From an uncultured Prochlorococcus sp. (lineage in GTDB: Bacteria > Cyanobacteriota > Cyanobacteriia > PCC-6307 > Cyanobiaceae): a DNA stretch of 64,000 nt. The translations under genes were made by a program, and so were the position numbers. This document shows positions 1-64,000 of the stretch, piece by piece. Each line of letters opens with the position of its first letter. The stretch's first letter is position 1. Location of the stretch: positions 1-64,000 of the forward strand of contig CACGER010000003.1 of assembly GCA_902572075.1 (NCBI GenBank). The letters are read 5' to 3'. The notes beneath the pieces were generated by a model, which was given only the letters and a program-made list of their open reading frames with translations, was not told the DNA's origin and did no database searches.

Positions 1-1
1 C

Positions 2-49
2 AAAAAGGGTATTAAGGATATGATTAGTTGGACATCAACACTTATTTAA
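2..49 (+). CDS. C-terminal tail of a gene that begins before the window
   Basis: An open frame enters at the window edge and stops at TAA (47-49). It leaves 15 residues, KKGIKDMISWTSTLI. The ending resembles the last helix of NAD-dependent sugar epimerases and dehydratases, which would fit the glycan genes that follow, but the fragment is too short to assign. It runs on the same strand as the three glycosyltransferase genes after it. Confidence 0.4.
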   Translation, partial: KKGIKDMISWTSTLI

Positions 50-127
50 TTAAATAACTGCTTATTTTTTCTTTTTTTAACTTCATTTAATAATATAATG
101 CTTGAAGATTAATTTGATATTTCAATT

Positions 128-1081
128 TTGAAAAGATCAATTGCTATATGCATTCCATGCTTCAACGAAAGAAAAAACTTAGATGAGCTTTATTCTCGAA
201 TTCATAAAGTCCTAGAAGATCTTAAAGGTTATAATTTCTCGATAATTTTTGCAGATAACTGTTCGAAAGATACCTCCTTGGATTTCATTAAAGAATTAAT
301 GAAAAAAGATGAAAGGGTAGGATATATTTTAAATGTATCCAACTTTGGTTTTGTTAGGTCATCTGCAAATGTTCTTTTAGCCCCAGATGCTGATGCAAAC
401 ATTTTCTTGATGTCTGATCTTCAAGATCCGCCAGAGCTAATTCCGCAGTTAATTAAACAATGGGAGGAAACAGATAATTTGGTAATCTTTGCGGTTAGAA
501 GATCAAGCAAGGAAAATAAAATTCTTTTTTTTACAAAAAAAATATATTACGCGATATTATCAAAATTATCCGACCAAAAAATGGTTAAAGATACAACTGG
601 CTATGGCATTTACGATCGAAAAGTAATCAACAGTTTAAGAGATTCAATAGATTCTTATCCTTTTATAAAAGGTTTAGTTTGCGCGATAGGTTTTAAATGG
701 TCAACAATCAGCTACATTAGCGCGGAGAGGAAATCCGGTAAAAGTTCTGCTTCTTTATCATTTCTAATCGACTTTGGAGTTCTGGGAATTGTTACTTCTT
801 CAAGAAAACCTATGAGAATAATAACTTTTCTTGGATTAACACTTGGCTGCTTAGCAATAATATTTTCTTTAATAGTCATAATAACGAAAGTACTTTTTTG
901 GACCAAATTTGCCTTTGGTGTTGCAATGATCTCTGTTACAAACTTATTATTTGCAGGGACTATATTATTCGCTTTAGGAATCATAGGAGAATATATTGGT
1001 TTTATTAATCAAAGATCATTAAAATTACCTTTGGTTATTGAGAGGGAAAGAAGTAATGTGCCCTCTAATCAGATAAAATAA
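128..1081 (+). CDS. GtrB/DPM1-like family 2 glycosyltransferase, membrane anchored
   Basis: This 317-residue protein probably moves a sugar from a nucleotide donor to a polyprenyl phosphate or to a growing surface glycan at the inner face of the cytoplasmic membrane. The GT-A fold shows the N-terminal CIPCFNERKNL motif (about residues 8-18), ADNCSKD near 41-47 and SDLQDPPE near 97-104, a characteristic signature of dolichol-phosphate-mannose synthase/GtrB enzymes. Two hydrophobic segments (about 235-260 and 268-292) form the C-terminal anchor seen in GtrB. The start is TTG at 128; no better ATG keeps the N-terminal strand. It is the first complete gene of a glycan cluster reaching to 5.55 kb, and a GtrA-domain protein follows directly, the usual partner of this type. 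The acceptor and sugar cannot be read from sequence. Confidence 0.85.
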   Translation: MKRSIAICIPCFNERKNLDELYSRIHKVLEDLKGYNFSIIFADNCSKDTSLDFIKELMKKDERVGYILNVSNFGFVRSSANVLLAPDADANIFLMSDLQDPPELIPQLIKQWEETDNLVIFAVRRSSKENKILFFTKKIYYAILSKLSDQKMVKDTTGYGIYDRKVINSLRDSIDSYPFIKGLVCAIGFKWSTISYISAERKSGKSSASLSFLIDFGVLGIVTSSRKPMRIITFLGLTLGCLAIIFSLIVIITKVLFWTKFAFGVAMISVTNLLFAGTILFALGIIGEYIGFINQRSLKLPLVIERERSNVPSNQIK

Positions 1082-1204
1082 ATAATTGATACCCAAGTAT
1101 AAAAAGTTTTAAATTAAGTTTTTGAAGTTAATTTAATAAATATAATTGCTAGTTAAATTTTTAATTATTTAAAGCTTTGATCCTATTTATATTTTACTCA
1201 TATC

Positions 1205-2317
1205 ATGCGATCAACTAAAAAAAAAGATAAACCGAATATATCTATCCTGCTTATAAAAAATGAAAAATTCAAGAATTTAAATATCTTATTAAATAAGATA
1301 AATAATTTTCAAAAGCTTTTTAATATTGAGATTATTATTTTAAGCATTGATACTGAATTTCCAGTAATAGAAGGAAATTCATCTCTCAAGAATAAAAAAA
1401 TTAAACTAATTAATAAAATAAAAAAATCAGAACTTTTAAATTCAATAAAAAAATTAATAATTGAATCATCATCAGAATTAATAGCTGTAATGGAAGGCGA
1501 TGGTCAATATGACCCAAATTCACTGATAAGCGCCTTTGATAAGTTAATCAAAAATAATCTAGATTTAGTATTAGGCAGCCGATTTAACTATAGTTCTGAA
1601 ATAAAAGGCTTAAACAAGACAAGAAAAAAAATTTCTAAAATCACCAACAAACTTGGAAAGTATTGTCTTTCTAACAAATATTCACACATTACAGACTGCA
1701 TGACAGGTTTCTTTGTATTAAGGCAGACTGTATGTAAAAGATTAATTAATAAGATTGAAATTGATGGATTTAATTTTATCTTTGAATTTCTTGCAATTAG
1801 TAAAGGAAATCTATCAATTGGAGAAATACCTCTTATCTTAGATGCCAATTTAAACGATAAAACTAAAATCGAATTGCCAATTTTATGGAATTTTGTAATT
1901 TCAATATTGCATAATTTAAGTTTTAAATTACTTCCGCGCCGAGCTATAAGTTTTGGGCTCATAGGCATCAGTGGAATAATTATTCAATTATCTATTACTT
2001 ACTTTTTAATGAGTATCAAGAACTTAGACTTTGAACAAGTTATTTTTTTTTCAATATTAGTTTCTGCAACATCAAACTTTTTGATTAATAACTCTTTAAC
2101 ATTTAGATCAAATAAATTAAGGGGGAATTTACTATTAATTGGATTAATAAGATTTCTTTTCATTACATCCATACCATTAATTGCGAATTTTGCGCTAACA
2201 ACAGCTTTTTATACATATATTTTGGGAAATGCATTTTGGGCACAAATATTTGGAATAGCTATTTGTTTTATATGGAATTACATAGCATCTACTAAATTTG
2301 TGTGGAAAAAGACTTGA
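1205..2317 (+). CDS. GT2 glycosyltransferase fused to a GtrA-like flippase domain
   Basis: This is a 370-residue, two-part protein. Residues about 10-235 are a diverged GT-A glycosyltransferase: MEGDGQYDP near residue 100 occupies the metal- and donor-binding position, while the N-terminal strand is unusually lysine- and asparagine-rich. Residues about 245-370 form a four-helix GtrA-type module starting RRAISFGLIGISG and ending in a hydrophobic helix followed by KFVWKK. GtrA proteins are thought to help flip polyprenyl-linked sugars across the membrane, so the fusion could make and translocate one lipid-linked sugar. It lies between another GT2 gene and a membrane mannosyltransferase-like gene, with AT-rich gaps of about 120-140 nt. 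Substrate is unknown. Confidence 0.82.
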   Translation: MRSTKKKDKPNISILLIKNEKFKNLNILLNKINNFQKLFNIEIIILSIDTEFPVIEGNSSLKNKKIKLINKIKKSELLNSIKKLIIESSSELIAVMEGDGQYDPNSLISAFDKLIKNNLDLVLGSRFNYSSEIKGLNKTRKKISKITNKLGKYCLSNKYSHITDCMTGFFVLRQTVCKRLINKIEIDGFNFIFEFLAISKGNLSIGEIPLILDANLNDKTKIELPILWNFVISILHNLSFKLLPRRAISFGLIGISGIIIQLSITYFLMSIKNLDFEQVIFFSILVSATSNFLINNSLTFRSNKLRGNLLLIGLIRFLFITSIPLIANFALTTAFYTYILGNAFWAQIFGIAICFIWNYIASTKFVWKKT

Positions 2318-2453
2318 ATAATTACTAATAACTTGAAGTAATTCTTAGTAAGAGATATTTTATAAATAATAAATTAAACGTATATCAAGTTTAAAAAATA
2401 TAAAAATTGATTTTTAAATTTAATGATAAATTTAACAATAAATATATCTAAAA

Positions 2454-3827
2454 ATGAAAATTAATAGATACCTCTTTTTTTTTATCTTTTCAACGCCAGT
2501 AATTATTTTTCAGGCAGCATTAGTTTGCAAACTATACTATATGTTCAATTATAGTATTAATACTTTTATTATTTTTTCTCAGGCCTTAATATCTGCAATT
2601 TTCTCTTCATATTTGCTAAAAGCTGCCATTTTAAAAATTTTAAGCAATGAAAAAATTGATGGAATGTTTACTAATATAAAAAATGAATATAAATCAATAA
2701 AATTTACTGCTTTTTATTGTTTAGTTTCGATATTACTGATATTTGTAGCTAGTAGGAATGGAGTCATGGACTATAAAGCTTATTTAAATCATTGGTCAAT
2801 TATTAATCAAGGATTGGATCCTTGGATTGGAACAGATAATGCTTACTTACCAATCCATAATGTTTTTGCCCCATTAGCAGCTATAAACAATTCCTTACCA
2901 AAATTTATATTCGTTTGTATATTTGCAATTCCAATGTATTTATCTTCAATATCTCCCTTAAATTTTAAAAGAGAATTAGATACTTTTTCAAAAATAAAAA
3001 TATTTTCAGTATTTGCTTTTTCACCATTTTGTCTCCTAACCATTGCATATTATGGACTTAATGATACTCCAGTAGCTGGTTTAATAGTTTTATCTTTATA
3101 TCTATCTTTATCCAAAAATACAAAACAAAATAGCTTACTGTCTGGGATATCTCTCGCTTTAGCAACGATGATTAAAGTCTACCCAGTCTTCATTGCTCCA
3201 TTATTTATCTTAAGGAAAAAAAGAATTGATATTAATTTTTTGACTTCTTATTTTTTATCAATAATTAGTATATTATTCACTTCAATAATTGTTTGGGGCA
3301 ATTCAACCCTGAACCCAATATTGTATGCGGCCGAGAGGCATTCTAAGCATCTCTCTTTCTTTAATTTCTTCAGAAGAATTGTAGGAATTAATCTTGATGA
3401 ATATAGTTTATTCGCGATGGGTTTAGTATTACTTATCGCACTATTTTTCATATATAAATATAAGATCGATCTTTTACCAGCAGTCATATTAACTTTGGCT
3501 TTAGCGTTTACTTTTTATAAAGTAGGACATCCGCAATTCTTTCTTTTCTTCTTTGGTGTTTCGCCAATGACGATTAGATATATTTACGATAAAAAATTAA
3601 TTAAAAATGGAAGATTATTTATTTCTTTTTTAATGTGGATTTGTTTTTTGAATTTTTATCAAACTTTTTATGCACTTGCATGTCATATGTTTCACGGTTT
3701 ACCCAATTATTTAAGAGGACTGGGATCTTTACCTTATATTTTATTTTCAATATTAATGTTAATAGAGATTGTTAAATTACTTAAAAAAGATCCAAAAGCT
3801 TTATCTTCAAAAAGTATTTCTTATTAA
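2454..3827 (+). CDS. Polytopic membrane glycosyltransferase, GT87-like
   Basis: A 457-residue integral membrane protein with roughly ten hydrophobic segments. The layout matches GT-C enzymes of the GT87/mannosyltransferase type: a large loop after the second or third helix (residues about 100-145), YYGLNDTPVAGLIVL near 200-214, and a basic loop after MIKVYPVFIAPLFILRKKR (about 240-258). Such enzymes use polyprenyl-phosphate sugars on the outer face of the membrane. That fits the upstream GtrB-like and GtrA-like genes, which would supply the lipid-linked donor. No catalytic Asp was identified with certainty. It is the last gene on this strand before the convergent polymerase or ligase gene. 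An assignment only as a hypothetical membrane protein remains possible. Confidence 0.65.
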   Translation: MKINRYLFFFIFSTPVIIFQAALVCKLYYMFNYSINTFIIFSQALISAIFSSYLLKAAILKILSNEKIDGMFTNIKNEYKSIKFTAFYCLVSILLIFVASRNGVMDYKAYLNHWSIINQGLDPWIGTDNAYLPIHNVFAPLAAINNSLPKFIFVCIFAIPMYLSSISPLNFKRELDTFSKIKIFSVFAFSPFCLLTIAYYGLNDTPVAGLIVLSLYLSLSKNTKQNSLLSGISLALATMIKVYPVFIAPLFILRKKRIDINFLTSYFLSIISILFTSIIVWGNSTLNPILYAAERHSKHLSFFNFFRRIVGINLDEYSLFAMGLVLLIALFFIYKYKIDLLPAVILTLALAFTFYKVGHPQFFLFFFGVSPMTIRYIYDKKLIKNGRLFISFLMWICFLNFYQTFYALACHMFHGLPNYLRGLGSLPYILFSILMLIEIVKLLKKDPKALSSKSISY

Positions 3828-4146
3828 AAATTTTTACTAGAAATTTTTTGAATTTATAATTTTCTTCAGAAAACATTCAGAACATTAAAAATAACTGAAT
3901 TGGAATGAAAAAGTCTGGTTATAAGATTTGCCGATAAAAAATTAGAATACAAAAAGTTTTGAATATGATTTTTAAAGACTTTGAAGGTTTGCCAGAAAAA
4001 ATTAATGAATGAGAAAAATATAAAAATCAAAATTTTAGTTTTAAACTTCCAATCCCAAGACTAATAAATTCATCTAGAGACAGAAACCCCTTGGCATTTA
4101 AATTCAAGAAAAATAATTAATATAAATGTCTTCATTAAATTAACTC
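3828..4146. other. AT-rich gap between convergent glycan genes
   Basis: About 320 bases between the GT87-like gene and the convergent Wzy-like gene. I see only very short open frames, for example one of 15 codons at about 3968-4015 beginning MIFKDFEGLPE. There is no clear terminator hairpin, tRNA or repeat. It may be decayed coding sequence, as is common in island DNA, but nothing here can be assigned. Confidence 0.5.
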
Positions 4147-5553
4147 TTAAACTATATACCCCTCTTTTATAATTGCCCTTAATCCGGATAATAGTATCCA
4201 AAATACAATGGAAATTCTTCCATCGTAGTATTGAACATCTACAAGTTGAGATGCAACTAATAATATCGTCGATGCCCACCATGCCCTATTGAAATTAGTA
4301 ATGCTATTACAAACTTTTAATTTATTGAATCGGATTACAATAAAACTTTTGATAATCAGAAAAAGTATAAAAAAGATAATAATAGACGCCAAAATTAAGC
4401 CATAATTAAACGCTAACTCCAAAAACAAATTGTGAGTGTGACCAACCCAGTTGTTTAATTCTAGAGTTAATTCATTTTTAGAAATATAAACCAATGGGAA
4501 TAATCCTGCACCTACACCAAATAATGGTTTTAACTTTATAAAATTTATTGCACTCGACCAAATGTCAGATCTTAATTCTCTAGATGGATTTTCCAAAAGT
4601 TTCTGCTGAGAAAAATCATTAATTATTTGTTCAGGTATTAGTTGCTGTATTGATGATTGATAATCTGTATTTGCAAAAAATATTATTAATAAATTCGAAA
4701 ATAAAAAAAATAGTAAAAATAATATAGTTATTAATAAACTCATTTCAAATGTTGCTGGTATGGATAATACTAATAGGCCTAAAGCTGCTCTAGATTTGGA
4801 GAGGACTGTCAGAATAACTATCGATATTAAAAAACTTAGTGCAAAAATTTTTTGATATCTTTTTTCGTATTTTTGAATTGATAAAAATATAGAAAATGGT
4901 AATAATATTAAAAGCCAACATCCAAGGTAATTTGGATTATTAAAAATACTTGTCACTCCTAATTCTCCAAGTGGTTTGATTGAATATTGATACCAAGTAA
5001 TTAATCCATTAAATAATCTATAAGGCCCAGAAAGTGAAATAGGCATATTAAATTTGAATAAAAAAAACTGGTAAAAACCACTTATAAAAATTGGGAAAGA
5101 ACCCGAAATAAGTAAAATTGAAAATTCTTTCCTTAATTTTGTATTTGAGAGATAATTTCCAATTGATGAGAATATATAGAAAAAAGGAATCCAATTCGCA
5201 ATGTCAAGTAAAAATTGGATTTTATTTTCAAATCTCATATCTGGGATTTGGTTATTTAAGAAAAAATTTGATATTGCAGTTATTAAAATTAATATGCCTG
5301 AGAGGAATAATGGGTAATTGTAGTAGTCTTGAAAAAAATTAATCTTTTTGCTCCTAGTATTAATGATTAAAGCAATGATTAGAAATATAGTTGATATACT
5401 GAAAGCACTTGGTAATAAGAAGACTCCAATTCTAAAAAAATTTATTCCATTTAAATTTTCATTAGATTGCGTAAAAAGCTTTTTGAATTTTTTTATAGAA
5501 ATAAAAGGAAAATTCACAAAATTTATTAGAAGATATATAAACGTTAGTCTCAT
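4147..5553 (-). CDS. O-antigen polymerase/ligase family protein (Wzy/WaaL-like)
   Basis: A 468-residue protein with about twelve membrane helices and one long hydrophilic loop near residues 300-375. The loop contains the GVGAGLFPLVY stretch and the VGHTHNLFLELAFNYGLI motif typical of the Wzy_C (O-antigen ligase/polymerase) family, in which the HNLFLE segment is strongly conserved. The protein should act in the cytoplasmic membrane, polymerising undecaprenyl-linked repeat units or joining the finished chain to lipid A. Polymerase and ligase cannot be told apart here. It is convergent with the three glycosyltransferase genes and followed on the other side by tRNA-Arg. The ATG start gives a plausible first transmembrane segment. 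Confidence 0.85.
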   Translation of the reverse strand: MRLTFIYLLINFVNFPFISIKKFKKLFTQSNENLNGINFFRIGVFLLPSAFSISTIFLIIALIINTRSKKINFFQDYYNYPLFLSGILILITAISNFFLNNQIPDMRFENKIQFLLDIANWIPFFYIFSSIGNYLSNTKLRKEFSILLISGSFPIFISGFYQFFLFKFNMPISLSGPYRLFNGLITWYQYSIKPLGELGVTSIFNNPNYLGCWLLILLPFSIFLSIQKYEKRYQKIFALSFLISIVILTVLSKSRAALGLLVLSIPATFEMSLLITILFLLFFLFSNLLIIFFANTDYQSSIQQLIPEQIINDFSQQKLLENPSRELRSDIWSSAINFIKLKPLFGVGAGLFPLVYISKNELTLELNNWVGHTHNLFLELAFNYGLILASIIIFFILFLIIKSFIVIRFNKLKVCNSITNFNRAWWASTILLVASQLVDVQYYDGRISIVFWILLSGLRAIIKEGYIV

Positions 5554-5671
5554 TTAATATACCCAGTTCAGTTGTTATGTCGATTTATCAATTGGGTTAA
5601 ATTTATAATTTCAAAAGAATTTTTTTATTGAATATAATTTAATGTCAAGTTGCAAAATTAATTTTAATTTA

Positions 5672-5745
<74 letters not shown>

Positions 5746-5909
5746 AATAAAAATCCTGAAAAAATATTCAGAATAATCATTATTTTATAGGAATTTCGTT
5801 TTTAGTTTTACTAACTCCACTTAAGATTTTACTGATAAATATGAATTCAAACAAGATTATTTTAAATTTGTTATTTCAAAAATTATATTTGTACAAAATA
5901 AAGAGTCTG

Positions 5910-7367
5910 CTAAAGATCTTTTTTCCTTCCATAGATATCTTCGAACCTTACAATATCGTCCTCTCCAAGATATTTACCATTTTGCACTTCTATTATTATT
6001 AATTTCTCGTTACCTGGATTAGATAGTCTATGTTTAGCCTGAATAGGAACATATATACTTTCGTTCTGATTTAAGATGCTTTCGTGGTTATTAATTTCAA
6101 CTTTTGCAGTGCCATCAACAATTATCCAATGCTCAGTTCTATGAAAATGCATCTGTAAAGATAGACTTGCACCTGGATTAACTTCTAATTTTTTTACTTG
6201 CCAAGTAGTTCCATTAGAAATCGAAGTATAACTTCCCCAGGGCCTGTATATTTTTTTATTTACTTTTCCTTCTGAAATATTTTTTCTCTCTAGATCCTCC
6301 ACTATATACTTCACTTTTTGAGCTGATTTTTTATTAATTACCAGTACGGCATCATCAGTTTCAATTACTATAAGATCTTCTAGTCCTAGACCCACAAGTA
6401 ATCTTTTTTCACTCCTTAAATAGCATCCATGAGATTCCATCAGTAGAACGTCCCCTTTAGTGGAGTTCCTTTCATGGTCTTTTGTAGAATTCTCCCAAAC
6501 AGATTCCCAATTACCAATATCACTCCATCCAGCATTTAGCCTAACTACAGTGCCTTTATCCGTTTTTTCCATTATTGCAATATCGATTGGTACATTTGGA
6601 CATTCTTTAAAAACTTCCTTATTTAATCTAAGGAAATCAAGATCACTTTCAGCACTTGCAATCGATTTCTTGCAAATATCAATTACTGCAGGAGCAAATT
6701 TATTTAGTTCTGTAATAATAGTTGATGCTTTAAATAGAAAAATTCCACTATTCCAAGTAAATAAGTTGCTTTTTATAAATTGGTTAGCATTTTCTTCTTT
6801 AGGTTTCTCTATAAATCTTTTTATAGAGCTTGATTTATTTAAATTTGTTAGTTCTTCTAATGATTCAATATATCCATAGCCAGTTTCTGGACATGTTGGC
6901 ACTACACCAAAAGAGACAATTCTTCCTTTTTTTGCTTGTTTTAATCCTTCAATAATGCTTGAGGTAAACTCTTTAGTATCTTTAATAATATGATCTGAAG
7001 AAAGTATAAGTAGGGCTGGATCATGTTTTTCTCGATTTAACATAATTGCTGCTAGGGCTATTGCAGGAGCTGTATTTTTACCTATTGGCTCCAAAATTAT
7101 TGATTTTGGCACTACACTTATCTTCAACATTTGTTCTGCAACCAAGAATCTTTGTGATTCATTACAAATTATTATTGGAGGCTCTAAGTTTTCTAAATGA
7201 TTTAATCTTAGATAGGTATTCTGCAATAGTGAAAACTCGTTCTCTTCATTTAATTCTAAATATTGTTTTGGGTAACATTCTCTTGATAAAGGCCAAAGTC
7301 TTGAACCCTTACCTCCAGATAAAATTACAGGCTGCAATTTTATATCCGAATTTAAAATCTCTATCAT
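5910..7367 (-). CDS. manC: Mannose-1-phosphate guanylyltransferase / mannose-6-phosphate isomerase
   Basis: This 485-residue enzyme makes GDP-mannose from mannose-1-phosphate and GTP in the cytosol, and its C-terminal cupin should interconvert fructose-6-P and mannose-6-P. The N-terminal nucleotidyltransferase carries ILSGGKGSRLWPLSRE (about residues 17-32) with PKQY just after, and the sugar-binding RFIEKPKEE near 185. The C-terminal type II isomerase cupin shows RPWGSY (about 375) and the metal-binding QMHFHRTEHW (about 405). The length matches bifunctional ManC/AlgA/XanB proteins. It lies 165 nt beyond the tRNA-Arg that bounds the glycan cluster and presumably supplies donor sugar for those glycosyltransferases. 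Confidence 0.95.
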   Translation of the reverse strand: MIEILNSDIKLQPVILSGGKGSRLWPLSRECYPKQYLELNEENEFSLLQNTYLRLNHLENLEPPIIICNESQRFLVAEQMLKISVVPKSIILEPIGKNTAPAIALAAIMLNREKHDPALLILSSDHIIKDTKEFTSSIIEGLKQAKKGRIVSFGVVPTCPETGYGYIESLEELTNLNKSSSIKRFIEKPKEENANQFIKSNLFTWNSGIFLFKASTIITELNKFAPAVIDICKKSIASAESDLDFLRLNKEVFKECPNVPIDIAIMEKTDKGTVVRLNAGWSDIGNWESVWENSTKDHERNSTKGDVLLMESHGCYLRSEKRLLVGLGLEDLIVIETDDAVLVINKKSAQKVKYIVEDLERKNISEGKVNKKIYRPWGSYTSISNGTTWQVKKLEVNPGASLSLQMHFHRTEHWIIVDGTAKVEINNHESILNQNESIYVPIQAKHRLSNPGNEKLIIIEVQNGKYLGEDDIVRFEDIYGRKKDL

Positions 7368-7516
7368 ATTTCTAAAATTTATTGAACTTATTTTATCTTG
7401 TTTATCCTAATTCTAAAATTACCATTAATCATATTTTTAAAAATTAAACTATACTTTTCATTATTTAGAAAGTAATAAAAACTATATAATAAAATAAATT
7501 AATTAAAATAAAATTT

Positions 7517-8176
7517 GTGTCTAAGAAGGTTTCTGAACTACAAAAAAAACAAATAAAAGACTTATTTATTCAAGGCATTTCAATTTTAGAAATATCAAAA
7601 AACTTTCAATTTTCTACACAAACAATAACAAGACAGTTGAAGGTAATTTTGGGAGAAATTGAATTTAATAAATTTAAAAAAAAATTATCCATTTATAAAA
7701 AGACAAAAAAATATGGAGGTGTCATTCATTCAGAAAAAGAAGATTCTTTTAAAGAGGAAGCAAATATCAAAGAAATTGATAAGTATAAAGCTGATGAGAG
7801 TTTTTCTGAGCAATCTTTTTTTGAAGTACCTCCATTGCTTGATGAATTGATGCCAGAAAAACAAAAGGACTTATCATCAGTACCAATTTCGGAAATAAAA
7901 TTGCCTAAATTGGTATACATGATAGTTGATAGAAAAATAGAGTTAGAGATAAAACTGCTAAAAGACTTCCCATTATGGCATTTTCTTTCTGAAAATGATT
8001 TAAATAGAAAAACTATAGAAATTTTTGATGATTTGAAAGTGGCAAAGCGGGCTTGCACTAAAGATCAAAAAGTTATAAAAGTTCCTAATACGGATGTATT
8101 TAAAATTACAGCACCCATTCTTTTAACTAAAGGTATAACAAGAATAGTAAAGGCAGATCAGTTAATTGCTCTTTAA
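7517..8176 (+). CDS. Helix-turn-helix protein of unknown function
   Basis: A 219-residue protein starting at GTG, for which I know no specific function. Residues about 8-40 form a resolvase-like helix-turn-helix (QKKQIKDLFIQGISILEIS followed by FSTQTITRQL), suggesting DNA binding. The middle (about 45-115) is charged and low in complexity. The C-terminal part (about 120-219) looks folded and contains LPKLVYMIVDRKIELEIK and a KVPNTDVFKITAPILLTKGITR segment. It is transcribed away from manC and converges with a small LapA-like gene only 2 nt away. A DNA-binding or regulatory role is inferred only from the helix-turn-helix. Confidence 0.7.
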   Translation: MSKKVSELQKKQIKDLFIQGISILEISKNFQFSTQTITRQLKVILGEIEFNKFKKKLSIYKKTKKYGGVIHSEKEDSFKEEANIKEIDKYKADESFSEQSFFEVPPLLDELMPEKQKDLSSVPISEIKLPKLVYMIVDRKIELEIKLLKDFPLWHFLSENDLNRKTIEIFDDLKVAKRACTKDQKVIKVPNTDVFKITAPILLTKGITRIVKADQLIAL

Positions 8177-8178
8177 AG

Positions 8179-8403
8179 TTACTTTTCTTCTTTTAGTGTA
8201 TTCATTAATGGCAATGTAAAACCTATTAGAGAGCCGCTTATAAAGCTTGTTCCTACAATAAAACTTATAGGTAGATTTATGGTATTAGTAAATAGTAAAT
8301 TAATTGCAGTTTTCCTTGAACTATTTTGTATACCAATCATCAGAATTAAGAATAGAGAAAAATTATAAATACTCCCTAAAACTATCTTTTTAATTTTTAT
8401 CAT
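8179..8403 (-). CDS. Small LapA-like (DUF1049) membrane protein
   Basis: A 74-residue protein with two hydrophobic helices (about residues 9-25 and 45-66). Between them the IQNSSRKTAINLLFTNTINL segment follows the N-x-x-x-V-x-L/F-x-F pattern of the lipopolysaccharide-assembly protein A family (DUF1049). The second helix, PISFIVGTSFISGSLIGFTL, has the small-residue pattern typical of these proteins. The family is usually about 80-110 residues, so this is a minimal version. Role in cyanobacteria is unknown. It lies directly upstream of nothing on its strand and just downstream of rsmI. Confidence 0.6.
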   Translation of the reverse strand: MIKIKKIVLGSIYNFSLFLILMIGIQNSSRKTAINLLFTNTINLPISFIVGTSFISGSLIGFTLPLMNTLKEEK

Positions 8404-8427
8404 GATATTTACTCAATTATATATTTA

Positions 8428-9291
8428 CTACTTTAAATTATAGATAAGATTTTTTTTAAGGCCGAATTTTTTTGCTAGATATTTTGAGGCAGAAGTTAAA
8501 CTTATTCCTGAATAGATTAATTCATTCAGCTCTTTTTTAAGGAAAGCAATGTCAATATCTGAATTTTCCAATTTATTAGTTCCGTTTATTATTAATGTTA
8601 TTTCACCAAATATCTCTTTATCTTGGAAGAAATTAATAACTTTATCAATATCATTGCCAATATGCTCCTCAAATTTTTTTGTTAACTCTCTAGAAACTTG
8701 AATTTCCCTATCTCCACCGCAATGTTTTTTTAATTCCTCTAAAAGTTTTTTTATACGGTGGGGAGACTCATATAATATTGTAGTCTTTTCAGTTTTGCTA
8801 ATTTCAAAAAGTATTTTTTCTCTGTCTTTTTTCTTCCTAGGCAAAAATCCCTCAAAGATAAAACTAGAGGCATTCATTCCACTTGTTACAAGAGCTGTCA
8901 ATGCAGCACAAGGGCCTGGGATACATATAATATCTATACTATTTAATTTTGCGATTTTCACAAGATCTTCTCCAGGATCGCAAATGCTTGGCATGCCAGC
9001 ATCACTAACTAATGCAACAGATTCACCTGATTTAAGATAGTTAATTATTTGCGGAATTCTTTCAAATGAGTTTATCTTATTAAAACTGATTAGTTTGTTA
9101 CTTATTTTAAACCGGCTCATAATCTTTTTCGTTTGCCTTGTGTCTTCACAAGCAATTAATGATACATTCTTAAGGATATTTAAGGCTCTAAAGGATATAT
9201 CATCCAAATTACCTATTGGAGTTCCAACAATATATAAAACTTTTTTCTCAGGTTCTAGACCTCTATGAGAGAATGAAGAATTAATGCTCAT
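8428..9291 (-). CDS. rsmI: 16S rRNA (cytidine-1402-2'-O)-methyltransferase
   Basis: This 287-residue SAM-dependent methyltransferase of the tetrapyrrole-methylase fold modifies C1402 in the decoding centre of 16S rRNA. The RsmI signatures are present: YIVGTPIGNLDDISFRAL (about residues 20-37), ACEDTRQTKKIM (about 48-59), SDAGMPSICDPGEDLV (about 95-110) and the ILYESPHR motif (about 172-179). Length is normal. It is divergent from cysQ with only 3 nt between the two start codons, so the promoters must lie within each other's coding sequence. Confidence 0.95.
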   Translation of the reverse strand: MSINSSFSHRGLEPEKKVLYIVGTPIGNLDDISFRALNILKNVSLIACEDTRQTKKIMSRFKISNKLISFNKINSFERIPQIINYLKSGESVALVSDAGMPSICDPGEDLVKIAKLNSIDIICIPGPCAALTALVTSGMNASSFIFEGFLPRKKKDREKILFEISKTEKTTILYESPHRIKKLLEELKKHCGGDREIQVSRELTKKFEEHIGNDIDKVINFFQDKEIFGEITLIINGTNKLENSDIDIAFLKKELNELIYSGISLTSASKYLAKKFGLKKNLIYNLK

Positions 9292-9294
9292 TTC

Positions 9295-10197
9295 GTGGAG
9301 AAATTACCATCAGGCGTAGATATTAATAATCTTATCTCTGATCTTAGGATTTTAAGTTGGGAAGCAGCAGATATTTTGATTTACTATTCTCAAAAAATGA
9401 AAATTCACAGTAATAAAGAAAAAATAATTCAAAATACTAATCTTGATGATCCAGTAACAATTGCAGATTTAAGTGTAAATGATTTAATTATCCATAGAAT
9501 AAATCAAAATTATAAAAATATTAATTGGGATATTTTGAGTGAAGAAAATGTAAAAATTTCATCAGAAATTTTTGATGGTAAGTCTGATTGGATCTGGGTT
9601 CTTGATCCCCTGGACGGAACTAAGGACTTTATACAAGGCACAGGTAACTATGCTATGCATTTAGCACTTAACTATAAACAAAAGCCTCATATTGGTTTTG
9701 TTTTGATCCCAGAGAAAAATCAATTATGGATCACTGATGGAGAGAAAACTTGGTGTGAAAAAAGAGATGGATCAATATATAAACCAATTGTCTTAAAGAG
9801 TAAAAAACTTCAAGAAATGACTTTAGTAACAAGTAAAAATCATGGAAATGAAATTTTGCAAAATTTAATTAAGAAAATTAATTTCAACAAAGTCGAAATA
9901 ATGGGAAGCATTGGCTGCAAATTAGCATCTATAGTCAGGGGAGATAGTGATATTTATATCTGCCTAAGTTTGCCAGGGAAAAGCTCTCCAAAAGATTGGG
10001 ATTTTGCCGCACCAGAATCTATTCTGAAGGCAGCTGGCGGTGCAATTACAAATTTAGATAATGAAGAACTAATCTACGGACAAACTTGTTTTGAGCAGGG
10101 GGGAATTATAGTTGCCACAAATAACAAGAAAACTCACGGAAGTATTTGCTTTGAAATAAGGAAAATAATTGAGGATTATGGAATTTATCCTCTTTAG
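9295..10197 (+). CDS. cysQ: 3'(2'),5'-bisphosphate nucleotidase, inositol monophosphatase family
   Basis: A 300-residue Mg2+-dependent phosphatase that would remove the 3'-phosphate from PAP formed during sulfate assimilation, or act on inositol phosphates. Metal-site motifs appear in order: DPVTIADLSVNDLI (about residues 51-64), LSEEN (about 81-85), LDPLDGTKDFI (about 102-112) and DWDFAAPESILKAAGG (about 237-252). The start is GTG at 9295, next to the divergent rsmI start; an internal ATG (M36) would cut into the first helix. It ends 2 nt from the end of convergent pnp. CysQ is preferred over SuhB because of the overall length and the WDFAAPE motif. Confidence 0.88.
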   Translation: MEKLPSGVDINNLISDLRILSWEAADILIYYSQKMKIHSNKEKIIQNTNLDDPVTIADLSVNDLIIHRINQNYKNINWDILSEENVKISSEIFDGKSDWIWVLDPLDGTKDFIQGTGNYAMHLALNYKQKPHIGFVLIPEKNQLWITDGEKTWCEKRDGSIYKPIVLKSKKLQEMTLVTSKNHGNEILQNLIKKINFNKVEIMGSIGCKLASIVRGDSDIYICLSLPGKSSPKDWDFAAPESILKAAGGAITNLDNEELIYGQTCFEQGGIIVATNNKKTHGSICFEIRKIIEDYGIYPL

Positions 10198-10199
10198 TT

Positions 10200-12365
10200 T
10201 TAATTAAGCGGAGCGACTGGAGTAGGAGTTGGCTCTGGATAAGACATTCCACTATTTTGACCTACTCCTCTCAAAGTAAGATTAATTCTCCCTCTGCTAT
10301 CAATCTCTCTAACTCTTACAGTTACTTCATCCCCTTGCCTGACTACATCTTCGACTCTCTCAACCCTTGCTTCAGATAATTGAGAAATGTGAACCATCCC
10401 CTCTTTGCCAGGCAATATTTCTACGAAAGCACCTATAGGTATTATTCTGGTTACGACACCAGAGAAGATTTCACCTTCATGAACTTTGCGTGTTAATCCC
10501 TCAATTATCTTTTGAGCTTCTTCAGCTGCAGCTCCATCATGGGATGCAATAGTTACAATACCTCCATCTTCTATATCTATTTTTGTATTGGTCCTCTCAG
10601 TAATTCCCTTGATAGTTCTTCCTCCAGGGCCAATTACTGTTCCTATAAGCTCAGGGTCAATTCTAAAGCTTAAAAGTCGAGGAGCATGAGGGGAAAGAGA
10701 TTCTTGAGGTTTATCTATTGCCGCTTGCATCTTTTCTAAAATATGTAATCTTGCAGGCCGAGCTTTTTTAATTGCATCAGAAATAATAGAGACTGGTAAA
10801 CCTGTAATTTTCATATCCATTTGTAAGGCAGTAATTCCTTTATCAGTACCAGCAACCTTAAAATCCATGTCTCCAAGAAAGTCTTCAATTCCTTGAATAT
10901 CTGTAAGAATTCGAACTTCTTTACCTTCTTTGATTAATCCCATAGCAGTACCACTTACAGGTGCTTTTAGAGGAACTCCTGCATCTAATAATGAAAGCGT
11001 GCTTCCACATACTGAACCCATTGAAGTTGATCCGTTAGAACTTAAAACTTCACTTACTACTCTTAATACATAAGGAAATGTTTCTTTCCCAGGCAGCACG
11101 GGTATTATTGCTCTTTCAGCTAATGCTCCATGGCCAATTTCTCTTCTGCCTGGAGTTCTCATTGGCCTTGTTTCTCCAACTGAATAAGGAGGGAAATTAT
11201 AGTGATGTAAATATGTTTTTTCAGTACTTGGATTTAAATCATCCATCTCTTGAGCATCGCTGGGTGTGCCAAGAGTAGTAGTAGATAAGACTTGAGTAAG
11301 GCCTCTTTGAAAAAGTGCAGAGCCATGAACTCTTTTTGGAAGAATACCTGCAGAAGCTGATATTTTTCTAACTTCGTCGAGATCTCTTCCATCAACTCTT
11401 TTTCCATCATTTATGATTTGCGACCTCATTAATCTTTTTGTTAATTTTTTAAAGTCGGAACTTAATGACCTATCATTCTCTGAAAGAAGAACTTTTAGTT
11501 GGTTGTCCTCTTTCAAAGAATCGATTTTATCTTGTATCTCAACTTTTATTTTTTCGAGTTCAAGATCTCTTTCTTCCTTTGAAAGATCAAATTTCTTTAA
11601 AACTAACTCAATAGGTTTCGTGCAGTTTTTCTCTAAATAAGTGGGCAAGGTTTTATCTTCTTCAGGAGCAGATGGCTTAATCTGTTTTATTCCTAAATCT
11701 TTAAGTAAATCTTCTTGCGATTTAATAAGTTCAGTAACTGCTTCATAACCAAAATCTATAGCTTCGATAGTATCTTGCTCCGATAACTGGTTAGCACCTG
11801 CCTCAATCATAACAATGCCTTCAGGTGAACCTGCAACAACAATGTCTAAATCCCCTTTTTCTATCTCTCTGTAACTGGGATTTAGGATGAAATCGTCTCC
11901 GATAAGACCAACTCTAACTGCAGCCATTGGCCCGTAAAATGGAATCTCTCCAAGTAAAGTTGCTATTGAAGCCCCCGTAACAGCCAAAACATCTGCTGGA
12001 ACTCTTTCATCTAGAGAAAGGCATGATGCGACTATTTGAATCTCATCTCTCATCCATGTGGGAAAAAGTGGCCTCATTGGCCTATCGATCAACCTTGAAA
12101 TTAAAGTCGCTCTTTCTGGTGGGCGACCTTCTCTCCTCATAAAACCACCAGGAATTCTTCCGGCAGCATATAGTTTCTCCTCATAGTCGCATATCAGAGG
12201 TAGAAAGTCTGATGGGTCTTTTTTTGCAGTTTTTGTCGCTGTAACTAATAGTGAGGTATCACCACACTCAATCATTACTGATCCACTTGCTTGAGGAGCA
12301 TATAGTCCTGTAGTTAGTCGTATCTCTCGTCCGTCAAACGTGATCGACTTATTTTGTCCTTCCAC
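10200..12365 (-). CDS. pnp: Polyribonucleotide nucleotidyltransferase (PNPase)
   Basis: A 721-residue 3'-5' phosphorolytic exoribonuclease that turns over mRNA and can add tails. Two RNase PH cores are visible (about residues 10-215 and 310-545), with [12 protein letters not shown] in the first and [19 protein letters not shown] in the second, joined by an all-helical linker. A KH domain ([12 protein letters not shown], about 580-591) and an S1 domain ([20 protein letters not shown], about 635-655) complete the standard order. It ends in a short proline-rich tail. rpsN lies upstream on the same strand after a gap of about 170 nt. Convergent cysQ ends 2 nt away, with no visible terminator hairpin between them. 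Confidence 0.98.
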
Positions 12366-12534
12366 TTTTTAAATTATAAATCTATACATGATTTATTCTT
12401 ACATTTTATAGGGACATATTGAGTAAATTATTTAGATAAGCTATAAAAATTTTTAAAAATGTCCTAAAAATTAGTTTAATTTCTAAAAGAATTATTTTTT
12501 TCGAGAAATTATAGTACTTAAGTAAAAGCTTATA

Positions 12535-12837
12535 CTACCAACTTGATTTAACTACTCCAGGAAGTTCACCGTTATGAGCTCTTTGTCTTAACTGATTCCT
12601 GCAAAGACCAAAATCTCTGTATACTCCTCTAGGTTTACCAGTTGCCCAACACCTATTTCTTACTCTATTTGGTGCAGAGTTCCTTGGCAGACCTTGAATC
12701 TTTCTATGAATTTCTAACCTTTCCATTGGATCTTTCGCAGCATTAAATTCATCTAATAATGCTTTCCTTTTTGCAGCATATTTCTTCACAAGTTTTTTGC
12801 GTTTAACTTCTCTCGCAATCATGGACTTTTTCGCCAT
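12535..12837 (-). CDS. rpsN: 30S ribosomal protein S14
   Basis: This 100-residue protein binds the head of the 30S subunit. It is the long, zinc-free form: the two CxxC pairs of the short form are absent and the core reads [19 protein letters not shown] (about residues 63-81), followed by the expected [17 protein letters not shown] ending. The N-terminus is highly basic. It stands alone rather than in a large ribosomal protein operon, as is usual in cyanobacteria, between pnp and rseP on the same strand. Confidence 0.98.
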
Positions 12838-12901
12838 TTAGTCAGAATATTTAAAACTAATTATTATATTAACAGCTTGGAGAACAGTTTTTAAAATTTA
12901 T

Positions 12902-13981
12902 TTATTGGTTTAATAATCTTTGTACTATTAATAGTTGACTAGTATCTCTGATAATAAGCAGAACGCTTAGTCCAACTAAAAGAAAAAAACTGGACTGAGT
13001 AACAACCATTTGTACCTTAACTGGAACAGGTTTCCCCCTAAAACCTTCAATTAAAGTGAAAACAAGTTGTCCCCCATCTAATAGTGGCAAGGGTAAAGAA
13101 TTGAGAACTGCTAAATTAATAGAAATTAAAGCCGCAAATAATAATATGCCTGTTCCTCCTTGTTGAGATAATTGTGCACCTATTTCAACAATTTTTACCG
13201 GCCCACTTAATTGTTGGGCTGTTGAGGAGAAATTTGTAATTAATCCTTTATAACCTTGTATTGTTTTTACCAAAAGTGATAAAAACTCATTATTTGTGTA
13301 TTTAAAAAGTTCAATTATGTTTTTTGTCTTTTTAGTTTCTTTTTTTATATTAGGTTGTAATTGAGCTCCTATTGTACCCTTCCCATCTATATTTTTTGGT
13401 ACCAAAGTTAAATCTTTTAGTGCCCCATCTCGATTAATTGTTATCGAAATTGGGTTCTCTGATGAATTTTGAATCTCTTTTACTAAAGCAGAAACTGCTT
13501 GATCGCCAACTCCTAAAGCATTGCTTTCAATTTTTAAGATTTTATCCCCTGCTTGTAATCCAGCAATAGAAGCGGCTTTCCCCGGCTGAGTAGCCAAAAC
13601 TAAAATACCAGGCTCGGGATCAAACGGAATTCCAATAGTTGTTACATTAACAATCAAGATAGTATAGGCAAGAATTAAGTTAGCAAATACCCCAGCGGAT
13701 ATAACAATTACTCTTTGTATAACTGGCCTATTTTTTAATAGATTTGGATCTTTAGGATCAATATTATTTATTTCTTCATCAGGAAAAGAGACAAAGCCAC
13801 CTAAGGGAAAGGCTCTAAGTGAATAGGTTATGTTTTTATATCTTTTTTGAATTATTGATGGTCCAAAACCAATTGAAAATCCATCAACATAGATACCTTG
13901 CAAAATTGCCGCAAGAAAATGCCCCATCTCATGAAAAAAAATGAGAAATCCTAGAACTGTTATTGAGGTTAAAACGTTCAT
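12902..13981 (-). CDS. rseP: Site-2 protease family zinc metalloprotease (RseP-like)
   Basis: This 359-residue intramembrane protease should cut membrane-bound regulators. The zinc-binding HEMGH is in the first helix (about residues 17-21) and the second zinc-site motif, NSLPLPLLDGGQL, lies in the C-terminal helix region (about 294-306). Between them is one PDZ domain (about 120-205, containing KAASIAGLQAGDKILKIE). Length agrees with cyanobacterial Slr1821-type members, which have a single PDZ domain. It starts 9 nt after the end of serS on the same strand, consistent with co-transcription. Its substrate here is not evident; no anti-sigma factor is adjacent. Confidence 0.92.
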   Translation of the reverse strand: MNVLTSITVLGFLIFFHEMGHFLAAILQGIYVDGFSIGFGPSIIQKRYKNITYSLRAFPLGGFVSFPDEEINNIDPKDPNLLKNRPVIQRVIVISAGVFANLILAYTILIVNVTTIGIPFDPEPGILVLATQPGKAASIAGLQAGDKILKIESNALGVGDQAVSALVKEIQNSSENPISITINRDGALKDLTLVPKNIDGKGTIGAQLQPNIKKETKKTKNIIELFKYTNNEFLSLLVKTIQGYKGLITNFSSTAQQLSGPVKIVEIGAQLSQQGGTGILLFAALISINLAVLNSLPLPLLDGGQLVFTLIEGFRGKPVPVKVQMVVTQSSFFLLVGLSVLLIIRDTSQLLIVQRLLNQ

Positions 13982-13990
13982 TTAAATATA

Positions 13991-15268
13991 TTAAGAAGTT
14001 TTTAAAATATTTGATCCAAAATAAGGAACTAGAGCATCTGGAATTTTTACGCTTCCATCACTTTGTTGGCCATTTTCAAGAATAGCAGCCATAGTTCTTC
14101 CAATCGCAAGCCCACTACCATTTAAGGTATGCAAATATGTATTTTTCTTTTCAATTTTTGTTCTTATTGATGACCTACGTGCTTGAAAATCTAAACAATT
14201 GCTACAACTTGAAATTTCTCTATAACATTTACTACTTGGTAGCCAGACTTCAAGATCAAAAGTTCTACTTGAAGAAAAACCTAAGTCTCCAGTACAAATA
14301 TCAACTAATCTATAGGGTAGATTGAGCTTTTTTAAAATACTTTCTGCATCTAAGGTGATCTTTTTATGAGCTTCTATAGATTTATTTGGATCACAAAACC
14401 AATAGAGCTCAACTTTGTTGAATTGATGGAGTCTTATTAACCCTTTAGTATCCCTTCCATAACTTCCAGCTTCTCTCCTAAAACATGGGCTATATGCAAC
14501 ATACTTAATAGGTAGCTGCTTTGAATCAATAATCTCATTTCTATGAAAAGCTGTTAGTGGAACTTCAGCTGTAGGAGAAAGCCATAGATCGTCATTGGAA
14601 CACTTAAAACTTTCATTCGAAAATTTAGGTAATTGACCAGATCCGGTAAGACTTTCTGAATTTACTAAAGCTGGGGGCATTAACTCCACATAACCATTTT
14701 TAGTATGCATGTCGAGCATAAAATTTATTAATGCTCTCTCTAACCTGGCACCATTACCAATAAGTGTAATAAAGCGACTTTTTGATATTTTGGTAGATTT
14801 TAAAGAGTCAAAAAGATTAAGGTTTTCACCTATTTCCCAGTGAGATTTAAGATTCTCATTAATAAGGGGCGCTCCCCAAGTTTTTATTTGTACATTATCA
14901 CTTTCATCTTTCCCAATAGGTGCATCTTTACTAGGGAAATTCGGTAAATTAGAGAGCTCATCATCGACTTGTTTATCTAATGTTCTTTGCTTCTCTTCAA
15001 GTGCAGAAATTTTAATTCTGTATTCGTTTCCCTTTTTCTTTAAGTCATGAAATTCTTTTGAATCATTATTTTTTGATTTACCAATCAATTGACCGATTAA
15101 TTTGCTTAATTTTTTACTGTCGGATTGAAGACTAGATATTTCTATGTCAATTTCTTTTTTTTTAACTGTTAATTCGTGTATGTGAGATATCTTATAAACT
15201 TGCCCTCTTAGGGATAAATTCTCTTCAACAGACGTTGGATTTTCTCTTATTAATTTTTGATCTAACAC
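13991..15268 (-). CDS. serS: Seryl-tRNA synthetase
   Basis: A 425-residue class II synthetase that charges tRNA-Ser. Residues about 30-105 form the long antiparallel coiled-coil arm that contacts the tRNA variable arm. The catalytic core shows motif 2, FRREAGSYG (about 268-276), and motif 3, [16 protein letters not shown] (about 385-400). The N-terminal [11 protein letters not shown] start is typical of the family. It is followed closely by rseP and preceded, after about 120 nt, by an AAA+ gene on the same strand. Confidence 0.98.
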
Positions 15269-15389
15269 TATTTTTTTTTAATACATTATTTAAGATAGTT
15301 AATATCAATTAATTATTTGGGTTTTTTGATTAAAAATTAACTTAATTAATGATTCCTAACTTATGGAATATTTAAAAGTTAAATTTTAT

Positions 15390-16856
15390 TCATGAAGCAG
15401 AGCGAGCCCGTCCGGTTGATGACCACTCTTTTAGTAAATCAATTTGCTCTTTAGCCGTTCTTGATAAGGGAACTAGTTCAGAAACTGCCTTTATTAAATC
15501 TTTCTCCATAAGCTCTCTGTTTTCAGAGAATGAAATATGCATCCCCTCTATTACTGCTTGTTCAAGTTCTGCACCTGAGAATCCACTTGTTCGATCTATG
15601 ATAGTAGACAGAGGAAAACTATAACTTGGTCTTCTTTTTTTTAAGTGCAAATCCAGAATACTTAATCTTTCTTCAGAATTCGGCAAATCAAGAAAAAAGA
15701 TCTCATCAAACCTACCTTTCCTTAATAATTCAGCAGGAAGCTTATCTATAGCATTTGCGGTAGCAATGACAAATACAGCGGATTCTTTTTCAGCCATCCA
15801 AGTTAGCAGACTTGCCAAAACTCTCTGACTTGTTCCTCCATCACTTCTAGCATCGCCACCAAAGCCCTTGTCAATTTCATCGATCCAAAGGATACACGGA
15901 GACATGGCCTCAGCTCTTAATATTGTTTCTCTTGTCCTCGCCTCGCTTGAACCAACAAGGCTAGAAAATAGTCTTCCAACATCTAACCTAAGTAGCGGCA
16001 TTGACCAACTCTTAGAAATTGATTTTGCGGTAAGGGATTTCCCTGTTCCTTGTGCTCCAACGAGTAGAACGCCCTTTGGAATAGGTAAACCATAATCTCT
16101 AGCTTCTTTAGAAAAGGCCCTGTATCTTTGATTAAGCCAAACTTTTAAAACATTTAAACCACCAATATCATCTTGACTCGATTTAGAGTCGAAAAATTCT
16201 AAAATTTCACTTCTGGCGATCACTTGTTTTTTCTCTTCAAGAATATCTTTTATATCTTCTCTACTTATTTTTCCTCTTTGAGCAAGGGCTTTTGCAGTTA
16301 CTTGCTTTACTTTTATTTCGGTAAGTCCACTTGAGGCTATAGAAAGTTCGTTTAAGTCTTGTTCCTCGAGATTTGAATTAGTATTAATAGCAATTTTTTT
16401 TATTAGATTTTTCAATTCTTTTTGGTCAGGTAAAGGTAGATTTATAATTGTCATTAATTCGTCAAGCTCTTCTGAAGATGGAAATAAATGAGAACTAATA
16501 ATTAAATTATGACTAGTTTTCTTAAGCGCTGAAGATAATTCTTTAATAGTTCTATTGATAGATGGATCATCATAAAATTTATGAAAATCTTTTACCAATA
16601 AAACTGTTGAGACTTCAGAACTTTGTTCTTTAAGCCAATTAAGCACTCCTAACGGATTGTTAGAAAATTTACCTTCTTCATTTAATAATCCCTTTATGCC
16701 GCTAACGCAATCCCAACAAATGAATCTTTTTATATTTAATCTTTCACAAGAGAAATTGACTAATTTTTCTAATCTTTCCTCTTCTTTAGTTCTGATCCAA
16801 ATTAATGAGGTTCTTGATTTTATGAGTAATTCTAAATTTCTACACCAAGAATTCAT
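15390..16856 (-). CDS. AAA+ ATPase of the Ycf46 type
   Basis: A 488-residue protein with an N-terminal part of about 230 residues and one AAA+ module. Walker A is GAQGTGKSLTAK (about residues 262-273), Walker B is CILWIDEIDKGF (about 320-331), and the second region of homology is present, with RKGRFDEIFFLDLP (about 380-393). A sensor/lid helix follows, with GFSGAELEQAV. Layout and length match the plastid-encoded Ycf46 family of cyanobacteria and algae, whose function is poorly known; a role in photosynthesis or inorganic carbon use has been proposed. It lies 15 nt downstream of yidC on the same strand. A membrane-protease (FtsH) identity is excluded because there is no protease domain. Confidence 0.85.
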   Translation of the reverse strand: MNSWCRNLELLIKSRTSLIWIRTKEEERLEKLVNFSCERLNIKRFICWDCVSGIKGLLNEEGKFSNNPLGVLNWLKEQSSEVSTVLLVKDFHKFYDDPSINRTIKELSSALKKTSHNLIISSHLFPSSEELDELMTIINLPLPDQKELKNLIKKIAINTNSNLEEQDLNELSIASSGLTEIKVKQVTAKALAQRGKISREDIKDILEEKKQVIARSEILEFFDSKSSQDDIGGLNVLKVWLNQRYRAFSKEARDYGLPIPKGVLLVGAQGTGKSLTAKSISKSWSMPLLRLDVGRLFSSLVGSSEARTRETILRAEAMSPCILWIDEIDKGFGGDARSDGGTSQRVLASLLTWMAEKESAVFVIATANAIDKLPAELLRKGRFDEIFFLDLPNSEERLSILDLHLKKRRPSYSFPLSTIIDRTSGFSGAELEQAVIEGMHISFSENRELMEKDLIKAVSELVPLSRTAKEQIDLLKEWSSTGRARSAS

Positions 16857-16871
16857 TATTTAAGATTAAGA

Positions 16872-18014
16872 CTATTTTTTACTATTAGGTTCAAAAGGTA
16901 ATCTTTTATCTGAGATAGTTGAAGCAGAAGTTGTAATTACTTCATTTTTAGCCAATAATTGTTGATCTAAAATTTTCTGTAGATTCTCTGGAAGAGCTTC
17001 TTTATTAAGCAGAAAAGTCTGAAATGCCTGGAATATATTAGCAACAACCATATATAGTAAAACTCCTGCTGGTAGCGGGAAAAACAGGAACATTCCAGTA
17101 ATCATGATTGGTGTAATTTTATTTGCTGTCGATTGCTGTGGATTCGCAGGCATCCCTTGACTAGATAGAACTTGCGAAAGAAGTAGGGTCAATCCAAAGG
17201 CACCAACAAGTGCTGCAATATCCCAATTAATTGCCCCATCTACATAAAACCCAACTTGACCTAGAGCTTTAATAAAAAGAAAACCACTTTTAGCAGCTAA
17301 ACCTGGGATTTTTGCCTCGATAGTTGCATCCCCTGGTTTAATTGCTGTTACTGTACCGTCTTGAGAAACTTTAAGATTTTCGGATCCTTTAGAAACGGTC
17401 CAAGTGGGGAGGAATTTTGATCCATTGTCATATTTAGATAAAACTTCCGAATAGCTATTGCCGTTTGTTGTTTGTAAATTTATTTTTACGGATTCTTCTG
17501 TTCCTAATTTTGTTCCACTGGGTATTGAAGCTACTACAGGAAAATGGGATTTTTCTGTAATGAATATAGAGTGTCTTGGAGATTTGTAGGGTTTTGGATC
17601 AATAGCTGCTACTTGATCCTGTGGAACTACCTTGAGATTTATGTTGTAAGGGACATCAGCGAATGGTGATCCTCTTAGAGTTGCAAATAATGCGAACAAA
17701 ACGGGCATTTGTACAATTAAAGGAAGGCAACCTGCTAAGGGACTACCAAACTCATTCATTAATTTTCCAAGTTCTTCTTGCTGTTTCTTTGGATCACCTG
17801 AAAACTTAGATTTTATTTCTGCTTGTCTTTTTTGCATTACTGGTTGGGCAATCTTCATCCTCCTTGCGCTTCTAATGGATCCAGCGCTTAAAGGGAAAAG
17901 TGCAATTCTAATTACGACTGTTAATGCAACAATTGCTAAACCATAACTAGGAACTAAACCGTAGAAAAAATCTAGAATCGGGATAAGTAATTTTTCAGAA
18001 ATGAACCCTATCAC
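16872..18014 (-). CDS. yidC: Membrane protein insertase YidC with an Ig-like insert
   Basis: A 380-residue Oxa1/Alb3/YidC insertase that helps place proteins, including photosystem subunits, into cytoplasmic or thylakoid membranes. The basic loop after the first helix reads [20 protein letters not shown] (about residues 43-62), followed by the helical hairpin. Conserved TM segments lie near 80-115, 265-285 and 305-345. Between TM2 and TM3 there is a domain of about 140 residues (about 125-255) containing [20 protein letters not shown], which has the pattern of bacterial Ig-like (BIG2) domains. It sits in the conserved rpmH-rnpA-(PH)-yidC order. Confidence 0.96.
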
Positions 18015-18086
18015 GATATTAAAAAGAGTGTAATTTTATTAGACATTTTATTTTACAGGAAAATAAGGTTTTTGTAATTAATTTAT

Positions 18087-18500
18087 TTAGGACTTAGTAG
18101 CAAATCCCTCAACCTCATTGAGATTTGGAATTTGTGATCTTTTATTCATATTTTCTTCAATAAATTTTTGCTTTTCTCTGAATAAAGGTAATGATTTCAT
18201 CTCAACTTTTGATCCGTCATTAAGGATAAGAACCATATCACCGTATGATCCGAATCCCCTTGGAATTGATCTAATTTCTTCGATGTTACTTAATGAAACT
18301 TGTGTTTTGTTTTTGCCAAACCATCCTCCTTCAATAGTAATTCTTTTGTTTGTAATTTTATATCTCAACCACAATGCTCTAACTATTGCAGCAAAGGTAA
18401 ATGGTAATCCAAGAATAGTTATACCTGCAAGTAGATTTATTATTAAATCACTTTTTGCGGGACCGCCTTCATAAAAGGTTTCTTCATTCATGTTAATCAT
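18087..18500 (-). CDS. PH-domain membrane protein (bPH2/YdbT-like)
   Basis: A 137-residue protein. Residues about 18-50 contain a membrane hairpin (LIINLLAGITILGLPFTFAA). The rest is a bacterial PH-like domain with YKITNKRITIEGGWFGKNKT followed by IEEIRSIPRGFGSYGDMVL, typical of the bPH_2/DUF304 family. Its position between rnpA and yidC is conserved in cyanobacteria, which suggests a link to membrane-protein insertion, but that is an inference. Its ATG overlaps the rnpA stop by 4 nt (ATGA), so it is probably translationally coupled. A second ATG three codons in is an equally possible start. Confidence 0.85.
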   Translation of the reverse strand: MINMNEETFYEGGPAKSDLIINLLAGITILGLPFTFAAIVRALWLRYKITNKRITIEGGWFGKNKTQVSLSNIEEIRSIPRGFGSYGDMVLILNDGSKVEMKSLPLFREKQKFIEENMNKRSQIPNLNEVEGFATKS

Positions 18501-18883
18501 TTGATTAGACGAGATTTGAACATTAAGTTTTGAAATTCTTCCAAAAGTCTGCTTTCATCGTTGCAGAAATCTCCAAATTTAAGGTTAACAAGTAACCAAT
18601 ATGGTTTGTGGTTATTAATTTCCTGAATGTTTTTTATTAACCACTCTTGAAGGATTCTTCTTAATTTATTTCTTTCTACAGCTTTTTTTGAGACTTTTTT
18701 ACTAATAGCTATCGCTACCCTAAATTTGTTTGAGGTATTTGTGAGATTATGGGTCAAGAGAATTTCTGGATTTGATCTCGCAACTTTAAATGTCATTAAA
18801 TTTCCATAATATGTTTTGGAATTTTTATGAATATAATTAAAAGTCCTATGACCTCTTAAACGCATATCCTTAGGTAAGGCCAT
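18497..18883 (-). CDS. rnpA: Ribonuclease P protein component
   Basis: The 128-residue protein subunit of RNase P, which helps the catalytic RNA remove 5' leaders from tRNA precursors. The RNR signature is clear in KKAVERNKLRRILQEWL (about residues 69-85), and the N-terminal MALPKDMRLRGHRTFNYI is characteristic. It begins 12 nt after the end of rpmH and overlaps the following PH-domain gene by 4 nt. The order rpmH-rnpA-PH-yidC is the standard cyanobacterial operon. Confidence 0.96.
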   Translation of the reverse strand: MALPKDMRLRGHRTFNYIHKNSKTYYGNLMTFKVARSNPEILLTHNLTNTSNKFRVAIAISKKVSKKAVERNKLRRILQEWLIKNIQEINNHKPYWLLVNLKFGDFCNDESRLLEEFQNLMFKSRLIK

Positions 18884-18895
18884 TTAAATAAGAAG

Positions 18896-19033
18896 TTATA
18901 CTGCTATTCTTTCTCTACCTTTTTGTCTTCTGCTTTTAATAACTCTTCTACCAGTATGGGAACGCATTCTTACTCTAAAACCAGATACACGTTTTCTTTT
19001 TCTTGAAGTTCCGCCAAAAGTTCTTTTAGTCAT
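18896..19033 (-). CDS. rpmH: 50S ribosomal protein L34
   Basis: A 45-residue, very basic protein read on the minus strand: it begins [20 protein letters not shown] and ends GRERIAV. The [15 protein letters not shown] core is the L34 signature. It heads the rpmH-rnpA-PH-yidC cluster. Too short for a standard ORF cut-off but unambiguous. Confidence 0.98.
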
Positions 19034-19063
19034 TTGTTTAATTATCCTTATTTAATTTATCAT

Positions 19064-19642
19064 TTAATCGATCACTATAGTCCAGCTTCCTAAATAAGTT
19101 GAAAATGATTCCCCTTTAGGTTGCCCAAATGAATGAAATTGATATAAACCTGATTTTTTTGGATTAAAAATTTTAAAGACAATTGCATAACTGTCTTTGT
19201 TAGAAGAAATTGGGCTGTATGGGTAAATATCTAGTGAACGTAAACCTGATTCATCAGTCTTAATTTCGAAATCAGCTTGAATGTCTTCTAAACATTTAGT
19301 TCTACTCTCAAAACCACCTATTTTTACTTTGCAAAAACTAATTTTTTCATCATTTAGTGTGGATTTAAAGGTCTTAGGAATTGCTAGATTAATTTTTAAA
19401 AGATCATTTCTTCTATCAGATGGCCTCAAGAAAAAATAAATTGTATTTCTAAATTTCTTTTTATCTTCTTTTTGAAACCACTTTAATCGTCTAAAACCAG
19501 AGTCTTGATCCCACTGAAATTCTAACCTCGCTTTAGCATCTTGTGTCTCGTAAAAAAAAGGAGTTGAAACTAAAATTGTGGGAATAATAAAAAATCTTAA
19601 AATTTTAAGATTCAAAATAAGTTTGTTTGTGATTTTGAACAT
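19064..19642 (-). CDS. Secreted DUF2808-family protein
   Basis: A 192-residue protein with an N-terminal signal-like segment (residues about 10-32, containing ILRFFIIPTILVSTPFF). The rest is a soluble beta-rich domain containing RPSDRRNDLLKINLAIPKTF and ending with GSYLxxW-like sequence (TYLGSWTIVID). This matches the cyanobacterial DUF2808 layout, in which proteins begin with a signal peptide and describe P-(K/D)-F elements. Location is probably periplasmic. Function unknown. It lies just upstream of rpmH on the same strand but separated by only about 30 nt; it may be co-transcribed. Family call is from memory of the pattern, so moderate confidence. Confidence 0.65.
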   Translation of the reverse strand: MFKITNKLILNLKILRFFIIPTILVSTPFFYETQDAKARLEFQWDQDSGFRRLKWFQKEDKKKFRNTIYFFLRPSDRRNDLLKINLAIPKTFKSTLNDEKISFCKVKIGGFESRTKCLEDIQADFEIKTDESGLRSLDIYPYSPISSNKDSYAIVFKIFNPKKSGLYQFHSFGQPKGESFSTYLGSWTIVID

Positions 19643-19709
19643 TGAAGGGTTGAATTTTAAAAGTTGATTCGTGCTACTAAATTTAAAGCGGATATTATTT
19701 TCACTAAGG

Positions 19710-20081
19710 TTAACATCTATCTGTTCTTAATTTTGCCGCGCCTCTCAAATAAGGGTGCTTTATTTCATAATTTGGTGGCAATAAAACTTGAGCCATTATT
19801 CTTATACAAAAATCAACATCATTAGATACGTACATTTGTTGGCAGTCTATAAAGGCTACTGAATCCAGTCCATTAAATTTCCTTGCAATTGAAGCGGGGA
19901 AACATGCATTTAAATCTTTTGTCGCTGTGAATGTAATTGATAGTATGTTTTTTTTGATTAAATTGTTTCGTGAAATTAATTCATCAATCAATTCCACTAC
20001 GGCAACTTCTATTTCCGCAATAGAATTCCCAGATGCAGTTGTAGCTCCACGAATAAATGTAATTTTATAATCATCTTTCAT
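19710..20081 (-). CDS. aroH: Chorismate mutase, AroH type
   Basis: A 123-residue monofunctional enzyme that converts chorismate to prephenate, on the way to phenylalanine and tyrosine. It has the AroH fold rather than the AroQ fold: FIRGATTASGNSIAEIE (about residues 9-25) supplies the active-site arginine, CIRIMAQV (about 92-99) the second, and YLRGAAKLRTD (about 111-121) the C-terminal loop. Length is typical for AroH. It starts 18 nt after the end of sppA on the same strand. Confidence 0.92.
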   Translation of the reverse strand: MKDDYKITFIRGATTASGNSIAEIEVAVVELIDELISRNNLIKKNILSITFTATKDLNACFPASIARKFNGLDSVAFIDCQQMYVSNDVDFCIRIMAQVLLPPNYEIKHPYLRGAAKLRTDRC

Positions 20082-20099
20082 TTTTTCAGAAACATTGAT

Positions 20100-20909
20100 T
20101 TAAGGCTTATACAACCAAAGTACTTTATTAGATGAATCAAACTCGAAAAAGATAGTATCGATAATTTTTTCAATCATTTTACTACCAGGGATTAGTCCAA
20201 GTATTTTCTTCTTTTTCTTCCCAAATGTTAAAGGCTGAATTTTTGGATCAATATTAACCATTTCAGCAGCTAGTTCCCTTGCAACAAATTCATCTCCAAT
20301 TTTATCAACGAGACCAAGTTCGAGTGCTTGTGTCCCAGTAAAAATTCTTCCATCAGCAAATTTTCTTACTTCTTCAACAGGTAAATTTCTTCCTTCAGCA
20401 ACAGCTTCAGTAAATTGTTTGTAACTTTCATCTATCAGTCCTTGAAGTAGAACTCTACCTTCCTCACTTAGAGGTTTATCTGGAGAAAGAATATCTTTAA
20501 ATACCCCGCTTTTAACGGTCTCAAATTTAATGCCTACTTTATCTAATAATTCAGATAAATTATTTCCTCTTATAATCACACCAATAGATCCTGTAATTGT
20601 GCCTGGATTCGCAACTATTTTGTCAGATGCAACACCAATGTAAACACCTCCTGATGCTGAGATGTTACCAAAACTAGCAATGACTTTACATCCTTTATCT
20701 TTTATTCTTTTAATAGCAGAGTATATTTCTTGGCTATCCCCAACAGTACCCCCTGGAGAATCAATTCTCACGATTAAAGCAGGAAATTCTCTATCCTCAA
20801 TTTGTTTAAGAGCTTTAAGGACTGAGACTCTTGTTGAACTTGTAATAGGCTCATCAATTACTATACGAGCCATTCTTTTTTTTGACTTTCGTCTAAAAGG
20901 CCAAATCAT
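20100..20909 (-). CDS. sppA: Signal peptide peptidase SppA, short form
   Basis: A 269-residue serine protease of the ClpP/crotonase fold that degrades leftover signal peptides or membrane proteins. The catalytic serine lies in NISASGGVYIGVASD (about residues 82-96), preceded by RIDSPGGTV (about 47-55). TITGSIGVI (about 103-111) and the KSGVFKD segment (about 134-140, with the likely catalytic lysine) follow. It is the half-size form. The N-terminus is basic with no clear transmembrane helix, so membrane attachment is uncertain. It is divergent from the DMT transporter gene and upstream of aroH. Confidence 0.9.
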   Translation of the reverse strand: MIWPFRRKSKKRMARIVIDEPITSSTRVSVLKALKQIEDREFPALIVRIDSPGGTVGDSQEIYSAIKRIKDKGCKVIASFGNISASGGVYIGVASDKIVANPGTITGSIGVIIRGNNLSELLDKVGIKFETVKSGVFKDILSPDKPLSEEGRVLLQGLIDESYKQFTEAVAEGRNLPVEEVRKFADGRIFTGTQALELGLVDKIGDEFVARELAAEMVNIDPKIQPLTFGKKKKKILGLIPGSKMIEKIIDTIFFEFDSSNKVLWLYKP

Positions 20910-20961
20910 TCTTTTAAGGTAAATTCATAAAACTACTTTAAAAAGACTATCAGCAGACCTA

Positions 20962-21903
20962 ATGAATTCAATCCTAAATTGGTTTTTAATGATACTCCCT
21001 TTTGCACTTTGGGGTACTTCAATGGCGGCCATGACTCCTTTAGTATCTAGTGCTGGGCCTGAGTTTGTGGCTTCTTTAAGATTACTTCCTGCAGGGATTC
21101 TTGTTCTAATTACAACATATTTGTTTAAAAGAGATTTAAAAATTTATATGTGCGATTTGAAGTGGTTTTTTGTTTTTACGATTGTCGATGCCACTTTTTT
21201 TCAGTTATTTTTGACTTATGGTATTGAAAAAACTGGAGCAGGTTTAGGTTCAGTCTTAATTGATTCTCAACCTCTTTTGGTAGCTATTTTAGCGAGGGCA
21301 ATTTTTGGGAATTTAATTAACCCAATAGGATGGTTAGGACTACTATTTGGCTTGGGAGGAATAGTATTTTTAGGAGTTCCACAAGAATTTCTAGGAAATT
21401 GGTGGTTGATGGCTGATAAGTCTATAAATGATGTTGCTTTTAACTTTGGAGAACTTTGGATGCTTGCAGCTTCTCTCGCTATGGCATTAGGGACAATTTT
21501 AATTAGATTCACTTGTACTAAAAGTGATCCTGTCGCAGTTACTGGGTGGCATATGGTTTTAGGAAGTTTGCCCTTAATTCTCAAGCACTGCTTTCAATCA
21601 AACTTTTCAATAATTCCAGATTGGTCAATATTTAATTGGGGTCTGATGTCATTTGCAAGTATTTTTGGAGGAGCAATAGCGTATGGATTGTTTTTCTATT
21701 TTGCTAATAATAAAGAAATAACTGGATTTAGCACTCTTGCATTTTTAACACCTGTATTTGCTCTTCTTAGTGGAGGTGTTTGGTTAGATGAAAGACTTAC
21801 CATCGTGCAGTGGATAGGAGTGGTGTTTGTTCTTATCTCTGTATTTTTTGTTAGTCAGAGAAAGAGTTTATGGGAAAATAAAATTTCTGATACTACCATC
21901 TAA
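20962..21903 (+). CDS. EamA/DMT-family transporter
   Basis: A 313-residue protein with ten predicted membrane helices in two EamA repeats (about residues 5-135 and 165-300). The first repeat starts with the PFALWGTSMAAMTPLV motif typical of drug/metabolite transporters, and the second contains LGTILIRF. Substrates of this family include amino acids, nucleobases and drugs, and cannot be predicted here. The gene is divergent from sppA and followed after 30 nt by a glycosyltransferase gene on the same strand. Confidence 0.85.
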   Translation: MNSILNWFLMILPFALWGTSMAAMTPLVSSAGPEFVASLRLLPAGILVLITTYLFKRDLKIYMCDLKWFFVFTIVDATFFQLFLTYGIEKTGAGLGSVLIDSQPLLVAILARAIFGNLINPIGWLGLLFGLGGIVFLGVPQEFLGNWWLMADKSINDVAFNFGELWMLAASLAMALGTILIRFTCTKSDPVAVTGWHMVLGSLPLILKHCFQSNFSIIPDWSIFNWGLMSFASIFGGAIAYGLFFYFANNKEITGFSTLAFLTPVFALLSGGVWLDERLTIVQWIGVVFVLISVFFVSQRKSLWENKISDTTI

Positions 21904-21933
21904 TAAGTATCGTTATTATAAAAAAGTCAAATA

Positions 21934-23019
21934 ATGCGAATAGTTTTGATTAGTACTCCAATAGGGTTCTTAGGAAGTGGCAAAGGTGGTGGAGTTGAAT
22001 TAACTTTAAATTCTTTAGTGTCAGGTTTGATTTCTTTAGGTCACTCAGTTGATGTTATAGCTCCAAAGAACTCTAAGTTACATGAAAGTAATGTAAAGGC
22101 AAAATTACATTTTGTGGAAGGTGAAGATCAAATTAGTTGGCAGCATCAAGATTTTAATTCTCCCGTGAGTATTCCAGATAATTCTCTTTTAGCAGGAATG
22201 CTTGAAAAGGGATTAGATATTGCTAAACATGCAGATGTATTGTTGAATTTGTCCTATGATTGGTTGCCTATTTGGATGACTCTGAATTTTGAGATACCCA
22301 TTGCTCATATTATTAGTATGGGTTCTGAAAGTTTAGTAATTAATAATATAGTCTCCAAGGTATACGCTAAATATCCAAATAATTTTGCCTTTCATTCGAA
22401 AATGCAAGCCAATGATTATCCATTTATAAAAGAACCAACAATTATTGGGAACGGATTTAATTTAGATAATTATATTTTCCAGGATTCAGTGAAGGGACCC
22501 TTGGCATGGGTTGGAAGAGTTGCTCCGGAGAAAGGTTTGGAAGATGCAGTTTATGTGGCAAATGAACTTGGCGAAAAATTAAAAGTATGGGGATTTATAG
22601 AAGATGAGGTGTATGCGTCAAAGATAGAAAAATCATTCCCTCTGGGAGCTATAGATTGGATGGGGTATTTGTCAACCGATGAATTACAAAAAGAACTTGG
22701 CAAATGCAGAGGTTTGCTAAATACTCCGAAATGGAATGAGGCATATGGGAACGTTATTGTTGAAGCTTTAGCCTGTGGTGTGCCTGTCATAGCATATAAA
22801 AGAGGAGGACCTAGTGAAATTATTCAGCATGGCCAAACAGGTTATCTTGCTGAGCCTGATGATAAAAAAAATATGCTTTTTTATGTAGAGATTATTGAAA
22901 AAATAAAGCGTCAGAAATGTAGAGAATGGGTAGAAAAGAATGCCTCCGCAGATATATTTGCTAACAAGGTTGTGAACTGGCTTAATAAGGTAATTCAAGA
23001 ATATAAATATAAAAACTAA
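21934..23019 (+). CDS. Family 4 glycosyltransferase
   Basis: A 361-residue GT-B enzyme. The N-terminal half has a glycine-rich loop (STPIGFLGSGKGGGVEL, about residues 7-23). The C-terminal half has the donor-binding core: VGRVAPEKGLEDAV (about 192-205) and the E-x7-E motif region EAYGNVIVEALACGVPVIAY (about 269-288) followed by GGPSEI. It is cytosolic or loosely membrane bound. It lies 6 nt upstream of an ArnT/PMT-like membrane glycosyltransferase, so the two probably act together in making a surface glycan or glycolipid. Donor and acceptor are unknown. Confidence 0.88.
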   Translation: MRIVLISTPIGFLGSGKGGGVELTLNSLVSGLISLGHSVDVIAPKNSKLHESNVKAKLHFVEGEDQISWQHQDFNSPVSIPDNSLLAGMLEKGLDIAKHADVLLNLSYDWLPIWMTLNFEIPIAHIISMGSESLVINNIVSKVYAKYPNNFAFHSKMQANDYPFIKEPTIIGNGFNLDNYIFQDSVKGPLAWVGRVAPEKGLEDAVYVANELGEKLKVWGFIEDEVYASKIEKSFPLGAIDWMGYLSTDELQKELGKCRGLLNTPKWNEAYGNVIVEALACGVPVIAYKRGGPSEIIQHGQTGYLAEPDDKKNMLFYVEIIEKIKRQKCREWVEKNASADIFANKVVNWLNKVIQEYKYKN

Positions 23020-23025
23020 TATTAA

Positions 23026-24831
23026 ATGATTCTTCTCAACTCAAAAAAAAGGCTGATAACATCATTGATAATTTTAGTTTCTGGGATCATTATATTTTTC
23101 TTGGGTTTAGGAAATACAGGATTGGTGGATGAAACTCCCCCTTTATTTGCGGCTGCAGCACGGGCAATGAGTGAATCTGGTGATTGGTTAACTCCAAAAG
23201 TCAATGGGATATTTCGTTTTGATAAGCCTCCACTCATATATTGGCTAATGGGTTTTTTTTACTCATTACCGAAAAATGAGATTTGGGATAGTTACGGTAC
23301 ACTTTCAGCAAGACTACCTTCAGCGTTGGCATCATTATTTTTAATGTTGATGATTGGAGATACGTTGTTTTGTTGGCCACAAAAGGGCAATAGACAATTC
23401 CTCACTCCAATAGTTGGATCATTAAGCTTTGCTCTTTCTCCTTTAATAATTATCTGGAGTAGAACTGCAGTTAGTGATGCTCTTTTAACAGGAACATTAG
23501 GGATTAGCTTGCTTTTGTTTTGGAGAAGAATGGCAAGTGATAAAAATGATCAATGTATCTCGGCGTGGATATTTTTAGGGTTCGCAATTTTAACCAAAGG
23601 ACCTGTTGCGTTTCTTTTGGCAACTTTAACTCTTACATCTTTTTTATTAAGTCAAGATGATTGGAAAAGTCTGCTCCATAAAATAAATCCTAAGAAAGGT
23701 TTTCTAATCACAAGCTTCATAAGTATCCCATGGTATATCTTAGAATTAATAAAAGAAGGAAAACCTTTTTGGGACAACTTTTTTGGTTATCATAATTTTC
23801 AAAGATATACATCAGTTGTCAATAATCATGCAGAACCATTCTGGTTTTTTATTTACATAATGTTATTAGCTTCATTACCATTTTCCCCTTTTTTGTGTCA
23901 TGGGATATTTAAAGCTTTTAAGGATTTCTTGAAAAGTTCAAAAGAAAGTTGCAATGTCCCTGACACACTTTATATATTTTCTCTGTGTTGGTTGATATCA
24001 GTTTTATTCTTCTTTAGTATTTCTGCTACAAAACTGCCAAGCTATTGGCTGCCAGCAGTTCCAGCAGCTGCAATCTTAATTAGTAATAGCTTCATAAACT
24101 TAAAAAATTCAAGTAAAAGTTATTTATATTTGTGGATTTTTAATATTTTAATTTTGTTTGGCGTATCAACGGCATTCTTTTTCTCAAATAATTGGTTAAG
24201 TTCCATAAATGATCCTGAGATGCCTAATCTTGCATCTGAACTTATAAGTTCAGGGATAATTTTTAAAGCCAAATTATTCTTTTCTTCATTTACACTTCTC
24301 GCAATAATTTTATTTTCTTTAAAATCCAAAATTATCCTTTTTTATCTTCAAATTTTACTTTTATTTGGACAATTTTTATTGATGTCGCCAATTAGAAAAT
24401 TAGCAGATACTTCTAGGCAATTACCTTTAAGGAATATCTCAAAATTAGTTATAGATATTCGAAAGGGGAAGGAAACTTTAGCAATGATAGGAATAAGAAA
24501 ACCGTCATTACATTATTATTCAAGACAAATAGTTTTTTATGAGCCAAGCACTGAAGAGGGATTAATTAATCTGTCAGAAAGGCTTAATACTGATAGGAGA
24601 AATAATTATGAGGATGAACCAGATTATGAATACAAATCTATCTTGGTTGTGATTGATGATTACTCTACCCGCCGAAATCAATGGTCAAAAATTAATCATC
24701 AAAAATTGGGCAAATATGGAATTTATAATTTATGGCGAATTCAAAAAAGTGATTTGAATAGGTATTCGGAATTTTTAGTGAATGCTGGTTATAAATCTGA
24801 CTGGAAAAATAGAAAAGTTGAAAAATTTTAA
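23026..24831 (+). CDS. ArnT/PMT-like membrane glycosyltransferase (GT83-type)
   Basis: A 601-residue GT-C enzyme with about eleven to thirteen membrane helices in residues 10-460 and a soluble C-terminal domain (about 470-601). The catalytic acidic pair is in the first external loop, LVDETPPLFAAAARAM (about residues 30-45), followed by RFDKPPLIYWLMGFF (about 63-77), the characteristic ArnT/PMT signature. It should move a polyprenyl-phosphate-linked sugar to lipid A, a protein or another lipid on the outer face of the membrane. The GT4 gene ends 6 nt before it. The ATG start gives the first helix directly. The 3' end overlaps a small convergent gene by 4 nt. Confidence 0.85.
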   Translation: MILLNSKKRLITSLIILVSGIIIFFLGLGNTGLVDETPPLFAAAARAMSESGDWLTPKVNGIFRFDKPPLIYWLMGFFYSLPKNEIWDSYGTLSARLPSALASLFLMLMIGDTLFCWPQKGNRQFLTPIVGSLSFALSPLIIIWSRTAVSDALLTGTLGISLLLFWRRMASDKNDQCISAWIFLGFAILTKGPVAFLLATLTLTSFLLSQDDWKSLLHKINPKKGFLITSFISIPWYILELIKEGKPFWDNFFGYHNFQRYTSVVNNHAEPFWFFIYIMLLASLPFSPFLCHGIFKAFKDFLKSSKESCNVPDTLYIFSLCWLISVLFFFSISATKLPSYWLPAVPAAAILISNSFINLKNSSKSYLYLWIFNILILFGVSTAFFFSNNWLSSINDPEMPNLASELISSGIIFKAKLFFSSFTLLAIILFSLKSKIILFYLQILLLFGQFLLMSPIRKLADTSRQLPLRNISKLVIDIRKGKETLAMIGIRKPSLHYYSRQIVFYEPSTEEGLINLSERLNTDRRNNYEDEPDYEYKSILVVIDDYSTRRNQWSKINHQKLGKYGIYNLWRIQKSDLNRYSEFLVNAGYKSDWKNRKVEKF

Positions 24832-25079
24832 CAAAGTCTTTTTTTAAGGAGAGCTTTTTTTAGATCATCAACGCTGCACTTGCTGGGAATATCAACTTTA
24901 TTTAAATCTTCCAGTAATTCAAGATCAATGACAGAATCCTCGGCCAAAAAACTAAAAACTTCATTAATGCTTATTCCCATATCTTGAGCCATCTCCGAGA
25001 TAAGCCTAAGAGTATCCCTCCTCACAGAAATCCGAAGATCTAAAGGGATATATTCATTTTCAGGGTTCGCTGACTTCAT
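24828..25079 (-). CDS. Small ribbon-helix-helix-like protein
   Basis: An 83-residue protein. The sequence IPLDLRISVRRDTLRLIS followed by DMGISINEVFSFLAEDSV (about residues 12-52) fits a ribbon-helix-helix fold: one beta strand with alternating residues followed by two helices. That would suggest DNA binding or an antitoxin-like role, but no toxin gene is adjacent. The C-terminal third is acidic then basic. It overlaps the end of the upstream convergent GT83-type gene by 4 nt. Probably a conserved picocyanobacterial protein; function unknown. Confidence 0.55.
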   Translation of the reverse strand: MKSANPENEYIPLDLRISVRRDTLRLISEMAQDMGISINEVFSFLAEDSVIDLELLEDLNKVDIPSKCSVDDLKKALLKKRLC

Positions 25080-25162
25080 AATCTAAATCTTAAGACATTA
25101 TGTAGTTATCAGAATATAATCTTTACAATATTCATTAATCGTGCATCTTTTTTAAACATATA

Positions 25163-26092
25163 CTAAGCTCCCCTCATAAATAAATCCATAAACATTTTTA
25201 ATAGAGGAATAGTAATTATTGATATTAAAGTTGTCGTAAAAAGAATTTTTGAGGTTATTTTTTGTTTCACACCATAAGCCTCTGCCATTAATATTGTAGA
25301 AATCGCCGTTGGGGTTCCTGCCTGAAGAATTATTGCAGATGATTGATAGAAGTTGAAATTTAAGAATCTACATACTAAAAAAATAATAAAAGGAACAATA
25401 AATAACTTTAATAAAATTGAACATTTAATTTCTTCATTTAGATCTAAAATTCTCTCATTTTGATTGATGATAATTCCAAGTCTTGTTCCAACTACTATAA
25501 TCGCCAGAGCAATTACGATTCTTGCAGGAATCCATAGGTAAGTGCCTAGTATCTCATCTACTTGGAAAAGGTAAGCAATAAGTACGCCTATAATCCCTTT
25601 GGATGCAGGACTTTTTATCAATGCATTTAATAATCCTTTAATGTTTGGGATATTCTTATTTTTGGATTTTTCTTGAAGAAGAAAAGGTCCAAATATCCAA
25701 GCGAAAAGTGTTGTTCCTAAATCAAATCCTATAGTAAAATTTATAGTTGTTGAGGGTAGAAGAGCTATCGCAATGGGTATTCCAAGAAATGATGTATTAC
25801 CTATTAGGCCTGCTAGCTGCAATGTGTAATTTGGAAGCCTTTTTTTAAATATTGGGATTATATTTATTAAAATTATTAAAAATCCAATTACAGAGAATGC
25901 TAAAAATGCACTTTTAATTAGGTTTATATCTATACCCTCCTTTAATAAGAGACCCATTACACTTAATGGAATACCAAATCTTATTAGAGGTCTTGCAATA
26001 TATTTTGAAATCTTTGGATTCTTTTTTCCGAGAAAAAAACCAAGGATTAGGAAGGGGATAATATTTATGAAAAGAGAGTAGATGGTATTAAT
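25163..26092 (-). CDS. AEC-family permease, probable ATT start
   Basis: A transporter of the auxin-efflux-carrier family. From the first ATG (25957) the protein is 264 residues and lacks its first helix. The same frame stays open upstream for more than 45 codons to a TAA at 26114-26116. It encodes IYSLFINIIPFLILGFFLGK and then KYIARPLIRFGIPLSV, which is exactly the first helix and loop expected of an AEC protein. There is no ATG, GTG or TTG in that stretch; ATT at 26092 is the most natural start and gives 309 residues, the usual AEC length. About nine to ten membrane helices in two inverted halves follow. Substrate unknown. It lies between two small genes on the same strand. The exact start codon is inferred. 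Confidence 0.75.
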   Translation of the reverse strand: MNTIYSLFINIIPFLILGFFLGKKNPKISKYIARPLIRFGIPLSVMGLLLKEGIDINLIKSAFLAFSVIGFLIILINIIPIFKKRLPNYTLQLAGLIGNTSFLGIPIAIALLPSTTINFTIGFDLGTTLFAWIFGPFLLQEKSKNKNIPNIKGLLNALIKSPASKGIIGVLIAYLFQVDEILGTYLWIPARIVIALAIIVVGTRLGIIINQNERILDLNEEIKCSILLKLFIVPFIIFLVCRFLNFNFYQSSAIILQAGTPTAISTILMAEAYGVKQKITSKILFTTTLISIITIPLLKMFMDLFMRGA

Positions 26093-26161
26093 TAAATATT
26101 TATTAAAGCAATATTAACTTGCCGTAGTACAGTCAAAAGGTTTTTTAAGAACATTTAGAGT

Positions 26162-26392
26162 TTAAATTATTTTCCAGATTGCTTTGTCAGGAATTAGAGG
26201 AGATTTATATAAATTTTCTGGTTCTTTAGTTAAAACTCTCCAAGTTGGAACTCGACAAGTTACATAAGCAGGACTTTCTATTAAAACTCCTGGTTTCTCA
26301 TCAAAAGTACAAGTAAATCCCTCTTTCCAATAACCACCATTATTAAGGCTACCTTTAAACCAAACCCAGCATTTTGAAGTTTTCAAAATCAA
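26162..26392 (-). CDS. Conserved hypothetical small protein
   Basis: A 76-residue soluble protein rich in tryptophan and proline, with three cysteines (about residues 8, 28 and 46) and segments CWVWFKGSLNNGGYWKEGF and YVTCRVPTWRVLTKEPENLY. No signal peptide and no family that I recognise. The dense aromatic composition and absence of low complexity suggest a real folded protein. Upstream on the same strand, 70 nt away, is the SemiSWEET gene. Confidence 0.6.
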   Translation of the reverse strand: MILKTSKCWVWFKGSLNNGGYWKEGFTCTFDEKPGVLIESPAYVTCRVPTWRVLTKEPENLYKSPLIPDKAIWKII

Positions 26393-26462
26393 TAATTTTT
26401 TGTTCTATTTTAATCAAGATTTAATTAAATCTAAAATTTATTACTTAAAAAAAATATTTTAC

Positions 26463-26726
26463 TCATTTTAGTTTTTTGGAAAAATATATTTTAGAAATTA
26501 ATATCAATAGATTTAAGATCAAGGTAATTAAATTTGCTATCAATATTGGCGTAGATGAGATTTTATAACCGTAAATAATCCAAGACAAAACGCCGATAAT
26601 AAACATTATTAATGTTGTCAAAGAAACATCATCCGCTTTTTTTGTTTTTAAAGTTTTTATTAATTGAGGTAGAAATGCTGCTGTTGTTAAAATCGCTGCA
26701 AAATATCCATATATATCTACATTCAT
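26463..26726 (-). CDS. SemiSWEET-type PQ-loop transporter
   Basis: An 87-residue protein with three membrane helices, a single triple-helix bundle. Helix 1 ends in the PQ motif within AAFLPQLIKTLKTKKADDVS (about residues 17-36), followed by the LSWIIYGYKI segment and a third helix. This matches bacterial SemiSWEETs, which dimerise to carry sugars such as sucrose or glucose by facilitated diffusion. Length is typical (85-100). It begins 18 nt after the peroxiredoxin-like gene ends, so the two may be co-transcribed. Substrate in this organism is not determined by sequence. Confidence 0.87.
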   Translation of the reverse strand: MNVDIYGYFAAILTTAAFLPQLIKTLKTKKADDVSLTTLIMFIIGVLSWIIYGYKISSTPILIANLITLILNLLILISKIYFSKKLK

Positions 26727-26744
26727 AGAAATATTTTTTAAGAA

Positions 26745-27479
26745 CTATTCTTTAATTAAATCAGATAAAAATCCTAAAGGATCTCTCATGTTTATTGAAT
26801 ATCCAAGAACATCACTTGAAAAAAATTTATAAACAACTTTATTTTGATCATTTAACAAGAAGGAAGCTCCTCTTTGAGGAAGGTATTCTTCATCAAGAAT
26901 ATAATCACTCCAATTTTGGATTATTTCATGCATATTGTTTAATCTAAAAGTTGCCAATTCAAATGGTCTTAAATAACCATCTCCGAAAACCTGTTTAAAA
27001 GATTTACCTGAAAAGTTTAGAAATTTTAAAACATTAATTTTGTCAAATTCTGAATAGATTTGCTTTGCTTTTTGATCGCCGGTATAACCTCTAATAACTT
27101 CTTTAATTGTTTTAAAAGAATTTATTCCTGATAGCATCAAAAGCATATTGATCCAACCTCCTAAACCTATATTTAATCCTCTTGAAACTTTAAGATTGTT
27201 ATGAATTTGGTTATTAGAAACAACCATTAAATTTTCTTTACGAAAGCCAGTAAATTTGCAAAACTTTTCTTTCCCATTTTGATTGCCAATTGCAATTGCA
27301 AAAATATCTAAATTTTTATCTTGATTATTATCGATAAAACTTTTCAAATTTATTGCATATTCAAAGCTATCAAAATCTCCCAATAAACCAAATAAAACAA
27401 TTAATTTGAATTTTTTATGCCCATTAAAGTTGAATTCTTCAATAAGATTTTTAATATCATTTTGAAATTTGTCAGTCAC
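26745..27479 (-). CDS. Peroxiredoxin-like (AhpC/TSA_2) family protein
   Basis: A 244-residue protein with a thioredoxin-like core of the PRXL2/AAED1 type found in cyanobacteria and chloroplasts. Recognisable pieces are LFGLLGDFDSFEYAINL (about residues 30-46), FCKFTGFRKENLMVV (about 73-87), a long hydrophobic helix with GWINMLLMLSGI (about 108-119), RGYTGDQKA (about 129-137) and the PQRGASFLLNDQNKVVYKF strand near 200. Where a peroxidatic CxxC would be expected after the first strand the sequence reads GDFDSF, and only one cysteine (about 74) remains, so classical peroxidase activity is doubtful. It is divergent from flavodoxin. Confidence 0.7.
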   Translation of the reverse strand: MTDKFQNDIKNLIEEFNFNGHKKFKLIVLFGLLGDFDSFEYAINLKSFIDNNQDKNLDIFAIAIGNQNGKEKFCKFTGFRKENLMVVSNNQIHNNLKVSRGLNIGLGGWINMLLMLSGINSFKTIKEVIRGYTGDQKAKQIYSEFDKINVLKFLNFSGKSFKQVFGDGYLRPFELATFRLNNMHEIIQNWSDYILDEEYLPQRGASFLLNDQNKVVYKFFSSDVLGYSINMRDPLGFLSDLIKE

Positions 27480-27620
27480 AATGGTTTAAATATTTTATAA
27501 ATTATTCTCAAAAAAATTTTTCTTACTTTGATTAGTATAAAATTTTACATGAAAAAGTTTTTAAAGAAATTAATTTAACGTTTTTAGATTTTATTATTTT
27601 AATGTAAACATTTTGAAGTT

Positions 27621-28145
27621 ATGACCGTAGGAATTTATTACGCCACTACAACTGGAAAAACTGAAGACGTAGCTGATCGTCTTCACAACTTTATCTCTTC
27701 AGCAGAAGCACCTAAAGATGTATCTGATGTGGATGATCTTTCAGAATTTGAAGGTCTTGATGGAATTATCTGCGGGATACCTACTTGGAATACAGGTGCC
27801 GATGAAGAAAGATCGGGAACTGCATGGGATTCAATATTAGAAGATATAGGCAAACTAAATTTATCAGGAAAAAAAGTTGCAATTTTTGGCTTAGGAGATT
27901 CTTCTACATACACAGAAAACTATTGTGATGCAATGGAAGAAATTCATAGCTACTTCACAAAAGCAGGCGCTGAAATGGTCGGTTACGTAGATAAATCTAC
28001 TTATACTTTTGATGAGTCTAAAAGTGTTATAGGGGAAAGCTTTTGTGGATTACCTCTTGATGAGGATAGTGAATCTGATTTGACCGATTCGCGTCTTGAG
28101 GCATGGGCTTCTCAGCTTAAAGGTGAAATCCCCTCTTTGGCTTAA
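27621..28145 (+). CDS. isiB: Flavodoxin, long-chain
   Basis: A 174-residue FMN protein that replaces ferredoxin as electron carrier from photosystem I under iron limitation. The phosphate-binding loop is YATTTGKTEDVA (about residues 6-17). FMN-stacking loops are IPTWNTGADEERSGTAWD (about 53-70) and GLGDSSTYTENYCDAM (about 95-110). The long-chain insertion (about 120-145) is present. The gene is single, with divergent peroxiredoxin-like and downstream DUF3386 neighbours. Iron control would be expected, but I could not find a convincing Fur box in the 140 nt upstream. Confidence 0.95.
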   Translation: MTVGIYYATTTGKTEDVADRLHNFISSAEAPKDVSDVDDLSEFEGLDGIICGIPTWNTGADEERSGTAWDSILEDIGKLNLSGKKVAIFGLGDSSTYTENYCDAMEEIHSYFTKAGAEMVGYVDKSTYTFDESKSVIGESFCGLPLDEDSESDLTDSRLEAWASQLKGEIPSLA

Positions 28146-28249
28146 ATTTTTGACAAAAAACCTAAAAAAATAGTCAATTTAATAAATTAAAACTTTCTAT
28201 CCCAATTAGAGATGCCTTTTTGTATGATTGCTTGTAAATCTTAAAAATA

Positions 28250-28903
28250 ATGAAAAATTTAAAAGAACAGAGTTGCAAAGATATTTTTAAAAATGCTTAT
28301 GAAAAAAGATATACATGGAATACTGATTTCAAAGGCTATAAAGGCAAGTGTACTTATTTATTTGAAGATAATTCTTATGAGGGTGAGTTCTTATTAGGTG
28401 AAGACTTTAAACCTGAGATTAAAAAAATAGATGAAGAAAACATAAAGAAAAGTATTGCTTCTCAATTGTTTGAAGTGTGTATTCACAGGGTAAAAAGAGA
28501 ATTTAATTCAGTTCATTCAGAAAATAATTTTAATTTACTTAAAAGTTCTGAAAATGGGATTGAAATGAATGTTTCTGGGAGAAATGAAGGAGATAAGTAT
28601 AGGGTTAAAGATGATTGTATTAATATGGTTTATAGAAAAATTCATGGAACAATTATTGAGATTTTTGTTGAGGAATTTTTTGATACTGGAGTTGGTTTTC
28701 TTAGTAAGAAATATACTAGTCAACAAATTAATCCAAAAACCCTAGAATCAAATTCTCAAAAAATTGAATACAAAGATGAATTTATAAATATAGGTAAAAA
28801 AGATTATTGGATTTTAAATTCGAGATCAATAAAATATTTAAACCAAAATCAAGAAGAAGAAATACAAAAGTTTGTTTTCGAGGATTTAAGTTTATTGAAA
28901 TAA
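28250..28903 (+). CDS. DUF3386-family protein
   Basis: A 217-residue soluble protein. The N-terminus, FKNAYEKRYTWNTDFKGYKG (about residues 13-32), matches the F-x-x-A-Y-E-x-R-Y-T-W-(x)-F-x-G-Y signature that I associate with DUF3386 in cyanobacteria and chloroplasts. The rest is predicted beta-rich: GIEMNVSGRNEGDKYRVKD (about 103-121) and EEFFDTGVGFLSKKYTSQQI. No signal peptide or catalytic motif is seen and the function is unknown. It follows flavodoxin on the same strand after about 100 nt and converges with a small gene 5 nt away. Confidence 0.7.
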   Translation: MKNLKEQSCKDIFKNAYEKRYTWNTDFKGYKGKCTYLFEDNSYEGEFLLGEDFKPEIKKIDEENIKKSIASQLFEVCIHRVKREFNSVHSENNFNLLKSSENGIEMNVSGRNEGDKYRVKDDCINMVYRKIHGTIIEIFVEEFFDTGVGFLSKKYTSQQINPKTLESNSQKIEYKDEFINIGKKDYWILNSRSIKYLNQNQEEEIQKFVFEDLSLLK

Positions 28904-28908
28904 GTTTT

Positions 28909-29154
28909 TTATTCAACCAATCTAAATCCTTTATCAAGTAGTTTTTGATAAAGAAGTCTTGCTCTGAAGGCTAAAATTTGTTCTTCATTTTCATTACTAA
29001 TTACATGAAAATAATTATTGTCTAATTTGTTTTTGCTAAAACACACGTTTGCTTCACCTAATCTTAAAGTCCAGTTTTCTTCTTTAGCTAAGTGTTGATT
29101 AGGTCCTAGATCCCAAGGGCATTTTTCAGGATATTTTTCTCTTTTAGAGCCCAT
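28909..29154 (-). CDS. Conserved hypothetical small protein
   Basis: An 81-residue soluble protein. It begins MGSKREKYPEKCPWDLGP and has an NWTLRLGEANVCFSK strand pair and a C-terminal helix (EEQILAFRARLLYQKLLDKG, about residues 57-76). No family recognised. The mixed composition with W, C and R in place of runs of K and N suggests a real gene. It is followed about 100 nt upstream by the methyltransferase gene on the same strand. Confidence 0.55.
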   Translation of the reverse strand: MGSKREKYPEKCPWDLGPNQHLAKEENWTLRLGEANVCFSKNKLDNNYFHVISNENEEQILAFRARLLYQKLLDKGFRLVE

Positions 29155-29250
29155 ATTTTTAATATTATCTATCCAATATTAGTAAAAATTTAAAAGTATG
29201 GCTATAGATCTTTGTTCAAAGCTTTATCTGAAATGCAGTAAAGGTATTAT

Positions 29251-29889
29251 TTACTTTTTACTTGCAATCAAGCAATAAAATGGGTCTTTACTAAAAAAAT
29301 TGAAGATATTTTGGACTGGTTCATTAAACTTTTTAATTATTCTTGGCTCATTAAATCCGTTTGATATTAGGACTTTTCTTACATATTTAATTCTCTCTTC
29401 TTCAGTGGATGAAGTCCAAATGTTGGGAGCCTTATGCCAAAATGCTCTATTTGAAAAAGATATTATAAACTTGCCATCATTACTCAAAATTCTTACGATT
29501 TCTCTAGATAAATTTTCTGGGTATTGTAAATATTGCCAAGCTGCGACCATTAAACAGAAATCAACACTTTCATTACCTAAAGGAATTTCTTGATTTAAAT
29601 TGAAATTTTGTATCCAATAAGTATCAAAAATTTTATTTTTCTCAAGTTCTTGTTTGTTTAATCCATGCCCAATAACTTTTTTATATTTTTTCTCTTGAGG
29701 TAAGTAACTATCCCAGCTGGACATTAAATCTAGGACAGTTGAATTGTCTGAAATTTCTTTTTTATAAACATTTGATAGATATTGCCTGAAGTTCGCATCT
29801 AAATGATAAACAAATTTTGGGTCAGAATAAAATTCTTCATCATTGCTCTCATCAAGTTTTTTTCTTTGATAATTATTTAGAACTTCCAA
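29251..29889 (-). CDS. Methyltransferase-like protein
   Basis: A 212-residue protein resembling class I SAM-dependent methyltransferases. Motif I is degenerate: TVLDLMSSWDSYLP (about residues 51-64) replaces the usual D-x-G-x-G-x-G. Motif II/III are GHGLNKQEL (about 74-82) and VDFCLMVAAWQYLQYP (about 109-124), and ILSNDGKFIISFSNRAFW (about 134-151) is the late-motif strand and loop. The pattern (DLMSSW, HGLN, DAVxxxVSVQYL) matches a plant and cyanobacterial 'methyltransferase-like' group of unknown substrate. SAM binding may be weak or lost. Confidence 0.7.
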   Translation of the reverse strand: MEVLNNYQRKKLDESNDEEFYSDPKFVYHLDANFRQYLSNVYKKEISDNSTVLDLMSSWDSYLPQEKKYKKVIGHGLNKQELEKNKIFDTYWIQNFNLNQEIPLGNESVDFCLMVAAWQYLQYPENLSREIVRILSNDGKFIISFSNRAFWHKAPNIWTSSTEEERIKYVRKVLISNGFNEPRIIKKFNEPVQNIFNFFSKDPFYCLIASKK

Positions 29890-30041
29890 AAAGATTATTA
29901 AGTGATCTAATTCAAATTTAATAAATAGTTATTCATATTGTGATTCAGAAATATATTTTGCATTTAATTAATTAAAGATTTTTAAAAAAGCTAGACATCT
30001 ATTAAAAAAAAGTTAAATTAATAATTAATAATTTTATAAAA

Positions 30042-30212
30042 ATGATTGAATTCAAAAGGAGCAAAAAAAGTAGATCTAAAAATGCCCTTTTCAATCCCTA
30101 TAAAAACGGAATAAGTCAATACGATATGGCATATCTTTCATCAAAAAAAGTTTTAAAAAATAAAACTTTTAATCTACAAAATGATTTTCAAAAAGATAAT
30201 TTAGCTGCATAA
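30042..30212 (+). CDS. Basic 56-residue hypothetical protein
   Basis: A small open frame, 56 codons, beginning MIEFKRSKKSRSKNALFNPY and ending KDNLAA. The first third is strongly basic and the middle reads ISQYDMAYLSSKKVLKN. Its TAA lies 2 nt before the ATG of the tautomerase gene, the tight spacing typical of an operon. No family recognised. I include it because of the spacing and non-random composition; it could still be a leader ORF or chance. Confidence 0.4.
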   Translation: MIEFKRSKKSRSKNALFNPYKNGISQYDMAYLSSKKVLKNKTFNLQNDFQKDNLAA

Positions 30213-30214
30213 AT

Positions 30215-30547
30215 ATGCCTTATATTAATGTTTCTACTTCAGCAAAAATAGAGGATAAGAAGAAATTACTTGAAGAAATTTCAATATTAGTCGCGTCTTT
30301 AACAAATAAATCAAAAAGATTTGTTATGGCTAAGTTAGATGATAATTTAGAAATGTATTTTGATGATGAAAGACCTTGTTGTTTTTTAGAAATTAAGTCG
30401 ATAGGCTCTTTAAATCCTTCAGAGATGGCAAAGCAAATATCTAATTTTGTTTATGAAAAAATTGGAATTCCAATAGATAAAATTTATATTTCTTTCGAGG
30501 ATGTGCCCGCTTCATTATGGGCTTGGAATGGAAGAACCTTTGGTTAA
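30215..30547 (+). CDS. MIF/phenylpyruvate tautomerase family protein
   Basis: A 110-residue member of the tautomerase superfamily. The start MPYINVSTSAKIEDKKKLL provides Pro2, the catalytic N-terminal proline after removal of Met. Lys34 (near TNKSKRFVMAKLDDNL) and the C-terminal YISFEDVPASLWAWNGRTFG fit the MIF-like trimer fold. Related cyanobacterial proteins have phenylpyruvate tautomerase activity; the biological role is not known. A small basic ORF ends 2 nt upstream and a DUF1824 gene follows 28 nt downstream. Confidence 0.85.
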   Translation: MPYINVSTSAKIEDKKKLLEEISILVASLTNKSKRFVMAKLDDNLEMYFDDERPCCFLEIKSIGSLNPSEMAKQISNFVYEKIGIPIDKIYISFEDVPASLWAWNGRTFG

Positions 30548-30574
30548 TAATTTATTATTTTAGGTACTAATTTA

Positions 30575-30961
30575 ATGGAAATAAATAAATTAGCTGATTT
30601 AAACAGTCTTAGAACTGCTCCTCATTTAAGCAGTAGTCAAGAAAAAAAACTATTAATAGAATTAGAAACTAATATTTATAATGCCGATTGGATAACAATA
30701 GGAATAATGGCAGCTTCTGATACCAAAGCTATTGAAGCACTGAAATCAATTTCTAATAAATATTCCTCAATAAAATTTGGTAATTTAGATTCGCTTCATG
30801 CTGATGGATATGTTTTTTTAAAAGGCAACCAAAAAACTGGTAATGTTTTTGTTAGATCTGAGAATGGTCTGGGAGAAGGAATTTTAATAACTTGCCAATA
30901 TGATGAAGATGCAGAAGAATCTAATACTTTTGGACCTTTGCCATTAGATTTTTTTTCATGA
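30575..30961 (+). CDS. DUF1824-family protein
   Basis: A 128-residue soluble protein of a cyanobacterium-restricted family. Typical features are the helical N-terminus, DWITIGIMAASDTKAIEALKS (about residues 38-58, the family signature), GPVFLKxNQ-like GYVFLKGNQKTGNVFVR (about 88-104) and an acidic C-terminus (CQYDEDAEESNTFGPLPLDF). A structure exists for the family but no function is established, as far as I know. It follows the tautomerase gene on the same strand with a 27-nt gap. Confidence 0.8.
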   Translation: MEINKLADLNSLRTAPHLSSSQEKKLLIELETNIYNADWITIGIMAASDTKAIEALKSISNKYSSIKFGNLDSLHADGYVFLKGNQKTGNVFVRSENGLGEGILITCQYDEDAEESNTFGPLPLDFFS

Positions 30962-31116
30962 TTAATTTCTAATTTATGTTTATATTGGATTAAGTTTTAT
31001 ACTATCCAAATACCAGATAATGCTTCTCAGAAATTAGAGTTAAAAATATTTTTTGTTTTAAGTTTTGTTATTATGTTTAATGGCATTGATCTAAATTCTA
31101 AACTTCTTAAAATTTG

Positions 31117-31983
31117 ATGTTTTTTCAGGATATAATTCAAAATTTAAATAATTTTTGGTCCAAAGAGGGTTGTTTAATTATGCAGCCATATGATACTGAA
31201 AAGGGTGCTGGTACAATGAGTCCTCATACTTTTTTGAGGGCAATTGGACCCGAACCTTGGTCTGTTGCATATGCTGAGCCATGTAGAAGACCCACAGACG
31301 GAAGATTTGGTGATAACCCTAATCGTGCACAACATTATTTTCAATATCAAGTAATAATTAAGCCTTCCCCAGATGGGATCCAAGAAAAATATTTGAAATC
31401 TCTGGAATCTCTTGGAATAGAGGCTAAAAATCATGACATAAGATTTGTTGAAGATAATTGGGAGTCGCCAACTCTTGGAGCTTGGGGCGTAGGTTGGGAA
31501 GTATGGCTAGACGGAATGGAAGTTACTCAATTCACTTATTTTCAACAATGCGGGGGAGTTGATTGTCAACCAATACCAATTGAAATTACATACGGTTTAG
31601 AGAGAATTGCAATGTTTTTGCAGGATAAAGAAAGTATCTGGGACTTAAATTGGAATAAAGATCTGAAATACAGCGATATTTGGCTTCAATTTGAAAAAGG
31701 TCAATGTTCATATAATTTCTCTGAATCAAATCCTGAAAATCTCAGAAAATTATTTGAGATATATCAAGATGAAGCAAATTCATTAATTGAAAAGAAGCTA
31801 ACTTACCCCGCGCTTGATTATGTTTTAAAGTGTAGTCATAGCTTTAATTTGCTTGATGCTAGAGGCGTAATATCAGTAACTGATCGTGCCCAGTATATAG
31901 AAAAAATCAGAAAGTTAGCTAGAGAAGTCGCGTCTTCATGGATACTAGAGAGGGAACGCATGGGCTTTCCCTTAGTAAAGTAA
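31117..31983 (+). CDS. glyQ: Glycyl-tRNA synthetase alpha subunit
   Basis: The 288-residue catalytic subunit of the bacterial alpha2-beta2 glycyl-tRNA synthetase, class II. It shows [20 protein letters not shown] (about residues 20-39), the [19 protein letters not shown] motif-2 region (about 57-75) and [20 protein letters not shown] (about 152-171). I place the start at the ATG 31117 because the extra upstream TTG codon adds only one residue not seen in the family. The beta subunit gene (glyS) is elsewhere, as is common in cyanobacteria. Confidence 0.97.
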
Positions 31984-32077
31984 GATTTATATCTCGAAAG
32001 TATCAGAATGTTATTTCCTAAGGTAAAGAAATATACATGACAAAGTGATTTTTTATTTTTGGATTATTTCTACCAAA

Positions 32078-32100
32078 TTTTTGTTGTAAGGTAACAAAAA
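32078..32100. promoter_or_regulatory. Palindrome upstream of futA
   Basis: TTTTTGTT (32078-32085) and AACAAAAA (32093-32100) are perfect 8-bp inverted repeats separated by GTAAGGT. The centre lies about 27 nt before the futA ATG. It could be an operator (an iron regulator is the obvious candidate) or a weak hairpin in the 5' leader. It does not match the textbook Fur box, so the regulator is not assigned. Confidence 0.35.
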
Positions 32101-32115
32101 TAACAATTTTAATAT

Positions 32116-33144
32116 ATGAAATTAAAGAATTATTTAAAAAGGCTATTTTTTACTTCAGTGACATTATCGCTACTTCTAAATAATCAACCTGTAAATTCTG
32201 CAGAGAAAGAGGTTAGGTTATTTTCTGGTAGACATTACAATACAGATAAAGAGGTTTATCAAAAATTTCAAGAACAAACTGGCATCAAAGTTAGATATAT
32301 AGAAACAGATGGAAAAGCTATAATTGAGCGCTTAAAAAGAGAGGGTAAAAATTCTCAGGCTGATTTAGTAATTCTTGTTGATGCAGCAAGAATTGAAAAT
32401 GCATCAAAGGCAAATTTATTTCAAAAAATTAATTCAAATATTCTAGAAAATAGTGTTCCAAATAATTTAAGAGATCCTAGAAATAAATGGTTTGGCCTTA
32501 CTAGGCGATTAAGGGTAATCATCACAAATCCGGATATTGTGGATATTACAAAAATCAAAAATTTTGAGGATCTAACCAATCCTTCTTTTAAAGGAAAAGT
32601 ATGTCTAAGAAATAGAAAAAGTCCTTATAATCAATCTTTGGTTTCTAATCAAATAGCAAAGAAAGGCGTTGGCCAAACAAAAATTTGGCTTAAGGGTTTG
32701 ATATCAAATGTCTCCACTCCCTATTTTTCTGGAGATTCTTCATTAATAAGAGCTGTAGGGCAGGGAACGTGCGGTATTGGAATCGTTAATCAATATTATG
32801 TCGCAAGGATGCTTGATGGAGTTAAAGGCCCAAGAGATGCTTCTTTAGCAGAAAAAATAAAATTAATAATACCCAATCCTGCGCATGTAAATATAACTGC
32901 TGGGGGCATATATAAATATGCAGAAAACAAGACTGAGGCTATTAAACTTCTTGAATATTTAGCTTCTAGTGAAGGTAGTCAAGGTTTAGCTAATAAAACT
33001 TATGAGCACCCTTTAAAGGAATCAAGTCAAAATAGAATTGTTAGTAAATTTGGAGATTTCACTCCAGATAATGTGACTATAAAAGAAATTGGCAAATTCA
33101 ATAGTAAGGCAATAGAAATAATGAAAGAAACTGGTTGGAATTAA
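32116..33144 (+). CDS. futA: Periplasmic ferric-iron-binding protein of an ABC transporter
   Basis: A 342-residue substrate-binding protein of the FutA/IdiA/FbpA family. An N-terminal signal peptide (about residues 1-29) is followed by VRLFSGRHYNTDKEVYQKF, with the first iron-binding tyrosine. Near residue 235 is NQYYVARML, containing the C-lobe tyrosine pair. Other family segments are GKVCLRNRKSPYNQSLVSNQ (about 162-181) and HVNITAGGIYKYAEN. It should bind Fe3+ in the periplasm; some cyanobacterial homologues also protect photosystem II. The permease and ATPase genes are not next to it. It precedes tRNA-Ser and an accessory region. Confidence 0.95.
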   Translation: MKLKNYLKRLFFTSVTLSLLLNNQPVNSAEKEVRLFSGRHYNTDKEVYQKFQEQTGIKVRYIETDGKAIIERLKREGKNSQADLVILVDAARIENASKANLFQKINSNILENSVPNNLRDPRNKWFGLTRRLRVIITNPDIVDITKIKNFEDLTNPSFKGKVCLRNRKSPYNQSLVSNQIAKKGVGQTKIWLKGLISNVSTPYFSGDSSLIRAVGQGTCGIGIVNQYYVARMLDGVKGPRDASLAEKIKLIIPNPAHVNITAGGIYKYAENKTEAIKLLEYLASSEGSQGLANKTYEHPLKESSQNRIVSKFGDFTPDNVTIKEIGKFNSKAIEIMKETGWN

Positions 33145-33198
33145 CAAAAATCTAAATATATTTTTAGTATAAATTTTTTAATTTATATTTTAAATATG

Positions 33199-33283
33199 GG
33201 AGAGGTGGCTGAGTGGTCGAAAGCGAACGACTCGAAATCGTTTAATAGGTAACTATTCGTGGGTTCGAATCCCACCCTCTCCG
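33199..33283 (+). tRNA. tRNA-Ser (anticodon CGA)
   Basis: A class II tRNA with a 7-bp acceptor GGAGAGG/CCTCTCC (one end base-paired through the terminal positions), D arm, an anticodon arm AACGA-CTCGAAA-TCGTT with anticodon CGA, a long variable arm (TAATAGGTAACTATTC) and T arm GTGGG-TTCGAAT-CCCAC. CCA is not encoded. Its 3' end points into the accessory region that starts immediately after it. A degenerate copy of its last 24 bases occurs at 35064-35087. Confidence 0.96.
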
Positions 33284-33720
33284 TAATACACCAATTTTGC
33301 ATGCAGACTTATGGTGTTATAAGATCTCCAATTAGACTGCAATTACAGGATAGTTGAGAAAAATACTTATGGTCAGATAACTTTTTGATTTTGAAATATA
33401 AGGTATTTCTAGGGAAAATATGGGTAATAAATAAGTGGTACATGTTTTATTTCCATGGGGTATGAAAAGCACCCATGGGGTACATAAAAATACCAGTGCG
33501 ATTTCAGCAATTTAGGAGATAGTTCAAGTGACACCTTCTTATGATGGGGGACAAGAAATTTTGATGTGGTACAGAATATTTTGATGGGGTTTATTGGTTG
33601 ACAGTTGATCTAAAATTTAGAATATACATCTATTTTATATGGTTTATTTAGGTGATATTTAGAGAACGCGAGAATGATATAGACTTTCAGTTACATCAAA
33701 TTTCAAAATTTTTTTCGGAC
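33284..33720 (+). other. Non-coding DNA between tRNA-Ser and the lyase gene
   Basis: About 440 bases without a convincing gene. The striking content is a set of G-rich 12-mers at 33431-33593 (separate entry). The rest is mixed-composition DNA, visibly less AT-rich than the neighbouring core gaps. An in-frame TTG-started extension of the lyase gene begins at 33652, but it precedes the signal peptide and is not considered coding. Confidence 0.6.
33431..33593 (+). repeat. Direct repeats (iterons) with 20-bp spacing, probable integrase arm sites
   Basis: Six related 12-mers start at 33431 (ATAAGTGGTACA), 33453 (CCATGGGGTATG), 33473 (CCATGGGGTACA), 33542 (TGATGGGGGACA), 33562 (TGATGTGGTACA) and 33582 (TGATGGGGTTTA). 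The consensus is close to NNATGGGGTACA. Starts 33453/33473 and 33542/33562/33582 are exactly 20 bp apart, so the copies lie on one face of the helix. Repeated TGGGGTACA-type elements next to a tRNA 3' end resemble arm-type binding sites of P4-like tyrosine recombinases. No recombinase gene is present nearby. Confidence 0.6.
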
Positions 33721-34665
33721 ATGAAAAAACTTGTATACCTTTTTCTCATATTGATGTGTTTTACCAGTGGTAATTCATACTCATGGGAAAAGGTACCTGT
33801 TCCAGACTCTGTAGATAAAAAAACAAAATCCCCTTGGAATTTCTTTGAGGACTTTGAAAATGAAAATGTAGGAAGATTGACAACCAATAAATTTACGACT
33901 AACGATAAGGGTACAGGTCTCAAACCATTTGAAATTAAAGAAGACCCTGATGGTAATACCTATCTTGCAGTGACAGTAAAAGATGGATGGAATGTTGATC
34001 AGAAAGGGTGGACAAAGGAAACAACTGAAAGAGCAGAATTTGAGGTCAAACCCAAAAGAGTATTAGGTAAAGAAATATGGATCAGTTTCAAAAAGAGACT
34101 TCCAGAGGATTTTACTCATATCGACGACAGAGTATTATTTTTTCAATTCAAAAATATGATATCAACAGGAAAAGTCAGTCCTCTGATAGGATTACGTTAT
34201 AAAAAAAATGGAAATAGATTAAAAATAGGAGGACAGACCGGAGGAAATGCACGTCGATCTATGAGTCAAAAGGAAAAGGACCTTTATCGTATTGATACAA
34301 AGTATAAAAACTATGAAGGAAATTGGGTTCAAAGATGGGAAAAGTTCAGAAGTCAATATAAAGACAGAGATGTTGATGGTACAGCAAAAGTGACTCCATT
34401 AGGGGAATGGAGTACATATAAGATTGGAATCTATAATACAAGAGATAACGATGGTTTTGTCAGAGTCTATAAGGATGGGGAATTGATATTTGATTATAAT
34501 GGTGTCACTTATGATTGGCGTGGAAAGTATTATCAAAGTCATATCAGACTTGGTGTCTATCGAGATCGAGTAGTTGGAGTGAGTTACCCCGACCAAACGA
34601 TTCACTTTGATGATTTCATTGTTGTTTCAGATGAAAAGACTTTAGATCAGATACTCGCCAAATAG
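33721..34665 (+). CDS. Secreted polysaccharide lyase (heparin lyase I/PL-like, PF14099 type)
   Basis: A 314-residue protein from the ATG at 33721, chosen because it begins MKKLVYLFLILMCFTSG, a good signal peptide; the longer TTG-started frame (33652) would bury it. The mature part is beta-rich. Around residue 100 TTERAEFEVKPK matches the E-R-x-E-F/L motif of PF14099-type lyases (families such as PL13, PL14 and PL20), followed by EIWISFKKRLPEDF. Near the end SHIRLGVYRDRV matches the family's (F/R)-K-x-G-(I/V)-Y-R strand. It should be exported and cut an anionic polysaccharide by beta-elimination. It stands alone beside tRNA-Ser in DNA of different composition, so it was probably acquired. Substrate (glucuronan, alginate, other) is unknown, and a non-catalytic binding role is possible. 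Confidence 0.7.
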   Translation: MKKLVYLFLILMCFTSGNSYSWEKVPVPDSVDKKTKSPWNFFEDFENENVGRLTTNKFTTNDKGTGLKPFEIKEDPDGNTYLAVTVKDGWNVDQKGWTKETTERAEFEVKPKRVLGKEIWISFKKRLPEDFTHIDDRVLFFQFKNMISTGKVSPLIGLRYKKNGNRLKIGGQTGGNARRSMSQKEKDLYRIDTKYKNYEGNWVQRWEKFRSQYKDRDVDGTAKVTPLGEWSTYKIGIYNTRDNDGFVRVYKDGELIFDYNGVTYDWRGKYYQSHIRLGVYRDRVVGVSYPDQTIHFDDFIVVSDEKTLDQILAK

Positions 34666-34876
34666 TCTGCGATCTTTTGATGAGCAGGTTCAAGTGGGTG
34701 TTTCTCGGTCGTGTTGATAAAGTGTTTTATTGCAGTTCTAATCATGATTTCTCAGATAGAAATGTTTATATTTTTTGATTGATTTCTTATCTTTACTGTC
34801 GGAAAGTAATAGATTATTCTTTTTATAAAGAACTTGAAAATAGTCAGACTTAGATTCCAATATAGTAGCATACAAA

Positions 34877-34899
34877 CTCAGTTATATCAAAGAACTGAG
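34877..34899. repeat. Inverted repeat, 7-bp stem
   Basis: CTCAGTT (34877-34883) pairs with AACTGAG (34893-34899) around a 9-nt loop. It lies about 210 nt beyond the lyase stop codon and lacks a T-run, so it is not an obvious terminator. Confidence 0.4.
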
Positions 34900-34943
34900 G
34901 GAATTTAGAGTATTATTTTAGCGTTCCCTAACACCTAAAAAAG

Positions 34944-34972
34944 TGTTATTTTTGGGGGAATACAAAATAACA
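34944..34972. repeat. Inverted repeat, 9-bp stem
   Basis: TGTTATTTT (34944-34952) and AAAATAACA (34964-34972) pair perfectly around TGGGGGAATAC. It is followed by TTTTCC and preceded by an A-run, so it could end transcription on either strand, although the stem itself is AT-rich. Confidence 0.45.
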
Positions 34973-35063
34973 TTTTCCGATTTGGTGTTGTAGAAAATGG
35001 AGTCTTTTTCAGCAGTTTGATCTTTTATTTCTAAGATTACTGATGAATACTGGGGTCAATTCT

Positions 35064-35087
35064 GAGTTCAGATTACACCCTTTCCGT
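35064..35087 (+). repeat. Degenerate copy of the tRNA-Ser 3' end (candidate att site)
   Basis: These 24 bases match the last 24 bases of the tRNA-Ser gene region (33261-33284) at 18 positions. The final 12 bases, CACCCTTTCCGT, match at 11 of 12. They are in the same orientation, about 1.8 kb downstream of the tRNA, as expected for the distal attachment site of an element integrated at the tRNA 3' end. Divergence implies an old event or chance similarity. Confidence 0.42.
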
Positions 35088-35198
35088 TTTAATAGGATAA
35101 TTAGGAATCTTAATTTTTTGATTTTTTATTCAAATTGCAGTGATAAATAAGAGTTCTAAGAAATATCAATTTATGTATAGTTGGTTTTAATTTTATGT

Positions 35199-35274
35199 GT
35201 GTTGGTGGATGTGTTGGTGGATATTTTTAATGTGTTGGTGGGTATGTTTTTGACAAGGTTTGGTGTTGGTAGAT
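35199..35274 (+). repeat. Four GTGTTGGTGGAT-type direct repeats
   Basis: Copies start at 35199 (GTGTTGGTGGAT), 35211 (identical), 35232 (GTGTTGGTGGGT) and 35263 (GTGTTGGTAGAT). Two copies are directly abutting and the spacing then widens. They lie just outside the candidate distal att site. The short G/T-rich unit and the irregular spacing resemble integrase arm sites of a second type and not a CRISPR array or a coding repeat. Confidence 0.5.
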
Positions 35275-35339
35275 TCCTCAAGATCACTTGTTATTAAATG
35301 AGTTTTTCAGATTCTTCTGGAGGAAAGAAGGTATCACCT

Positions 35340-35570
35340 TCAGTTAATTTTCTTCTCAAACTCTTTATATGAAGATTGCATTTGACCTGAATTTTCTACT
35401 AGATCATCTTTATCTAAACCTCTTATTTTTCTCCATCTTGAATACATATATCCAAGATAGATTCCTTGCATAAAGTTTTTTGCTCCATGTTCTAGAAGAT
35501 TTTTTGAAAATTTATCATTAAATTTTCCACTTTCTAATAATTCTTTCTGCCAGTTTATGTTTTCTGTCAT
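35340..35570 (-). CDS. Small hypothetical protein of the accessory region
   Basis: A 76-residue protein beginning MTENINWQKELLESGKFNDK, with a helical, charged composition and the segment AKNFMQGIYLGYMYSRWRK (about residues 30-48). No family recognised. Its ATG overlaps the stop of the preceding small ORF (35567-35704) by four bases (ATGA), so it is likely translated by coupling. Compact coupled genes like this are common in cyanophages and their satellites, but that origin is an inference. Confidence 0.5.
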   Translation of the reverse strand: MTENINWQKELLESGKFNDKFSKNLLEHGAKNFMQGIYLGYMYSRWRKIRGLDKDDLVENSGQMQSSYKEFEKKIN

Positions 35571-35751
35571 TGCTGTTGCTGTTCCTCCTGTATTTTCTTC
35601 AGTCTTTCGTATTCATCATTTAGAACTCCTAAGCGCCATGAATCTTTTAATCCTTTTATACCATCCATTAAGTGTTTTGCATCTGAAGGAGAACGTGACT
35701 TCATGTGTAAGAAATTTTCTGCCAAAATTTGTCATCCCATTTAGTGCTCAT
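35567..35751 (-). pseudogene. Small gene apparently split by a one-base frameshift
   Basis: Two minus-strand frames abut: 35751-35701 (16 codons, MSTKWDDKFWQKISYT) and 35704-35567 (45 codons, starting MKSRSPSDAKHLMDGIKGLK). The second frame is open further upstream, reading LAENFLH before its ATG. Adding one base to the four-T run (plus-strand A's at 35724-35727) would join them as a 61-residue protein running ...WDDKFLAENFLHMKSRSP..., which reads as a single folded sequence. Its TGA overlaps the next gene's ATG. Either the gene is broken, the second frame alone is used, or the base is a sequencing error. Confidence 0.45.
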
Positions 35752-35798
35752 ACTTTCTCTGTATACTTTTTGAATTCATCAAAAGTGATTTTAATCAT
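35748..35798 (-). CDS. 16-codon ORF coupled to the frameshifted gene
   Basis: MIKITFDEFKKYTEKV followed by TGA, whose ATGA overlaps the start of the next small frame. It is too short to support alone; it is recorded because the chain of three ATGA overlaps (35750, 35703 and 35569) is unusual. It may be a leader peptide or the remnant of a larger gene. Confidence 0.25.
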   Translation of the reverse strand: MIKITFDEFKKYTEKV

Positions 35799-35881
35799 TA
35801 TCGTTTGAATAAGAAATAGTATGTTTTACCTTATAAGTATAGTTTTTCTAACAAAAAGTATTAATAAAAGTGAAATAAACA

Positions 35882-35905
35882 AAGAGGGAATTTTTTTGCC
35901 CTCTT
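35882..35905. terminator. Hairpin terminator
   Basis: AAGAGGG (35882-35888) and CCCTCTT (35899-35905) form a 7-bp stem around AATTTTTTTG. The T-run lies in the loop and A's precede the stem, so it is best read as a terminator for minus-strand transcription from about 36007, or as a stable 3' end. Confidence 0.5.
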
Positions 35906-35906
35906 C

Positions 35907-35956
35907 GAGTCTTATGCACTTCGCTGTCCACAAAGTCGATGAAGTGCTTTTGACTC
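35907..35956. ncRNA. Candidate structured RNA: long symmetric hairpin
   Basis: GAGTC (35907-35911) pairs with GACTC (35952-35956) and GCACTTC (35916-35922) with GAAGTGC (35941-35947). The two helices are separated by a symmetric 4x4 internal loop (TTAT/TTTT) and closed by an 18-nt apical loop. The segment is much richer in G and C than the DNA around it. It could be a small RNA on either strand, or structure inside the decayed minus-strand frame that ends at 35912. No known RNA family was recognised. Confidence 0.4.
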
Positions 35957-36007
35957 CTCAATTATTTCTACTCCTGCTGAATCGGAAAAGATAGTGGCGA
36001 CAACCGC
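35912..36007 (-). pseudogene. Start-less open frame of 31 codons
   Basis: On the minus strand a frame reads AVVATIFSDSAGVEIIEESK and then ALHRLCGQRSA before TAA at 35912-35914. It has a natural protein-like composition but no ATG, GTG or TTG; an in-frame TAG lies three codons upstream. It may be the C-terminal remnant of a lost gene, or coincidental with the hairpin at 35907-35956. Confidence 0.3.
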
Positions 36008-36080
36008 ATAGCACTAACACTCGGGTATTAATACTCTATTAATTTTAATTGAATAGGAGGATAATTAAGAAATATAGATA

Positions 36081-36087
36081 AAGGAGG
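36081..36087 (+). promoter_or_regulatory. Strong ribosome binding site
   Basis: AAGGAGG lies 4 nt before the ATG at 36092, close to a perfect anti-16S match, in a genome where most genes show none. A second AGGAGG is at 36055-36060 with no start codon in reach. Efficient translation of the small protein is implied. Confidence 0.6.
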
Positions 36088-36091
36088 CTTT

Positions 36092-36250
36092 ATGAGACTC
36101 ACCACTCCATTAACTGCCCTAAGAAATGCAACTTCAGATATTTGGAGAATGCATGATTTTAACTATCAACTTCCTCAAGATCATAGACAAGGTTATTGGG
36201 AAAAAGAATGCATAGACCACCCAACAAGTTCTCATTGCAAAGTTTACTAA
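36092..36250 (+). CDS. 52-residue protein with a CP12-like C-terminal tail
   Basis: A small protein beginning MRLTTPLTALRNATSDIWRM and ending KECIDHPTSSHCKVY. The end follows C-x3-P-x4-C-x2-Y, the same spacing as the C-terminal, GAPDH-binding, redox-active loop of CP12 (CxxxPxxxxCxxY). The CP12 N-terminal cysteine pair and helix are absent. It may be a free-standing CP12-tail microprotein able to form a disulfide, or an unrelated family with convergent ends. A strong Shine-Dalgarno (36081-36087) precedes it and a hairpin terminator (36275-36297) follows, so it looks like a complete, independently expressed unit. Confidence 0.65.
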   Translation: MRLTTPLTALRNATSDIWRMHDFNYQLPQDHRQGYWEKECIDHPTSSHCKVY

Positions 36251-36274
36251 AGGCAATATAAATAAGATATTAAT

Positions 36275-36297
36275 AAAGACCCTTTTCAGGGTCTTTT
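36275..36297 (+). terminator. Rho-independent terminator
   Basis: AAAGACCC (36275-36282) pairs with GGGTCTTT (36289-36296) around TTTTCA, followed by T-rich sequence. It ends the small CP12-like gene, 25 nt after its stop codon. Confidence 0.8.
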
Positions 36298-36338
36298 CTT
36301 CTATTTAAGAAGATATTTTTTATTTTAAAACTTAAAAA

Positions 36339-36941
36339 ATGCCTTTTAATAATTCAATATCAAAATATGATTGGCAGTATCTTGTAACTGGATTTTCTTT
36401 AATATCTTTTTTTATTTTTACAGATTTAATTGGAGTTATTGACAAAGAATATTTCTACTTTGTACCAAGATTAATCAGTGATCAACCCCATAGGATTTTC
36501 ACATCAATCCTAACTCATGCAGATTTAAATCATTTATTAAGTAATTTAGGTGGAATAATCATCACTAGATATTTTTTGATGAAACTCGAGATTAAAAGCA
36601 AATTTTTTTATTTGAAATTTATTATAGTTTGTTCTTTTTTTAATTTTTTTATTATCTGGATTTACGAAAAGATATTATCGTATTTTAATATTTTTCCTAA
36701 TTATGCCGCCTTAGGATTTAGTGGAGTAATTTATGCTTTATTTGGATTCTTACTATTGACTTCTTTTTATGGAAAGAAATATTTTTTAGGTAAAGAAATT
36801 GGTTTTAAGTCCAATTATGAAGTTCAAAAAATGTCAAGGGCAATATGTATGATAGGTTTGATTTTCTCTTTTTTGCCAGGGGTAAGTTTATTAGGTCATT
36901 TAAGTGGATTTATTGCGGGGTGTTTTTTATTCTTAATCTAA
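36339..36941 (+). CDS. Rhomboid-family intramembrane serine protease
   Basis: A 200-residue polytopic protein with about six membrane helices. The oxyanion/structural motif is HADLNHLLSNLGG (about residues 66-78). The catalytic serine is in ALGFSGVIYALFGF (about 129-142, GxSG) and the catalytic histidine is in LGHLSGFIAG (about 186-195). It would cut transmembrane substrates within the membrane. Length is normal for compact bacterial rhomboids. It is monocistronic or the first gene before the outer-membrane protein gene, 48 nt away. Confidence 0.88.
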   Translation: MPFNNSISKYDWQYLVTGFSLISFFIFTDLIGVIDKEYFYFVPRLISDQPHRIFTSILTHADLNHLLSNLGGIIITRYFLMKLEIKSKFFYLKFIIVCSFFNFFIIWIYEKILSYFNIFPNYAALGFSGVIYALFGFLLLTSFYGKKYFLGKEIGFKSNYEVQKMSRAICMIGLIFSFLPGVSLLGHLSGFIAGCFLFLI

Positions 36942-37013
36942 TTGAGATTGATTAATTTTGTTTCAATTGCTTATAATTAAAAAATTATTTTGGAAACAGT
37001 AAGAAGTTTTTAT

Positions 37014-38837
37014 ATGAGGTTGGTTTTTTACTTATTTTTGATTAGTCAATTATTCAACTTCATTGGAGTATTTGCAGAAAAATTAAGAGAAGATACATCG
37101 GGATTAAATACTATTAATTGGAAAAAGATAGAGGAAAATAAATCTAAACCAATAAAAAAGATTATCTGGAGATCCTATAAGAATGATGAAGCTTATTTTG
37201 GGAATAAAAATAAAGAAGATTCAATTTCAGGCACCACTGACTTATCAAACGAAGAAAGAATATATAAACCCACAAAAATATCACGTTCTTCTATTACCGA
37301 AATTGAACCTTTTTTGCCACTTAATAATTTCCTTGACCATGAAGATTTACAAAGCTCTATTAGATGGAAATCATCTTTTGACGGAGGTATAGGAGGTGGG
37401 ACCGGTCAGCAAAATACTTCATTTGTTTTTGATTACGGAATTTCAGATTCTTCCCTTATTTCTCTCTATGTAACTGGAGCCGATGATGACTTATACAACT
37501 TAGTAGAAGGACAGAAAATTAACTATTATTGGCAAAGTTATGCACTTTCTTTTAAGAAAAAATTAATAGATGAGGAAGTGTTCGATTTTGGATTGTCATT
37601 AGTATCTACTCTTGAATATTGGAGGCATGCTAGTGGATCTGAAACCTCAAAAAGTATATATAATCAAAGAGATAGTTCCCATGGTAAAGACAAATTTGAA
37701 AATTTAGTTGGTGCTTTATCTTTTCCTATCTCAAAAAATTTAAATGAAAACTTTACCGCTTTAATTGTCCCAGGTATTACATTTTTGCCTGAGAATTTAG
37801 GTTCTAAAGGAATTGGTAAAAACTCTTATGGTAATAATTTCTATATTGGAAGTGGTATTGTCTTTGATATGGCAGAAGATCTTAATCTTCTTCTCTCATA
37901 TACGATTCCTCTTGGTCCAGGTAATAATTATTTTGATAGTAATTTAAATTACTCTAGAAAGCCTATATATAGTTTTGGTTTGGGATGGGATGTTAATCCT
38001 AAGATTGGAATTGAAGGTAAAATAACTAATTCATATGGGGCTTCTCCTTCTACTGGAATACTTACTATCCCATCAGATAACCTTCCACTGTATTCTGCTA
38101 ATTTAACTTATAGGCCCAATGGAGAGGACACATACCTTAATACTCTCAATGAGAGAGATAGATTGATTAGTAATGGCGGAATTACTGTTAATAATGCCTT
38201 AATGCCCAGAGCTGGAAATTCACAAATTAATATAAGCTCTGATAGTAAAGGAAATTTGTTTGGTTCTTATTATTATTCTTTATCAAATTTATTCCAATTA
38301 GAACTTCTAAATATTGGCAGTTTTAATGATTTAAACTTTAGAGGAAGTAAAAATTCAGATTTATATTCAACTTACTTAGATGAAAATAATCTTAATTTTA
38401 GGTTAGGCGGCAAGCTTCTAATATTTAGTCCTCAAAAAAACGACCTTTGTTGGCTTGCATCAAGAGTATCCGTTGGTAGAAATGGTGATACTAATCAAGG
38501 GTATTTATTCACAGAATTTATGAATACTTTTAGATTAAGAAATTGGTTGTCATTTAATATTAGTCCCAAATACTTTTTTAGTGGTGTCGAAAGTTTTGGA
38601 GGGATCGGCTTCTCAAGTTATATAAATTTATCAGATAATTTGATGCTTATTCCAGAAATAAATACTTCAATTAAAAACGATTCAGATTTAAACTCTACTC
38701 TTGCTATAAGATATTCTTTCTCACCTGAAAAGTCATTAGATTTGTATTATTCTAATGCTGCGGGAGTTCAAGATATTGGACATCTTCTGAAAGATAATGA
38801 ATATAGATTTGGAATTAAGTTGAATTTTTTATATTAA
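37014..38837 (+). CDS. Predicted outer-membrane beta-barrel protein
   Basis: A protein of about 607 residues from the ATG at 37014; an upstream TTG at 36990 adds eight residues. The ATG start gives a signal peptide, MRLVFYLFLISQLFNFIGVF, ending near an A-E site. The mature part has a short polar region and then alternating strands with aromatic ends, for example EDLNLLLSYTIPLGPGNNYF and YSFGLGWDVNPKIGIEG. The last strand ends in a hydrophobic tyrosine (NEYRFGIKLNFLY), as usual for barrel proteins recognised by BamA. The general organisation recalls the YjbH/DUF940 exopolysaccharide porin-like family, but I cannot confirm it. Function unknown. Confidence 0.6.
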   Translation: MRLVFYLFLISQLFNFIGVFAEKLREDTSGLNTINWKKIEENKSKPIKKIIWRSYKNDEAYFGNKNKEDSISGTTDLSNEERIYKPTKISRSSITEIEPFLPLNNFLDHEDLQSSIRWKSSFDGGIGGGTGQQNTSFVFDYGISDSSLISLYVTGADDDLYNLVEGQKINYYWQSYALSFKKKLIDEEVFDFGLSLVSTLEYWRHASGSETSKSIYNQRDSSHGKDKFENLVGALSFPISKNLNENFTALIVPGITFLPENLGSKGIGKNSYGNNFYIGSGIVFDMAEDLNLLLSYTIPLGPGNNYFDSNLNYSRKPIYSFGLGWDVNPKIGIEGKITNSYGASPSTGILTIPSDNLPLYSANLTYRPNGEDTYLNTLNERDRLISNGGITVNNALMPRAGNSQINISSDSKGNLFGSYYYSLSNLFQLELLNIGSFNDLNFRGSKNSDLYSTYLDENNLNFRLGGKLLIFSPQKNDLCWLASRVSVGRNGDTNQGYLFTEFMNTFRLRNWLSFNISPKYFFSGVESFGGIGFSSYINLSDNLMLIPEINTSIKNDSDLNSTLAIRYSFSPEKSLDLYYSNAAGVQDIGHLLKDNEYRFGIKLNFLY

Positions 38838-38847
38838 TAAAAAACTT

Positions 38848-39099
38848 TTAGTTTTCCCAAAAAGGGTCTGTAGTTAAAGAAACCCTTAATGTACATTCTT
38901 TATTATTTTTGATTCCACTGATACAAGGCCTTATTGTTTCACCATTTACGTCTATTTCACAAGCACCGCAACTACCTGTAAGACATCCAGTAGGAATTTC
39001 TAAACCGGCTTTTTTTGCACATAAGAACCAATCATCCCCCTCCGAAACATAGGTTTCATTATTGTTTGGCCATCTAATTTTAATTTTTGTTTCTTTCAA
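38848..39099 (-). CDS. Plant-type [2Fe-2S] ferredoxin, short
   Basis: An 83-residue protein. The cluster ligands are in PTGCLTGSCGACEIDVNG (cysteines at about residues 39, 44 and 47) with the fourth in TIRPC (about 58), the C-x4-C-x2-C...C arrangement. It is shorter than the photosynthetic ferredoxin (about 97-99 residues) and less acidic at the N-terminus, so it probably serves a specialised electron-transfer role. It overlaps the end of cobQ by 4 nt (39096-39099), with its ATG inside the cobQ stop, suggesting co-translation. Confidence 0.88.
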   Translation of the reverse strand: MKETKIKIRWPNNNETYVSEGDDWFLCAKKAGLEIPTGCLTGSCGACEIDVNGETIRPCISGIKNNKECTLRVSLTTDPFWEN

Positions 39100-40625
39100 T
39101 TTAGTACTGATGTGATATTTAAATGTTTATCAAATTCGTTGGCAAGATTATCAATAATTGATTCTCTTTTCTTTTTATAAGGTATTGATTTTTTATTTAA
39201 TGTAGGTAAATTTTTGCTCTTCCTTATTAAATTTATATATTGATCTCTCCAATTATCGTTTTCAAATATCCCATGAATGTAAGTACCTGCAATTGTTCCA
39301 CCTTCTTTATTTTCTCTATACCATCCTAGATTTAAGTCTTTAAATAAAGGTTTAATATTTACCAAGGTTTGGGTATATTCTAATTCAGTCTGGCCATTAT
39401 GAATTTCAAATCCATTTATTTTTGAATGGCACGGCCATAATGATTCAGAATTGATTTGTCTCGTTAATTTATTTTCAAAGAAAGTTGTTCTTATTGGCAG
39501 TAATCCTATGCCTTTAATTTTTTGTTCTGAATAACTTACAGATCCCTCTTTTAAAAAAGGGTCTTCAAGCGATGTTCCTAACATTTGAAACCCTCCACAA
39601 ATGCCAATAATATTTCCTTTATTATTTGAATAATTTTTTATATCCTGAGATAAACCACATTCTTCAAGAAAAATTTGATCTTTAATAGTTTGTTTACTAC
39701 CAGGAAGGACAATAAAGTCAAACTTATTTAAGTTTTGGGATTCTCTTATCCATTCAATTAATATTGTTTCTTCATTTTCCAATGGATCGAAATCCGAAAA
39801 ATTACTTATAGATGGTAATTTTATAATCCCAACTTTGATTTCAGGATTTGAGAAACGTGATTTTTTTTCTATTAAATCTAAAGAATCTTCTGGGGGAAAT
39901 GAATCATTTAACCATGGAATAATTCCAATGACAGGGATTTGAGTTTTACTTTCTATCCATTTTTTCCCTTCTTCAAATAATGAAAGGTCACCTCTAAATT
40001 TATTTACAATAATCCCCTTAATAAGTTTTTTTTCATCTGGTTTCATTAATTCAAGGGTTCCGATTATTTGAGCAAATACTCCTCCCCTTTCAATATCAGT
40101 AACCAAAATGCAATTTGCATTTAAGTACTTTGCAATTCTTAAATTAGTGAGATCTCTATGAATCAAATTCATCTCTACGGGACTTCCAGCCCCTTCGATA
40201 ATTAAACGGCAATTCGGATTTCGTTCGTAAATAGACTTTAAACTTTTTTTAATTACTTTCCAGCCTGGAATAAACCAATCTTGGTAGTAATTTTTGGCGG
40301 TTGTTATTCCTATACTTTTGCCTAAGTGGATAACCTCGCTTAATGAATTGCCCTGCGGTTTTAATAAAATGGGATTCATCTCAGCACAGGGATTAATACC
40401 ACAAGCAAAAGCTTGAAGAGCTTGTGAATATGCCATCTCTCCACCATCCCAATCTACCCAAGCGTTGTTACTCATATTTTGTCCTTTAAAAGGTATTGGC
40501 TCTTCTCCTAAATTTTTAAGAATCCTGCAAATAGCAGTAACGGTTAATGATTTCCCTGCGCCGCTGCAAGTTCCCAAAACCATAATTGGTTTTTTAATAT
40601 CATGTAATTTTGCTTCTAACTCCAT
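39096..40625 (-). CDS. cobQ: Cobyric acid synthase
   Basis: This 509-residue, ATP- and glutamine-dependent enzyme amidates adenosylcobyrinate a,c-diamide at four side chains in cobalamin synthesis. The N-terminal P-loop is LGTCSGAGKSLTVTAICRIL (about residues 17-36), with FKGQNMSNNAW next (about 46-56). The glutamine amidotransferase domain has its nucleophilic cysteine in IGICGGFQMLGTSLED (about 340-355) and the catalytic histidine in TYIHGIFEND (about 448-457). Length is normal. It is convergent with nothing on its left except the co-oriented ferredoxin, and divergent from maf. Confidence 0.97.
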   Translation of the reverse strand: MELEAKLHDIKKPIMVLGTCSGAGKSLTVTAICRILKNLGEEPIPFKGQNMSNNAWVDWDGGEMAYSQALQAFACGINPCAEMNPILLKPQGNSLSEVIHLGKSIGITTAKNYYQDWFIPGWKVIKKSLKSIYERNPNCRLIIEGAGSPVEMNLIHRDLTNLRIAKYLNANCILVTDIERGGVFAQIIGTLELMKPDEKKLIKGIIVNKFRGDLSLFEEGKKWIESKTQIPVIGIIPWLNDSFPPEDSLDLIEKKSRFSNPEIKVGIIKLPSISNFSDFDPLENEETILIEWIRESQNLNKFDFIVLPGSKQTIKDQIFLEECGLSQDIKNYSNNKGNIIGICGGFQMLGTSLEDPFLKEGSVSYSEQKIKGIGLLPIRTTFFENKLTRQINSESLWPCHSKINGFEIHNGQTELEYTQTLVNIKPLFKDLNLGWYRENKEGGTIAGTYIHGIFENDNWRDQYINLIRKSKNLPTLNKKSIPYKKKRESIIDNLANEFDKHLNITSVLN

Positions 40626-40691
40626 TGGTAATTTTTATTAATTTTGAAATTTATTAATTAGTAAATTGAATTATAATTTTATAAAAAATTT

Positions 40692-41303
40692 GTGTTAATT
40701 CTAGCCTCTGCTTCCCAATCTAGAAAGAAATTACTTGAAAATTGTCAAATAGATTTTATTCAAATATCAAGTGGCTTTGATGAAACTACTATCAAAGAAA
40801 AAAATATATTTAATTTAGCTTTAGAGTTATCTTTTCAAAAGGCTAATACTTTATCTAAAAATATTCAAAAAATATCATTGCCAGAAAAATTTAATTATGG
40901 TCCTTTAGAAATCCTTGGATGTGATTCAATTTTTGAATTTAAAGGTGAAGCTTATGGAAAACCATCTAATAAAGAAGAGGCACTTGCTAGATGGAAAAAA
41001 ATGTCTGGAGAATTTGGATATTTACATACGGGTCATACTCTAATAATTGGAAATTTAGATGCAACCTCAAATATTTTTAAAATTACTGAAATAATAAAAA
41101 AAACAGTAAGTTCAAGAGTTTATTTTTCTAATTTGGAAGATTGGGAGATCAAGAGTTATGTAGATACAAATGAACCTTTATATTGCGCCGGAGGATTTGC
41201 ATTGGAAGGTATAGGCGGTAAATATATAGAAAAAATAGAAGGTTGTTTTAGTAATGTAATGGGTTTAAGTTTGCCATGGCTCAGAGACAATTTAAATAGA
41301 TAA
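40692..41303 (+). CDS. maf: Maf-like nucleotide pyrophosphatase
   Basis: A 203-residue house-cleaning enzyme that hydrolyses non-canonical or modified nucleoside triphosphates to monophosphates. The N-terminal [16 protein letters not shown] (about residues 5-20) and [16 protein letters not shown] (about 75-90, containing the catalytic Asp) are present, as are the [11 protein letters not shown] segment (about 106-116) and [20 protein letters not shown] (about 161-180). The start is GTG at 40692. It is divergent from cobQ, separated by 66 nt, and ends in a perfect-palindrome terminator shared with psbC. Confidence 0.93.
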
Positions 41304-41313
41304 TAAATTGAGC

Positions 41314-41347
41314 AAAAAAAAACCCTATCTATAGATAGGGCTTTTTA
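41314..41347. terminator. Bidirectional terminator between maf and psbC
   Basis: The palindrome CCCTATCTATAGATAGGG (41323-41340) is flanked by an A-run to the left and CTTTTT to the right. It sits between the convergent 3' ends of maf and psbC and can terminate both. Confidence 0.9.
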
Positions 41348-41362
41348 TCGATGATATAGAAA

Positions 41363-42745
41363 TTAATCTAAATCAGGCATTTCTAGAGCTGGTTCACTCT
41401 TTCTGTCGATTCCTTTTTCGAAACCAGCAGCGGCTGCTCTAGCACGTCCAGCATGCCAAAGGTGACCGATGAATGTAAACCATCCTAGGAAGAATTGAGC
41501 TGCAGCTAACCACTGTCTTAAGTTAACGAAGTTAACAGCATTAGGCTCTGTAATGATTCCACCAACAGAGTTGATAGAAGCGTTAGGAGCATGAGTCATA
41601 TATTCAGCAGCTCTTCTTACCTGCCAAGGCTGAATATCATTCTGGATTTTCTCAAGGCTCAAACCGTTAGGTCCTCTTAAAGGCTCTAACCATGGACCTC
41701 TGAAATCCCAAAATCTCATTGTTTCGCCACCAAATATAATTTCACCAGTAGGAGATCTCATGAGATACTTACCTAGACCTGTTGGTCCCATTGTTGAACC
41801 TACGTTAGCTCCAATTCTTTGATCTCTCACTAGGAAAGTAAAGCTTTGAGCCTGTGAAGCTTCAGCATTTGTTGGACCATAAAATTCTGAAGGGTAAGCA
41901 GTGTTGTTAAACCAAATGAATGTTGAAGCAATAAAACTTGCTACACAAATTCCACCAAGAGCGTAACTTAATAGTCCTTCACCATTCCAGATAAAAGCTC
42001 TTCTTGCCCATCCAAAAGGTTTGGTAAAGATATGGAATATTCCTCCAATGATTGCAGTAATACCCACGTAAACATGTCCACCAACAATATCTTCGATGGA
42101 GTTAACACCGATTATTGAACCAGCTCCTCCCCATGGAGATCTGAATAAATAACCAAGAATAACTCTCGGATCCAAGGTTGGGTTTACAAGTCTGACTTCA
42201 CCACCACCTGGTGCCCATGTGTCATATGCACCGCCAATAAAACACCAGTTTACTGACCATGCTAGTGCACCTACACCTAAAACAATCAAATGATATCCGA
42301 GGATATTTGTCATTTGATTTTTATCTCTCCAATCGGTTGAGAAAAATGGAAAATCTTCTTCAAGTTTTTCTGGACCTGCTAATGAATGGTAAATACCACC
42401 AAAACCAAGTACAGCGGAAGCTATCAAATGAACCACGCCTGCTTGGAAGAAAGGCATGATATCAGTAACTTCACCACCTGGGCCTATCCCATAGCCAAAC
42501 ATTGCAACGTGTGGCATACAGATTAAACCTTGCTCCCACATTGGTTTATCAAAAGTAAAATGATTAACCTCAAAGAGCATCATTGCTCCCGCCCAAAAGA
42601 CTATTAGTCCAGAGTGAGCAATGTGAGCTCCTAATAAACGTCCAGATAAATTGATTAATCTAGCGTTACCTACATACCAGGCATAACCAGTTTCCTCAAT
42701 ACTTTGGTTTGGAGCTCTTAATAAATTATTAAAGGGCGTTTCCAC
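41363..42745 (-). CDS. psbC: Photosystem II CP43 chlorophyll protein
   Basis: The 460-residue inner antenna protein CP43, with six membrane helices and the large lumenal loop that contacts the oxygen-evolving cluster. The start is GTG at 42745, giving [20 protein letters not shown]: a strong AGGAGG (42755-42760) lies 9 nt upstream, and the extension to ATG 42772 has no counterpart in other CP43 proteins. It overlaps the 3' end of psbD by 17 nt, the conserved psbD-psbC arrangement, so both are translated from one mRNA. It contains the [17 protein letters not shown] loop that carries the conserved manganese-site residues. Confidence 0.98.
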
Positions 42746-43805
42746 GTGGAAGAACCTCCTCAGGGAATACAAAGTTTTCGTGTGGTTGATCCACAGAAGA
42801 CATCCATGCTCGCATACCTTCGTTCAAAAGTATATTTTTTGTATAGAAAGTTTCAAATTCTGGATCTTCTGCTGCACGGATTTCTTGGCTTACGAAATCA
42901 TAAGCTCTTAAGTTTAGTGCTAGGCCGACAATACCAATTGAAGATGTCCACATACCCATAACAGGTACAAATAGCATCAAGAAATGTAAGAAACGCTTGT
43001 TTGAGAAAGCAATACCGAAGATTTGACTCCAAAATCTATTCGCTGTAATCATTGAATAAGTTTCTTCTTCTTGAGTTGGGTCAAAAGCTCTAAATGTTGA
43101 ACTTTGAACCTTACCATCTGTATAAATACTTGTATCTTCGTACAAAGTATTTTGTACTGTAGCTCCATGAATAGCGCAAAGTAGAGCACCACCAAGAATT
43201 CCAGCAACACCCATCATGTGAAATGGATTTAAAGTAATATTATGAAAACCTTGAATGAACAGAATGTAACGGAAGATTGCTGCAACACCGAATGAAGGTG
43301 CGAAGAACCAACTATGCTGTCCTAAAGGATAAATAAGGAAAATACTTGTAAATACTGCAATTACTGCTGAGAATGCTAAAGCGTTGTATGGTCTAATTCC
43401 AACAAGGCCAGCAATTTCAAACTGACGAAGCATAAAACCAATTAGGCCAAATACTCCATGTAATGCAACGAAGTTCCAAAGTCCACCAAGCTGTAGCCAT
43501 CTTACGAAACTACCTTGGGCTTCAGGACCCCATAAAAATAGAAGACTGTGTCCCATGGCATCACCAGGGGTACTTACAGCTGCTGTTAAAAAGTTACAAC
43601 CTTCAAGGTATGAGCTTGCAACTCCATGTGTGTACCATGAGGTAACAAATGTTGTTCCGACGAACCAACCACCTATAGCAAGATATGCACAAGGAAGTAA
43701 AAGTAGTCCGGACCAACCAATAAATACAAAGCGGTCGCGCTTCAACCAATCATCAAGGACATCAAACCATCCTCTTTGTGGGGCGCTACCAACTGCGATC
43801 GTCAT
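42729..43805 (-). CDS. psbD: Photosystem II D2 reaction-centre protein
   Basis: The 358-residue D2 subunit, which with D1 holds the P680 chlorophylls, pheophytin and quinone Q-A. It starts [20 protein letters not shown] and ends [17 protein letters not shown]. The five-helix pattern, the [17 protein letters not shown] stretch and [20 protein letters not shown] (iron/quinone-site histidines) are unmistakable. It is the first gene of the psbDC unit and is divergent from ycf4 with a gap of about 180 nt that must hold the light-responsive promoter. No single promoter element is clear enough to list. Confidence 0.99.
42755..42760 (-). promoter_or_regulatory. Shine-Dalgarno fixing the psbC start
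   Basis: AGGAGG on the minus strand, 9 nt before the GTG at 42745 and inside the psbD coding sequence. It decides between the GTG and the upstream ATG at 42772 as the psbC start. Confidence 0.85.
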
Positions 43806-43987
43806 GAGAAATCGTTTTTTAGCTTCGGGATACGCAGTGACTGTAACAAAGATTGAGAGTAATGTGGGGAAATATTTGAATATCTGAAATGCCTTGTAAA
43901 GCTTTCCTGACTTTTTTATTAAAAATTAGGTAAGAATACTGCCTTAGTTTGTTAAATTATCTGATATCAGGCCTAAAAATATAAAAA

Positions 43988-44545
43988 ATGAATTCAGACC
44001 TCACGTCTTTCGATAAAATCGAACAAAAAATTGGCGGATCAAGAAAAATTTCAAATTACATTATTGGAGGAATGTTAACGATAGGAGGAATTGGGTTCCT
44101 TTTGGCCTCTATATCTAGCTACACAGGAAGGGATTTATTACCTTTAGGAAATCCTTCAACTTTATTGTTTATCCCTCAAGGAATAATAATGGGAGCATAC
44201 GGAGTAATAGCCAATTTATTAAATTTTTACTTGTGGTATTTGGTTTACATAAACTTTGGATCAGGGAGTAACTATTTTGATAAATCATCAAAATCTGTTG
44301 AAATAAAAAGAAAAGGATTATTCAAAAATATTGAAGTTAAATTGAATTTCGATGAAATTAAATCGGTAAAGTTGGATATTAGTGAAGGATTTAATCCTAG
44401 AAGAAGAATTGCTTTAGTACTAAAAGGTAGAAAAAAACCTCTCCCTTTAAGCGGTGCAGGTGAACTGAAACCACTGCTTCAAGTTGAAGAAGAGGGAGCT
44501 CGTCTGGCTAAATTTTTGGATGTTAATTTGGAGGGCTTAAAATAA
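43988..44545 (+). CDS. ycf4: Photosystem I assembly protein Ycf4
   Basis: A 185-residue thylakoid membrane protein that scaffolds assembly of photosystem I. Two membrane helices (about residues 21-45 and 65-88) are followed by a soluble C-terminal domain with FNPRRRIALVLKGRKKPLPL (about 134-153) and the terminal LKPLLQVEEEGARLAKFLDV. These are the family landmarks. It is divergent from psbD. Its TAA overlaps the likely ATA start of the next gene. Confidence 0.96.
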   Translation: MNSDLTSFDKIEQKIGGSRKISNYIIGGMLTIGGIGFLLASISSYTGRDLLPLGNPSTLLFIPQGIIMGAYGVIANLLNFYLWYLVYINFGSGSNYFDKSSKSVEIKRKGLFKNIEVKLNFDEIKSVKLDISEGFNPRRRIALVLKGRKKPLPLSGAGELKPLLQVEEEGARLAKFLDVNLEGLK

Positions 44546-45198
44546 AAAAAAAATATCTTATAAGAACATTATCTTTTATACAGTTTTTGTTTTTGTTGCA
44601 AGCTTGTAGTTATAAAAATAAGGTTGATTCAAATTATTACTGCAAAAAACTTAAATTTAGTTGTATACAGAGTAATAAAATAGTTAATTTTAAAACTTCA
44701 AAAGGTGATTTTGAGGTTGAATTATTTGGTAAAGATAACCCAGTCACAGTATCAAACTTTCTTGAAAACATAGATAATGATATTTACCTAAATCAAAAAT
44801 TTTATAAAATAATAATTTATCCCCAAATAAGATTTATACATGGTGGTGTTAATGCAGAAAATAAACTTTATATTGAACGAAAACAAAACCTGAATAAGAC
44901 AAGTTCATTAATACCTTTAGAAATAAAATTCAAAGAAGAAATTAATCCAAGATATAATTATCAAATAAAAAATCCAAATGAAACTAAGAATTTAGTTAAT
45001 ACTTTTGAGAGTGGTTCAATAGCCATGGTTAAAAGCGGTAAGGATAAGTCTTCATCTACTGAATTCTTTCTTGTAACTAATAAGATCCCAGAACTGGATG
45101 GAAGGTATTCGAATTTCGGAAAAATTATTAAAGGATTGGATGTCCTTAAAAAAATAAATAAAGAAGACTATATCAAGTCAGTCCAGATATATAATTAA
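44542..45198 (+). CDS. Cyclophilin-type peptidyl-prolyl isomerase lipoprotein, probable ATA start
   Basis: A cyclophilin-fold protein. The conserved pieces are [20 protein letters not shown], with VTVSNFL next, and [25 protein letters not shown], then [18 protein letters not shown]. The active-site Arg/Phe/Gln set is partly changed (FFLVTN in place of FFI), so activity may be reduced. From the first standard start (TTG 44587) the lipobox cysteine would be residue 7, too close to the end. The same frame is open to 44542, where ATA AAA AAA AAA would begin a normal lipoprotein signal, [20 protein letters not shown], then C. That gives 218 residues and an overlap with the ycf4 stop (ATAA). The exact start is inferred. 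Confidence 0.7.
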
Positions 45199-45719
45199 AT
45201 TTCAAGAGAATATTTGTTTATTTTCAACATTTCTGTATTAACTCCTGAAGAGCGTTTAAGAGCCACTTTCCCAGTCCTCGCTATTTCAAGGATACCGTAT
45301 GGCTCGAGTAATTTCTCCAAGGCAACTAACTTCCCAGGATCTCCAACGACTTCGAGAGTTAAGGCCATATCTGATACATCAACAACTTTTGCACGGAAAA
45401 TCTGAACTATATCAAGGATATTACTTCTGGTATCTTCTTTAGATGAAACTTTTAGTAACATCAATTCCCTTTCAACAGCTGCGAGATTAGTAAAATCTAC
45501 AACTCCCAGAACATTAAATAACTTATTAAGCTGCTTTGTCATTTGTTGAAGAGTTTCATCATCACCTTCCACTACCATTGTTAACCTTGAAATTCCTTTA
45601 GATTCTGCAGGTCCTACTGCAAGGCTATCTATATTGAATCCCCTTCTAGCAAATAGACCCGAGATTCTACTCAAGGCTCCCGATTCGTCTTCTACAAGAA
45701 CTGATAATGTATGTTTCAT
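45195..45719 (-). CDS. ilvH: Acetolactate synthase small (regulatory) subunit
   Basis: The 174-residue regulatory subunit that makes acetohydroxyacid synthase sensitive to valine. It begins with an ACT domain, [20 protein letters not shown], then [13 protein letters not shown] (about residues 5-37), followed by the second domain with a [20 protein letters not shown] segment (about 126-145). Length is normal. Its last bases overlap the convergent cyclophilin gene by 4 nt and its 5' side lies 3 nt after the alpha/beta hydrolase gene on the same strand. Confidence 0.96.
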
Positions 45720-45722
45720 ATT

Positions 45723-46667
45723 TTAAAAGATTTTTAAATCTCTAATCCATTCATAAGAGATTCTATTGAATACTGATGGATCTTCATCATGTATACAATG
45801 CCCTGAATTAGATACTATTTTTAATTTTACCCATCTATGGAAATTTGCAATCTTTTTACCAACAAACAAAGGTATGAAATTATCTTTTTCTCCCCAAATT
45901 AATAAAAAAGGAACTTTTTTTGAGGCGCTAAGTTTTCTCAAAAGGTAAGAAGCTTGAAATTTTTCACCTCTTGAAGACATTCCAATACACATCGCTCTTA
46001 ATGATCTAGCTGAAGTTTTCCTTAAAACTGGTTTTGTCACCAAATCTACTAGTTCGCCATCAATATTGTCTTTTTTGAAATAGGCAGAATTCAATCCCAG
46101 CTTTATAACCCCTAATTTTGTTATTAAAAATAAAATAATCTCTAAAGGGAAAAATATAAAAAATATTGTTACTAGTCCATCTTGAAGTTTCTTTAATGGT
46201 GACTTTTTTGTTGTTGACTTTTTGTTTTCTTGGATTTGATCTGGCAGAGGCGATGCAATAACTGTTGCAATCTGATCATCAAATGAAACAGCACATGTTA
46301 ATGCCACCAATGATCCGAGGGAATTGCCAATAAGAATTACCTTCCCAGAATTCTTTGGTCTTATTACTTGTGAAATAAAGTCTTTAACTTGATTACACCA
46401 AATCTTATTATTTAATTTTCCAATTTGTCTTATCCCAGGTTGATCTGAATCTCCAAATCCTATTAAATCCAAAGAATATGAGGCACAATTCCTTTTCGCA
46501 AAATATTCTATATTGTTCCTCCAATGTTTTCGACTGGCGCCAAAGCCGTGAAGAAAGATTATTGGAATTTCATTATCTTCGCCTGAAACACTCCAACAAA
46601 CTTTAAAACCATTCCAATTCCAGAAATTAGGAATATTAATATTTTCTTCTTCAAAATTATTATTCAT
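45723..46667 (-). CDS. Alpha/beta hydrolase
   Basis: A 314-residue alpha/beta-hydrolase-fold protein of the type common in cyanobacteria and chloroplasts. The oxyanion loop is IPIIFLHGFGASRKHWRNNI (about residues 33-52), the nucleophile elbow GNSLGSLVAL (about 114-123), the acid LIWGEKDNFIP (about 255-265) and the histidine SNSGHCIHDEDP (about 285-296). A hydrophobic stretch near 165-190 suggests membrane contact. Substrate is unknown; related proteins include esterases, lipases and chlorophyll-related hydrolases. It lies 3 nt upstream of ilvH. Confidence 0.82.
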   Translation of the reverse strand: MNNNFEEENINIPNFWNWNGFKVCWSVSGEDNEIPIIFLHGFGASRKHWRNNIEYFAKRNCASYSLDLIGFGDSDQPGIRQIGKLNNKIWCNQVKDFISQVIRPKNSGKVILIGNSLGSLVALTCAVSFDDQIATVIASPLPDQIQENKKSTTKKSPLKKLQDGLVTIFFIFFPLEIILFLITKLGVIKLGLNSAYFKKDNIDGELVDLVTKPVLRKTSARSLRAMCIGMSSRGEKFQASYLLRKLSASKKVPFLLIWGEKDNFIPLFVGKKIANFHRWVKLKIVSNSGHCIHDEDPSVFNRISYEWIRDLKIF

Positions 46668-46753
46668 AAAATTTTCAAGATATTTGCATTATCTCCTTTT
46701 TTAACAAATAAATGTATATTGAATGTAAATTATAGTAATCATTCGATTTTACT

Positions 46754-46852
46754 ATGGCAAAAGAAATTTTTAGTATCGCGGCAGTTTTTTGGATACTGAT
46801 ACCAATAGGATTGGTTGGTGGAGCATTATTATTAAAGTTTCAGGGAGATTGA
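46754..46852 (+). CDS. petM: Cytochrome b6f complex subunit PetM
   Basis: A 32-residue single-helix protein, [20 protein letters not shown] followed by [12 protein letters not shown]. Both size and sequence match PetM (subunit 7) of the cytochrome b6f complex in thylakoids. It stands alone between the alpha/beta hydrolase gene and the Ycf39-like gene, and is missed by normal length cut-offs. Confidence 0.95.
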
Positions 46853-46910
46853 TTCTCACGAACACATCACAAATTGAGTTATTGTCTACAGGTTAAGTAA
46901 ATCTTAAAAT

Positions 46911-47873
46911 ATGAAGATTCTTTTAGTAGGAGCAACAGGTACACTTGGGAGGCAAATAGCTAAGCAAGCTATTGAAGATGGACATGAAGTTAGATGCTTT
47001 GTAAGAAACCCAAGAAAAGCTTCCTTTCTTCAAGAGTGGGGTTGTGAACTGACAAAAGGAAACTTATTGAATTCTTCTGATATTGAATATGCATTGCAAG
47101 ATATTGAAGTTGTTATTGATGCTGCTACCAGTAAACCAGATGATCCTAGAAGCATTTATGAAATAGATTGGGATGGAAAGGTCAATTTGTTCAATGCTTG
47201 TGAATCTTTAAATGTAAAAAGAGTAATATTCCTTTCAATTCTTCTAACAGAAAAATTTAGAAATGTTCCATTAATGGACATTAAATATTGTACTGAAAAA
47301 CTTCTTGAGAAATCTGATCTAGAATATACAATTTTTAAATGCGCAGCTTTTATGCAAGGAGTTATAAGTCAATTTGCTATCCCAATTTTAGATAGTCAAG
47401 CAGTATGGATGAGTGGAACTCCAACTAAAATCGCATACATGAATACTCAAGACATGGCAAAAGTTATTGTCGCAGCAGTTAATAATCCAAAAACTCATAG
47501 ATTAACATTGCCATTGGTTGGTCCCAAAGCATGGGACTCAAACGAAGTAATATCCTTATGTGAAAAATTTAGCGAAAAGAAGGCTAAAATTTTTAGAGTT
47601 TCACCTTTTATAATTAGTGCCACTCAGAAAGTAGTTTCTTTTTTCCAAGACTCTTTAAATGTTGCTGAAAGATTGGCTTTCGCTGAAGTAACTAGTAGTG
47701 GTGAATCATTAGATGCTGACATGAGCAAAACTTACGAAATATTGGAACTTAAAAAAGATGATATGACCTCTCTTGAGAGTTATATAAAGGAGTACTACCA
47801 ACAAATACTAAAAAGATTAAGGGAAATGGAAGCAGATCTAAATATTGAGGAAAAAAAGAGACTTCCCTTTTAG
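46911..47873 (+). CDS. Ycf39-like NAD(P)-binding assembly factor
   Basis: A 320-residue atypical short-chain dehydrogenase. It opens with the Rossmann motif ILLVGATGTLGRQIAKQAIE (about residues 3-22) and keeps the Ycf39-type TVFKCAAFMQGVISQFAIPI region (about 145-164). In model cyanobacteria Ycf39 binds the high-light-inducible protein HliD and helps deliver chlorophyll to newly made D1. It follows petM after about 60 nt, a neighbourhood repeated in many cyanobacteria. The classical SDR active-site Y-x3-K is replaced, consistent with a non-enzymatic role. Confidence 0.88.
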   Translation: MKILLVGATGTLGRQIAKQAIEDGHEVRCFVRNPRKASFLQEWGCELTKGNLLNSSDIEYALQDIEVVIDAATSKPDDPRSIYEIDWDGKVNLFNACESLNVKRVIFLSILLTEKFRNVPLMDIKYCTEKLLEKSDLEYTIFKCAAFMQGVISQFAIPILDSQAVWMSGTPTKIAYMNTQDMAKVIVAAVNNPKTHRLTLPLVGPKAWDSNEVISLCEKFSEKKAKIFRVSPFIISATQKVVSFFQDSLNVAERLAFAEVTSSGESLDADMSKTYEILELKKDDMTSLESYIKEYYQQILKRLREMEADLNIEEKKRLPF

Positions 47874-47927
47874 TATTGCAATTTTTGACTAATGTAGTAT
47901 ATTTGTACTATAAAAAATTAATTGATT

Positions 47928-48140
47928 ATGTCCGTTTCTAAAACTAAAAATCTTGAAAGAAAACTAGATAATTTTGCAAAAGAAGCAAGAAATGAATTGA
48001 ATAATGTTTGCGGATCTTCATTGTGGGAAAGCCTTGGGTTTCTTTTTTTTGATCAATTAGAAGATTCTGAAAAAATTGCGAAAGCAAATTTTTACTATGG
48101 TCAACTTCAAATAATTAATGAAATTAAATTTTCAATTTGA
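47928..48140 (+). CDS. Conserved small hypothetical protein
   Basis: A 70-residue protein from ATG 47928 (an in-frame TTG two codons earlier is possible), beginning MSVSKTKNLERKLDNFAKEA. It is helical, with the ARNELNNVCGSSLWESLGF core and no membrane helix. No family was recognised. It sits between the Ycf39-like gene and infA, all on the same strand. Confidence 0.55.
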   Translation: MSVSKTKNLERKLDNFAKEARNELNNVCGSSLWESLGFLFFDQLEDSEKIAKANFYYGQLQIINEIKFSI

Positions 48141-48232
48141 ATTGAATTTCATTTTTTTACGTATGTAATTTTTCTTAAATTAATTTTGGCCAATCTTTTT
48201 CTGATAATATGAACATAGTAAAAGATTAATTA

Positions 48233-48499
48233 ATGATTGAAACTTCAGGTGTAATAGAAAAAGAGCAGGGAAATGGATTTTATTTGGTTACCTTAGAAAA
48301 ACCTGAAGGACATCAATGTTTATGTAGAGCTGCCGGTAAATTGACTAAATTTAGAATTAAATTATTAGCTGGAGACAAAGTGTTAGTTGAGATAAGTCCC
48401 TATGATCTTTCTAGAGGGAGGATAACTTACAGAGAGAGAAATGCAGGTAACGCTAAACCTACTACTAACAAAAATAATCCAAAGAGGAATAATAAGTAA
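48233..48499 (+). CDS. infA: Translation initiation factor IF-1-like protein
   Basis: An 88-residue S1/OB-fold protein beginning MIETSGVIEKEQGNGFYLVT, with CRAAGKLTKFRIKLLAGDKV and VEISPYDLSRGRITYRER. These are the classical IF-1 signatures (the KLTKFRI core and the LSRGRITYR motif). The C-terminus carries an extra basic, asparagine-rich tail of about 17 residues (GNAKPTTNKNNPKRNNK), typical of cyanobacterial versions. It is convergent with the NTRC gene, 9 nt away. Confidence 0.95.
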   Translation: MIETSGVIEKEQGNGFYLVTLEKPEGHQCLCRAAGKLTKFRIKLLAGDKVLVEISPYDLSRGRITYRERNAGNAKPTTNKNNPKRNNK

Positions 48500-48508
48500 A
48501 CAGTTACT

Positions 48509-49885
48509 TTAGATAATATTCTTTATTGCTTCTTTAAACTCACTTCTTTGTTTAACACCTTGCCATTGTTTTTTTAAGAGTTTTTCTTTAAATAGTTGAA
48601 CTGTTGGTGTGCCGTTAATTCCAGCCTGTTTTGCAATATCTTGATCTTTATCAATATCTATTTCAACGCCAAGGACTGCACCATTAAGTTCTTTAATTAT
48701 TCTTTTTAACTGAGGTTTCAAAACATGACATGGTCCGCAGCTTGGTGAACTAAAAATTACTAAGATTGGTTTTTTACTCTCATGATAAAGTTTCCTTAAT
48801 GCATAACTTCCTTTTTGCCATTCAGAGTTTGAATCGAAGGTAACTTCATTAACTTCTTCTTCATTAAAATCTGATGAATTAAGTTTTTTTTCTGGTTCGG
48901 GTGTTTCTCTGACTATAGTTTTTGCTAAGTTTTTCTCTGCTAACCACCTTTCGGTAGCTAATGCTGCCATGCATCCAGTCCCTGCAGCGGTAACTCCTTG
49001 CCTCCACTCAGAATCAACAACATCACCTGCTGCGAAGATGCCTTCAATAGATGTTTCTGGCCTTCCTGATTTGCAAGCAATGTATCCTTTATTATCTAAA
49101 TCAATTTTATTGCCTAAGAAGTTCGTATTTGGTGTGTGACCTATGGCGTAAAACAGACCTTTAATATTGATTTCCCCTTTACCTTCGTGAGAGTGAATAG
49201 TTTCTATTCTTTCAAGCCATTCAGAACCATCAGCTTTATCAACTTTTGTATTCCAATGAATTTCTATCTTTGGGTTAGCTTTTACTCTATCTACCATTGC
49301 TGCGCTAGCCCTTAATTTTTCTGATCGAACAATCAAATGCACTTTGCTTCCATACTTTGTGAGATATGCTGCTTCTTCACATGCAGAGTCGCCCCCGCCA
49401 ACAACAGCTAATTCTTCATCTCTAAATTGAGGGGTCGCTCCATCACAAATTGCACAAGCGCTTATTCCTTTACTCCAGAATTTATCTTCATTTATCACGC
49501 CTAATCTATTTGCACTTGCTCCAGTTGCAATAATAATTGAGTTAGATTTTATAGTTCCTTCTAAAGTTTTTAATTCAAAGGGATGTGAGTCGGTATTAAT
49601 CGAGACTACATCACTTTCGTATAAATTAGTGCCCCATCTTTCTGCTTGAGCCTTCATTAGGTCCATCAATTCAGGACCCATTACTCCATCTGGAAAACCT
49701 GGATAATTTTCAACAAATGTTGTAGTCATTAATTGCCCACCTGGAATTCCACCAGAATTAAATCCTGTTACAAGTAATGGTTGAAGATTTGCTCGTGCGG
49801 CATATATTGCAGCAGTGTAACCAGCAGGACCAGACCCTATAATTACAACATTTTCTACATTTGTAATCTTCTCTTTATTTTCCAT
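48509..49885 (-). CDS. NADPH-thioredoxin reductase fused to thioredoxin (NTRC)
   Basis: A 458-residue fusion enzyme. The N-terminal thioredoxin reductase part has FAD motif GSGPAGYTAAIYAARANL (about residues 16-33), the redox pair SACAICDGATP (about 144-154), NADPH motif VVGGGDSACEEAAYL (about 162-176) and GIFAAGDVVD (about 283-292). The C-terminal thioredoxin (about 360-458) has a SCGPC active site in SSPSCGPCHVLKPQLK. NTRC uses NADPH to reduce 2-Cys peroxiredoxin and chlorophyll-synthesis enzymes. The fusion is found in cyanobacteria and chloroplasts; the acidic linker near 330-350 joins the two parts. Confidence 0.95.
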   Translation of the reverse strand: MENKEKITNVENVVIIGSGPAGYTAAIYAARANLQPLLVTGFNSGGIPGGQLMTTTFVENYPGFPDGVMGPELMDLMKAQAERWGTNLYESDVVSINTDSHPFELKTLEGTIKSNSIIIATGASANRLGVINEDKFWSKGISACAICDGATPQFRDEELAVVGGGDSACEEAAYLTKYGSKVHLIVRSEKLRASAAMVDRVKANPKIEIHWNTKVDKADGSEWLERIETIHSHEGKGEINIKGLFYAIGHTPNTNFLGNKIDLDNKGYIACKSGRPETSIEGIFAAGDVVDSEWRQGVTAAGTGCMAALATERWLAEKNLAKTIVRETPEPEKKLNSSDFNEEEVNEVTFDSNSEWQKGSYALRKLYHESKKPILVIFSSPSCGPCHVLKPQLKRIIKELNGAVLGVEIDIDKDQDIAKQAGINGTPTVQLFKEKLLKKQWQGVKQRSEFKEAIKNII

Positions 49886-49963
49886 TTATTTGCTAATTTC
49901 ACTTCTTATAATAATAAACAAACCCAAATAATGTAGGACGGGTTTCACTCGATCGTTTGTTAT

Positions 49964-50188
49964 TTAATCGTTGATTTTTTGGTCTAATAACTTTTTTAAC
50001 TCCTTTGGGAAGTTTAAAACAGAATCTTTTAAATTTTCGTTCTTTTCTCCAATATGTAATATCCACTCTCTAAATTCTTCTGCGATGGCATAACTGTCTT
50101 CATACCTTTCTAAAGTGTCCATTGCAGAAATCCTGTTGGTAGCCCAACAAGTTGCTATGTCGATCCTTTTTCTAAGGAAATTGTCCAT
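49964..50188 (-). CDS. Conserved small hypothetical protein
   Basis: A 74-residue helical protein beginning MDNFLRKRIDIATCWATNRI, with AMDTLERYEDSYAIAEEFREW. No family recognised and no membrane segment. It lies upstream of NTRC on the same strand with a 79-nt gap. Confidence 0.5.
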   Translation of the reverse strand: MDNFLRKRIDIATCWATNRISAMDTLERYEDSYAIAEEFREWILHIGEKNENLKDSVLNFPKELKKLLDQKIND

Positions 50189-50341
50189 TTAATTTTTTAA
50201 GTTGTATATAGATAAACACATCAGATAACCTCCATATTGTCTAATAAGTTACAACTTAGTACTTCCAAACAATAATTTAATCTTTAATTTATATTTGAGC
50301 CAATTTTTGGATGAATTATAAAAAAATATAAAGAAATAGAG

Positions 50342-50920
50342 TTAGACTGCCTCGCTGTGATTTGCAAGTAGCCTCTCAACTTCCTCAAAACCCTCTTTAG
50401 CTGAATTTATTGCAAGTTCCTCGCTAACTTTTTCTTCTGATATTAATTTTGTGGATATTTTCTTTAAAAGAGTTTCTTTCTTTTCTCTTAGGGAACTAAC
50501 AATTTCTTCTTCAATGATAGATTTTATTGCTTTAGAAATTATTTTTTTATCATTTGCTTCCTCGAATGTGCCTTGAACTAATTCCTGAATAAATAATCGA
50601 TGAACCTCACTACTCCTTAGAAAGCTTTCTGTGGCATTAATAATTCCTTCAACAAGAGCTTCATCAGGTTCAGAATCATTTTCTGCCAGCTTAAATTCCC
50701 AATCTAAATGTCTTCTTTGCCAACCTGCCGAGTGGAGACTGGGCATGACTGTCTGTGAATAAGTATCAACTGACATTTCATAAATTCTCTCTGCTAATTT
50801 CTCGCACCAGTCTTTACCATGCTTTTCTAGATTTCTCTGCATAGCTTGCCTTGGAACTGCATGACCACCATGATGACTGTGGCAGACTCCATCAGGACAT
50901 TCGATTGCTTTTATACTCAT
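50342..50920 (-). CDS. Conserved hypothetical protein with a Cys/His-rich N-terminus
   Basis: A 192-residue protein of unknown function. The N-terminus, ECPDGVCHSHHGGHAVPRQA (about residues 7-26), concentrates two cysteines and four histidines in 13 residues, a plausible metal-binding motif. The rest is helical: ERIYEMSVDTYSQTVMPSLH (about 44-63), and a charged C-terminal half (about 125-192) likely to be coiled coil. No signal peptide. It is divergent from pntAA. Confidence 0.6.
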   Translation of the reverse strand: MSIKAIECPDGVCHSHHGGHAVPRQAMQRNLEKHGKDWCEKLAERIYEMSVDTYSQTVMPSLHSAGWQRRHLDWEFKLAENDSEPDEALVEGIINATESFLRSSEVHRLFIQELVQGTFEEANDKKIISKAIKSIIEEEIVSSLREKKETLLKKISTKLISEEKVSEELAINSAKEGFEEVERLLANHSEAV

Positions 50921-51047
50921 TGGATTATTTAATGCTTATATATTCTAGATAGCTATTTTTTGTAGAAAAGAAAATATATTTTTAACAAAAATCCAAGACT
51001 TTTGACTTTCTTCAATTTATATTTAGTATGTTAAAAAAATAAATAAA

Positions 51048-52178
51048 TTGACAAAGATACTTATTCCTTCCGAAACAAGCTCTGGTGAAAGGAGAGTTTC
51101 AGCTACACCAGAAGCGGTAAAGAAATTAAAAAGCCTTGGATGTGATGTTTATATTGAAAGTTCAGCAGGAAAATTATCAGGATTTAGTGACTTATCATAT
51201 GAAAAATCAGGCGGAACAATAATAAACAATTTAGATCAGAAAATTTGGGGTGAAGCGGACTTAATATTTTGTGTGCAAACTCCATCAGAGGATAATTTAA
51301 TTAAGTTAAAGAAAGGCGCTGTTCTTCTTGGTCTTCTAAACCCATATGGTAATAAAGAGCTTCTTAGGATTATAAATAGTAATAAGATTTCAGCTTTATC
51401 ACTAGAGTTGCTTCCGAGGATTAGTAGAGCTCAATCTTCTGATGTTCTCTCTTCACAGGCCAATATCGCTGGATATAAAGCAGTTCTCTTAGCTGCAAGT
51501 GAGTTAGATAGATATTTCCCAATGCTTATGACTGCAGCAGGCACAGTCCAACCTGCCAAAGTAGTGGTTCTTGGTGGAGGCGTTGCAGGATTGCAGGCAG
51601 TTGCGACAGCAAAAAGACTTGGTGCAATAGTATTTGTATCTGATATTAGACCTGCTGTGAAAGAACAAGTAGAGTCCCTTGGAGCAAGATTTATAGAACT
51701 TCCTGAAGTAGACGAAAAACCTGGCGAAGCTGGAGGTTATGCAAAAGCTGTAACACCTGAATTCCTTTCAAAACAGAAGGCAACTTTAACTAAATATTTA
51801 TCTGAAGCTGATGTTGCTATATGTACTGCACAAGTTCTTGGTAAAAAGGCCCCTGTTTTAATTGACTCTCCCATGATTGAAAAAATGAGACCTGGTGCTG
51901 TAGTCATTGACTTAGCAGTTTCTCAGGGAGGGAACTGCGAAGGATCAAAATCAAATGAAACTATTATCAAAGATGGGGTAAAACTTATTGGAGCTGGCGA
52001 ATTGCCCTCATCAGTTCCTTATGATGCAAGTTCACTTTATGCTAAGAACTTAACATCTTTGATTACACCATTTATAAAAGATGGTGTAATTAAATTAAAT
52101 AAAGAGGATGAACTCATTTCTGGATGTTTATTAAGCGACGAAGGAGTTGTTCTTCAAAATAAAGTTTTTGAAAATTGA
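51048..52178 (+). CDS. pntA: NAD(P) transhydrogenase subunit alpha, part 1
   Basis: The 376-residue soluble, NAD(H)-binding domain I of proton-translocating transhydrogenase. It contains IPSETSSGERRVSATPEAVK (about residues 5-24), VVLGGGVAGLQAVATAKRLG (about 169-188) and the QVLGKKAPVLI segment. In this three-subunit layout the alpha chain is split, so this is the alpha-1 chain. The start is TTG at 51048. It is followed by the alpha-2 and beta genes with 12- and 8-nt gaps, a clear operon. The enzyme couples hydride transfer between NADH and NADP+ to proton movement. Confidence 0.95.
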   Translation: MTKILIPSETSSGERRVSATPEAVKKLKSLGCDVYIESSAGKLSGFSDLSYEKSGGTIINNLDQKIWGEADLIFCVQTPSEDNLIKLKKGAVLLGLLNPYGNKELLRIINSNKISALSLELLPRISRAQSSDVLSSQANIAGYKAVLLAASELDRYFPMLMTAAGTVQPAKVVVLGGGVAGLQAVATAKRLGAIVFVSDIRPAVKEQVESLGARFIELPEVDEKPGEAGGYAKAVTPEFLSKQKATLTKYLSEADVAICTAQVLGKKAPVLIDSPMIEKMRPGAVVIDLAVSQGGNCEGSKSNETIIKDGVKLIGAGELPSSVPYDASSLYAKNLTSLITPFIKDGVIKLNKEDELISGCLLSDEGVVLQNKVFEN

Positions 52179-52190
52179 GGTTTTAAAATT

Positions 52191-52484
52191 ATGTCTTTTA
52201 TAAGTCTTCTTTGGGTTCTTTTACTTGGTAGTTTATTAGGCCTCGAGTTAATTGGAAAAGTTCCTCCTACTCTTCACACACCTTTAATGAGTGGAGCAAA
52301 TGCAATTTCAGGAATAACAATGCTTGCAGCCTTGACTTTAATTGTAAAAGCAGAAGGTAACGTACCACTTTTAATCATTGGTTCAGTTTCTCTTGGATTT
52401 GCTCTTTTCAACGTTGTAGGCGGTTTCTTTGTAACTGATCGAATGCTCGCGATGTTTAGTCGTAAACCATCAAATAAGAAGTAA
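52191..52484 (+). CDS. NAD(P) transhydrogenase subunit alpha, part 2
   Basis: A 97-residue membrane protein with three to four helices: the alpha-2 membrane segment (PntAB). The MSGANAISGITMLAALTLIV motif (about residues 34-53) and the C-terminal GGFFVTDRMLAMFSRKP (about 76-92) are characteristic. It lies 12 nt after alpha-1 and 8 nt before the beta subunit gene. Confidence 0.93.
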   Translation: MSFISLLWVLLLGSLLGLELIGKVPPTLHTPLMSGANAISGITMLAALTLIVKAEGNVPLLIIGSVSLGFALFNVVGGFFVTDRMLAMFSRKPSNKK

Positions 52485-52492
52485 TTTTCAAC

Positions 52493-53932
52493 ATGAATCT
52501 ACCTGTAATCATTAAATTCGTTATTGACCTTCTAGCAGTACTTTTACTGGCTTTGGGAATAAAAGGATTGTCAAAAGTAAAATCAGCAAGGGATGCCAAT
52601 AGATTAGCTGCATTTGCAATGTCGCTATCAGTAGTAGGATTACTTTCTTACTATTTGGGCACTTCCGGCATAGCTATTCAGTCTTGGATTTGGATAATAA
52701 TAGGATCAATCATAGGTAGTTTATTCGGAGCAATACTTGCAAAAAAAGTACCTATGACCTCTATGCCTGAAACAGTGGCTTTGTTCAATGGTTGTGGAGG
52801 TATGTCATCACTTTTAGTGGCCTTAGGGGTAGCTATTTTTCCTATATCTGGTGGCCAAGAAAATTTAGATTTTTTTAAGTCATTGATTAACGAAGTTTCA
52901 ATATCTGTTTCTATATTTGTTGGTGCGATAACTTTCACAGGTTCCATTGTGGCGATGGCAAAGTTACAGGGTTGGTTGTCAACTCCAGGATGGACTCAGA
53001 GCAAAGTTAGACATTTTGTAAATATTGTTTTTGCAGTTGCTTCCTTGATAGCCTTTTTTGATTTGATAAACGGCAATACAAGTTCTATTTGGCTTTTAGT
53101 TATAGTTTCTTCTTTATTAGGTATTGGAGTTACTTTACCAATTGGTGGAGCTGATATGCCAGTTGTTATATCTTTATTAAATAGCTATTCAGGGATTGCA
53201 GCAGCAGCAGCAGGTTTCGTTGTAGATAGTCAGCTTTTGATAGTAGCAGGCGCAATGGTTGGAGCAGCAGGCCTAATACTTACTCAAGTAATGTGCAAGG
53301 GTATGAATAGATCATTGGTCTCAGTTCTTTTTGGAGGATCTTTATCTGCACAAAGTACAGCCTCTACTGGTTCAGGAGAATATACAAATATAACTTCTTG
53401 CAGTGTTGAAGAATGTGCATTGACTTTAGAGGCTGCCAACAAGGTAATTATTGTTCCTGGTTATGGTTTAGCGGTAGCTCAAGCTCAACATACTTTAAGG
53501 GAAGTGACAAAAAAACTAGAGCAAAATGGTATTGAAGTTGTTTACGCAATTCATCCTGTAGCAGGGAGGATGCCTGGACATATGAATGTACTTTTAGCAG
53601 AAGCAGATGTTCCTTACGAACAACTTAAAGAGATGGACGTTGTTAATCCTGATTTTCCAGCAACGGATGTTGTTTTAGTTTTAGGAGCAAATGATGTCGT
53701 TAACCCTCAAGCTAAAAATGATAGCTCATCTCCTTTATATGGCATGCCAGTTCTTGATGTGCAGGAAGCAAGAACGGTATTTGTAATTAAACGTGGTATG
53801 AGTGCAGGTTACTCCGGAATAAAAAATGATTTATTTGATCTGCCAAATACCTCAATGGTTTTTGGTGATGCAAAAAAGGTACTGAATGATTTGATTGGAG
53901 AATTAAAGGATCTTGGAGTTGGGGAGAAATAA
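52493..53932 (+). CDS. pntB: NAD(P) transhydrogenase subunit beta
   Basis: The 479-residue beta subunit: about nine membrane helices (residues about 5-265) followed by the NADP(H)-binding domain III (about 300-479). Landmarks are PETVALFNGCGGMSSLL (about 92-108), ADMPVVISLLNSYSGIA (about 219-235), IIVPGYGLAVAQAQH (about 319-333) and the C-terminal ARTVFVIKRGMSAGYSG. Length is normal. Its end overlaps the start of the next gene by about 20 nt. Confidence 0.96.
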   Translation: MNLPVIIKFVIDLLAVLLLALGIKGLSKVKSARDANRLAAFAMSLSVVGLLSYYLGTSGIAIQSWIWIIIGSIIGSLFGAILAKKVPMTSMPETVALFNGCGGMSSLLVALGVAIFPISGGQENLDFFKSLINEVSISVSIFVGAITFTGSIVAMAKLQGWLSTPGWTQSKVRHFVNIVFAVASLIAFFDLINGNTSSIWLLVIVSSLLGIGVTLPIGGADMPVVISLLNSYSGIAAAAAGFVVDSQLLIVAGAMVGAAGLILTQVMCKGMNRSLVSVLFGGSLSAQSTASTGSGEYTNITSCSVEECALTLEAANKVIIVPGYGLAVAQAQHTLREVTKKLEQNGIEVVYAIHPVAGRMPGHMNVLLAEADVPYEQLKEMDVVNPDFPATDVVLVLGANDVVNPQAKNDSSSPLYGMPVLDVQEARTVFVIKRGMSAGYSGIKNDLFDLPNTSMVFGDAKKVLNDLIGELKDLGVGEK

Positions 53933-54998
53933 TAGTATATCTTTTAGTTTTTCAGATTACGTAAAAAATAAACCATTTCGAGAAGTCTTACCTTGGATAG
54001 GTGGCGACTTACAAACTTTGAGAGATACTTTTGTTATTGATTTTGTTAAATCAAAAAAAAATAAGAAAATATTCTTTCCGATTAATAAAATTCTTTCTAA
54101 AAAATTTGAATGTGATTATCTTTTAGGTATTTTAGAATTACCTGAAAACTTAAACTCACTTAGGGGTTTTGTAATTGTTACACATGGTTTAGGGGGCTCA
54201 ACTAAACGGTTTGGTTTAAGAAGAATATCTAGGAAATTAGCAAATAATGGTTTTGGAGTTCTTAAATTAAATCTAAGAGGATCTGGATCAGCGAGATATT
54301 TGGCTAAAGGAAATTATTGTGCTAGATGCTCCAGTGATGTTATTTCAGCAATTAATTATTTTAAAAAATTAATTAATTTAGAGTTTGAAGATCTCATTAA
54401 GATGAATAATCTTCCAATTTACGGAGTTGGATTATCTTTAGGCGGAACAATTCTTTTAAATGCCTGCCTAGATTACGATGAAAACAAAGGAGAAAAACTT
54501 TTAGATGGTCTTGCCTGCGTGAGTACCCCTTTAGATTTATCTTCATGCAGTCTCTGTATTGAAAAACCAAGAAATTCTATCTACCAAAAATGGTTACTTC
54601 ACCGCTTAAAAAATCAGTTATGGGAGGGATTTAATGATGAAGGAAAACTACTTGATAACGAGAAATTAAGAATAAAAATTAGAAATTTAAAAAGTATAAG
54701 AGAATTTGATCAGAAATTTACAGCTCCTAGTTGGGGATTTAATTCTTTAGAGGATTATTATATTAAAGCTTCTCCAATATTTAGAATCCAAAACTCAATA
54801 AAAAAATTACCTCCAATGCTTTTTATTCATGCGAAGGATGATCCCTGGGTTCCATATAAGGATACTTTGAATTTAAGAAAAGAATCTATTAATAAATTCA
54901 CTATTTTTATAACTGAAAAAGGTGGTCATAATGGTTTTCATTCGATTAATGGCTGCTGGTCAGACGAAGTCGTAAAGAACTGGTTTATAAGTATCTAG
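53913..54998 (+). CDS. YheT-type alpha/beta hydrolase
   Basis: A 361-residue alpha/beta hydrolase of the YheT/EMB8 group. The oxyanion strand is FVIVTHGLGGSTKRFGLRRI (about residues 85-104), the nucleophile elbow YGVGLSLGGTILLNACLDYD (about 170-189), and the acid/histidine are in FIHAKDDPWVPYKDT (about 305-319) and EKGGHNGFH (about 335-343). A TTG start (53913) inside pntB gives a 20-nt overlap; a later TTG at 53919 is possible. Natural substrate unknown. Its 3' end overlaps the convergent ferredoxin-like gene by 14 nt. Confidence 0.85.
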   Translation: MELGRNNSISFSFSDYVKNKPFREVLPWIGGDLQTLRDTFVIDFVKSKKNKKIFFPINKILSKKFECDYLLGILELPENLNSLRGFVIVTHGLGGSTKRFGLRRISRKLANNGFGVLKLNLRGSGSARYLAKGNYCARCSSDVISAINYFKKLINLEFEDLIKMNNLPIYGVGLSLGGTILLNACLDYDENKGEKLLDGLACVSTPLDLSSCSLCIEKPRNSIYQKWLLHRLKNQLWEGFNDEGKLLDNEKLRIKIRNLKSIREFDQKFTAPSWGFNSLEDYYIKASPIFRIQNSIKKLPPMLFIHAKDDPWVPYKDTLNLRKESINKFTIFITEKGGHNGFHSINGCWSDEVVKNWFISI

Positions 54999-55329
54999 GA
55001 ATATTTAAAAATGGTGTTTTTTTGAAAATCCATTTTTCTATTGGCTTACCGTTAATAACATGTGAAGTAAAAATTTCAGAAATTTTTTCTGGAGAAACTT
55101 TCTCATACCAAATACCATCAGGCCAAATAAGAAGAATTGGGCCGTTCTTACATACCCTTAAACAGTCAGCTTTTGATCTTAATATATGAATGTTTTTTGT
55201 AGAGGGATCATTCTCAAATTTTTTTAAAGTCTTTTTCAGACATTCCCATGTTTTTTGTCCTTCGTTGCCTTTAAAGCATTTCTGTTTTGTGGGTGTTGCG
55301 CATAGTAGAAGATGTTTTTTTATATTCAC
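54985..55329 (-). CDS. Thioredoxin-like [2Fe-2S] ferredoxin domain protein
   Basis: A 114-residue protein of the thioredoxin-like ferredoxin family. LLLCATPTKQKCFKGNEGQK (about residues 8-27) gives the first two cysteine ligands (C-x7-C), and SKADCLRVCKNGPILLIWPD (about 53-72) the last two (C-x3-C). The final GIWYEKVSPEKISEIFTSHV fits the family's C-terminal helix. The cluster may serve regulation or electron transfer. It follows dxr by 2 nt on the same strand, which may mean co-expression with isoprenoid synthesis. Confidence 0.85.
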   Translation of the reverse strand: MNIKKHLLLCATPTKQKCFKGNEGQKTWECLKKTLKKFENDPSTKNIHILRSKADCLRVCKNGPILLIWPDGIWYEKVSPEKISEIFTSHVINGKPIEKWIFKKTPFLNIPRYL

Positions 55330-55331
55330 TT

Positions 55332-56561
55332 TTATCCAATACTTACGTATTTTTTCCCTTTTTTAATTTCTTGCTCAACAAAAAGTCTGGCCCAATTGTC
55401 TACTTCAAGAATATCCTCCAATGCGGGACTCAAATTCAAATTCTCCATATGTGATTCACAGGCTTTACTTATAAATGTTGGAATTTCTTGAAAAGAAATT
55501 TTTTCTTTAAGGAATTGTTCAACAGCCATTTCATTAGCAGCATTTAAGACTGCAGGCATAGTCCCAGAAGATTTTCCTGCGGCATAGGCAAGTCCCATGC
55601 ATGGATATTTAAACTCGTCTGGCTCTTTAAAAGTTAATTTTCCAATTTCACTTAGGTTTAATCTTTTCCAATTTGTTTTAAATCTTTCAGGCCAACTCAT
55701 CGCATATAAAATGGGTAGTTTCATATCTGGCCAACCTAATTGAGCTAATACTGAAGAATCTTCCATCTCAATCATTGAATGAATAATACTTTGAGGGTGG
55801 ATAACTATTTCGATATTTTCGTAAGAGGTCCCAAATAAATAATGAGCTTCTATAACTTCTAATCCTTTATTCATGAGAGTTGCAGAATCTACAGTTATTT
55901 TTTTTCCCATATCCCAATTAGGATGTGAAGTTGCATCTTCCACTGTGACATGTTTTAAATCCTCAACGGGCCAATCTCTGAAAGCACCACCAGAAGCTGT
56001 TAAATGTATGGCTTTTAAACCTTTAGGTATCTCTCCTGTTGAAAAATCTGCATTTTCATAATTGGGTAATCCTTGTAAACATTGAAAGATAGCAGAATGT
56101 TCTGAATCAGCAGGTAAAAGTCTACTATTATTTTTCTTTAATGCAGGAATAACAATTGGTCCTGCCGCAATTAAAGTTTCTTTGTTAGCAAGTGCAATAT
56201 TTTTCCCTGCATTAATTGCTGACATTGTTGGAATTAAGCCCGCACATCCTACTATCCCTGTAACCACAGTATCTGCCTTATCCCATGCTGAAACTGCGTT
56301 AATTCCCTCCTTTCCACTCAAAACCAAGGGAGCAGTATCCAAATCTAAGTTATTAATATTATCTTTTAAATCATCTATAAGATTTTCATCCTCAATCGCA
56401 ACTACTTCTGGTTTATGTGTTTTAACTTGTTCTGTTAATAAATTAATATTTCTTCCTGCCGAAAGAGCTACGGCTTTAAACTTATCAGGCTGCTCACTAG
56501 CTATTTCGAGAGTTTGAGTCCCTATTGAACCAGTAGAACCGAGCACAGTAATGTATTTCAA
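55332..56561 (-). CDS. dxr: 1-deoxy-D-xylulose 5-phosphate reductoisomerase
   Basis: This 409-residue NADPH-dependent enzyme forms 2-C-methyl-D-erythritol 4-phosphate in the MEP isoprenoid pathway, feeding carotenoids, chlorophyll and quinones. It shows the dinucleotide motif [15 protein letters not shown] (about residues 6-20), [16 protein letters not shown] (about 125-140), [13 protein letters not shown] (about 150-162) and the substrate loop SGGAFRDWP (about 190-198) with [10 protein letters not shown] (about 230-239). Length matches the family. A 2Fe-2S thioredoxin-like gene follows after 2 nt. Confidence 0.97.
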
Positions 56562-56643
56562 TTTTCTCTGATATTTCTAATATCTTCCCATTTAAAGGCG
56601 TATTTAAAAAACAAAAATTTCAAATTGGTTTTTTTCTTAAAAT

Positions 56644-58113
56644 TTAGATCCTTATCCATGTTGTTATTTCCTTTGCTTGATCAATAAGTTCAATGCCTTT
56701 TTCTTTTAATAAATTCCTGATTTCATCAGCCTTTGCATAATTCTTTTCCTCTTTTGCTTTCAATCTTTCATTAATAAGCGATGATATTTCTTCTTTTGTT
56801 ATTCTACTCTCTTTTATTAAAACCTCTTTTTTAAGACCAAGTACCTCAGTCAACTTTTCAAGGGTTTTAAAATTCTCAAGTAGAAAGAATTTTTCATTTA
56901 GGTCTATTTTAAAACCTTCAACCCTTTGAAATTGGTTTATAAAGTTTTTTAATGGTTTCGCTAAATCGTAAATAATAGCAATTGCACCTGCTGTATTAAG
57001 GTCATTTCCCAGAGCCTCAGAAAATTTAAGCTTTTTTTGAGATAATTCAAAACTTATTTTCTCTTTATATTCTTCTTCGATAGATTCATTTTTATTAATA
57101 GATTTAAAAGCATCTTTTGTAAGGTCAAGAAAAGAAAGGGCTATATTAATATTTTTCCAAGCTTCTGAAGCACTCCTTAAAGCTTCTTCAGTAAAATCAA
57201 GTGGTTTTCTATAATTCACAGTCATAACAAAATATCGCAAAGTCATAGGGCTTATACCTGACTTGATTAGCTCTCTGATAGTTTTAAAATTTTTAAGGGA
57301 TTTACTCATCTTTTGTCCATTTACATTGACCATTCCATTGTGTAACCAATAGTTCGCTAGTTTTTTGCCATTGGCTGCTTCTGATTGGGCGATTTCATTC
57401 TCATGATGTGGAAAAATCAAATCAGAACCACCTAAATGGATATCGATAGTATCTCCTAATTCATCTTTAACCATCGCCGAACATTCAATATGCCATCCTG
57501 GCCTACCTTTACCCCATGGTGAATCAAAAAATGGTTCATCATCTTTGGCTTTTTTCCATAGTGCAAAATCTTGCGGATTAAGTTTTTTACTATTTTCATC
57601 ATTAGCCATTCTTCCTTGCTGATTGATATTTTGTTCTTGTATATTTTGGTTACTTAGCTTTCCATAACTTTTATTTTTAAAAACAGAATAATAAACATCT
57701 CCATCCCTAGAGTATGCATAACCTTTGTCCTCAAGAATTGTTATGAAGGAGCAGATATTGCATATATGTTTCGTTGCTCTTGGCATGCTATCTGGACGCA
57801 TTATTCCTAAAGAATCCATATCTTTATGAAATTCAATAATATTTTTTTCAGATACTTCCTTCATTGAACTGCTTTCTTCTCTAGCTCTTTTTAAGATCTT
57901 GTCATCAATATCTGTGAAATTTTGAACATACTTCACTTTGTAATCACTGTAAATTAAAAATCTTCTCAATACATCCCAAGCTATATAACTTCTCGCATGA
58001 CCAAGATGACATAAATCATAAACAGTTACTCCACAACAATAAATTTTTACTACATCATCAATAGGCTTAAAAACCTCAACTCTTCTGCTTAAAGTATTAA
58101 AAAGTTTGATCAT
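56644..58113 (-). CDS. cysS: Cysteinyl-tRNA synthetase
   Basis: A 489-residue class I synthetase. The HIGH motif appears as CHLGHARSY (about residues 35-43) and KMSKS in GQKMSKSLKNF (about 268-278). Zinc ligands include C28, C214, H239 and E243 in the expected contexts (YCCGVTVYD, GWHIECSAM, FPHHENEIAQSEA). Length is normal. It lies 24 nt after polA on the same strand. Confidence 0.97.
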   Translation of the reverse strand: MIKLFNTLSRRVEVFKPIDDVVKIYCCGVTVYDLCHLGHARSYIAWDVLRRFLIYSDYKVKYVQNFTDIDDKILKRAREESSSMKEVSEKNIIEFHKDMDSLGIMRPDSMPRATKHICNICSFITILEDKGYAYSRDGDVYYSVFKNKSYGKLSNQNIQEQNINQQGRMANDENSKKLNPQDFALWKKAKDDEPFFDSPWGKGRPGWHIECSAMVKDELGDTIDIHLGGSDLIFPHHENEIAQSEAANGKKLANYWLHNGMVNVNGQKMSKSLKNFKTIRELIKSGISPMTLRYFVMTVNYRKPLDFTEEALRSASEAWKNINIALSFLDLTKDAFKSINKNESIEEEYKEKISFELSQKKLKFSEALGNDLNTAGAIAIIYDLAKPLKNFINQFQRVEGFKIDLNEKFFLLENFKTLEKLTEVLGLKKEVLIKESRITKEEISSLINERLKAKEEKNYAKADEIRNLLKEKGIELIDQAKEITTWIRI

Positions 58114-58137
58114 CTTAAATTAAGTATTTCATAAGGT

Positions 58138-61068
58138 TTATTTTGTCTCCATCCAATTGTCTCCAATACCAATATCAACTAAAAGAGGCACATTTAATAT
58201 TACACAATCTTCCATAGTCTTCTTTACTAATTTCGTCGTAATTTCCAGAGAATCCGGTTCAACTTCAAATAATAATTCATCATGTACTTGCAAAAGCATT
58301 TTTGCGGGAACATTCATTTCTATGAATTTCTTATTAAGTTGAACCATTGCAATTTTAATAATATCTGCACTTGAACCCTGAATTGGGGCATTGGCTGCGG
58401 CTCTTAGTGACTGTGCTTCCATGCCAGCTCTTCTTGCGGCTTGCAAGTCAATTTCGTAAGGATCTTTTCCTAGTAATCTTCCAAGTCCATTTTTATCAAA
58501 CTTAAATTCTCTCTTTCTACCAAAAATTGTTTTTACATAACCTTTTGATAAGGCAAGCCTTTCTTGAAGTTCAAGAAATTTGAAAATTTTTGAATATCTT
58601 TCTTTGTATTTTATTAGGAATTCTTTTGCTTCTGGAGTACTTACTCCTGTAGAACGTGCAAACTTTTTAATTCCCATACCATAGATAACTCCGAAATTTA
58701 TTGTTTTCCCAACTCTCCTCTCATCAGAGGAAATTTCTTCTTTCTCAAAAATTAATCTTGCAGTCAAAGAATGAATGTCATCATTTTTATGAAATGCATT
58801 TATTAGTATTTCTTCATCCGCTAAGTGAGCGAGTATTCTTAATTCGATCTGAGAATAATCAGCTGATAAAAGTTTCCAATTTTTTTCAGGCAAGAATGCT
58901 TTTCTTATTCTCCTACTAAATTCAGTCCTAACAGGGATATTTTGAAGATTAGGATTGCTACTACTTAGTCTCCCAGTCGCTGTAGCAGCTTGATTAAAGT
59001 TTGTATGAACTCTTCCTGTCTTTTCGTTAATAAGATTTGGAAGAGCATCAATATAGGTGCTAAGTAATTTGCTAAGAGTTCTATGTTTTATTAAATGTTG
59101 GATTATTTCATGTTCGTCGACTAATCTTTCCAGAACTACTGCATCTGTGCTCCATCCTGTTTTTGTTTTCCGTGATTTTTTCTTATCCAAATTTAATTTT
59201 TCAAACAAGATCTCACCAAGTTGTTTTGGTGAAGATAAATTGAAACTTTCCTCTGCTAACTCATAAACTTTACTTTCAATATCTTCTAAGGTACTTTTTA
59301 ATTCTTTTGAGAGTTTATCCAAATAAGGGATGTCGATGGTTATGCCATTCATTTCCATTTGGGACAATACCGGCTCTAAAGGTAGCTCGATCTCTTCGAA
59401 CAATTTGATTAATTCATCTTTTTCCTTTGAAAAACTTTCTTTAAAAATTTTGACAATCTTAAAAGTTAGAAAAACATCATAACCGCAGTAAACACTTGCT
59501 TCATCAATATCAACAAATGAAAAGTCTTTATTTTTTCCAACTGTCTCCTTAAATGAAGGAGGCTTAAATCCAAATAATCTAAAACTAATTTCACTTAACC
59601 CATGTTTCTCTTGATTATTAAGAAGGTAGTCTGCTAACAAGGTGTCAAAGGTTACGCCTTTAAGATCAAGTCCATGATTAAAAAATATTTGCCTATCAAA
59701 TTTAGAATTTTGGAGTGCCTTTTCTTTTTTTGGATCTTCTATCCAATTTCTTAGCTTTGAGAAAACATCTTCAATTGATAATTGATTGGGGGGCTCCTTT
59801 TTTGTTTGATGACCAAGAGGTATATAAAATAAATCATCATTTTCTTCTCCAAGACATAACCCTATCCCAACAAGTTCCGCATCGATTGGATTCAAACTAT
59901 TGGTCTCTGTATCTAAAGAAACTATTTGATTAGTCTTGTCTAATCTTTGAATTAATTTATCAAGTAATTCGAAATCATTTATAACAGTTACGTTGATTTT
60001 AGGGATTTTATTTTCACTATTTTCTAATTCATTATTGCCTGCGACTTTTGGTGCCTTCTCCTCCTCTTCAGCTACATTATTTTTGTCAAAACCACCTTTG
60101 CTGAAAGTTGAATTGAAAATATCAATTTGTCTAAGTAGTGTTGATAGTTCTAATTTTTTCAGTGACTCTGAAAGTAGTTCTTGATTTATATTTTTTAATT
60201 CATAACCGTTACTTAAAATTAAAGGCACCTCAGTATTTATTTTTGCTAAATCCCTGGAAAGAAAAGCATTATGTTTATCGTTTCTGAGCTTTTCTATAAC
60301 TGAACCTTTGATGAATCCTTTATATTTCTTATCGTTGTTCTGCTGAATCTTGTCCAAAGCATGATAGATTCCATCAAGCGTATCGTTCTCTTTTAGTAGA
60401 TTAATTGCAGTTTTTGGCCCTACTCCTTTAATGCCTGGAATATTATCAGAACTATCGCCAGTTAGGGCTTTGAGATCAACTACTCTTTCTGGCGCAACAC
60501 CTAATTTTTCTTTTACTCCATTTTCATTCATAAGAGTTGGATTTCCACTTTTCGCATATGGACCACCACCCATATAAAGTACATAAATATCTTTTTGATC
60601 ATCGACTAATTGAAATAAGTCCCTATCTCCAGAAAGAATATTCACGCACCATCCTTTAGAAGAAGCATCATTTGCAATTGTGCCTAGGAGGTCATCTGCT
60701 TCGTATCCTGGAGATTTAAAAATTGGTAAATTAAGGCTTTCTTCTAAAATGATTTCTAGTTGCTCAATATCCTGAAAAAAAACATCTGGTGCTACATCTC
60801 TATTGGCCTTATAATTTGGATCTAATTCATGTCTGAAAGTAGGTTTTTCGGTATCAAAAGTAATACAAACACCCTCAGGACTAATATTTTTACAATTATC
60901 CAGAAGGCTTTTTAGAAATCCATAAGTGACACTTGTTGGAAATCCCTCTTTGGTAGTTAAACCTCCATCAATCCCTTTGCTAAATGCATAGAAGCTTCTA
61001 AAAGCAAGTGAGTGACCATCGACTAAAAGTAAAATTGGTTTTTTAGAGTTTTCAGATTTTAAACTCAT
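58138..61068 (-). CDS. polA: DNA polymerase I
   Basis: A 976-residue repair and primer-removal polymerase. Domain order is 5'-3' exonuclease (about residues 10-300, with DGHSLAFRSFYAF, GYEADDLLGTIA and TGDSSDNIPGIKGVGPKTA), then 3'-5' exonuclease (about 350-540, DxE present in IVSLDTETNSLNPI), then the polymerase (about 570-976). The last contains LSADYSQIELRILAHLA, KTINFGVIYGMG, and the final IVQVHDE-type LLQVHDELLFEVE. The proofreading site therefore seems intact, unlike in Taq. It overlaps the preceding HlyD gene by 4 nt. Confidence 0.97.
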   Translation of the reverse strand: MSLKSENSKKPILLLVDGHSLAFRSFYAFSKGIDGGLTTKEGFPTSVTYGFLKSLLDNCKNISPEGVCITFDTEKPTFRHELDPNYKANRDVAPDVFFQDIEQLEIILEESLNLPIFKSPGYEADDLLGTIANDASSKGWCVNILSGDRDLFQLVDDQKDIYVLYMGGGPYAKSGNPTLMNENGVKEKLGVAPERVVDLKALTGDSSDNIPGIKGVGPKTAINLLKENDTLDGIYHALDKIQQNNDKKYKGFIKGSVIEKLRNDKHNAFLSRDLAKINTEVPLILSNGYELKNINQELLSESLKKLELSTLLRQIDIFNSTFSKGGFDKNNVAEEEEKAPKVAGNNELENSENKIPKINVTVINDFELLDKLIQRLDKTNQIVSLDTETNSLNPIDAELVGIGLCLGEENDDLFYIPLGHQTKKEPPNQLSIEDVFSKLRNWIEDPKKEKALQNSKFDRQIFFNHGLDLKGVTFDTLLADYLLNNQEKHGLSEISFRLFGFKPPSFKETVGKNKDFSFVDIDEASVYCGYDVFLTFKIVKIFKESFSKEKDELIKLFEEIELPLEPVLSQMEMNGITIDIPYLDKLSKELKSTLEDIESKVYELAEESFNLSSPKQLGEILFEKLNLDKKKSRKTKTGWSTDAVVLERLVDEHEIIQHLIKHRTLSKLLSTYIDALPNLINEKTGRVHTNFNQAATATGRLSSSNPNLQNIPVRTEFSRRIRKAFLPEKNWKLLSADYSQIELRILAHLADEEILINAFHKNDDIHSLTARLIFEKEEISSDERRVGKTINFGVIYGMGIKKFARSTGVSTPEAKEFLIKYKERYSKIFKFLELQERLALSKGYVKTIFGRKREFKFDKNGLGRLLGKDPYEIDLQAARRAGMEAQSLRAAANAPIQGSSADIIKIAMVQLNKKFIEMNVPAKMLLQVHDELLFEVEPDSLEITTKLVKKTMEDCVILNVPLLVDIGIGDNWMETK

Positions 61069-62126
61069 TTTCTCTTCTTAGCCCAAGGTGGAATATCAAT
61101 AAAGATTTGCTCTCCAGGTTCTAATCCATCAATTACTGAAGTTTTATTTCCACTACTAATACCAATTTCGATTTTTTCAAATTTGGGAGAATTGTTTTTA
61201 TCAACTTTCAAAATTCCTTTTTCACCTTTTTCAGTGACAATAGAAACTGTTGGTACTAAGATTTTTTCTTCATTACCTTCGACTCTAAATTCAAGATCTG
61301 CAGTCATTCCAATTTTAATTTCTTCAGAAAAATCTTTAAAATTTAAAGTTACTTCGAATGAGGTTACATTATTATCTTTTACAGCTCTTGTAGCTATTTT
61401 TTTAACTATGGCAATATATTTTTTTGAGGGATAAGCCTCAATTCTTACTGAGGCTTCTTGACCTGTTTTTATTCTGCCAATGTCACTCTCAGGAACTTTA
61501 GCAACAATTTCTAGGCCCTCTGATAGTTCAAAAATAAAGTTTTTGGTTTTAGGGTCTGAACTTAAGTTTGTACTTGGTGTGACATAAGATCCTATCTCAG
61601 CATATTTTGCAGTTATCTTTCCTCCATAAGGAGCTTTAATTAGATAGAAACTTTTTTCAGCTTTTGCATCATTAAGTTTTGCGCTACTAATGTTGTAGTT
61701 ATTTTTATAACTTTCATAGTCTTCTTTACTTACTGCGCCTTCTTGATATAAATATTCCCTTCTTAAAAATTCAGATTTTTGTTTTTCTACATTTAATTCA
61801 AGTTCTTCAATTTTATAGATAAAATCTTCATCATCAAGAGAAGCTAAAACCTGATCTTTTTTTACAAGATCACCCTCATCTACTTTGATTTCTTTTATTA
61901 TGCCTTGCTTCCGAGGCCCAATATTGCTTGTCCTTATTGCTTTTACTTCACCACTAGTATTAATTGAATCTGAGAGGATTCCTTTTTCAACTTGAACTAC
62001 AAAATCAGAAATATCTTTTGACTTATTTTTCTTGAAGGAATTGGTTATAAAAACGAAAAATATAGCTAGAGAAAGCAATATAATTCCACCTCTTAGATTT
62101 ATATTTTTTTTTATTAAATCAAACAT
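61065..62126 (-). CDS. HlyD-family periplasmic adaptor (RND-type membrane fusion protein)
   Basis: A 353-residue membrane-anchored adaptor. It has one N-terminal helix (about residues 12-30), a biotinyl-lipoyl half-motif KQGIIKEIKVDEGDLVKKDQ (about 74-93) and a coiled-coil hairpin (about 105-165). The second lipoyl half is LIKAPYGGKITAKYAEIGSY (about 163-182), followed by the beta-barrel domain (VRIEAYP...TADLEFRVEG). It would connect an inner-membrane pump to an outer-membrane channel, but neither partner gene is adjacent. Its stop overlaps polA by 4 nt. Confidence 0.88.
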   Translation of the reverse strand: MFDLIKKNINLRGGIILLSLAIFFVFITNSFKKNKSKDISDFVVQVEKGILSDSINTSGEVKAIRTSNIGPRKQGIIKEIKVDEGDLVKKDQVLASLDDEDFIYKIEELELNVEKQKSEFLRREYLYQEGAVSKEDYESYKNNYNISSAKLNDAKAEKSFYLIKAPYGGKITAKYAEIGSYVTPSTNLSSDPKTKNFIFELSEGLEIVAKVPESDIGRIKTGQEASVRIEAYPSKKYIAIVKKIATRAVKDNNVTSFEVTLNFKDFSEEIKIGMTADLEFRVEGNEEKILVPTVSIVTEKGEKGILKVDKNNSPKFEKIEIGISSGNKTSVIDGLEPGEQIFIDIPPWAKKRK

Positions 62127-62270
62127 TTCTTTTTAAAAGCAGAAGTAGAGAATATTTAGGAACTAAATAAATAATCAAGACGATTATAATTAACTTATCC
62201 AAGATTGGTTAAGTAAATACTATATTACTAGAAGATGTTTTCTTGATAATTTTTCCATAAGTTTTTTCAA

Positions 62271-63362
62271 ATGTTAAAAGCAGGTATTATTGGATTACCA
62301 AATGTTGGAAAATCAACTCTATTTAATGCACTTGTAGAAAATGCTAAGGCCCAAGCGGCTAATTTTCCCTTTTGTACTATAGAACCTAATAAAGGCATAG
62401 TTTCAGTCCCAGATCAAAGGTTGCAAGAGTTAGGTAATTTAAGTTCTAGCCAAAATATTATCCCAACAAAAATTGAATTTGTAGATATCGCAGGATTAGT
62501 AAAAGGAGCTAGTAAAGGCGAAGGTTTGGGAAATAAATTTTTATCAAATATTAGGGAGGTTGATGCAATAGTTCATGTTGTAAGGTGCTTTGAAGATAGT
62601 GATGTAATTCATGTTTCTGGAAAGGTAGATCCCCTGGATGACATTGAGATAATTAATCTGGAATTAAATTTAGCTGATTTATCTCAACTCCAAAAAAGAA
62701 GAGAAAGAATTAAAAAACAGGTTAGAACAAGTAAAGAGGCCGCTAAAGAAGATACCTTACTAGAACAAATTGAACAAGAGCTAGAGAAAGGCCTTTCAGT
62801 TAGATCAATATCTTTGAATGAAGAAGAAAATTTAATAATTAAGCAATTAGGCTTCCTTACTGCTAAACCAATTATTTACGCAACTAATTTGAATGAAAAT
62901 GATTTAGCTGAAGGTAATGATTTTTCATCAACAGTTCAGAGTTTTGCAAGCAATGAAAATACAGAATGTATAAAAATATCAGCGCAAGTCGAATCTGAAC
63001 TAATAGAGTTAGAACCAGAAGATAAAAAAGACTACCTCAATGGCTTAGGAGTAGAAGAAGGGGGATTAAGTGCATTAATTAGATCAACATACAAATTATT
63101 GGGATTAAAAACTTATTTCACTACCGGAGAAAAAGAGACAAAAGCTTGGACGATAAAAGATGGGATGACTGCGCCACAGGCAGCAGGAGTCATTCATACT
63201 GATTTTGAAAAAGGATTTATAAGAGCTCAGACTATTTCGTATCAAAATTTAATTGATTCAGGTTCAATTGCCAATGCAAAAACTAAAGGTCTTTTAAGAA
63301 GTGAAGGAAAGGAATATATTGTTAACGAAGGTGATGTAATGGAGTTCTTATTTAACGTTTAG
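62271..63362 (+). CDS. ychF: YchF/OLA1-family GTP/ATPase
   Basis: A 363-residue translation-linked P-loop NTPase. G1 is GIIGLPNVGKSTLFNAL (about residues 5-21), G3 VDIAGLVKGASKGEGLGNKF (about 66-85), and the NKxD position reads TNLNEND (about 199-205), the ATP-favouring variant usual in YchF. The C-terminal TGS domain (about 275-363, FTTGEKETKAWTIKDGMTAP) is complete. Length is normal. It is divergent from the HlyD gene across 144 nt. Confidence 0.97.
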   Translation: MLKAGIIGLPNVGKSTLFNALVENAKAQAANFPFCTIEPNKGIVSVPDQRLQELGNLSSSQNIIPTKIEFVDIAGLVKGASKGEGLGNKFLSNIREVDAIVHVVRCFEDSDVIHVSGKVDPLDDIEIINLELNLADLSQLQKRRERIKKQVRTSKEAAKEDTLLEQIEQELEKGLSVRSISLNEEENLIIKQLGFLTAKPIIYATNLNENDLAEGNDFSSTVQSFASNENTECIKISAQVESELIELEPEDKKDYLNGLGVEEGGLSALIRSTYKLLGLKTYFTTGEKETKAWTIKDGMTAPQAAGVIHTDFEKGFIRAQTISYQNLIDSGSIANAKTKGLLRSEGKEYIVNEGDVMEFLFNV

Positions 63363-63370
63363 TAAGTCTC

Positions 63371-63529
63371 TTAATGCTTACTATTTTGCTTTTTGAATTT
63401 AAATTCAAAAAATGAAATTAATAAAATTAAGATACATCCTAAGCAACTTCCTATTAACCCAAAAAAAATGGTTGTAAAGCCATCATCGTAGCCATATTGT
63501 AGTTGTGGTAAGTGAGGAGGTATTGGCAT
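63371..63529 (-). CDS. 52-residue single-pass membrane protein
   Basis: A small minus-strand gene: MPIPPHLPQLQYGYDDGFTT, then a hydrophobic helix (about residues 19-40, IFFGLIGSCLGCILILLISF) and a basic end, KKQNSKH. Its ATG shares a base with the stop of the preceding small gene (TAATG at 63529-63531), which suggests coupling. No family recognised; it resembles the many one-helix proteins of photosynthetic membranes, but that is only a resemblance. It ends just after ychF, convergently. Confidence 0.5.
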   Translation of the reverse strand: MPIPPHLPQLQYGYDDGFTTIFFGLIGSCLGCILILLISFFEFKFKKQNSKH

Positions 63530-63690
63530 TATTTTTCAACAGAATTTTCAATATCTTCCAGTAAATGTTTAGTTGATCTACTAAAACCATTAGTTTTTAA
63601 ATAGTTTTGAGCTTCTCTAAATTTTTCAGCTACTCTTTTTGCATAAGGGGTATTCATGGAATTTTGAGTCATGTTGAAAATGCGACTCAT
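63529..63690 (-). CDS. 53-residue hypothetical protein coupled to the membrane gene
   Basis: A small helical protein, MSRIFNMTQNSMNTPYAKRV with AEKFREAQNYLKTNGFSRST, or 47 residues if it starts at the second ATG (63672). No membrane segment and no recognised family. Its TAA overlaps the next gene's ATG by one base. Confidence 0.5.
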   Translation of the reverse strand: MSRIFNMTQNSMNTPYAKRVAEKFREAQNYLKTNGFSRSTKHLLEDIENSVEK

Positions 63691-63832
63691 TTTATAATCT
63701 GATTTAGGTAACCCCTTGATAAGTATTCAAAAATACAAGAATATAAAAATAGGATTTTTTACTTACTAAGAAATTTATTTGAAAAGTTCTAGATTCTCCA
63801 AATAAAGTTTTTTCAAATTAGAAAAATTGACA

Positions 63833-64000
63833 ATGACAAATATATTATTAATTCTTTTTTTTGTACTTTTATTTTTAATACTTTTTTATTCAAAACGAAA
63901 TAGAGGGTTAGCGCAAAAAACAACAATTAGTCCAACTTATGTACCTTTCTTAAAAGAACAAGAATTTAATCCTGACATAAGTACTGATAATTGGGATTTA
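63833..64000 (+). CDS. Start of a gene running past the window edge
   Basis: An open frame starting at ATG 63833 and running 56 codons to the end of the window with no stop. It begins with one hydrophobic helix (MTNILLILFFVLLFLILFYS), then a basic stretch (KRNRGLAQKT) and a soluble part with PTYVPFLKEQEFNPDISTD. It is probably a membrane-anchored protein; its family cannot be read from this fragment. Confidence 0.5.
   Translation, partial: MTNILLILFFVLLFLILFYSKRNRGLAQKTTISPTYVPFLKEQEFNPDISTDNWDL

Follow-up and report, generated by a model that had tools for sequence, protein, structure and literature searches.

The tRNA-Ser(CGA) locus

We analysed a 64,000-nucleotide stretch of Prochlorococcus DNA (the window), in which 2.6 kb of extra DNA lie between the gene for tRNA-Ser(CGA) and the core right flank, which resumes at 35873. 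The extra DNA consists of two units. The comparison set comprised 266 Prochlorococcus genomes, and the tRNA-Ser(CGA) locus was taken from 31 other genomes. The features of the region are as follows.

33199–33283, plus strand: tRNA-Ser(CGA), the integration target (ARAGORN), on the attL side
33284–35086, plus strand: element 1, complete and recombinase-less, 1803 bp (from shared termini and empty sites)
33435–33594, plus strand: left arm-type repeats, six copies arranged as two triplets (L037, L152 and L153 have copies too)
about 33596/33598–33631, plus strand: promoter-like sequence upstream of the lyase gene, TTGACAGTTGATCTAAAATTTAGAATATAC / GGTTGACAGTTGATCTAAAATTTAG
33721–34665, plus strand: cargo gene, secreted-type polysaccharide lyase of 314 aa, PF14099 (Pfam)
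34983–35004, plus strand: right arm-type repeat pair, degenerate in the window (TGGTGTTGTAGAAAATGGAGTC), well formed as ATGTGGTACAAAATGGGGTT in L152/L153
35063–35086, plus strand: attR, a partial copy of the tRNA 3' end, with its core CACCCTTTCCG at 35076–35086
35087–35872, no strand assigned: element 2, truncated, with a left terminus at 35087, four arm repeats and two ORFs
35340–35570 and 35567–35725, minus strand: the ORFs of element 2
36092–36250, plus strand: conserved 52-aa ORF of the right flank, which marks the end of the inserted DNA (from the spacing in relatives)

An earlier reading of this DNA, made from its letters only (the sequence-only reading), had proposed an integrative element at the 3' end of this tRNA gene, with arm-type repeats, a lyase as cargo and no recombinase, and the comparisons described below support that proposal. 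It had also pointed out that, 1.8 kb downstream, the 3' end of the tRNA recurs as a degenerate 24-nt copy. The copy is indeed identical to the tRNA at 18 of 24 positions, but it starts at 35063 rather than 35064, and 10 rather than 11 of its final 12 nt match. The match withstands a comparison with shuffled sequence: in 1,000 first-order Markov shuffles of the 1.9-kb and 3-kb stretches, 18/24 was never reached, and the mean best match was 12.8–13.3.

The duplicated core corresponds to the last 11 nt of the tRNA (CACCCTCTCCG, 33273–33283), of which one base is altered from C to T in the window copy. An exact search pattern, DCACCCTCTCCGT, was composed of the attR core and the non-tRNA base preceding it, so that it counts the copy and excludes the tRNA itself. 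It occurs 74 times in 61 of the 266 genomes, as opposed to 3 times for its reversed form. In all 31 compared loci the sequences start to diverge no more than 5 nt past the 3' end of the tRNA.

Ends, empty sites and occupied sites

In the closest relatives, L031, L032 and L033, which match the window at 100% identity starting 199 bp upstream and continuing to the end of the tRNA, the tRNA runs straight into the right flank, and the conserved 52-aa ORF lies about 250 bp from the tRNA, compared to 2.8 kb in the window. Strains with such an empty site had been predicted. The breakpoints have to be corrected, however: element 1 ends at 33284 and 35086, and the insertion relative to the closest relatives extends to about 35872 because the truncated element 2 follows element 1.

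The left terminus, TAATACACCAATTTTGCATGC, is found directly after the tRNA in the window and directly after the attR of another element in L150. The first 46 bp past the tRNA of the window are likewise found next to the tRNA in L151, L156, L157 and L158, and this left end differs from that of the window by at most 1–2 changes in L150, L151 and L156–L158. At the other end, the sequence from 34666 to 35086 is 90–98% identical to that of G552, G553, G462, G027, G502 and G460, and the match breaks off at 35087–35090 in all six, which makes the attR copy the exact common right end in seven genomes. These shared left and right termini define element 1. Among its copies, the first 46 bp (33284–33329) are strongly variable, and the next 370 bp are nearly identical and constant in length.

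Insertion is exact to the base. In L149, L151 and L152, the attR is followed by TTAATTTATCGTTTCTGGAAGTCCCAATAATAAAATAAGA, as is the tRNA in the empty L031, and the 40 nt past the attR in these three loci (TTAATTTATCGTTTCTGGAAGTCCC...) are the 40 nt past the tRNA in L031. Likewise, L049 has next to its tRNA the sequence that borders the element on its right side in L037, and in L053 the same two points are separated by a type I restriction-modification element of 7.5 kb. The window and L037 (genome G027) are 92–100% identical at the element ends, but only 62–80% identical in the gene upstream of the tRNA and 41–71% identical just beyond the attR (35086), which argues that the element travelled apart from its flanks. 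In L153, element 1 is second in line, distant from the tRNA, between two attR copies. A recombinase-less form of 1.7–1.8 kb with both ends is present at tRNA-Ser(CGA) in six other genomes and in several right-hand contexts, and hence the compact form itself appears to be the unit that spread.

Element 2 carries four GTGTTGGTGGAT-type arm repeats at 35199, 35211, 35232 and 35263. Their offsets from 35087 (112, 124, 145 and 176) are the canonical left-end offsets of other elements. An attR belonging to element 2 was looked for and not found. Six loci (L042, L043, L049, L053, L055 and L060) have this module but no lyase, and among the compared loci only that of G027 (L037) is collinear with the whole 2.6 kb. 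A single insertion ending at 35872 was considered and dropped, since 35087 is a second left terminus with repeats of its own. It is in this truncated element 2 that the region is truly decayed.

Other loci show further variation. In L057, about 4,663 bp past the tRNA, an attR copy is followed by AGTCTTATGCAC instead of the usual flank, the junction being at GCCCTCTTCG, which in this flank is a look-alike of the tRNA core; it is possible that a secondary site was used and that the sequence in between was lost. Very short units lie between the tRNA and an attR copy in L044 (261 bp), L061 (263 bp) and L057 (281 bp), and they contain little beyond the two ends. On the other side of the tRNA, the gene for a solute-binding protein (32116–33144) has two alleles, of which one shares about 99% identity with that of the window and the other about 64%, and glyQ is about 1.9 kb nearer to the tRNA in the window-type allele. 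Upstream of tRNA-Ser(CGA), too, an allele or segment appears to have been replaced.

The lyase and its occurrence at other tRNA genes

The lone clear gene between the tRNA and the attR starts with the ATG at 33721 and ends with the stop codon at 34665. Its assignment as a polysaccharide lyase, the single cargo gene of the sequence-only reading, is borne out by a match to PF14099 (Polysacc_lyase; E = 8.8e-16, 58.8 bits, above the cut-off of 29.9). A secreted enzyme of this kind would cut extracellular or cell-surface polysaccharide. The lyase has no family in PHROGs, and a search of phage records and viral contigs for it returned nothing. A sequence search against solved structures gave only weak matches to designed proteins, which we took as chance. 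In the promoter-like stretch upstream of the gene, 24–27 bp recur in roughly 50 of the 266 genomes, and in the genomes inspected they precede other, unrelated ORFs.

One-gene lyase elements are also found at other tRNA genes. Six genomes carry one of 1404–1440 bp at tRNA-Ser(GCT) (L226–L229, L233 and L238), with 11–12 of 12 nt of the tRNA 3' end duplicated at the far side, and one genome, G015 (L095), carries one of 1491 bp at tRNA-Asn(GTT). From 33784 to 34583, the lyase gene of the window is 97–100% identical in nucleotide sequence to that of the tRNA-Ser(GCT) element of L226, as against 54–99%, mostly 73–93%, to the Ser(CGA) copies. The ends of element 1, however, match those of the Ser(CGA) elements and not those of the Ser(GCT) elements. 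The cargo has thus been exchanged between elements with different tRNA addresses.

Relatives of the lyase with 46–61% identity occur in single cells of Pelagibacteraceae. In L245, one is found 268 bp after tRNA-Leu(GAG), and a repeat with a 12-bp spacing, GACTTCATTGAG, is present upstream of the relatives in L244, L245, L249, L279, L282 and L283. These sequences suggest similar elements in SAR11, but L245 yielded no attR, so that the evidence for SAR11 is no more than suggestive.

Arm repeats

The helically spaced repeats noted earlier beside the tRNA are real. Copies of GTGGTACA, or of an ATGKGGTA-like sequence, lie at 33435, 33455, 33475, 33543, 33563 and 33583, with a spacing of about 20 bp within each triplet. 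The right pair of the lyase element is degenerate in the window, L037, L150 and L151, and formed in L152 and L153. Most elements share a fixed geometry: an element-specific pair lies about 104 and about 92 bp before the right end, and matching repeats lie about 112 and about 124 bp, and further, inside the left end. A combined arm score exceeded those of all 60 shuffles for most recombinase-bearing elements as well as for the Ser(GCT) and Asn(GTT) minis, and these scores are descriptive, as the test was chosen after the pattern had been seen. The window copy scored no better than the shuffles, and the same element in L152/L153 has the pair. Given the degenerate right pair and the C-to-T change in the attR core, the window copy may itself be immobile now.

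As a check, the sequence-only reading had named intact elements with the repeats of element 1 and a tyrosine recombinase; none was found among the elements compared. The right arm repeats of the recombinase-bearing neighbour in L150 differ from those of element 1. At tRNA-Ser(GCT), the repeats of the recombinase-bearing L207, GGGGATGAAAT, are similar to those of the minis, AGGGGATAAAT, a likeness that is no more than suggestive of a helper. In L049, L057 and L154, the left and right ends have repeats of different types, and these are apparently hybrid elements that arose by fusion or deletion across neighbours.

Recombinases and other occupants

No recombinase is encoded between 33284 and 35086, and none of the tycheposon type was found in the window's own genome (a 70% complete assembly). 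This genome has a 389-aa recombinase, which is present in most genomes searched. Recombinase-bearing elements were detected in 22 of the 266 genomes by similarity to the 415-aa recombinase of L150 (E ≤ 1e-20), a count that misses more divergent recombinases. Those at tRNA-Ser(GCT), tRNA-Asn(GTT), tRNA-Ser(TGA) and tRNA-Ser(CGA) have their recombinase gene at the far end, reading towards the tRNA. In their attR, the last 11–12 nt of the tRNA are exact and the remainder is degenerate, the overall match being typically 17–19/24. The 18/24 match of the window is therefore the ordinary form, and we dropped the idea that it is a sign of decay.

In L150 (genome G553), the element lies directly behind the recombinase gene and the attR of the element with the 415-aa tyrosine recombinase. 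By a comparison of coordinates, G492 and G553 are the only genomes in which a copy of the exact attR pattern has an L150-family recombinase at a distance of about 2 kb or less. A different layout is seen in L222 and L223, in which a tyrosine recombinase gene starts 188 bp after tRNA-Ser(CGA) in the same direction, unlike the recombinases at the far end. The recombinase-less neighbours at tRNA-Ser(CGA) carry TPR, trypsin-like, 2OG-Fe(II) oxygenase, type I restriction-modification and MrcB-like cargo. Neither the element junction nor the left arms were found in viral contigs, and no excised circle, attP junction or reactivation of an empty site was observed.

Origin and mobility of the element

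The most likely explanation, to which we assign a probability of about 0.8, is that 33284–35086 is an intact non-autonomous mini-tycheposon, similar to a CIME, that uses the recombinase of another element. Its exact ends, empty sites, base-exact insertions, tandem stacking and cargo exchange, as well as the lack of a recombinase of its own, are established at the level of sequence; from these we infer mobility and a supply of the recombinase in trans. A tyrosine recombinase would recognize the two ends, each composed of a core resembling the tRNA 3' end and of arm-type repeats. It would be encoded by another element, at times by an adjacent one, as in L150. The CACCCTCTCCG core of the circular element would be joined to the identical 11 nt of the tRNA, and the predicted attP junction is …CAGATKACACCCTCTCCG joined to TAATACACC…. 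Such joining would keep the tRNA intact and put the partial copy at the far side, and newer elements would land between the tRNA and the older ones.

The sequence-only reading regarded the element as decayed, with the lyase as its surviving cargo. In a full version of this alternative, a larger tycheposon would have lost its own recombinase by deletion, and the lyase would now be fixed in place. The missing recombinase, the degenerate right arm pair and altered attR core of the window copy, the truncated element at 35087–35872 and the left-end remnants that lack an attR in L155–L158 are all in agreement with such a history. A fixed remnant, however, would not yield the distribution that we find, in which the both-ended form recurs in six other genomes, in several right contexts and with a clean insertion into an empty site, and two other tRNA genes harbour independent elements of comparable size with one gene each. 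Decay is thus a fitting description of the right arm repeats, the attR core base and element 2, but, given the ordinary attR and the compact form in other genomes, mostly a wrong one for the element as a whole, and its origin as a remnant is improbable.

It is even less probable that homologous recombination between the conserved flanks, the tRNA and the right flank, shuffles the island and that the repeat was left behind by an old integration. In favour of this process, the flanks are sufficiently conserved to permit homologous exchange, recombination within the lyase gene has clearly swapped its sequence, and copies differ in the left 46 bp. Against it stand junctions that coincide to the base, at both the tRNA end and the attR end, with unrelated contents between them, and the tandem position of element 1 away from the tRNA in L153. 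A chance 24-nt match in ordinary strain-variable intergenic DNA might be suspected from a score of only 18/24 in an AT-rich region, but this reading is already refuted by the comparisons: the shuffles never reached that score, the exact attR pattern outnumbers its reversed form by 74 to 3 in the 266 genomes, and the copy is the exact right end common to seven genomes.

tRNA genes are known sites of island turnover in Prochlorococcus. In the mobile mini-tycheposon favoured here, what turns over is one gene flanked by two short ends, and the transition from an empty to an occupied site can be traced base by base across single-cell genomes. Exact attR copies are many and recombinases few (74 copies at this tRNA core, but just two genomes in which an L150-family recombinase is nearby). 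Were helpers to act in trans, the bulk of the flexible genes at the site would depend on a minority of recombinase-carrying cells. Furthermore, elements without a recombinase can be annotated directly from the conserved arm geometry and matched to helpers through their repeat sequence. A broader proposal, which we put forward as a speculation with less than even odds, is that the tRNA 3' ends of Prochlorococcus, and perhaps of SAR11, form an integron-like platform for recombinase-less one-gene cassettes. Such cassettes would have element-specific arm repeats in a fixed geometry, would be moved by the recombinases of other elements, would pass cargo to cassettes for other tRNA genes and would spread between tRNA sites and phyla.

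Comparison with known systems

Tycheposons, reportedly the subject of Hackl et al. 2023, have a distinctive tyrosine recombinase as their hallmark. The region resembles them in its host genus, in its integration at a tRNA 3' end and in the placement of cargo between the tRNA and a partial copy of that end. The recombinase-bearing elements at tRNA-Ser(GCT), tRNA-Asn(GTT), tRNA-Ser(TGA) and tRNA-Ser(CGA) share its attR style and, as seen in the copies of L152 and L153 but degenerate in the window, its right arm geometry. However, element 1 has 1803 bp and one gene, and it is without a tyrosine recombinase of the tycheposon type. Tycheposons are 4–200 kb in size (PMC10872708), and as element 1 has neither this size nor a recombinase of its own, we do not file it as a full member.

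CIMEs and the ssrA islands of Dehalococcoides, in which recombinase-less islands are stacked at one RNA gene (PMC3146451), are similar in having functional-looking att sites but no integration module, and in their tandem arrangement with recombinase-bearing elements. Like a CIME, element 1 is bounded by att sites and has no recombination or transfer genes; a tandem with a recombinase-encoding element is present in L150 (G553) and not in the window, and mobilization by the neighbouring element would be the corresponding step here. Accretion-driven transfer belongs to CIMEs, whereas the tandem placement described here is read from sequence. Dehalococcoides relies on the serine recombinase family and element 1, by our account, on a tyrosine recombinase; moreover, element 1 has a single gene, and the same cargo is found in elements for three tRNA targets.

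Integron gene cassettes and CALINs (PMC11389934) likewise combine one gene with a recombination site, are arrayed beside a fixed site and use a recombinase in trans, but the sites here are a tRNA 3' end and arm repeats rather than attI/attC, and there is no integron integrase. MITEs, too, are small and non-autonomous, and they share their ends with larger helpers. Element 1, however, is site-specific at tRNA genes and has protein-coding cargo, and no terminal inverted repeats were seen in it.

In summary, the recombinase-less islands at one RNA gene in Dehalococcoides (PMC3146451) mean that the principle is already known. As far as the compared literature shows, with Hackl et al. 2023 outside the comparison and priority accordingly uncertain, the new aspects are the one-gene size, the recurrence of the same gene at three tRNA addresses and the swapping of cargo among the elements.

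Follow-up and report, generated by a model that had tools for sequence, protein, structure and literature searches.

A PF14099 polysaccharide-lyase-like gene as the probable sole cargo of a small islet at the 3' end of a Prochlorococcus tRNA-Ser gene

The window, which is the whole 64,000-nucleotide stretch of uncultured Prochlorococcus sp. DNA analysed here, carries a small segment inserted at the end of a tRNA-Ser(CGA) gene and containing one recognisable ORF. The features of the segment are the following:

33199-33283, + strand: tRNA-Ser(CGA), found by ARAGORN and Rfam (RF00005, 63.1 bits); its 3' end is the left attachment site
33262-33283, + strand: attL, GGTTCGAATCCCACCCTCTCCG, the 3' end of the tRNA, from repeat and junction comparison
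33284-35086, no strand: islet of 1803 bp at the tRNA 3' end with the lyase gene as sole recognisable gene, from the direct repeat, the comparison of occupied and empty strains and the ORF list
33455-33595, + strand: five RTGKGG(T)AC-like near-copies (33455, 33475, 33544, 33564, 33584) in 20-bp steps, assessed by shuffling
33721-34665, + strand: PF14099 polysaccharide-lyase-like gene of 314 aa, predicted exported, from Pfam, profile and dN/dS
33721-33783, + strand: predicted Sec signal peptide, residues 1-21, from sequence and hydropathy only
35065-35086, + strand: attR, AGTTCAGATTACACCCTTTCCG, a degenerate copy of the tRNA 3' end (CACCCTCTCCG in relatives), from repeat match and junction comparison

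The lyase ORF extends from an ATG to a TAG codon. An in-frame GTG is present 69 nt upstream of the ATG, but is disfavoured as start, because the loci diverge upstream of about -17 and have the MKKLVYLF start in common. The N-terminus, MKKLVYLFLILMCFTSGNSYS-W, features a Sec-type hydrophobic core by hydropathy, and no lipobox was recognised in it by eye. Residues 77-298 match positions 30-208 of the 210 of the Pfam model PF14099 (E 6.7e-16), with a score of 59.2 bits that is twice the curated cut-off of 29.9; relatives L003, L012, L039, L053 and L101 are likewise above the cut-off. Values of dN/dS between diverged lyase copies range from 0.2 to 0.43, and the ORF is therefore taken as a real gene, maintained under purifying selection. 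No further credible ORF was found between the tRNA and position 35086. The preliminary description of the locus, a complete PF14099-type lyase bearing a signal peptide and standing alone beside tRNA-Ser, is borne out on all these points.

Profile A2, built from 18 diverse family members, was searched against PDB sequences, and matched the glucuronan lyase TrGL (PL20, 2zzj) with E 1.2e-14 and heparin lyase I (HepI, PL13) with E 4e-5 to 5e-4; values for alginate lyases were 0.3 or worse. Searches made with the single protein or its close family alone returned only a spurious de novo protein, and a broad profile was needed. Arg104, Trp230, Gly278 and Tyr280 are invariant in the 18 members, and Glu106 and Gln142 are conserved in more than 90% of them. 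The motifs of the putative active site are:

34030-34038, + strand: Arg104-Ala-Glu106, R-x-E motif, from conservation in the 18 members
34144-34152, + strand: Gln142-Phe-Lys144, the Q-x-H motif of HepI with Lys replacing His, from conservation and profile alignment
34558-34560, + strand: Tyr280, from its invariance and the profile alignment with HepI Tyr357 and TrGL Tyr200

In the printed alignments Arg104, Gln142, Lys144 and Tyr280 share columns with Arg83, Gln149, His151 and Tyr357 of HepI (3imn chain numbering), and with His53, Gln91, Ile93 and Tyr200 of TrGL. The printed positions agree with the residues that we take to be catalytic, namely His151 and Tyr357 in HepI, and His53, Gln91 and Tyr200 in TrGL. 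TrGL is the best match by profile and, with a weak model, also by structure, and its Gln and Tyr are found also here, but His53 and Ile93 stand where the window family has Arg104 and Lys144, and identity in the structural alignment is 14%. Heparin lyase I (3ikw, 3imn, 9grw) aligns at the R-A-E-F, Q-x-[HK] and G-I-Y-R motifs, and differs by the catalytic His and by about 90 extra residues (thumb region), absent here. The protein belongs neither to PL13, since Tyr280 is kept and the catalytic His of Q-x-H is Lys144, nor to PL20, since Gln and Tyr are kept and the position of His53 is Arg104. It falls similarly outside PL7/PL14 (R-x-E-L, Q-I/V-H and Y-x-K-A-G-x-Y motifs), as no significant profile match was obtained and Q-x-H reads Q-x-K.

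AlphaFold gave a weak model (pLDDT 37 with 13 close sequences; pLDDT 44 and pTM 0.50 after trimming, with 15 sequences). Foldseek placed 2zzj first among the PDB matches of this model (E 1.6e-6, TM-score 0.41), followed by PL7, ulvan and PL36 lyases; given the pLDDT of 44, the result is only supporting. The PL36 alginate lyase Aly36B (6kcw), which is among the top matches of the weak model, is a jelly-roll lyase reported to have a catalytic Lys (Lys143; PMC8618178), and may resemble the window lyase in fold.

Lys144 replaces His151 of HepI throughout the subfamily of the window gene, in every close homologue, as expected if the protein were a catalytically dead or repurposed jelly-roll glycan-binding protein, in which the fold is kept and the lyase activity is gone. 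Copies of a second Prochlorococcus family type, type B, which have a 23-aa insert, are also devoid of the Gln, having Glu in place of Gln142 (FFEFKN), and the dN/dS values reported above are not very low. However, Arg104, Gln142 and Tyr280 are all kept in the window protein. Q-x-K is moreover found in the distant PF14099 members L129, L137, L138 and L142, and is consequently not a private loss of the window subfamily. A Lys reportedly serves as both catalytic base and acid in a PL36 jelly-roll lyase (Dong et al. 2019, as cited in PMC8618178), and Glu acts as neutraliser in heparinase II (PMC12088678). Loss of activity is hence judged unlikely, with a chance that still deserves attention. Loss of the catalytic residues and membership of a non-lyase family were the two outcomes that the preliminary description named as counting against it: the PF14099 assignment holds and Arg, Gln and Tyr stay in place; the His of HepI does not, being a Lys. 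With Gln142 and Tyr280 kept and Lys144 at the His column, neutraliser and tyrosine appear to be retained and the histidine to be a lysine, and the window gene encodes a lyase-like protein for which activity is plausible.

At the far end of the islet, attR matches the tRNA 3' end at 16 of 22 positions in the window, and at 17 of 22 in L031, L033 and L089; maxima in shuffled sequences were 12-13 on average, and up to 15-16. A repeat search with a minimum length of 14 overlooked the att copies. Occupied and empty flanks are base-exact at both tRNA-Ser sites. At the CGA site, the lyase-free L184 and L186 and the occupied L031 and L089 share TTAATTTATCGTTTCTGG after the repeat, and TTAATTTATCGTTTCTGGAAGTCCC, which follows the repeat in the latter, is the sequence after the tRNA in the former. 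At the GCT site, where the repeat is the GCT tRNA's own 3' end (CTCCCTCTCCGT), the empty L174 and L175 and the occupied L028 share GATTTATTTAGAAAATTTTT, and the post-repeat GATTTATTTAGAAAATTTTTAATTAATATTTG of L028 is exactly the sequence following the tRNA in L175. In genome G152 the lyase islet is bounded by the tRNA-Asn 3' end (GCGCCCGGGGAGT); the right flanks of empty tRNA-Asn sites are diverged. The window genome's own tRNA-Ser(GCT) site is empty (L174), and no genome among those compared has the lyase gene at both Ser sites. Islets may occur in tandem, as in L090 and L185; in L090 a 1777-bp lyase islet, of the same size as that in L089, lies behind another islet. The hallmarks of a tRNA-targeted integrative element are found as a tRNA 3'-end copy at the far end, degenerate in the window and cleaner in relatives, and, for the relatives, as the empty sites just described. 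The case at the window's exact spot rests on the same-site relatives, because its own attR is the most degenerate and none of the strains read offers an empty site that its right flank matches exactly.

The same region could be regarded as an ordinary variable stretch by a tRNA, shaped by homologous recombination between flanking genes and bearing repeats by chance, with no site-specific islet. The futA-cobQ interval is indeed variable in all strains, the window attR is imperfect, and recombination within ORFs is seen. Yet at each of the host RNAs (Ser-CGA, Ser-GCT, Asn, tmRNA) the repeat corresponds to the 3' end of that very RNA, with a match that at most sites is well in excess of that of shuffled sequences. 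The junctions of empty and occupied sites are base-exact, and an islet keeps its size at different places in an array, with 1777 bp in both L089 and L090 and 1278 bp in both L039 and L040. All this makes the reading as an ordinary variable stretch very unlikely. The tRNA is the integration site, not merely a neighbour, and the lyase gene is a mobile cargo, shared with SAR11.

The ORF list of the window islet includes no integrase, and none was tied to the tRNA-Ser sites, though integrase-family proteins were found in 15 of 15 genomes searched. The five RTGKGG(T)AC-like copies, a number reached in 0 of 2000 shuffles for a motif chosen after the fact, are possible arm sites of a recombinase; one relative has a single copy on its right side. 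Iterated end repeats are clear in L025, L003, L090 and L185, but absent or one-sided in the window, L188 and the SAR11 islets, and are therefore not claimed to be general. Islet-end motifs seen in this set are AGGGGATA and RTGKGG.

Numerous further small islets, 0.7-4.2 kb in length and with tRNA-end repeats, occupy the two tRNA-Ser sites in L090, L185, L026, L176, L177 and L188, and several of them feature element-specific short repeats at both ends. Sister islets encode a restriction-modification set and an AlpA-like regulator (L185), an MrcB-like protein (L090), an arylsulfotransferase and a sulfotransferase (L026), and a carbamoyltransferase and an AlgX/SGNH protein (L176). In the window, a second islet seemingly begins directly after attR (35087-36090), with a right end that was not found; it includes three TGTTGGTGG repeats at 35200, 35212 and 35233, a motif present at both ends of the L185 islet, and a 76-aa ORF (35340-35570, - strand) similar to one encoded by the first L090 islet. 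On the other side of the tRNA, the futA-like iron-binding-protein gene at 32116-33144 occurs among strains in two diverged allelic forms, one with 94-99% and the other with 62-65% identity to that of the window, which suggests gene replacement beside the integration site.

The lyase ORF has a history distinct from that of its flanks, best seen in one tract:

33704-34647, + strand: 944-bp tract, 99.2% identical to tRNA-Ser(GCT) copies in other strains (e.g. L025), from identity comparison

The tract is bounded almost exactly by the ORF, and outside it the flanks are specific for the CGA site. The window ORF is 98-99% identical to copies at the GCT site, and 87% identical to copies at its own site, although these have a left flank of 96% identity; with L031, at the same site, identity is 96.1% over 7.6 kb of left flank, 86% for the islets and 87% for the ORFs. 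The lyase ORFs of L031 and L033 are identical, although the DNA of their left flanks agrees at 82%. In the window copy, the bases up to 879 resemble the GCT type and those from 915 the CGA type, and L029 alternates between the two types five times. Informative sites fall in long tracts, and 0 of 2000 permutations had as few runs. Such mosaics, along with the higher identity to the other site than to the same site, indicate that ORFs are exchanged between sites and between islets with different ends.

A lyase relative was found in 44 of the 266 Prochlorococcus-genus genomes (14 of 87 among the good ones), and in none of the 58 remaining genera covered by 400 genomes of the family, in keeping with the initial remark that the gene is unusual in a streamlined phototroph. 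In the genome of the window, assembled to 70% completeness, no second copy was found; the nearest named relatives of that genome are single cells of Prochlorococcus. The preliminary description had also proposed a phage depolymerase as source, and the gene could be a phage remnant or cargo that began in a cyanophage as a depolymerase, either of the tail or secreted: tRNA genes often serve for phage integration, and jelly-roll folds occur in depolymerases too. This origin is not supported, as neither the protein, nor the family profile, nor the two islet-end DNA patterns had relatives in PHROGs, 50,697 phage records and IMG/VR, while the protein has its own signal peptide and no phage gene adjoins it; capture from a phage is highly improbable. 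A plasmid search for lyase relatives also gave nothing.

Close relatives are found in six Pelagibacteraceae (SAR11) single cells, and in 4 of 297 Pelagibacteraceae genomes, in which weaker PF14099-like relatives are common. The SAR11 gene abuts the tmRNA 3' end, in single-gene islets of 1.2-1.3 kb. The core CAGAACGCCCC is present at both ends of islets of 1212 bp (L037) and 1278 bp (L039); the latter adjoins the tmRNA in L039, and is fourth in the core series in L040. In L035 and L036 a 28-nt copy of the tmRNA end follows the lyase stop codon. Prochlorococcus type B copies are 91-92% identical at the DNA level to SAR11 copies over 743-950 bp, and those of type C 84%. The lyase tree forces at least two host changes between Prochlorococcus and SAR11. 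Contamination of single-cell genomes, conceivable since the same samples yielded many of the single amplified genomes on record, can be given hardly any credence as the cause of this likeness, since the SAR11 copies lie beside an alphaproteobacterial tmRNA on 34-536 kb contigs, a type-B-like islet recurs in two SAR11 cells at different array positions, and copies of the two groups are 91-92% and not 100% identical, on separate starred branches. To judge from identities and tree, Prochlorococcus and SAR11 have the gene in common by recent transfer, with at least two exchanges; the wider diversity in SAR11 hints at this group as the source.

No RNA gene was found as neighbour of the Prochlorococcus type B and C copies. 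The surroundings of the type B copies (L145-L150) are variable and abound in short exported ORFs of the MKRLLL type, without a nearby RNA gene. At two other loci a glutamine-II riboswitch is located a few hundred bases or less from a lyase copy (L078:6069-6126, L147:8318-8373). PF14099-like exported proteins look common in SAR11; the SAR11 genome G779 has four PF14099 genes, two of which are adjacent (G779:C5:23525-25103, G779:C4:17419-18018).

Two more observations concern the rest of the window. A 615-aa predicted exported protein (36990-38837) has no Pfam match and is 44-78% identical between strains, with neighbour genes at 85-100%; it is a candidate hypervariable surface protein. An Rfam match to IsrR, the RNA antisense to isiA (150.7 bits, 42148-42331), lies on the opposite strand of a highly conserved, psbC-like 469-aa ORF (41363-42772, - strand). 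As isiA is related to psbC, the match may reflect this kinship, as a cross-hit, instead of a true antisense RNA.

Taken together, the data are best read as an exported jelly-roll PF14099 lyase whose gene is probably the single cargo of a small islet of the integrative, non-autonomous kind. Insertion and excision at the conserved RNA 3' end would be the work of a tyrosine recombinase provided in trans. Once exported, the protein would cleave by beta-elimination a polysaccharide that contains uronate: Tyr280 would be the acid/base, the carboxylate would be held by Gln142 and Arg104, and Lys144 would have the role usually taken by His. The benefit may be conditional, and probably lies in editing an acidic surface glycan of the cell itself or of a neighbour, which could be a phage receptor or a grazing target; use of dissolved acidic glycans would be an alternative. 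Glycan editing is favoured by association, because the sister islets encode defence and surface-glycan genes. Each of the substrates proposed in the preliminary description, the cell's own envelope, a phage receptor or an algal glycan, is conceivable. More tentatively, integrase-less single-gene islets at tRNA and tmRNA 3' ends might form a cassette system of streamlined ocean bacteria, in which the same ORF recombines between differently targeted frames and crosses between Prochlorococcus and SAR11; both phyla would then draw their exported glycan-editing and defence genes from one pool.

In oligotrophic ocean waters, where Prochlorococcus and SAR11 dominate, transfers of genes between the two groups are difficult to detect. 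With a 2% divergence criterion, a survey published in 2025 and covering thousands of single-cell genomes reported one recent inter-order transfer, that of a phn operon within SAR11-like groups (PMC12416821). The lyase gene, with 8-9% DNA divergence between phyla, lies outside that criterion, and has a visible vehicle and defined attachment sites in both hosts. Two questions become testable now: by what means islands of the smallest size are mobilised, and whether a phototroph with a streamlined genome edits or digests acidic polysaccharides.

Islands with tRNA-end repeats are already known, single-CDS members included. Flexible genomic island fGI-2 of the Methylophilaceae is an additive island delimited by tRNA 3'-end repeats (PMC10872708); like the lyase islets, it shows repeated copies of a tRNA 3' end, grows by further insertions at one site, and has members as small as 330 bp with a single CDS. 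The lyase islets differ in that one identified gene is found at four RNA genes in two phyla, with exchange of the ORF between sites. Prochlorococcus tycheposons (Hackl et al. 2023), as described in PMC10872708, resemble the islets for integration at tRNA ends and for cargo genes, but are 4-200 kb long and have a tyrosine recombinase, whereas the lyase islets measure 1.4-1.8 kb and have none; the window islet, with 1.8 kb and no integrase ORF, is not a tycheposon. Set apart from these elements on the basis of that description, what is new is one exported-enzyme gene as solo cargo, at four RNA genes and in two phyla, with shuffling of the ORF among them.
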